A stretch of DNA of 23,630 nucleotides from a virus. Positions 1-23,630 of the stretch are shown here, piece by piece; the first letter of the stretch is position 1, and each line of letters opens with the position of its first letter. The position numbers were made by a program, and so were the translations under genes. The stretch is from positions 1-23,630 of the IMG/VR virus record IMGVR_UViG_3300033146_003133; one strand, written 5' to 3'. Below the pieces are notes generated by a model. It was not told the DNA's origin, did no database searches, and saw only the letters and a list, made by a program, of their open reading frames with translations.

Positions 1-308
1 ATTACATTAAAGTCAAAAGGCACATTATGTAATATGTAATAAGCTTTAGGGTAAGTTGTGTTTAACAACCTCATATTCGCGTCCCAATGTTGCCACATAA
101 TTAATTCTACATGTACACCATTATATACTTGTAGTACAACACCTTTAGGTGTTATATATGGCCGTTCTTTATCGATAAGGTGTGTCTCCGTATCGATAGC
201 AATGTATTCACTTTTTTCTCCCAAAAAAGGTAATACTTTTAAGTCAGGTGTCCATAGAAATACCTCTGCCTCCAAATCACCTACCTTTATTTTCGTTATT
301 GCTTTCAT
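1..308 (-). CDS. DEDD-family 3'-5' exonuclease / DNA polymerase I N-terminus (partial)
   Basis: The reading frame starts with ATG at 308 and stays open to the left edge, so only the first ~102 residues are visible. An AGGAG ribosome site lies eight bases upstream of the ATG. The visible part matches the 3'-5' exonuclease fold of family A DNA polymerases. A beta strand ends in D39-T-E41 (Exo I, metal-binding Asp and Glu), and HNVPFDF at 94-100 fits Exo II with its Asp at 99. The likely job is proofreading or 3' end trimming during phage DNA synthesis. It is the last visible gene of the replication operon, after primase and a DUF3820-like protein, which favours a full DNA polymerase I. A stand-alone exonuclease cannot be excluded because the polymerase domain would lie outside the window. 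Exonuclease family: fairly sure; full polymerase: inference. Confidence 0.75.
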   Translation of the reverse strand, partial: MKAITKIKVGDLEAEVFLWTPDLKVLPFLGEKSEYIAIDTETHLIDKERPYITPKGVVLQVYNGVHVELIMWQHWDANMRLLNTTYPKAYYILHNVPFDFNV

Positions 309-412
309 TCTTTGTTCTCCTTTTCATATAAGTTTAAAAAAGCTTGTCTTTTTTCCACACACACAATTTATGTTTACTAAAATCGAACATAATTAAACCT
401 TTTTATATTGTA

Positions 413-739
413 TTAAAATTGATTAGGTACTTCCATGTATATACCTGATTCCATTATCTCGGCTATATCTCTGTTATACTTACGACGACCTGTGGTATAT
501 TTATCGGTAATAGCTCTACTATGACTATACCACCTTGTATTGTCCTTCTCTTCTTGTCTCTTATCCTCTTCCTTTCTTTTAGTTTCTAGTAAAGAGACAT
601 CGACCGAACAAAAAGGAACATTTGTATCAACCCACTTTAAATACCCGTATTGTAGGTTAGATGCTTTTATTCCTTTGTGTTTACCGAATTTCAATATAGT
701 GTCTTTTTTTAACACTTGGTTACTCTTTGCTTGGTGCAT
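413..739 (-). CDS. Small DUF3820-like protein
   Basis: A 108-residue protein with an AAAGGAG site seven bases before its ATG. Residues ~15-42 carry FGKHKG, then a Tyr-Leu-x-Trp-Val step, and then an Asn. This arrangement is seen in DUF3820, a short basic domain found alone in phages and fused to some exonucleases. The second half is very charged (Lys, Glu, Arg) and probably helical or disordered. It lies directly after the primase and just before the exonuclease/polymerase gene, so a supporting role in DNA processing is plausible. That role is inferred from position only. The domain match is by eye and moderate. Confidence 0.6.
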   Translation of the reverse strand: MHQAKSNQVLKKDTILKFGKHKGIKASNLQYGYLKWVDTNVPFCSVDVSLLETKRKEEDKRQEEKDNTRWYSHSRAITDKYTTGRRKYNRDIAEIMESGIYMEVPNQF

Positions 740-740
740 T

Positions 741-1748
741 TTAAATCTCCTTTATTTTTCTATGTATTTCTTCTCTTGTATAAGAAGCTGGGTCCATACC
801 TTTTTCCATTTTTAAAATAAAAACGCCCTGTTTAAAATATTGGGCCGCTTGCCATTTATCTACTAACTCTTGTGTTTTATCTAAAGCGTCTGCATCTAAA
901 GCTAATATAACTTTACCATTTCTCCAGAAAGTTCTTATCATCTTAGCTTGACGTTTACTAACACTTTTACCAAAAATACATACAGCATTAGCGCCTATTC
1001 TATGTGTGTCTGTTATACCTTCTGTGATAACACACATATTATATAATCTAGCTTTATCCATGTTATATAAATAAGATGCTTTCTTACACCCGCTTCTAGG
1101 GAACATATATTTAGGTACACCATACTCTTTATAGTCTTCTCCTATAAATCTAGCTTGCCAACTAACTAACTCACTATTTTGGTATATAGGAAAAACTATA
1201 TGAGGATGACGAAAGACCGTTATATCTTCAGAGTAAATAGCTCCCCAATGAACGCCTAATTCATCAGGGTCGAAGCCTCTACTAAGAGCGTATTTAATTC
1301 CTTCCGCAGAATGTACCTTATCCCAAAGGGGTGTACCTGCAGGCATTGTGGGTTTCACAATTACCGCCTCGTCGGTAGTTCTTTTTTCTGCTTTAACTTT
1401 TATTGCTACTGTATTATTTAAATCTTTCCAGAACTTTTTTTTCTTCTTTTCGTCCTTTTCAAATTCACATCTATAACACATAACATGTCTACAAAAAAAC
1501 GTAGGAGGCCCTTCAATGTCTAGTTGACTGCCAGAGCAATAAGGAATCCAACACTTGTCAGGCTTGCCACAAAAAGGGCATTTAAAATAATATCTTTCAC
1601 CGCCAGTTACCTCTCTTATCCATCTTGTTTTATGTTTTTCACTATATTGAACATACGGTAAAGTATATTCAACAACCTCTCCTTCATTTGCTATATGGAC
1701 CTCACCATACAAGGCTTTTAGTTTGTTATATAAGATATCGTTCTTCAT
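741..1748 (-). CDS. DNA primase, zinc-finger plus TOPRIM type
   Basis: A 335-residue DnaG-type primase that makes RNA primers for phage replication. The N-terminal zinc region has CPFC at 57-60 and further cysteines at 86, 91 and 94, as in primase zinc-binding domains that read the template. The TOPRIM catalytic core shows E243-x-G (ITEGITD) and the D285-x-D287 pair (LALDADALD), followed by a MDPASY segment near 318. The frame could extend upstream to 1901, but the start at 1748 is chosen because it begins just after the helicase stop and avoids a long overlap; the extra N-terminal residues look like out-of-frame helicase sequence. It directly follows the DnaB-like helicase gene, so the two form a primosome pair. 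The length is short for bacterial DnaG and typical for phage primases lacking a helicase-interacting tail. Confidence 0.9.
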   Translation of the reverse strand: MKNDILYNKLKALYGEVHIANEGEVVEYTLPYVQYSEKHKTRWIREVTGGERYYFKCPFCGKPDKCWIPYCSGSQLDIEGPPTFFCRHVMCYRCEFEKDEKKKKKFWKDLNNTVAIKVKAEKRTTDEAVIVKPTMPAGTPLWDKVHSAEGIKYALSRGFDPDELGVHWGAIYSEDITVFRHPHIVFPIYQNSELVSWQARFIGEDYKEYGVPKYMFPRSGCKKASYLYNMDKARLYNMCVITEGITDTHRIGANAVCIFGKSVSKRQAKMIRTFWRNGKVILALDADALDKTQELVDKWQAAQYFKQGVFILKMEKGMDPASYTREEIHRKIKEI

Positions 1749-1752
1749 ACGC

Positions 1753-3198
1753 CTAACCCATATACATACTACTGAAACCATCAGTTGTATCCTCTTGCAC
1801 ATATTCTTCTGAAGGAACTCTAGCATTTTTTTCCATAAAGTTACCGTGTCTATCCAGTATATAATCATCCTGTGCATTTTCAAATCTAGCGAACTCCCCA
1901 TTAAGTTTAACTAACAACTCTTGTGGTGCACCTCTTCTTGCTTTATCTGTAAGCATCCAAGCTATATTATTTACTTTGTTTCTGTTACCTATTAAAACAA
2001 CATCATCGCATAAATAACCTAAGCTTTTTATTTCCATTGCGTCTGTAACAACGGGCTTATATTTAGAAGAGGCTCTTGCTACTTGTGTGTTAAGCTGATG
2101 AAAGATAATAAAAGAAACATCTTTATCTTTAGCTAATTGGTTAAGGTCGTCTATAAATACACCAGCATAATTTCTAACATATTCACTTGTAAGTGGTATA
2201 CTATTAGCCGTTAAGTATCTACGTAGCATAGGTAAAAACCAATCAATTATAATGACTTTAGGCATAATTGATGCTTCCTGCATTCTTTGTATTAATTGTT
2301 TTATATCGTCTACACCACCTGTACCTTTCAACCCTTTAGACATATCTTCTACATGAATATATTCACCGAACATTTCTTTCTGTACTTTATATTTAGCTTG
2401 TACAGCTTGAGGCCATTCCTTTACTTGTTTAGACCTTAAAATGTTTACAGATGTATCTAGCATATTACTACAGATTCTTTCTGTTACATCACCTTGAGTA
2501 GGCTGCTCGTAGGTGCATAATAAACAATGCTGTTTACGTCTAGCTTTGTTTGTTAATATCTGAGAAGATAGCGTAGTCTTACCTCCGCCTGTTGGTGCCA
2601 TAACTAATGTTACTGTTCTTAATAAAATACCACCGCCTGTTACGATATCAAAAGGCATTGCACCTGTTGGCTCTCTAGGTGTATTCTCTACGAATCTATC
2701 CACATCCATAAAAGGTGTATCAGGTAAACTTTTATCCTCTTCTAATGAATCAATAATGTCATTTTTAACATCATTTATTAAAGAGGAAACAGCCTCTGTG
2801 CTGGATACTGCAGATAATTTTGCTTGTATTATTAATCTAGATACTTGCATTAATCTGTCTTTTATAATTGCATCACATTGAGGTTTAGTTTTCCTTAAAT
2901 TCTTTTTATCAATATCAAAAAATTCATCTAACAGCGAATGGGCTTTCGCCATATCTTTAGCGTTAACATAATCCTCCCTACGTTCTAGAATGATATTACA
3001 AGTAAGTCTTGCTACAGTTCCTTTATTATTTAGGTGTACTTCTTTACATACCTCCCATAATAAATACTCAACCGTGTCCATATCTTCTTCGAAGAAGGTG
3101 TGTTTTTCCCATTTCTTTTCACTTTGTATGAGCGCGGCTCTTAACTCTTTATCTCTTATTAAGTGAAATAACACTAGTATTTTTTCTGTGTTTTTCAT
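1753..3198 (-). CDS. Replicative DNA helicase, DnaB/RecA-fold
   Basis: A 481-residue hexameric-helicase type protein that would unwind DNA ahead of the phage replisome. The N-terminal ~180 residues are mostly helical with no motif I recognise and would correspond to the N-domain. The RecA-fold core has Walker A APTGGGKTT at 201-209, a downstream Glu in CTYEQP, a Walker B strand ending VIIIDW, and FIIFHQLNTQ, the sensor strand seen in DnaB and T4 gp41-type helicases. The start at 3198 is preferred over 3267 because an AAGGAG site sits eight bases before it and it clears the upstream gene. The primase gene follows after four bases, which suggests co-translation. Family assignment is confident. 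Confidence 0.9.
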   Translation of the reverse strand: MKNTEKILVLFHLIRDKELRAALIQSEKKWEKHTFFEEDMDTVEYLLWEVCKEVHLNNKGTVARLTCNIILERREDYVNAKDMAKAHSLLDEFFDIDKKNLRKTKPQCDAIIKDRLMQVSRLIIQAKLSAVSSTEAVSSLINDVKNDIIDSLEEDKSLPDTPFMDVDRFVENTPREPTGAMPFDIVTGGGILLRTVTLVMAPTGGGKTTLSSQILTNKARRKQHCLLCTYEQPTQGDVTERICSNMLDTSVNILRSKQVKEWPQAVQAKYKVQKEMFGEYIHVEDMSKGLKGTGGVDDIKQLIQRMQEASIMPKVIIIDWFLPMLRRYLTANSIPLTSEYVRNYAGVFIDDLNQLAKDKDVSFIIFHQLNTQVARASSKYKPVVTDAMEIKSLGYLCDDVVLIGNRNKVNNIAWMLTDKARRGAPQELLVKLNGEFARFENAQDDYILDRHGNFMEKNARVPSEEYVQEDTTDGFSSMYMG

Positions 3199-3199
3199 A

Positions 3200-3712
3200 C
3201 TATAACTCCTTCTTGTTCTTAACGGGTAAATACTCAGCAAGGATAGGCACTTTAGAATAAGCCTCAATATAATGAGGTTCTTCTCTTATTTGTTGTATGG
3301 CTTTAGATAGATACTCATCTGCATCTACCATACCTAAATATTTGCCCATTAAATACATGAGTAATGGCCCTACTTTATGCTCTAGTCTTTTATATTCAGT
3401 TAGAGGGTTCATTGCTGAGGACATAGTAGCATTGAACGTGTCTAACTCCAAACCCGCATGTATACGGGTGGTGTCCTTTCTGTTATGTCTAAACTGAATG
3501 AATTCCTCCCAAATAACATCTGACATAATAACATTATCTAGCATCATCTTTGTAGGATCTTTGCGTTTTTTCATAAAGACCCAAAAAGTTTCAACTGACT
3601 CATCATATTCTTTCAGTTTAGATATAAGATAAGTGCAGGCAGATGAAGATAAACGGGACACATCCCTTCCTACATATCTTCTCGCTTTTTTCTTAAAATC
3701 ATCTAAAGTCAT
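3200..3712 (-). CDS. Unrecognised protein between two helicase genes
   Basis: A 170-residue protein I cannot assign. It is mainly helical, rich in Lys, Arg, Glu and Met, and has no signal peptide, membrane segment or cysteine cluster. Its stop lies one base upstream of the DnaB-like helicase start, and its own AAGGA site overlaps the end of the UvsW-like helicase gene, so it is firmly within the operon. In many phages the gene before the replicative helicase encodes a loader or a helicase-associated factor of similar size (the T4 gp59 role, for example). That is a positional inference only; I see no sequence motif for it. Confidence 0.75.
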   Translation of the reverse strand: MTLDDFKKKARRYVGRDVSRLSSSACTYLISKLKEYDESVETFWVFMKKRKDPTKMMLDNVIMSDVIWEEFIQFRHNRKDTTRIHAGLELDTFNATMSSAMNPLTEYKRLEHKVGPLLMYLMGKYLGMVDADEYLSKAIQQIREEPHYIEAYSKVPILAEYLPVKNKKEL

Positions 3713-3718
3713 TTTTTT

Positions 3719-5125
3719 TTATCCTTTTCTTATTATGTTCCAGCCGTTTTTTCTATAATGGGCTAGTCTTTTATTAAACCTACCTATACCCCATTTACAA
3801 TAACTATCCATAAAATCTAATAGAATAGCTTTACCTTTCCCTTCCGCTATTCTTGATAAACGTCCAGGTATTTGGGAACTTAAAATAGGACTAGGACCAC
3901 CGTCTGCACGACATAACACGCTAAGTTTTGAAAAATCCACACCTTGTTTCCACACAAGTGTTGCTATAACTTTTTTTAACTTGCCTTCTTTAAAATCATC
4001 GTAAATTCTATTACGTTCTTTATTTGTCATACAGTTATCAGTAGTAAAGCCCCTTCTTTTATATTCTTCATAATCCTTCTTATTAGAAGTTCCATAAACA
4101 CAAGTGTACTCTGGTAATAGTTTTTTAAGGTGCATTGCGTGCTCTAATGTATCAACCATTATTAGTACTTGTTCCTCATCTGAAAACTGTCGTACAGCTT
4201 TTTTTATGGCTTCGTTTCTATTACGATGTCTCCATATGAAATTACGTTTTTTAGATACCATATTTTGATATTGATGATCTTTGCCTTCAACTTCATATAA
4301 CCACACTTCTATAGGAGCTGCCGTCTTAGCTGCCACTGATGTCTGATAGTCATACTCTGCTATTATATCACCAAATAAGGAATGCATAACCATTTCAGAT
4401 TTATCACTACGACCAGACGGTGTAGCTGTAAATCCAAGCATACGTGCATCTTTTACTTGCATTAAAGTCTTAGCAATAGAATTATGGCCTACAGAGTGTA
4501 CCTCATCAAATAGTAACATATCGCATCCCTCTAAGTCTGTTTTTAAAAGAGACTTGTTTGTGCAAATAGTTATTCTTTTATGTGGGCCCCCGTCTTTACC
4601 TCCGCCTATTAAAGATAATGTATCTTTATGAAAGGTGTCCTTAAAACTATCGTATAAGTTTTTAACTTCATCCCTGCCAGGGGAAGTTATAATAATCTTC
4701 AATGTAGGGTACATTAAACAAATTTGCCTTATTAAAAAACTCTTACCAAACCCCGTATTACATACAATAAGTCCTTTATCATTTTGAGCTACTGCTACTA
4801 ATACTTTGTCTTGGTTTTCTCGAAGTTTTTCTACTTTGTTAAAAGCAGGTGTAGGGAACAATTTTTTAGTGTCTCTAAAGTCAGTGTAATCATAGTCTGT
4901 TTTATTTTTATCAAACCATTTAATTACTCGCTTCAAAAGACCTGCTGGAAAATAGCCAATACCTTCTTTAACTGAGAATAATTTCTCCTTGTGTTTTACA
5001 GGTACTGTTTTATATCCTTGGACTTGGACGCTTGCTCTACTATAAGTTAATAGAGATTCAAGCGAACTAATCCAAGGTTGTAAAGAAACTAAATTCCCAG
5101 CGCGTTTAAGCTGGTACTTAGACAT
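3719..5125 (-). CDS. UvsW-like superfamily 2 DNA helicase
   Basis: A 468-residue SF2 helicase with both RecA lobes. Lobe 1 carries motif I as CNTGFGKS (122-129), motif II as DEVH (207-210) and motif III as FTATPSG (232-238). Lobe 2 has LVWKQGVDF (motif V) and motif VI around Q418-GR-R425 (QIPGRLSRI). The family moves or remodels branched DNA; in T4, UvsW unwinds R-loops and Holliday-type junctions and helps switch to recombination-dependent replication. Here it sits between the SbcCD-type nuclease genes and the replicative helicase, consistent with that role. The ATG follows directly on the upstream stop, so translation is probably coupled. The N-terminal ~100 residues are an extra domain that I do not recognise. 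Specific UvsW orthology is inferred. Confidence 0.88.
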   Translation of the reverse strand: MSKYQLKRAGNLVSLQPWISSLESLLTYSRASVQVQGYKTVPVKHKEKLFSVKEGIGYFPAGLLKRVIKWFDKNKTDYDYTDFRDTKKLFPTPAFNKVEKLRENQDKVLVAVAQNDKGLIVCNTGFGKSFLIRQICLMYPTLKIIITSPGRDEVKNLYDSFKDTFHKDTLSLIGGGKDGGPHKRITICTNKSLLKTDLEGCDMLLFDEVHSVGHNSIAKTLMQVKDARMLGFTATPSGRSDKSEMVMHSLFGDIIAEYDYQTSVAAKTAAPIEVWLYEVEGKDHQYQNMVSKKRNFIWRHRNRNEAIKKAVRQFSDEEQVLIMVDTLEHAMHLKKLLPEYTCVYGTSNKKDYEEYKRRGFTTDNCMTNKERNRIYDDFKEGKLKKVIATLVWKQGVDFSKLSVLCRADGGPSPILSSQIPGRLSRIAEGKGKAILLDFMDSYCKWGIGRFNKRLAHYRKNGWNIIRKG

Positions 5126-5644
5126 TTAACTATTAATAGCTTTTGTTATTTTATCTAACTTAAGCTGTAAATCTTTGATTATACTTTCCTTAATAGCTAA
5201 CTCCGGATCAGGTTGGCTGTTCTTCATTAAGAACGTAAAACTTCTCCTAAGTATGGTTGTCTTTTTTTCTACCTCTCTTAACATTACATCAAACTCCTCA
5301 ACTGTTTTCACTGTTTCAGGATTTCTTTTCTTCTTTTGATGTTCTGTTTTTTCTGTTTCCTTTAGCTCAGGATCTACCTTTTCTAGTTCCTCTTCAGGTT
5401 TTTTTAAGGTTGTTCCTAACACTACGGTTTCTGTTTCCATTAGTTCAGGATCTACCTTTTCCTCTTCAGGTTTTTTTAAGGTTGTTCCTAACACTACGGT
5501 TTCTGTTTCCATTAGTTCAGGATCTACCTTTTCTATTTCCTCTTCAGGTTTTTTTAAGGTTGTTCCTAACACTACGGTTTCTGTTTCCATTACTTCAGGT
5601 AGTTTTATTTCTCCACCAGGCATGTCTTTAATTAACGCTTCCAT
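5126..5644 (-). CDS. Acidic protein with three tandem 24-26-residue repeats
   Basis: A 172-residue, very charged protein of unknown function. After a short N-terminus it has three near-identical copies of METETVVLGTTLKKPEEE followed by (I/L)EKVDPEL. The middle copy lacks two residues. A Lys/Glu-rich, coiled-coil-like C-terminal half follows from ~95. The repeats are conserved at DNA level, not only at protein level, so the expansion is recent and may vary in copy number between relatives. The protein has no cysteines, signal peptide or membrane segment. A GAAGGAG site precedes the ATG. Its stop codon abuts the UvsW-like helicase start. I do not recognise a family; a flexible tether or partner-binding protein would fit the composition, but this is a guess. 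Confidence 0.8.
   Translation of the reverse strand: MEALIKDMPGGEIKLPEVMETETVVLGTTLKKPEEEIEKVDPELMETETVVLGTTLKKPEEEKVDPELMETETVVLGTTLKKPEEELEKVDPELKETEKTEHQKKKRNPETVKTVEEFDVMLREVEKKTTILRRSFTFLMKNSQPDPELAIKESIIKDLQLKLDKITKAINS
5368..5591 (-). repeat. Three tandem in-frame DNA repeats, 78 and 72 bp apart
   Basis: The plus-strand block starting CAGGATCTACCTTTT recurs at 5368, 5446 and 5518. The following ~44 bases, with a T7 run and ending GTTTCCAT, are essentially identical in each copy. Both periods are multiples of three, so the repeats encode the protein repeats of the overlapping gene without breaking its frame. The 72-bp unit lacks six bases present in the others. Near-perfect nucleotide identity suggests recent duplication by slippage or recombination. 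Confidence 0.9.
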
Positions 5645-5660
5645 TCTTTTTCTCCTTCTT

Positions 5661-5909
5661 TTACTTTATTAATAAATTAGACGATAACGTCCATTCAACA
5701 TTCTGTAAATGCTTGGGTAAAAAACTAACTTCTTTTTTACCTCTTATGTTCCTATATACATGTATAGGTTCACCGCAAGGACAATAATAATAAATTTTAT
5801 TACCTACTATAAGATGTTCTCCTATTAATTTATCTTTAGTTACATAACATTTATTATCCTTATCCCATTTAAGTATGTTTCTACATTTAGAGCATTTCGG
5901 TTTTTTCAT
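5661..5909 (-). CDS. Small zinc-ribbon protein
   Basis: An 82-residue protein with two cysteine pairs: CSKC at 6-9 and CPCG near 44-47. This is the usual spacing for a treble-clef or zinc-ribbon fold binding one zinc. The rest is basic with several aromatic residues. It starts just after the SbcC-like gene: the AAGG of its ribosome site overlaps the upstream TAA, a sign of translational coupling. Such proteins often bind nucleic acid or act as small adaptors in replication operons. The exact role cannot be told from the sequence. Confidence 0.75.
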   Translation of the reverse strand: MKKPKCSKCRNILKWDKDNKCYVTKDKLIGEHLIVGNKIYYYCPCGEPIHVYRNIRGKKEVSFLPKHLQNVEWTLSSNLLIK

Positions 5910-5913
5910 TTCC

Positions 5914-7896
5914 TTATAACTCTATATACTTAGTACACGCTTGTTTAAACTTCTCTTCATGTGTGGCTACCCATAAGATAAGTCCTCTTTCTTGCGCATA
6001 CTCTTTTAACTTTTTAATAGCATTAATCATGTTATCTATATTTTGACTATCTACATACGCTGTAGGTTCATCTAATATCAACAAGCCTAAGTCTGGTGTC
6101 ATAATTTCAGACACCGCTAACCTAAAAGCTAACGCTACTGTTTTACGTTGACCACCTGAAAGTGACCTAAACGCTTTTTCTTCTCCTTCTACTTCAAACA
6201 CCAGATCACAATCGTTATTTATATAACAATTATAAGGTATTTCTACAATATTTAAATATTTATTTAAACATTCATTTATACTAGCTAACCCTCTTTGTAT
6301 TACCAATTTAGGTAGCTGGTCTCTATGTAAATAATCTTTACATATTTGTAGTTTTTCCCTAACGTTATTATACATAACAGCAAGCTTGTCCGCCTCTTTC
6401 CATTCTTTAATTAATTCATTCGAAGCACTTACAATACCACACTTATTATTAAGTTCAACTTGCTTTTCATAAATATTTAAAGAAATTCCTTCTATAGCGT
6501 TAAGTGCCTTTTTTTGTTCACTTAACTGCTTTTTAATTGTCTTTAAATCTGTCGCACCACCTGACAACTTTTGAATATCGTCTTCTGTTTTCTCAAGCTC
6601 ATTAACTACTTGTGCTAGTTGCTGCTCTTGTTTAACAATAGAATCTAAAATCTCGTTGTCTTTAACACGCTCCTTCCAGTTAGTGGGATTAAAAATAATA
6701 ACTTCATTAGGTAAAGCAGCTTCCATTTTTTCGAGATCCTTTTGTATTTTTTCAATTGTACTTTGAACCCCTTGTAACCTGACTTCCTCTTTTCTATACT
6801 TAGATATAGCCATTCCAATTTGTTTGGTTGACTCTAATTTATCTGTATAGTCTGTCTTATCTTTAATTTTATTAGAACACACAGGACATTCAGAAGTAAC
6901 TGCACCTTGTTGCTTGAATTTATATAGCATATAATCGTTGTTAACTTTATCAGCTATTGTCTTCAAGTCACCTTTTGGTATACATTTATCTTTTACCGCT
7001 GGCTTAACTTCTGTTTTCATGCTTGCAACATACGCTTTTTTATTTTGCCATATATTATATTGCTGCTCTATACCCCATTCACTCGGCCTAATAGCTTCTA
7101 CTAAAGGTTTTTCTTTACCCTTTAGAAATTCTTTAAGTTTTTCTTCCTGTGCCTTCAACCGACTCATCTTATCTTTTAAGTTTGTGAGTAGATTACCTTC
7201 ACCTAAAGCTTTCTCTAATTTCTCGATATTGGCCTGTATCTTGTCTTTAGCTGGAGCCTGTTCTAGCGTTTGTTTTAGTAACGCTAGTCTTTTCTCAAGT
7301 GCTATTATCTCAAGCTCTAATTCTTCCTTCTGTATTGTCTTAGCACTTATCTCCGCTTTATGTGTATTGCATATAGCCACCTTAGCTATACATTTACTTA
7401 AAGCTTTTGACAGAGTGTCTGCAACTTTACAATTAAAGATGTTTAGATAGAAGTCTTGACTCACAGCGTGTGTTGCCTTAAGTGGTGTATCTAACTCCTC
7501 TTGTGCTACACAAATTACCTTGTCGTATAGATCAGGATGTACCCCCGTTATATCATGAATATATTTTTGCACAACGGATCTAGTTGTCATGCTTATCCCC
7601 CCGTCCGTGGTCTTTAGACTGGTTTTAGCATTATGTAGACTACGCTCCAATATGTACTCTTTTGTTTCATGTTCAAACAATAGAGTAACTTTCCCTTTCG
7701 TTGTTCCCCATTTCAAAACATCTTCTTTTTTATCCCCTCCTATTACTACGCCTGTTAAAACGTAATTAACAGCTGAAATAAGAGAAGATTTTCCAGAACC
7801 ATTTGCACCAAATAAACCAGTAAGGCCTTCTGTAAATTTAATACTGAAGTCACTATGGCTTTTAAAGTTTTTTAATTTTATTTCTTTAAGTTTCAT
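5914..7896 (-). CDS. SbcC/Rad50-like recombination ATPase (T4 gp46 type)
   Basis: A 660-residue SMC-type ATPase, the partner of the nuclease encoded next to it. Walker A is FGANGSGKSS (29-38). The ABC signature LSGGQRK starts at ~579 and Walker B LLILDEP is near 605-611, with a His in ATHEE that fits the H-loop. Between them lie two coiled-coil arms meeting at a zinc hook CPVC (337-340), which dimerises Rad50-type proteins through shared zinc. The length matches phage gp46-like proteins rather than the ~1000-residue bacterial SbcC. The complex resects DNA ends for recombination-dependent replication. The start codon follows the SbcD-like stop within three bases, and its GAGG site lies inside the end of that gene. 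Confidence 0.93.
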   Translation of the reverse strand: MKLKEIKLKNFKSHSDFSIKFTEGLTGLFGANGSGKSSLISAVNYVLTGVVIGGDKKEDVLKWGTTKGKVTLLFEHETKEYILERSLHNAKTSLKTTDGGISMTTRSVVQKYIHDITGVHPDLYDKVICVAQEELDTPLKATHAVSQDFYLNIFNCKVADTLSKALSKCIAKVAICNTHKAEISAKTIQKEELELEIIALEKRLALLKQTLEQAPAKDKIQANIEKLEKALGEGNLLTNLKDKMSRLKAQEEKLKEFLKGKEKPLVEAIRPSEWGIEQQYNIWQNKKAYVASMKTEVKPAVKDKCIPKGDLKTIADKVNNDYMLYKFKQQGAVTSECPVCSNKIKDKTDYTDKLESTKQIGMAISKYRKEEVRLQGVQSTIEKIQKDLEKMEAALPNEVIIFNPTNWKERVKDNEILDSIVKQEQQLAQVVNELEKTEDDIQKLSGGATDLKTIKKQLSEQKKALNAIEGISLNIYEKQVELNNKCGIVSASNELIKEWKEADKLAVMYNNVREKLQICKDYLHRDQLPKLVIQRGLASINECLNKYLNIVEIPYNCYINNDCDLVFEVEGEEKAFRSLSGGQRKTVALAFRLAVSEIMTPDLGLLILDEPTAYVDSQNIDNMINAIKKLKEYAQERGLILWVATHEEKFKQACTKYIEL

Positions 7897-7898
7897 AA

Positions 7899-8957
7899 TT
7901 AAACCTCAATGTTATTTGCTTTTAGCAATCGATCTAAATAAACATCAGCTTGTTCCGGTTTGTTTACTAAAGCTTTAAGTACACTTTTTTCAATAGTGTT
8001 ATCATCAACCACACTATCTATAGCGTCAGCTAAAGTATAAACATCGCCTAATGTTTCTAGGTTATGTGTATTTTTTAAACTGTGTACAGCTTTTATCATA
8101 ACGATCGCTTTATCCTTTACCTGGTCTCTCACTATTTCCATTTCAGCTTTGTTTTTAAAAGCTGTTTGTACTATATATACAGGTAAAAAATCAGGCTCTT
8201 TTGGTTTTTCTAATTTTTGTAATTTGTCTACTAATTCGTCTGAATAGTTTTCTATTACAAAATCTCTACCTTTCTTTATCTTCATATACTCTTCCTTTCC
8301 ATTTTTAGTATCAAAAATCCAAATACCGTGATCCTTATTTATTTCACTTATACTTCTGACGTGTGTAGCACCAGGACTATAAAAGGTAATACCGTGCTTA
8401 GTTGTTTTATCCTTGACGTGGATATCCCCTACTAACACTTTTTTTATTTTAGCTTCGCTAAAATTAGATGCTTCTACGGCATAGGCTCCTTCAAATCCTA
8501 ATAAATGTTTAAACGCTGTATGCATTACCACGTAGTCGTATTCCGTGTCTTTTAAAGCTAGTATCCTTTCTAGTAATTTGTCGTTATCATTAGTGTACTC
8601 AATACCTGTAGCATAGATATTTTCTCCTAAATGAACACGTTTATTATTTACATCTAATGCTCCTAATATCTCAAATCTAGGAATCGTTCCTGTATAATCA
8701 TGGTTACCTTGTATAGCCATTACAGTTATTCCTTTTTCTTTGAATCTGTTCATCTGTGTCCAAAAGACTTTTTCACTTTCAGCTGTTGGCGCATTATTGT
8801 CGAAAATATCACCACCTAAAATTAAAACATTAATCTCAGCTTTAATTAATTGATTAGTTGCTTGCTCTAATGCTCGATAAGCATCACCTTTTATTCCTTT
8901 CATATTTACCCATATAAAAGGGGACAGATGTAAATCTGCCATAAACGCTATTTTCAT
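7899..8957 (-). CDS. SbcD/Mre11-like nuclease (T4 gp47 type)
   Basis: A 352-residue calcineurin-fold phosphoesterase. It shows the metal-binding motifs of Mre11/SbcD in order: MADLHLS (D8, H10), GGDIFDN (Asp near 50), IQGNHD (Asn-His near 83) and later VMHTAF and VGDIHVKD, with His residues expected in the active site. With the SbcC-like partner it would cut and resect double-strand ends during phage recombination and replication. The C-terminal ~100 residues are a helical cap-like region. The start at 8957 follows a GGAAG site and a strong stem-loop. Family assignment is confident. Confidence 0.92.
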   Translation of the reverse strand: MKIAFMADLHLSPFIWVNMKGIKGDAYRALEQATNQLIKAEINVLILGGDIFDNNAPTAESEKVFWTQMNRFKEKGITVMAIQGNHDYTGTIPRFEILGALDVNNKRVHLGENIYATGIEYTNDNDKLLERILALKDTEYDYVVMHTAFKHLLGFEGAYAVEASNFSEAKIKKVLVGDIHVKDKTTKHGITFYSPGATHVRSISEINKDHGIWIFDTKNGKEEYMKIKKGRDFVIENYSDELVDKLQKLEKPKEPDFLPVYIVQTAFKNKAEMEIVRDQVKDKAIVMIKAVHSLKNTHNLETLGDVYTLADAIDSVVDDNTIEKSVLKALVNKPEQADVYLDRLLKANNIEV

Positions 8958-8969
8958 AACTTCCTTTCT

Positions 8970-8993
8970 GGTGAAGGGACTAATCCCTTCACC
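8970..8993 (-). promoter_or_regulatory. 10-bp perfect stem-loop before the SbcD-like gene
   Basis: Bases 8970-8979 pair perfectly with 8984-8993 (GGTGAAGGGA and TCCCTTCACC, four-base loop). It lies in the only sizeable gap of the recombination operon, between the metallopeptidase/VWA gene stop and the SbcD-like ribosome site. Read as plus-strand RNA it is followed by TTTTTATTTT, the pattern of an intrinsic terminator for antisense transcription. Read as minus-strand mRNA it has no T-run and could be a processing or stabilising hairpin that limits readthrough. Confidence 0.7.
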
Positions 8994-9001
8994 TTTTTAT
9001 T

Positions 9002-10237
9002 TTATAAACTAATTATCTCAGCAAATTCACTAAGTTCTTCTGCCAACCGTTTTGGATTAAAATTACCAGCTAACACAATTAAATTATGACAATTTAATGG
9101 TAAATCAGGATAACACTGTTCTATGTCACTGCATCCGTCCGTTAGACTTACCAGGCATTTAGTGTGTGGTAATTCTTCGTTTATGTATTCAACAACAGGT
9201 CTATGACTAGTTCCACCCCACCCTTTAAACGACATGTTCAATAAGTCGTTTGAATTGTGGCTGTCAAATGTGACTACATCATGTATTTGTGCATCACACA
9301 CAATCAGTGTCATTTTTAACACAGGAAACGCCTGTAACATACTATGCATCTCACTTAAGAACACAGGTAACTCATTACGAGTAGATCCTGATGTATCTAT
9401 ATGAACGACAACATCCACACATTCTTTTACAATGTGTGGCATAGCTACACCTAAAGCATAACTTTTTTTGTGTAACCTAGAGTATGTAAAGTCCACAGGT
9501 ATGTGTGAACTCAGGAACCGTTGGAGATATACTCTCCAATTTACCTTAGGTGTTACTAAATCATCAACCAGTTCTTCTAATCCGTTGGGTAATTTTCCTT
9601 TTGATTTTGCATATATAGCTGCCTGCGTTATCTTATCCTGCAGCGCTTGCGAGATAGTTGGTTTGTTTTTATTTTTTAACCAACTATCTTCCTCATCTGC
9701 TATATGTAAATCAAAGCCTTGGTTATTTTTAAAATCTTTGGGTAAATATTTTTCTAATATTAAATAAACATCTTCACTCGTTAGATTATTTATATCTTTA
9801 ATAATTACCTCTTTGATCTTAATGTTATCCTTAAACCAATCTTTAGGTATCTTCCATTCACCTGCTGAATCAGGTTCAACACAGCCAGAAGGTAAAACAA
9901 ACCCTTCTTTCTTTATTTTAGTGTTGACAATTAAATCAGCTGCTATATTAGATATAGCCGGTATGGCATTAGACAGTCTAAACATATGCCCTAATATGAT
10001 GTGCATTATTTCATGGCACAGCACACCTTTTATTTGGGATTTACTTAGAGTTTTAATGAAAGAGGGATTATAGAATAATTGTTCCTTAGCATTAACGGCC
10101 ATTGTTTTAATCCGCTCATCATCGGGAGATACTTCAATTCTCTCGACAGACATGAGAAGATAACTAAAGAACGGGTGTTCTTTTTGTAGCTTTATAACAG
10201 CTTGTGCCACAAGCTGTTTTGGTGTTAATTCTAACAT
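9002..10237 (-). CDS. Metallopeptidase-like protein with VWA-like domain, partner of MoxR ATPase
   Basis: A 411-residue protein with two parts. The N-terminal region contains HEIMHIILGH (H75, E76, H79, H84), a zinc-peptidase-like motif as in DUF2201 proteins. The C-terminal ~150 residues hold HIDTSGST (D281, S283, S285), the DxSxS start of a VWA metal-ion-dependent adhesion site, with a later LTDG strand. Genes of this kind are typically paired with MoxR AAA+ ATPases, and here the MoxR gene lies directly upstream, with three bases between its stop and this start and the ribosome site inside it. Such pairs act as chaperone-like or metal-insertion remodelling machines in bacteria (RavA-ViaA and CbbQ-CbbO are relatives by architecture). 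The substrate in the phage is unknown. Whether the HExxH site is catalytically active is not known. Confidence 0.82.
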   Translation of the reverse strand: MLELTPKQLVAQAVIKLQKEHPFFSYLLMSVERIEVSPDDERIKTMAVNAKEQLFYNPSFIKTLSKSQIKGVLCHEIMHIILGHMFRLSNAIPAISNIAADLIVNTKIKKEGFVLPSGCVEPDSAGEWKIPKDWFKDNIKIKEVIIKDINNLTSEDVYLILEKYLPKDFKNNQGFDLHIADEEDSWLKNKNKPTISQALQDKITQAAIYAKSKGKLPNGLEELVDDLVTPKVNWRVYLQRFLSSHIPVDFTYSRLHKKSYALGVAMPHIVKECVDVVVHIDTSGSTRNELPVFLSEMHSMLQAFPVLKMTLIVCDAQIHDVVTFDSHNSNDLLNMSFKGWGGTSHRPVVEYINEELPHTKCLVSLTDGCSDIEQCYPDLPLNCHNLIVLAGNFNPKRLAEELSEFAEIISL

Positions 10238-10239
10238 AA

Positions 10240-11556
10240 TTAATCCTTTAGATACATACCGTAAGATAATAGCTTGGCTTTTAGCGGTGACTTAATACAA
10301 CGTTTGGTCCACTGTGTTAAAGTGGTTTCTGTCGCTTTCATCATTCTGAGCATATTAACTGCGTACTCAGGTTGTAGCTCAACCATCAACAATACACATT
10401 TATCAAACAAAGATCTGTTTGACTTGTATAGTTCAGGTATAGCACTTATTAACCCCCAGAGTTGACTTATATTTAAATTAGCAACGCCCTCTTTAGGGTT
10501 GTTTAATATGAAGTCTAAGTCTAAGTTACACATTACCTCTATGAAGGCTATAAACTCTGACGCTGCAGCAACACCTACAAAAGCTGAGGCAAATTCTCTA
10601 GTCATTTGTACTTCTTCTTTCTGTTGCTTATTTGTCTTTATGTCCTCAATCAAACTAGAAACCATTGCCCATGATCTCGGCGTAGGGAACGCACTGTCTT
10701 TTTGCTTAAGCGCTTTCTCTATAGGGACGTTTAATAGTCCAGGTTTAAAGTTGAGGAATGCCACTATTCTTGGATCAATATTACTCCTATTAGCCCAGTC
10801 AGTCCATTCATCAATGGTTGGAGCTATTTGGGTGATATGACCAAATCTATTCTTAAGCGGCATGGACATCTCGAAAACATTAGCTTTATCTTCCGCTCTA
10901 TTACCTGCAGCCATTATACTTACCTTTGTGCTTAAGTACAAATCTCCACAGCATCTATCTAATATTATTTGATAGGCGGCTGCTTGTACAGAAGGTGGAG
11001 CTAAGCTTAACTCATCGAAAAATAGTGTTCCGTTTAGGCCTTGCTGTGAAAGCACGTGCATCATCAGCGTAGGTTTCCATGGAGCATACGGTTTATCATT
11101 AGTAGCTAATGAAGGCATACCTCTTAAATCAGATGGATCTAATTGACTTACCCTTACGTCCATAAATACGTATATCACGTCTTTTATTTTCAAATCCGCT
11201 GGTTTAATCATTTCCGCATCTTCATCTTGCTTTTTTCTTTTTTCAAAAGCATCTTCCGCTTCTTTTCTTCTTTTCTTCTCTCTATTTAACCAGAGAGTTT
11301 TTTGACTATCAGTCGCGAATTCTACCCATAATGGGTTATTGTTGTATACTTCATTTGAATATAGACAATCTTTCAGACTGCTTGCTAATCTATTGAAATC
11401 TATAAATAATAAACCAAGCGCTTCCGCTCTTTCTTCTGCTGCCTGTCTTACCAGATCAGACTTTCCAATCCCTGGAGGTCCCGCTATATATAACGGTTTA
11501 AATTTTTCTTGGCATGCTTTCAAAATTCTTTTTGTTTTTGTTATTGTTAGTTCCAT
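10240..11556 (-). CDS. MoxR-type AAA+ ATPase
   Basis: A 438-residue AAA+ protein. Walker A is GPPGIGKS (26-33), Walker B is TLFFDE (177-182) and sensor 1 ends in N219 (MAAGNR). Arg in KNRFGH (~237) is placed as an arginine finger, followed by a helical lid. A lysine/glutamate-rich insertion of ~30 residues lies at ~92-122. The frame extends to 11637, but the start at 11556 is chosen because an AAGGA site precedes it and the longer form would overlap the upstream gene. The next gene encodes its likely VWA partner. The pair probably remodels a protein complex using ATP; the target is unknown. MoxR-VWA pairs have been reported in some viruses (Acidianus two-tailed virus, from memory), so viral use has precedent. 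Confidence 0.87.
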   Translation of the reverse strand: MELTITKTKRILKACQEKFKPLYIAGPPGIGKSDLVRQAAEERAEALGLLFIDFNRLASSLKDCLYSNEVYNNNPLWVEFATDSQKTLWLNREKKRRKEAEDAFEKRKKQDEDAEMIKPADLKIKDVIYVFMDVRVSQLDPSDLRGMPSLATNDKPYAPWKPTLMMHVLSQQGLNGTLFFDELSLAPPSVQAAAYQIILDRCCGDLYLSTKVSIMAAGNRAEDKANVFEMSMPLKNRFGHITQIAPTIDEWTDWANRSNIDPRIVAFLNFKPGLLNVPIEKALKQKDSAFPTPRSWAMVSSLIEDIKTNKQQKEEVQMTREFASAFVGVAAASEFIAFIEVMCNLDLDFILNNPKEGVANLNISQLWGLISAIPELYKSNRSLFDKCVLLMVELQPEYAVNMLRMMKATETTLTQWTKRCIKSPLKAKLLSYGMYLKD

Positions 11557-11584
11557 TTTTATTTTCCTTCTTTTATTTTTATTA

Positions 11585-11935
11585 TTAATTAAACTCTGAC
11601 CATCTAACATGGACGAATGTGATGTTGGTTGTTCCATCTTCTCTCACTCTTTTTTCTTGAGCAGAGACAGGACTATATACCTGTATGTCAGATGGTTTTG
11701 CTTCCAACGCTACTGGAGGAAATACTCCAGTAATAATATCTGAATCCTCTTCTAGATGCATCCATATTTCGTTATTAGCCGCCACATCCAGGTGAACTTT
11801 ATTAGTAGCCCTCCATGTTATGGTTTTTTGAATTATTTCTAACTCTTCATTTTTTATTTTTTTCTTCAAATCACTTATTTGTTCACCCGTTAATGGATGA
11901 CGCGCCGCCCATATTACTTTCATTTTTTCTTTCAT
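11585..11935 (-). CDS. Unrecognised 116-residue protein
   Basis: A small soluble protein with mixed alpha/beta character. It has an N-terminal strand KVIWAARHP followed by a helix of Lys/Glu, a middle strand region, a hydrophobic GVFPPVALEA segment and a C-terminal VHVRW strand. There are no cysteines, no membrane segment and no nucleotide-binding loop that I can identify. An AAAGG site seven bases before the first ATG supports the start at 11935. It precedes the MoxR ATPase gene with ~28 bases between. The well-formed sequence suggests a real folded protein, possibly linked to the MoxR-VWA pair by position, but I cannot name a family. Confidence 0.72.
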   Translation of the reverse strand: MKEKMKVIWAARHPLTGEQISDLKKKIKNEELEIIQKTITWRATNKVHLDVAANNEIWMHLEEDSDIITGVFPPVALEAKPSDIQVYSPVSAQEKRVREDGTTNITFVHVRWSEFN

Positions 11936-11963
11936 AATTTTACCTTTCTTTATTATTATTATT

Positions 11964-13073
11964 TTAAATTCTTATTTTTCTTAAAAACTCACTACATTTA
12001 CTTGTTCTCTCAAACGGAGTGTTTTTAAATGCTTTTTCTACATACTCCATAAGAAAAACATCCCATTGTGAGATATCTCCATTAAAAGGAGAATCCTCAA
12101 ACATGCTATTTATGTTTATAACTTTAGCTACGTTCCATCTAGAGACATCTCCATTAAAAGGAGTGTCCGAAAACATGAATCTCATGTCTCTAACACTAGA
12201 GACATCCCAGTTAGAAACATCCCCATTAAAACTAGAATTCGCAAACATACAGTCCATTCCTTTCACACCTGAAACATTCCACTTAGAGATGTCTCCATTA
12301 AATCTCGTTGAATAAAACATGTATCTCATAGATTTAACACTAGAGACATCCCAGTTAGAAATATCCCCATTAAAAAGAGAATCAGCAAACATATGGTCCA
12401 TGATTTTAACTTTGGACACATTCCATCTAGAAACGTCTCCGTTAAAGTGTGTAATGGAAAACATGTGATCCATGTATTCCACGTTAGAAACATTCCATTT
12501 AGAAACGTCTCCTTCAAAACGTGAATTATAAAACATGCCCGACATGTCTTCTACTTGTGAGACATCCCAGTTAGATACATCTCCATCAAAAGACGAATCA
12601 GAAAACATATGCTCCATTTCCTCCACTTTGGAAACATTCCATTCAGAAACATCTCCCTTAAAAGGAGAATTATAAAACATATGGTCCATATTTTTAACCT
12701 CAGAAACATCCCACCTAGAAACATTTCCTTCAAATGGAGAATTCGCAAACATATATTTCATGTCTCTGACATTGGAAACATCCCAGTTAGAAACGTCCCC
12801 GTTAAAAAGGGAATCAGAAAACATATACGACATATCTTTAACATTGGATACATCCCAATTAGCGATGTCTCCAGTAAAAGGCGAATTATAAAACATACAC
12901 GACATCGATTCGACGTTGGATACATCCCATTGTGAAATATCTCCATCAAACGAAAAAGGTTCAAATAAATGAGTCATGTCTGTTATTTCTGACACATCTA
13001 AGTCATTTAAATTAGCAAACATACCTCTTTCTTTTATTACAGAGAGCAATTGTTCTTTATTAATAATTTTCAT
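11964..13073 (-). CDS. BspA/DUF285-type 24-residue repeat protein
   Basis: A 369-residue protein built almost wholly of 13 tandem repeats of 24 residues, each near NWDVSxVxDMxxMFxxSxFNGDVS. This is the DUF285 (BspA-like) repeat, a leucine-rich-repeat-like solenoid with a Trp-Asp-Val core, known from surface and adhesion proteins of Mycoplasma, Brachyspira and other bacteria. The first ~35 residues form a capping start and the last ~20 a basic tail. There is no signal peptide, transmembrane helix or anchor, so in this phage it may be intracellular or part of the virion. It sits between the RuvC-like gene and the replication operon. The copies have diverged, unlike the repeats at 5368-5591, so this is an older expansion. 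Function unknown; a binding scaffold is likely. Confidence 0.88.
   Translation of the reverse strand: MKIINKEQLLSVIKERGMFANLNDLDVSEITDMTHLFEPFSFDGDISQWDVSNVESMSCMFYNSPFTGDIANWDVSNVKDMSYMFSDSLFNGDVSNWDVSNVRDMKYMFANSPFEGNVSRWDVSEVKNMDHMFYNSPFKGDVSEWNVSKVEEMEHMFSDSSFDGDVSNWDVSQVEDMSGMFYNSRFEGDVSKWNVSNVEYMDHMFSITHFNGDVSRWNVSKVKIMDHMFADSLFNGDISNWDVSSVKSMRYMFYSTRFNGDISKWNVSGVKGMDCMFANSSFNGDVSNWDVSSVRDMRFMFSDTPFNGDVSRWNVAKVININSMFEDSPFNGDISQWDVFLMEYVEKAFKNTPFERTSKCSEFLRKIRI
12000..12960 (-). repeat. 72-bp tandem repeats encoding the DUF285 solenoid
   Basis: About 13 in-frame units of 72 bp, best seen on the plus strand as recurring ACATCCCAGTTAGA and AAACATATGG-type blocks. They vary at many third positions and at the Phe-Asn-Gly-Asp segment. 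Open frames on the other strand and in the shifted minus frames over this stretch are shadows of the repeat. Confidence 0.85.
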
Positions 13074-13208
13074 AATTTTTTTTCTTTCTTTTTTTTATTA
13101 TTTTTTTTTATTATTATTTTTTTAAATTAAGTTTTTCCGGTCTTGTGTGTTTTATTTTTTCATAAAACCATAAAAAAATAAGCAGCTCCTTTCTTGATCT
13201 GTTTTTTT

Positions 13209-13279
13209 AAATAAGTAAGCAAATAAATAAATAAAATCATATGATCTTTACTTATTTACTTACTTACTTACTTACTTAC
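13209..13279. repeat. TTAC microsatellite and opposing AAAT/AAGT arm
   Basis: Six TTAC units run from 13256 to 13279, just beyond the stop of the resolvase gene. The stretch 13209-13235 is an imperfect complement (AAGTAAG then AAAT repeats), so the two can fold into a long AT hairpin around the palindrome CATATG near 13239. Two C-A mismatches on the plus strand become G-U pairs in minus-strand RNA, so the fold suits the 3' end of the resolvase transcript. No T-run follows at once, so termination here is uncertain. Confidence 0.6.
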
Positions 13280-13281
13280 TT

Positions 13282-13851
13282 TTAATTTGTTAACATTAAA
13301 GTTAAGGGGTCTTCCTTAACTGCTTCGAATACTCCAATTGCATCGGCTATGTGTTCGAAGTCATTCCTTAATTTACCTTTAGAGGCACCTTTTATGTGGG
13401 TGTACTCTGAACGTAAGGTAGGGAACTTTTCGCACGCATAGTCCATTATGGCAAGTTTAGATGCTGTCTTAGTACCAATGGTAGCTTTTTTAACATCCGT
13501 TGGTGTGCACCACACCGCAGGTTTTTTGTTTAAAGCTATTACTGTACTGACAACGCCTGTTGCTAAAGCCATGGCTTTTACAGCCGATGCTGATTTACCA
13601 CCCCCTGATGGTGTTTCAACCGCGAATAGACTAACCTTTGTGTTGTCTATAATTTTTTGCAATGCTCTTGCAATTTCTTCACATCTACGTACCGTGTCGT
13701 CTGCTACACGTACACCTAGTTTTTTAGAAGATTTTTCTGTCTTAATTAAAGACGTATGAATAATAAACCATTCATCATCATTAAATTCAAGTACAGCCAC
13801 ACCTGTGTTTTTAAACCCAGGATCTATTGCGAGCATTCTTTTTTTGCTCAT
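13282..13851 (-). CDS. RuvC-like Holliday junction resolvase
   Basis: A 189-residue RNase H-fold nuclease. It opens with LAIDPGFKNTG (catalytic D10), then has the strand FAVETPSGGGKS (E79) and ends the core with HIADAIGVFEA (H167, D170). This is the Asp-Glu-Asp order of RuvC and phage RuvC-like resolvases. The family cuts four-way junctions symmetrically; in phages it clears branches before packaging. It is the first gene of the minus-strand operon, preceded by an AAAGG site and a hairpin with a T-run. Divergent position opposite the terminase fits a role just before DNA packaging. The family is clear; junction specificity is inferred. Confidence 0.88.
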   Translation of the reverse strand: MSKKRMLAIDPGFKNTGVAVLEFNDDEWFIIHTSLIKTEKSSKKLGVRVADDTVRRCEEIARALQKIIDNTKVSLFAVETPSGGGKSASAVKAMALATGVVSTVIALNKKPAVWCTPTDVKKATIGTKTASKLAIMDYACEKFPTLRSEYTHIKGASKGKLRNDFEHIADAIGVFEAVKEDPLTLMLTN

Positions 13852-13882
13852 TTGTTTTACCTTTCTTTTTTTGTTATTAAAT

Positions 13883-13939
13883 GAAAAAAACGTAAGTACT
13901 ATAATGGATGCACCGATGGCTAACTATTATAGTACTTAC
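13883..13939 (-). terminator. 14-bp hairpin with T-run upstream of the resolvase gene
   Basis: Bases 13892-13905 pair perfectly with 13926-13939 (GTAAGTACTATAAT and its complement) around a 20-base loop. On the minus strand the stem is followed by G and then seven T (13890 to 13884), the form of an intrinsic terminator. It would end a minus transcript coming from the 14 kb region before the resolvase, or attenuate the operon. Each arm also contains TATAAT, so a promoter element on either strand is an alternative reading. Confidence 0.6.
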
Positions 13940-13966
13940 CCGACATAAGATAAAGATTACCTTATT

Positions 13967-14138
13967 TTTTTTTAATAGCTTTACTGTGTTTGCGCGTATC
14001 TGGGGGTGTTAAACTTTTGAAACTTTATTGTAAATAAGTTTGAAATATTTAATGCCCCAGATACGCGTAAACAACTAGTTTTGTTGTAACATTCTTTTTA
14101 TTTAGCGATAACACTAAACGAACAACCTATTAAAAAAA
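13967..14138 (+). ncRNA. Array element 0: three-stem RNA-like structure with giant P2
   Basis: P1 pairs 13967-13978 with 14127-14138 (12 bp, TTTTTTTAATAG with CTATTAAAAAAA). P2 is an unusually long hairpin, 13988-14072, with an 18-bp base (CGCGTATCTGGGG core) and two further helices above it. P3 is TTTAG/CTAAA at 14101-14118 with the shared loop CGATAACA. The spacer before the closing P1 strand ends AC, and CTTT follows the first P1 strand, as in most other copies. G-T pairs at 13992/14068 and 14008/14053 are pairable only as plus-strand RNA. It is separated from the seven other copies by two small genes. Confidence 0.7.
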
Positions 14139-14209
14139 TATTTTGTAATTAAAACGATTTATTGCTTTTTATATGGCCTAGATTTAAAGTTTAGTCCTAC
14201 AAATTTTAA

Positions 14210-14251
14210 TTTTATTAAACCATACCGGTAAATAGATAGGTTTAAATAAAA
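14210..14251. other. AT-rich 12-bp inverted repeat
   Basis: Bases 14210-14221 pair with 14239-14251 with one bulged A, around a 17-base loop containing ACCGGT. It has no CGATNACA loop and no T-run. It is the only clear structure in the 208 bases between element 0 and the branched hairpin at 14347. Function unknown. Confidence 0.5.
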
Positions 14252-14346
14252 AGTTGTTATAAGATGCTTTAAAACGTTTTTTTTATTTTTTACAAAAGCT
14301 TACCGAGTAATAGTGAAATTGAGTAAGATTACTTATACACGCGTAG

Positions 14347-14424
14347 GATATACTATAATTAAAGCTGGAAACTAGACCCGAAGGGTCGACGTTTTCATTG
14401 TTATAGTCTAGTGTATCTTTTTTT
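14347..14424 (+). ncRNA. Branched hairpin ending in a T7 run, possible small RNA or terminator
   Basis: Nested helices are GATAT/GTATC (14347-14351, 14413-14417), ACTATAA/TTATAGT (14352-14358, 14401-14407), GAAAC/GTTTTC (14368-14372, 14391-14396, one bulge) and an apical GACCC-GAA-GGGTC (14375-14387). Seven T follow from 14418. The outer helix needs a T-G pair that works in plus-strand RNA. The T-run makes it a good plus-strand terminator, but the internal loops are more elaborate than a terminator needs, so it may be the 3' end of a structured small RNA. I see no match to a ribozyme or riboswitch. Confidence 0.55.
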
Positions 14425-14675
14425 CTTTTTCGAAAGGAAAAGTTTGAGGATGATTTTTCTCTTCTTTTCTTTCTTTATATATTTCTTTCTTTCTTTCTTT
14501 ATATTACTTTCTTTCTTTCTTGCTTTAAGCTTTCTTTTTTTCTTCTTTTTTTAAAGGAGAAAGGGAAGGGGATTTTTCTTTTTTTTTAAATGTTCATATG
14601 AACATTTTCTTGCAAACATTTCTTGCAAATTCTTTCATTTTCTTGCAAACATGATGCATAAAGGTGGTTGTTTTC
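14425..14675. repeat. Pyrimidine-rich low-complexity stretch, no gene
   Basis: This stretch is dominated by T and C on the plus strand, with runs of CTTT units around 14475-14523, and two AAAGGAAAAG-type purine patches. TTCTTGCAAACAT-like segments recur three times near 14610-14650. I see no open frame, RNA gene or conserved site in it. A polypurine/polypyrimidine tract could adopt unusual DNA structure or slow polymerases, but that is speculation. Confidence 0.6.
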
Positions 14676-14840
14676 TTATTTTTCTGCTTTTTCTATATTG
14701 TCATTTATTTTTTTTATTTTACAAAATAACCAAATAGCTGCAAATATACAAAATGCAAATATTATCGGTTTTATGTAAATTATAAATAGAACAATAAGAA
14801 TTAGGTTCGCTATGCTGTCTCTTTCTATCTTCGAAAGCAT
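14676..14840 (-). CDS. Small single-pass membrane protein
   Basis: A 54-residue protein with a short charged N-terminus, a long hydrophobic stretch at ~11-43 (one long or two short helices) and a Lys/Glu-rich tail. The start at 14840 is chosen for its strong AAAGGAGG site seven bases upstream; the longer frame to 14975 has no such site and overlaps the neighbouring gene. It follows the Ser-rich gene by 16 bases. Size and topology would suit a host-membrane effector or holin-like accessory, but nothing specific is recognisable. Confidence 0.7.
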   Translation of the reverse strand: MLSKIERDSIANLILIVLFIIYIKPIIFAFCIFAAIWLFCKIKKINDNIEKAEK

Positions 14841-14856
14841 ACTGACCTCCTTTTTT

Positions 14857-15108
14857 TTAGGCAGACTCCTCACTACTAGCTGAGGATTCGGATGAACGAC
14901 TTGAACTACTGCTAACAGGATAATAATCATTTTTATCGTCTTTAAAAGCATTATCTTTGGATATACACCTCTCAATACGGGTTGCTGGTTTAAAACGCAC
15001 TATGCCCCTCTTGTGGCTATTTAAAGCGTTAGTTTTATATGTACCAGTCTGCCCTCTTTCTGTAAAATCCAAATCAATTGTTTTTAATAACTCTCTACTA
15101 CTATTCAT
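14857..15108 (-). CDS. Small protein with serine-rich tail
   Basis: An 83-residue protein. Residues 1-60 are polar and basic (KTIDLDFTERG, then a Lys/Arg segment), and the last ~18 residues are almost only Ser with a few Glu and Ala. The start at 15108 is chosen because GAGGAG precedes it at good spacing; the frame runs back to 15192 without a comparable site. I recognise no family. The tail is surely disordered. With the following membrane protein gene it forms a two-gene unit isolated inside the RNA-element region, likely an early or host-interaction module by position. Confidence 0.65.
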   Translation of the reverse strand: MNSSRELLKTIDLDFTERGQTGTYKTNALNSHKRGIVRFKPATRIERCISKDNAFKDDKNDYYPVSSSSSRSSESSASSEESA

Positions 15109-15230
15109 GTTAACTCCTCTTCCTTGTTCATTTTTTTCGTAAGATATAAATTTAATATATATCTTTTTCTTACTTTTTTCCACTTGTTCCATTTATAACC
15201 ACCGGAAAAATCCCTCTTCCACACAAAAAC

Positions 15231-15381
15231 AGTTAAATAAATCTTTATAAAAGTATAGACATGGACCCTCGTGACGAATACCCAATAAGGTGACCGTCAC
15301 GGTTGTTCTTGTCTTACTTATTATTGAGCTTAGACTTTCTTTTGGTACCCGATCACAGATACCCTGTACATTTATTTAACT
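15231..15381 (+). ncRNA. Array element 1: three-stem RNA-like structure
   Basis: P1 pairs 15231-15242 with 15370-15381 (AGTTAAATAAAT with its complement, 12 bp). P2 is CGTGACG/CGTCACG at 15270-15301. P3 is GGTACC/GATACC at 15344-15363 with loop CGATCACA. Its P3 stem has one C-A mismatch on the plus strand that would be G-U on the minus strand, the one point against the plus orientation. The spacer before the closing P1 strand is CTGTAC. Confidence 0.72.
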
Positions 15382-15388
15382 TATCCTA

Positions 15389-15493
15389 ATAATTTCTTTT
15401 AAAGCTTATTCTGTACTCCTTGTTACTTATCTCCCTTAAATAACACATACAGTAGTCGATAACAACTACCAATCCAACCTTTAAAAAAATTAT
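15389..15493 (+). ncRNA. Array element 2: three-stem RNA-like structure
   Basis: P1 pairs 15389-15404 with 15479-15493 (15 bp with one bulged C). P2 is GTTACTTA/TAAATAAC at 15422-15444 with one mismatch. P3 is GTAGT/ACTAC at 15452-15469 with loop CGATAACA. The P3 stem shares no sequence with the other copies yet pairs fully, which is covariation-like support. The spacer is CAATCCAAC. Confidence 0.72.
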
Positions 15494-15567
15494 AACTTAA
15501 AACCTTACATCGTTAAAATATATTTGAGTTTTTTTTAGTAATTATAAAACATTTAAATTAAATTTAC

Positions 15568-15701
15568 CTTAAATCTTAATATTAGAAATTAACTGATCCT
15601 CCTTCATGTTTTGTAGAAAAATGAAGGGTGATCCGTGAATTTCTTGTGTTTATTATTATTATTTTACTTATAGCCGATTACAGCTATTTAAAACATTTAA
15701 G
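15568..15701 (+). ncRNA. Array element 3: three-stem RNA-like structure
   Basis: P1 pairs 15568-15574 with 15695-15701 (CTTAAAT/ATTTAAG). P2 is a long hairpin 15586-15642 with CCTTCAT/ATGAAGG at its heart, flanked by GATC/GATC and AAATT/AATTT. P3 is ATAGC/GCTAT at 15670-15687 with loop CGATTACA. The spacer TTAAAAC is identical to that of element 4, and the two share P1 and P3 stems, so they look like recent duplicates with different P2 sequences. Confidence 0.72.
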
Positions 15702-15731
15702 ATATTTACAGTTTTATTCCTTACTTTTTTT

Positions 15732-15775
15732 GATTTATTGTTAAACAGTTCTTTATTTACCTTTTACAATAAATC
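15732..15775. other. 9-bp perfect inverted repeat between array elements
   Basis: GATTTATTG at 15732-15740 is fully complementary to CAATAAATC at 15767-15775, with a 26-base loop. It lies in the spacer between elements 3 and 4. It has no CGATNACA loop and no T-run. It may be a decayed element or an unrelated AT hairpin. Confidence 0.45.
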
Positions 15776-15790
15776 GCTCAATCATTCTTG

Positions 15791-15921
15791 CCTTAAATCT
15801 CAATAGTATAAATTAGCTGAGCAGCTTTAATGTAATCATTATAGAGCTGCGCAGAGAATTTATCTTACTTCTGTTGATTTTTTTCAATTATAGCCGATAC
15901 AGCTATTTAAAACATTTAAGG
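15791..15921 (+). ncRNA. Array element 4: three-stem RNA-like structure
   Basis: P1 pairs 15791-15798 with 15914-15921 (CCTTAAAT/ATTTAAGG). P2 is 15808-15863, closed by ATAAATT/AATTTAT with an inner GCAGCTTTA/TAGAGCTGC helix containing one T-G pair. P3 is ATAGC/GCTAT at 15890-15906 with the shortened loop CGATACA, seven bases rather than eight. The missing N shows that the position is variable in base and dispensable in at least one copy. Confidence 0.72.
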
Positions 15922-15940
15922 TGATATAAGATTTACATTC

Positions 15941-16054
15941 TAATTTGAATACTTTTTAAAAGAATCCTGGTGTATACGTGGATTTTTTTATTTTTATTTC
16001 TAGACGTCCCTTTATTTATCCGATAACAGATAAATTTTAAAACTATTCAAATTA
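15941..16054 (+). ncRNA. Array element 5: three-stem RNA-like structure
   Basis: P1 pairs 15941-15950 with 16045-16054 (TAATTTGAAT/ATTCAAATTA, 10 bp). P2 is 15958-15989 with AAAAGAATCC/GGATTTTTTT including one G-T pair that works in plus-strand RNA. P3 is ATTTATC/GATAAAT at 16014-16035 with loop CGATAACA, the longest P3 stem of the set. The spacer is TTTAAAACT. This is one of the cleanest copies. Confidence 0.75.
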
Positions 16055-16081
16055 TTTATATAAAAGAAGAAACCAAAAGCT

Positions 16082-16200
16082 TATAAGATGTGTATGGTTG
16101 TAGGATGGTACACTAAGTGGTCCATCGAAAAACATATACTTCTTACATTATTGCTACTTTACTTTAATAGCCGATTACAGCTAAATAACAAACACTTATA
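16082..16200 (+). ncRNA. Array element 6: three-stem RNA-like structure, weak P1
   Basis: P3 is TAGC/GCTA at 16168-16183 with loop CGATTACA. P2 is 16090-16139, with GATGG/CCATC inside a GTGTAT/ATATAC helix that has a G-T pair. P1 is only six pairs (16082-16087 with 16195-16200), and its closing strand lies within the opening P1 strand of element 7, so the two outer stems cannot form at the same time. Confidence 0.6.
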
Positions 16201-16291
16201 CTTTTCAATAGACGTACCGTGTACGGTGATCTAAATCTATTAGTATTACAAATATTATCCGATAACAGATAACTTACGACTATAAGTGTTT
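16190..16291 (+). ncRNA. Array element 7: three-stem RNA-like structure
   Basis: P1 pairs 16190-16200 with 16281-16291 (AAACACTTATA/TATAAGTGTTT, 11 bp perfect). P2 is 16207-16241 with AATAGA/TCTATT and an inner ACCG-TGTA-CGGT hairpin. P3 is TTATC/GATAA at 16255-16272 with loop CGATAACA. The spacer is CTTACGAC. It is the last copy before the terminase gene and the most compact. Confidence 0.74.
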
Positions 16292-16403
16292 ATTTAAACC
16301 TTTTACCAAAATATTAGTTTATATTAAGTTTTAACCAAAAAAACACTTTATCTCTTGTTTTAATTGTTAATGCTTAAATATTTGGCTTTTTCTTCTTTTA
16401 TAC

Positions 16404-16434
16404 ACAAGGCTAAGCTGTCCTTGTACTATATAAT
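16404..16434 (+). promoter_or_regulatory. Hairpin and TATAAT-like box upstream of the terminase gene
   Basis: ACAAGG (16404-16409) pairs with CCTTGT (16419-16424), and TATAAT follows at 16429-16434. The sequence TACTATA(TA)AT resembles TACTATAAT at 13897 and 14352. This may be a -10 box for the packaging operon, but no clear -35 box sits 16-18 bases upstream. Low confidence as a promoter. Confidence 0.3.
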
Positions 16435-16460
16435 GCCCAAAAACGGCTTAAAAATTAATA

Positions 16461-16493
16461 TTTAAGGCTAAATCCTTAAAAAGTCCCTTTTTT
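16461..16493 (+). terminator. Possible terminator hairpin before the terminase gene
   Basis: TTTAAGG (16461-16467) pairs with CCTTAAA (16474-16480) around a six-base loop, and a T6 run begins seven bases later at 16488. It could end transcription of the upstream RNA elements before the terminase. The gap before the T-run makes this uncertain. Confidence 0.4.
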
Positions 16494-16560
16494 ACAAAAA
16501 ATAACTTGTTTTTCTACTTTTATGGCTTATTTTAAAGAATATTAACCAACAGGAGGGTTT

Positions 16561-18948
16561 ATGAACAAGACCAATATAAAAGAACAGATAACACGCTATG
16601 CAGAAGGAGTAGAAGCACAAAATATACATAGTTTGGCACCTTTACTTAGTTTACTTCAATTTGAAGGAAAACCAGTAGATTTACGCTTTCATTTTCAATT
16701 AGCGCCTATTTACAACTTAGCGGTACCAAAAAGGATAGTTTTGAAGACAGCCCGACAAGTCGGCAAATCTTTTAGTATATGTATGGATGGTGCTCTTCGA
16801 GGCATGGCTGTGCCTAATTTCCATACTCTTTATATACAACCACGTTTTGACCAAATAAAAGGGTTTAGTAACCTTATGATGAGACCTTTTATACATAACA
16901 GTTATGTTAAAGCTCATATTGTAGATAAATCGTGTGAAGACAGTATTTTAATAAGAACTTTTAAGAACGGTTCCAGGTTACACTTCTCTTACTGCTTACT
17001 TGACGCAGACAGAGTAAGGGGACTTTCAGGTATATCTAGAGTAGCCCTGGACGAGAGCCTTTCTAAAGGAACCGTGGTTTTTATACTCAAAAACGTCAAA
17101 AAAAACAAAGTTGAAAAAAAAGTTGGATTTTTTTCAGAACAAGACTTGTATTATATAAACATAGGTGGCGTAGTTAGTGAGATATCGGAGAGCAGTAGCC
17201 AAACGTACCTAGTATGCACTAAACAGATACAAGACATTAAAAAAGGTGATAAGGTTATTAGTTTTGATAGAAACAATAAACTTGTCCCTAGCCTTGTTGC
17301 AAAGGATGCCAGTGCACACGGAGTAAGGGAATGCTTTACTTTAACAACAGTGACAGGTAAACAAGTAACATGCACAATAGACCACCCTTTAATGACAAAT
17401 AAAGGAGCTATGCGTTTAAGCGATATAGTTACATATATGTATAGTTTAGACACTGTTATAGAGAACCAAACAGAAGAGACTATCCACAAAATAGTTAGAG
17501 TGTTAAAAAAGGAAAACAGAGATAAATTAGAAGATAAAATAGCTAAACTTTTATTACAAGAAAAACGTAGACCTTTAGAACTTGTTGTTAATAACAACGA
17601 ATTAGACTATATAGAAAAAATTAGATATACAGGCGCTAAAGAGACCTTTGATATTGAGGTTGTAGGAACACATACATACTTATTAGCTAATGGTATGTAT
17701 AGCCTTAATTGCCAAGATATAGATAGCAGCTTTATACCTGTAATAGGTGAGACTATGAGCGCTAGTCGTAAATACGGTATATATCAATATACAGGTACAC
17801 CTAAAACAACAGATAACACTTTAAGTGAAATTTTCAATGATAGTAGTATGGCTGAATGGGTTATACCGTGCAAAAATTGTTTAAAGCTTAATGTACCTAG
17901 TATAGACCACGATATTTTAAATATGATAGGTTTAAAGACACTTATTTGCGCTAATAAGAAATGCGGTAAACCTTTAGATGCTCGGGATGGTTGGTATGAG
18001 CACGGTAACCCTCACTTAAGGAACACTTTTGCTGGATATCATGTTCCCCAAATTATACACCCTCTACATTATACTAATGAGAACAAGTGGGCTGATTTAT
18101 TATATAAACAAAGAACATATACTAAAGCTAAATTCTTAAATGAGGTTTTAGGTGAGCCTTGTGACGAAGCAACTAAACTTATAACCGTAGGAGATATACA
18201 GCAGTCGCAAAACCAATATAAGAACACAATAGAAGATGCACTTAAAAACAGGGATTATTATGAAACAGTTGTACTCGGTGTGGACTGGGGAGGGGGAGGA
18301 GCTCTAGAGAATAGTTTTACAGCTTTAGCCATTGTTGGAGTATGTCCAGGATCAGACAAGCTAGATACTTTATATTGTGAACGATTCCCTATGACAATGA
18401 CACCTATAGATGAAATAAGAACTATTTTAACATATGCTACAACCTTTAGGGTTAGTTACATAGGCCATGATTACGGTGGCGCTGGTAACCTTAGAGAAGT
18501 TTTATTATTACAAGCTGGAGTAGACCCTGAACTTATTGTGCCATACACTTATGTTAACGCTGTAAGACAAGAGGTTGTTAAATATAATAAACCAGGAACA
18601 GGCCAAAGAGCTAGTTATAGTATAGATAAACCACGAAGTTTAGCTATCGTGGTTAATATGATTAAAGCGGGTAAAATAACATTACCGCAGTTTGATAGAA
18701 GTTACGATATAACTAAAGATTTATTAGCTTTACAAGAAGAAGTGAGAGAGATGCCTAGAGCCAGTGATGTTTATTTAATTGTTAAAGCGCCTAAAAAAAC
18801 AGATGACTTTGCACATGCTTTAAATTATGCTTGTTCAACTATATGGCACATTAAAGATTGCTACCCATCCTTAATGGATAGCCACAAATATACCATAGAC
18901 GCGGATACCCAAAATATGGTTAACCCAGCGAATGTTAATTGGGATTAA
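16561..18948 (+). CDS. Terminase large subunit with in-frame mini-intein
   Basis: A 795-residue precursor; removing the intein leaves 577 residues, a normal terminase size. The ATPase has Walker A KTARQVGKS (62-70) and Walker B VALDE, interrupted after E165 and resuming CQDIDSS at 384, then TGTPKTT as the coupling motif. A zinc site CKNC...CANKKC (437, 440, 463, 468) follows, as in some GpA-like terminases. The RNase H-type nuclease shows GVDWG (D575), GHDYG (D637) and DDFAHAL (D748/D749), the acidic residues that bind metal and cut concatemers. The protein powers DNA entry into the capsid. An AGGAGGG site lies five bases before the ATG. It opens the plus-strand operon. The small subunit was not recognised nearby; one of the following unknown genes could be it. 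Confidence 0.92.
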   Translation: MNKTNIKEQITRYAEGVEAQNIHSLAPLLSLLQFEGKPVDLRFHFQLAPIYNLAVPKRIVLKTARQVGKSFSICMDGALRGMAVPNFHTLYIQPRFDQIKGFSNLMMRPFIHNSYVKAHIVDKSCEDSILIRTFKNGSRLHFSYCLLDADRVRGLSGISRVALDESLSKGTVVFILKNVKKNKVEKKVGFFSEQDLYYINIGGVVSEISESSSQTYLVCTKQIQDIKKGDKVISFDRNNKLVPSLVAKDASAHGVRECFTLTTVTGKQVTCTIDHPLMTNKGAMRLSDIVTYMYSLDTVIENQTEETIHKIVRVLKKENRDKLEDKIAKLLLQEKRRPLELVVNNNELDYIEKIRYTGAKETFDIEVVGTHTYLLANGMYSLNCQDIDSSFIPVIGETMSASRKYGIYQYTGTPKTTDNTLSEIFNDSSMAEWVIPCKNCLKLNVPSIDHDILNMIGLKTLICANKKCGKPLDARDGWYEHGNPHLRNTFAGYHVPQIIHPLHYTNENKWADLLYKQRTYTKAKFLNEVLGEPCDEATKLITVGDIQQSQNQYKNTIEDALKNRDYYETVVLGVDWGGGGALENSFTALAIVGVCPGSDKLDTLYCERFPMTMTPIDEIRTILTYATTFRVSYIGHDYGGAGNLREVLLLQAGVDPELIVPYTYVNAVRQEVVKYNKPGTGQRASYSIDKPRSLAIVVNMIKAGKITLPQFDRSYDITKDLLALQEEVREMPRASDVYLIVKAPKKTDDFAHALNYACSTIWHIKDCYPSLMDSHKYTIDADTQNMVNPANVNWD
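17056..17709 (+). mobile_element. Mini-intein (218 aa) inserted in the terminase Walker B motif
   Basis: The insert begins at S166 with SLSKGTVV, the block A pattern (first residue Ser or Cys, Gly-Thr at 5-6). Block N2 is IKKGDKVISFD (226-236). Block B has T272-x-x-H275 in CTIDHPLMT. Block F is FDIEVVGTHTYLLANG (D364, H371). It ends SLN383 before C384, giving the catalytic Asn and a Cys nucleophile at +1. The exteins rejoin as VALDE-CQDI, a good terminase Walker B. Two features are odd: the residue before the final Asn is Leu instead of the usual His, and ~63 residues separate block A from the GDKV motif, about 40 more than usual. No LAGLIDADG or HNH endonuclease motif is visible between blocks B and F, so it is probably not mobile by homing now. 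Splicing activity is inferred. Confidence 0.88.
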
Positions 18949-19028
18949 CTACACATTGTAAAAAAATGAAACTTTTTTTCAAAATGGTTTGCAATAAATG
19001 TTTTCGAGTGTAATTTATATTTAAGCTG

Positions 19029-19049
19029 AATGTAAAACACGTTTACATT
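19029..19049. other. 8-bp perfect inverted repeat between terminase and the next gene
   Basis: AATGTAAA (19029-19036) pairs with TTTACATT (19042-19049) with a five-base loop. AGCTGAAT occurs just before it and again near 19063. An AAAGGAG motif at ~19055 has no start codon after it. The element has no T-run. It could be an operator or an mRNA hairpin. Confidence 0.45.
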
Positions 19050-19114
19050 TAACAAAGGAGATAGCTGAATAAAGATAAGCACTCTCCGCCGTATTAACAG
19101 AATGGAGGTATATT

Positions 19115-19651
19115 ATGGCAGAAGAAGCAAAGGTAAAAGAGGTATCGGAAGAAGAAGCTAGAAGGGAACTTCTAAAGAGACGAACAGATGAACACAAAGG
19201 CAAATTTGTGAAAGCTGAGCAGCATGTAAATAAAGCTTATGATAAGGAAACATCTGCTGGTATTTACATCCACGGCACATCTACAGAAAACGAAAAACAA
19301 TTATTTAATCGTATTAAATCTGTACGAGCTGAAGGTGGACACGTTATTGTTGATGTTAAAAAAGGATTTGACCCTTCTTATAAAGGTAGACCATTAACAA
19401 CTCAAGTGTGGACGGTAAAAGAAGCCGCTGCTAGAGCTAAAGGTTTAAATGAGTTATCAAAAGACTTATCTACAAATGAAGCGTTAATAGCTATGGAAAT
19501 AGTAACGGAGGTTATTGCTAAATGTAAAGAGGCACAACAGCAATTATTTGACCCTAATATAAAATCTAAAATAAAAAAAGAAACAGTAGACCCATCTACT
19601 GTAAGCTTAAAGAAGCCTGGGTTTACTGAAGAAAGAACACAAAAGGTGTAA
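19115..19651 (+). CDS. Unrecognised charged protein after the terminase
   Basis: A 178-residue soluble protein with an ATG preceded by TGGAGG at eight bases. The N-terminal ~45 residues are Glu/Lys-rich and helical. The middle (46-105) has alternating strands with HVIVDVKKGFDPSYKG, suggesting a small folded domain. The C-terminal half is helical, ending in a Lys-rich tail. It starts 166 bases after the terminase and is followed one base later by the next gene. I cannot name a family. Position next to the large terminase raises a small-subunit or capsid-associated role, but no helix-turn-helix is evident. Confidence 0.78.
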   Translation: MAEEAKVKEVSEEEARRELLKRRTDEHKGKFVKAEQHVNKAYDKETSAGIYIHGTSTENEKQLFNRIKSVRAEGGHVIVDVKKGFDPSYKGRPLTTQVWTVKEAAARAKGLNELSKDLSTNEALIAMEIVTEVIAKCKEAQQQLFDPNIKSKIKKETVDPSTVSLKKPGFTEERTQKV

Positions 19652-19652
19652 T

Positions 19653-20222
19653 ATGGATAAAAAAATACTATATCTTATAGATAATGTAAAACAGCAAGCG
19701 CGTGATTATTCTATAGTGTGGAAAAAAGAACCAGACGCTATTAAACTTAGAGTGGATGATACAGTTTTATTAGAGAACACAGAAGGCGCTATGGATCTAT
19801 TTAAATCAGAGTTAGGTAAACTTAATATTACTATTAAAAACATAACATCTAATAATACTATTGTGTATAAAGAACAACAGACACATGAAGCAACTGTAAT
19901 TAGACGCATTGTGGATAAAGTATGTAATGTTTCAGTTAAAGATGATTCTGTTATATTAGAGAAACATTTTAAAGAAATAAATAGAGAACTTAAACGACGG
20001 TTAGGAATAGATGTAAAAATTTCAGAGATTATAAATAAAAAGGAATGTACATTTGACGAACTACGTTTATTGATAAAAAACGCAAACAGTAAGTTAGAAT
20101 TAACTGAATCACCACTGACCAGATTATGCGTCAATATGACTAAGGCGATTGATTCAATGCAAGATACAATAAAAGAAACGAAAGACATACTTAAAAACCT
20201 AAACAAACAGAAAGAAGATTAA
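19653..20222 (+). CDS. Unrecognised helical protein
   Basis: A 189-residue protein, rich in Lys, Asp, Ile and Asn, with long predicted helices and a Lys/Glu-rich C-terminal end that looks coiled-coil. It begins one base after the previous stop (TAATATGG junction) and the next start follows its stop by one base, so the three genes are translated together. It has two cysteines but no motif. Unrecognised; a virion-associated or scaffold protein would fit the composition and place. Confidence 0.75.
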   Translation: MDKKILYLIDNVKQQARDYSIVWKKEPDAIKLRVDDTVLLENTEGAMDLFKSELGKLNITIKNITSNNTIVYKEQQTHEATVIRRIVDKVCNVSVKDDSVILEKHFKEINRELKRRLGIDVKISEIINKKECTFDELRLLIKNANSKLELTESPLTRLCVNMTKAIDSMQDTIKETKDILKNLNKQKED

Positions 20223-20223
20223 A

Positions 20224-20799
20224 ATGAAAGAGATAACAAAAAAGAAACCAGCTGTGAAAAAGATCGTAGTTAAAAAAGAAATAACTAAAGAAACTAAAGA
20301 AATTAAAGAACCAACTGTTTTAGATAGTTTGGTTAAAACAATAAATATTTGCTTAAAAGATATAGATAAAGATATTGAGCAAATAGAAAAGATAGGTAAG
20401 GATCTTGAAAAAGTAGTTAAAAGAAAAAATGAGTACACAGAAGTATTTGCTTCATCTTTATCTAAAATAACAGAAGAGGAAGATACTTTAAATGATAAAG
20501 TGTTTAAACATTCTGATAATATGTATAAGCAATCATTCGACCTAAGGAGACTTCTTATCACAGCTGAGAATCAACCTTTAGATAATATAACTAAAAAACA
20601 ACGTGAAACTTTAGACAAAGTGCATAACTTATTAGAAGACCTGGACGTGATAGAAAAGATACGGTGTCAAGTAGAGGAAGTTAATGAAGAAAAGTGCTGT
20701 AAAAAGTTTAAAGCTAAAAAAACAAAACATTCAAAAAGCAAGAAGAACAGAGACATTGATGATAAACATAAAGAGATGTATGACTTTTTTAAACAATAA
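20224..20799 (+). CDS. Unrecognised lysine-rich coiled-coil protein
   Basis: A 191-residue, strongly basic and helical protein. Residues 1-30 are nearly all Lys, Glu, Thr and Val. A long helical region (~35-150) shows heptad-like spacing of Leu and Ile. The C-terminus has CCKKFKAKKTKHSKSKK, a basic patch likely to bind nucleic acid or acidic partners. It is the third gene of the tightly packed set and is followed at once by the pseudoknot RNA region. Function unknown. Confidence 0.76.
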   Translation: MKEITKKKPAVKKIVVKKEITKETKEIKEPTVLDSLVKTINICLKDIDKDIEQIEKIGKDLEKVVKRKNEYTEVFASSLSKITEEEDTLNDKVFKHSDNMYKQSFDLRRLLITAENQPLDNITKKQRETLDKVHNLLEDLDVIEKIRCQVEEVNEEKCCKKFKAKKTKHSKSKKNRDIDDKHKEMYDFFKQ

Positions 20800-20804
20800 A
20801 AAAC

Positions 20805-20885
20805 CGATTCTGGCATAATAAAACAAAGTTTGGAATGTGCTTATATGGAAAGACCGGCAGAATCGTTAATATTTCGAGTCTTTCC
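20805..20885 (+). ncRNA. Predicted H-type pseudoknot RNA
   Basis: Three helices can be drawn. P1 is CGATTCTG (20805-20812) with CAGAATCG (20858-20865), 8 bp. P2 is a short hairpin 20813-20817 with 20836-20840 that abuts P1, so the two could stack. P3 is GGAAAGAC (20847-20854) with GTCTTTCC (20878-20885), 8 bp. P3 starts inside the P1 loop and closes outside it, so P1 and P3 form a pseudoknot. It sits between two genes of the same operon and is followed by a terminator. The topology differs from the HDV ribozyme, whose P3 hairpin follows the opening P2 strand. I see no known riboswitch. No frame of any length overlaps it. Confidence 0.6.
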
Positions 20886-20906
20886 TACTCCTTTTATGAA
20901 CTAGGC

Positions 20907-20945
20907 GCCTCAGCGGTGAGATAACATTTCACTGAGGCTTTTTTT
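20907..20945 (+). terminator. Rho-independent terminator
   Basis: GCCTCA (20907-20912) pairs with TGAGGC (20933-20938), with a further GTGA/TCAC helix above a small bulge, and then seven T (20939-20945). This is a strong GC hairpin in AT-rich surroundings. It closes the unit that holds the three charged proteins and the pseudoknot. The next gene starts 24 bases later, so it either has its own promoter or depends on readthrough. Confidence 0.85.
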
Positions 20946-20968
20946 AATAACAAAAGAAAGAAGAAAAA

Positions 20969-21331
20969 ATGAATATGTTTGAATTATATTGTATCCTGAA
21001 ATTAGATGAAGTTAAATCGCTTTTAGAGATTACAGGAGCTGTTAGTTGTCTTTTTGTTACAGTAATATTAGGAATGTTTTTATTCGACTATCTAGATGCA
21101 GGTAAAAAAATACCTTTATGGTATAAAGTTTGTTCTATGACATTAATACCTATGGTAATATTTTTGATATTAGCTGCTGTTTTAATACCCTCAACAAAAC
21201 AGATGGCAACTATTATAATTGCACCTAAAATAATTAACAATGAGGTTCTAAAAGACGATTTAAAAGAGTTGTACGGATTGGCAAAAGAGGAATTAAAAGA
21301 TTTAATAAAAAAGAAGGATGTGTCAAAATGA
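20969..21331 (+). CDS. Small two-helix membrane protein, copy 1
   Basis: A 120-residue protein with two membrane helices, ~20-42 and ~52-74, joined by a short loop containing LDAGKKIPLWYK. A Pro-Ser-Thr-Lys-Gln-Met segment follows helix 2, and a charged helical tail ends the protein. The layout, with PS-x-K-x-M after the second helix, resembles small membrane proteins common in tailed phages, whose role is not established. It is a tandem paralogue of the next gene. Its last bases overlap that gene's ATG by four bases. A host-envelope or lysis-related job is possible but unproven. Confidence 0.8.
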   Translation: MNMFELYCILKLDEVKSLLEITGAVSCLFVTVILGMFLFDYLDAGKKIPLWYKVCSMTLIPMVIFLILAAVLIPSTKQMATIIIAPKIINNEVLKDDLKELYGLAKEELKDLIKKKDVSK

Positions 21332-21687
21332 ATATGTTTGAATTGTATTGTGTCTTGAAATTAGATGAAATTAAATTGCTTTTAGAAATCACAGGCGTTG
21401 TTATATTTATTTTTGTTATAATGGTATTAGGGGGGTTTTTATTCAACTATATAGATGCAGGTGAGAAGATACCTTTATGGCATAAAGTTTGTTCTGTAGT
21501 ATTAATACCAACGACAATATTTTTGATATTGACTACTGTTTTATTACCGTCTACAAAGCAGATGGCCGTAATTATAATTGCACCTAAAATAATTAATAAT
21601 GAAGTTTTAAATAATGATTTAAAAGACTTATATAAGTTAGCAAAAGATGGATTAAAAGATTTAATAAAGCACGATATAAATAAGTAG
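21328..21687 (+). CDS. Small two-helix membrane protein, copy 2
   Basis: A 119-residue paralogue of the preceding protein, colinear over the whole length with high identity, including the N-terminal MNMFELYC and the APKIINNEVL segment after helix 2. Substitutions sit mostly within the membrane helices. The ATG overlaps the previous TGA (ATGA), and a GAAGGA site lies within the end of copy 1, so the two are translated together. The pair may form a hetero-oligomer, or the second copy may adapt to a different partner. Both points are inference. Confidence 0.8.
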   Translation: MNMFELYCVLKLDEIKLLLEITGVVIFIFVIMVLGGFLFNYIDAGEKIPLWHKVCSVVLIPTTIFLILTTVLLPSTKQMAVIIIAPKIINNEVLNNDLKDLYKLAKDGLKDLIKHDINK

Positions 21688-21715
21688 TAAATAAAGAATA
21701 AGAAGAACACTACTT

Positions 21716-22405
21716 ATGCTAAAGTTTAGAAAAGCACAAAAAGAACAAAAAGAACAAGACGATAAGATTGTTCAGGAAAATGGTTTAGACTTACTGTTTT
21801 TTAATAAACAAACTGAAGCCTTATGTAAATTAGCTGTGCAAGAAAATGGTTTAGCTTTACAATATGTTAAAGACCAAACTAAAGAGATATGTACATTAGC
21901 TGTTAAACAGGATGGGCAATCATTATGCTACGTCAAAAAACAAACACCGGAACTGTGTGCTTTAGCTGTTAAACAGGATGGCTTAGCTTTAAGATTCATT
22001 AAGAAGCAAACAAAAAAGCTTTGTAGATTAGCTGTTCAACAAGAGGGCTTAGCTTTAAAATATGTTAATAAACAAACAGAGGAGTTATGTAAATTAGCTG
22101 TTCAGCAATATGGCTTATCTTTAAAATATGTTAATAAACAAACAGACGAGTTATGTAAATTAGCTATTAAACAAGACGGTTTATCTTTAGAGTATGTTAG
22201 AGACCAAACAAAAGAATTATGTAAGTTAGCCATTCAACAAGATAGTTATGCTTTAGAGTACGTTAAAAAACAGACTAACGCTTTATGTAAATTAGCTGTG
22301 CAAGAAAATGGTTTAGCTTTACAGTTTGTTAAAAAACAAACAGAAGACATTTGTGAGTTAGCTTATATACAAAATAATAAGTCGTTACAATATGTTAAAA
22401 TATAA
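21716..22405 (+). CDS. DUF4116-type repeat protein
   Basis: A 229-residue protein made of about ten 23-residue repeats of the form LCKLAVQQDGLALxYVKKQTxE, matching the DUF4116 repeat known from some bacteria, protists and giant viruses. Each unit is likely a helix pair, so the whole is a helical solenoid. The first ~15 residues are Lys/Glu-rich. It has no signal peptide or membrane segment. A Cys recurs at the same place in nearly every unit. The function of the repeat is unknown; a binding scaffold is likely. The ribosome site is weak (AAGAAG). It is the second solenoid repeat protein in this window. Confidence 0.85.
   Translation: MLKFRKAQKEQKEQDDKIVQENGLDLLFFNKQTEALCKLAVQENGLALQYVKDQTKEICTLAVKQDGQSLCYVKKQTPELCALAVKQDGLALRFIKKQTKKLCRLAVQQEGLALKYVNKQTEELCKLAVQQYGLSLKYVNKQTDELCKLAIKQDGLSLEYVRDQTKELCKLAIQQDSYALEYVKKQTNALCKLAVQENGLALQFVKKQTEDICELAYIQNNKSLQYVKI
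21765..22400 (+). repeat. 69-bp tandem repeats encoding the DUF4116 units
   Basis: In-frame units recur every 69 bp, seen as TTATGTAAATTAGCTGT-type blocks followed by GGTTTAGCTTTA. Adjacent copies near 22060 and 22130 are almost identical, showing recent duplication, while the outer copies are more diverged. Confidence 0.85.
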
Positions 22406-22425
22406 GAAAGAAAAAGGTGATTATA

Positions 22426-22650
22426 ATGGATATACGATTCAGTATAGGAAATAAGCTATTATTGATAGCTGATAGTACAACAGAGCTTTATGCCTTAAAT
22501 AATTGGGTAGCCTCTGAAGTTGAGCCTATTATATTATACAGAAAAGACTTTGATGATAAGAAAAAGTTAGAGAACGTATTAAACCAAGATGAAATTGAGG
22601 AATTAACAGCGGGACAAAAACCGCCTCAGGATGTTGTTTTATTTAGATAA
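22426..22650 (+). CDS. Small unrecognised protein at the operon end
   Basis: A 74-residue soluble protein beginning MDIRFSIGNKL. The ATG at 22426 is preferred over the in-frame GTG at 22417 because that GTG lies inside the AAAGGTGA ribosome site. Its centre has an aromatic and acidic pattern; the end is GQKPPQDVVLFR. I recognise no domain. It is the last gene of the plus-strand operon and is followed by a palindromic stem between convergent genes. Confidence 0.68.
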   Translation: MDIRFSIGNKLLLIADSTTELYALNNWVASEVEPIILYRKDFDDKKKLENVLNQDEIEELTAGQKPPQDVVLFR

Positions 22651-22667
22651 AAAAAACACAAGGGTCA

Positions 22668-22686
22668 AGCGCTTAACCTAAGCGCT
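22668..22686. terminator. Bidirectional stem-loop between convergent operons
   Basis: AGCGCTTA (22668-22675) pairs perfectly with TAAGCGCT (22679-22686) around a three-base loop. It lies in the 50 bases separating the plus-strand and minus-strand genes that face each other. Neither side has a T-run directly after the stem (the minus side has T8 about ten bases on), so it is a probable but not textbook terminator. Confidence 0.6.
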
Positions 22687-22700
22687 CTCTATACAGACTG

Positions 22701-23093
22701 TTAGCCTTCGTTACGAGGACTAGCTTGTTGCATTACTTTATCTAAAACATCTTTACCTGAGGATAAATCAGCCGACGCGTCGGCCATTCTTTTAGCTTGG
22801 ATATCTTCCGCTTTTTTAGCTTCTTGATCTATTTTAGATTCCAAATCTTGCGTTTTATTATTATGTTGTAATTCAGCCAATCGTTGTTGTAGTGATTGTA
22901 TTTCTTCTTCTCTTGTTTGATCTATCTGTTCTTGCGCTTGTTGTGTGTCGTCTCCGTTATCAGGAGCGGCTGCGGCCATTCCTGCAATTCTATTATATCT
23001 TGATTGACCTGTTCCCGGCACAGGTAACCCTTGTAATACGTTTGCGTCTAAAGCCTCTTTTAAAAGTGAGCCTAAATTATTGTTTTTGTTCAT
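22701..23093 (-). CDS. Unrecognised Gln/Glu-rich coiled-coil protein
   Basis: A 130-residue protein. The N-terminal 30 residues contain LKEALDANVLQGLPVPGTGQSR, then a short Ala-rich stretch. Residues ~50-105 are a Gln/Glu/Lys-rich heptad region, probably a coiled coil. It has no cysteine or membrane segment. Its start overlaps the end of the upstream gene by 17 bases, with AAAGG as ribosome site inside that gene. Composition would suit a scaffold or small structural protein; this is only a suggestion. Confidence 0.75.
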   Translation of the reverse strand: MNKNNNLGSLLKEALDANVLQGLPVPGTGQSRYNRIAGMAAAAPDNGDDTQQAQEQIDQTREEEIQSLQQRLAELQHNNKTQDLESKIDQEAKKAEDIQAKRMADASADLSSGKDVLDKVMQQASPRNEG

Positions 23094-23630
23094 TCTGTAA
23101 ACCTTTCATTTTTTCTATTAATATATTTAATTGATCTTTATCTGCTGTGTATAAAGGTGTTCTCAATATTTGACCTATACACTCACTAAATTTGTTAGAA
23201 GCAAATGCTTCTAGTTCTTGCCTAGCTTCTATCTGTCTTTCTTCGTAAGCTGTATTAAGCATTCCATCATGACTTAAGGTAATATCTCTCATATCTATTT
23301 CCATAGGGTCAAATTCAGCAAACGATAATAAAGGTGGCGGTTTAGTTATACCTTCATCACTTAATAAAGTAGCTACAAAGATAGCTATATCGTGAGAGAA
23401 ATTTATTTTAGTGAAATCTTCTTTACCTATAATTAAGCGGGCCTCTGTTAAACCCCACATAATATCAGATAGATCACAAGGTAAAAAGGAAGTGCCTGAT
23501 ATTTGATTACCGTTTAGTGTTTTGCATATATTACTAAAACCCTCTATAGATACTTCAAATAAATTAGTCGTTAGTAAACTACAAGCGGCCTGTAAACGAT
23601 CTAAGACTTCTGGTCTAGCATAACTACCCG
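23077..23630 (-). CDS. Unrecognised protein, cut by the right edge
   Basis: The frame is open from the right edge down to 23077, giving at least 184 residues; an internal ATG at 23460 is not taken as the start because coding continues upstream without a stop. The visible part is acidic to neutral and mixed alpha/beta, with PPPLLSFAEFDPMEIDMRDI in the middle and a helical, Glu/Lys-rich end. It has no motif I know. It shares a transcript with the coiled-coil gene downstream. A virion or assembly protein is possible from its position facing the packaging operon. Confidence 0.72.
   Translation of the reverse strand, partial: GSYARPEVLDRLQAACSLLTTNLFEVSIEGFSNICKTLNGNQISGTSFLPCDLSDIMWGLTEARLIIGKEDFTKINFSHDIAIFVATLLSDEGITKPPPLLSFAEFDPMEIDMRDITLSHDGMLNTAYEERQIEARQELEAFASNKFSECIGQILRTPLYTADKDQLNILIEKMKGLQNEQKQ

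Follow-up and report, generated by a model that had tools for sequence, protein, structure and literature searches.

The window that we analyzed is a virus record of 23,630 bases, a contig of an uncultured phage, in which replication and recombination genes (for helicases, SbcC-like and SbcD-like proteins, and RuvC) occupy the minus strand. The plus-strand genes extend from the terminase gene at 16561 through 22650, and the large terminase, which contains an intein, heads this operon. At about the same place, the terminase of the relative L169 carries a far longer insertion, and that of the relative L092 carries none. One of the few sizeable gaps separating the plus-strand genes lies downstream of a gene for a lysine-rich protein for which the searches made yielded no homologue (Table 1). 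The sequence-only reading of this DNA had placed a structured RNA in this gap, inside the packaging operon; this placement is fair, since the plus-strand genes enclose the element, with the flanking gene ending at 20799 and the next one starting at 20969. Two genes elsewhere in the window encode repeat proteins, both of unknown function: a DUF285 protein at 11964-13073 (DNA period of 72 nt) and a DUF4116 protein at 21716-22405 (period of 66 nt).

Table 1. Coordinates of genes, helices and other features in the window.
Feature	Position	Strand	Remarks
Large terminase with intein	16561-18948	+	Compared with relatives L169 and L092
Upstream gene (lysine-rich protein of 191 aa without a family)	20224-20799	+	TAA stop at 20797-20799
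Open frame of 34 codons in phase with upstream gene	20800-20904	+	TAG at 20902-20904; possible readthrough extension
Helix P1, 5' arm CGATTCTG	20805-20812	+	Pairs with 20858-20865
Weak hairpin in loop 1	20813-20840	+	GCATA 20813-20817/TGTGC 20836-20840, one G-U, plus AAAC/GTTT
Helix P2, 5' arm GGAAAGAC	20847-20854	+	Pairs with 20878-20885
Helix P1, 3' arm CAGAATCG	20858-20865	+	Pairs with 20805-20812
Loop 3, 12 nt	20866-20877	+	Length would suffice for crossing the 8-bp P1 (presumed geometry)
Helix P2, 3' arm GTCTTTCC	20878-20885	+	Pairs with 20847-20854
Intrinsic terminator	20907-20945	+	GCCTCAG 20907-20913/CTGAGGC 20932-20938, T7 20939-20945
Downstream gene (protein of 120 aa with two hydrophobic stretches)	20969-21331	+	Weak phrog_3878 match
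Tandem paralogue of downstream gene	21328-21687	+	73% aa identity to the 20969-21331 protein
Outer stem of CGATNACA array (example)	13967-13978/14127-14138	+	
Outer stem of CGATNACA array (example)	15231-15242/15370-15381	+	
Outer stem of CGATNACA array (example)	15941-15951/16044-16054	+	
Outer stem of CGATNACA array (example)	16190-16200/16281-16291	+	

The gap contains two interleaved helices, P1 and P2, each consisting of 8 Watson-Crick base pairs and both contained within 81 nt (20805-20885). We re-found both helices exactly, with the coordinates and sequence that had been reported for them. The short hairpin that had been described between the helices is present as well, in loop 1, but it is weak. 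With loops of 34, 3 and 12 nt (L1 to L3), all of a length that can be spanned, the arrangement is that of an H-type pseudoknot. Its stacking-model score is -22.4 kcal/mol versus -17.5 kcal/mol for the nested minimum free energy fold, the score being our own simplification (Turner stacks and a fixed pseudoknot penalty of 9.6) and not the output of a full pseudoknot folding program. Under this simple model it is the best-scoring pseudoknot of the contig, with other real contig windows coming close (-20.9 vs. -22.4). Nested folding of the stretch is ordinary (z -1.2), and a nested fold lacking P1 is almost as stable as the pseudoknot. From the complementarity we infer that the stretch can possibly tie into an H-type pseudoknot and that this fold may have been under selection.

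The pairing had been judged unlikely to arise by chance, and this judgment holds only in part. The interleaved 8/8-bp pair is the sole one within 81 nt in the window, its score was not reached once when the 91 nt were shuffled 1000 times, and its stem energy was matched in only 0.04% of cases (217 of 522,789) when the intergenic stretch was shuffled. On the other hand, shuffled windows contain a mean of 0.65 such pairs, with at least one in 30% of them, and an equal or better pseudoknot occurs in 34 of 10,629 G+C-matched windows of related phage contigs (0.3%, about 1 in 310). In that comparison the two matches of the window itself are a single place scored on both strands (minus-strand offset 2738 corresponds to 20746-20892 on the plus strand), because Watson-Crick helices are strand-symmetric. 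At this rate, about one such place is expected per 23.6 kb, to which the non-coding part would contribute perhaps 0.1-0.2. The chance statistics are suggestive, not compelling.

Downstream of the helices, a G+C-rich hairpin directly followed by a T run has the make-up of an intrinsic terminator (-14.8 kcal/mol, z -3.4). Judged from its sequence, this looks like a real stop signal for transcription; the sequence-only reading of a structured 3' end that carries a strong terminator is supported. Terminator-like sites number 7 in the region, versus 3.1 in shuffles. The same reading had also considered a riboswitch-like attenuator controlling the membrane-protein genes, and a structured RNA followed by a terminator ahead of the would-be regulated genes is indeed what such a device would present. 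Attenuating riboswitches possess an aptamer or antiterminator that is mutually exclusive with the terminator. Here, the pseudoknot (ending at 20885) and the terminator (starting at 20907) have no bases in common and are separated by 21 nt. When the terminator pairs were forbidden, the folding energy changed from -34.1 to -17.5 kcal/mol, the arms found no alternative pairing, and no antiterminator or competing fold appeared. In a search with the Rfam covariance models, no family matched the element at the gathering score; there was no credible match up to an E value of 10, and no aptamer nearby. Since there is neither overlap nor a competing fold, a switch between pseudoknot and terminator is not indicated, and we consider attenuation highly unlikely.

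The position of P1 only 5 nt behind a stop codon brings a different function into view, in which the pseudoknot would stimulate readthrough of the TAA and thereby yield a 34-residue extension ending at the TAG at 20902. UAA is usually a strong stop, which speaks against this proposal. The frame ends 2 nt ahead of the terminator stem; its codon score lies at the 45th percentile of real genes, while that of the -1 frame is poor. An equally high score is nevertheless attained by 14% of stop-free non-coding frames, so the coding signal is not significant, and no homologue of the 34-residue extension was found. The placement of an H-type pseudoknot a short spacer away from a stop codon, with the frame staying open past the stop, resembles readthrough of the Mo-MuLV type (PMC3835772), from which the present case differs by its UAA in place of UAG, its long loop 1, its origin from a DNA phage, and an extended product that is putative. 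We regard readthrough as very improbable here. By analogy with this retrovirus-like recoding layout, a DNA phage might make a fixed fraction of C-terminally extended protein by means of an H-type pseudoknot 5 nt past a UAA, a conjecture to which we give very little credence. Frameshifting into the -1 frame at the heptamer UUUAAAC (20788-20794) was rejected: the heptamer belongs to the frame of a short overlapping ORF (20684-20818), not to that of the gene at 20224-20799, a -1 slip there runs straight into TAA, and the -1 frame scores poorly.

In searches for relatives, nothing that matches the element turned up among Rfam families, phages, plasmids or viral contigs. Terminase searches assembled a clade that comprises a few genome contigs besides about 150 viral loci, some of these loci coming from a contig taken twice. 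The closest relative (L092; 52% terminase identity) is a 9.2-kb contig binned with Blastopirellula; some other members of the clade were binned with Planctomycetota, a hint at their hosts, although the binning may be wrong. A homologue of the gene at 19115 is present in L092 only, and homologues of the gene at 23077 are present in many loci of the clade. The genes at 19653, 20224, 20969 and 21328 are absent from all of these loci (those at 20224 and 20969 were also sought in the whole records), as is the RNA element, which therefore lies in an accessory stretch. The missing homologues do not count against function. Searches of viral contigs with 16-nt and helix patterns led to unrelated loci only, and a 23-nt match in the locus L003 was discarded, as the DNA around it appears to be coding and the helices are missing there. 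The layout of pseudoknot plus terminator was found at 10 other places in 80 loci of the terminase clade, none of them an evident equivalent.

Other structured RNAs are predicted elsewhere in the window. About eight plus-strand hairpins with the loop CGATNACA (CGATACA in one of them) are located at 13967-14138 and 15231-16291. Their stems differ, are unrelated in sequence and comprise 4-7 bp, with a mismatch in the one at 15350. The window has seven CGATNACA sites, every one of them on the plus strand and inside the array region; 1.3 were expected, and none of 100 shuffles reached seven. In most cases an outer stem of 8-12 bp, likewise unrelated in sequence, closes around both the hairpin and a longer arm. 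As far as its predicted folding goes, the array, which lies shortly before the terminase gene, looks like a tandem series of three-way-junction RNAs. It has no match in Rfam, and related loci plus those matched by pattern, 2.4 Mb altogether, contain no such array. A connection with the pseudoknot was rejected, as the motif is absent from 20800-20946. In addition, a perfect 14-bp hairpin (GTAAGTACTATAAT/ATTATAGTACTTAC, 13892-13939; folding z -4.3 in its window) is present upstream of the RuvC-like gene, and a structured region (14330-14425, plus strand; z -3.3) that holds a GACCCGAAGGGTC hairpin and has a T-rich end lies between minus-strand genes and may be a plus-strand RNA.

Among known elements, an HDV-like ribozyme was ruled out by helix order. 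In such ribozymes the order is P1 5' arm, P2 5' arm, P3 hairpin, P1 3' arm, P4 and P2 3' arm; the hairpin found here lies between the 5' arms of P1 and P2. The best-known pseudoknot of a phage mRNA is that of T4 gene 32 (PMC3014915). In gene 32 operators of the T4 type, the 5' leader contains an H-type pseudoknot that precedes the start codon by 67 nt, and an A+U-rich unstructured tract leads from the pseudoknot to the ribosome binding site (PMC3014915). Our element shares with them the H-type pseudoknot in a non-coding gap of a phage mRNA; unlike them, it is separated from the next gene by a terminator, so its position is not that of an operator. With Rho-independent terminators at operon ends it has in common the G+C-rich hairpin and T run, and it differs from a plain terminator of this kind by the extra interleaved helices upstream.

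The explanation that we tentatively favor, with somewhat less than even confidence, is an operon-ending 3' UTR that combines a strong terminator with a passive, possible H-type pseudoknot. A transcript starting upstream of the terminase gene would have its 3' end here: the terminator would halt most transcription ahead of the two small membrane-protein genes, which would be expressed through transcriptional readthrough or from a promoter of their own. The 3' UTR between the stop codon and the terminator would fold into the pseudoknot. Since the stop codon is only 5 nt away from P1, a ribosome that terminates there would sit on the P1 5' arm, and folding would be possible only once the last one has left. 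Its role would be passive; we infer that a compact 3' structure may slow exonucleases and keep upstream RNA off the terminator. In favor of this explanation, pseudoknot and terminator coexist without competition; against it, real DNA contains pseudoknots of the same quality at a rate of about one in each stretch as long as the contig.

That frequency, the ordinary nested folding and the failure to find a relative are also what would be expected if only the terminator were functional and the helices were complementary and interleaved by chance within an intergenic stretch of 147 nt. Set against this are the rarity of a match among the shuffles of the stretch itself and the location of the site in the non-coding minority of the contig, in a gap with the stop codon on one side and the terminator on the other; we consider chance complementarity a serious contender, though somewhat doubtful. 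A stable small RNA ending at the terminator, either processed from the 3' UTR or started at a promoter-like site, appears improbable to us. Terminator and structure are present for such an RNA, and the site at 20790-20819 (TAAACA-18-CATAAT) matches at 9 of 12 positions and has a TG before its second hexamer. But promoter-like sites are not commoner in the region than in shuffles (26 vs. 34.5), and this one overlaps P1 and loop 1; if used, it would therefore give rise to an RNA devoid of the P1 5' arm. Overall, the locus probably marks the ordinary end of an operon, and the additional fold in it is unproven.

The present evidence is mainly a lesson in how frequently such chance pairs occur in real DNA. 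The CGATNACA array at 13967-16291 is more striking than the pseudoknot and merits more attention. If the pseudoknot is real, it would add one more element to those of phage mRNAs, with a role in the protection of the 3' end or in recoding.
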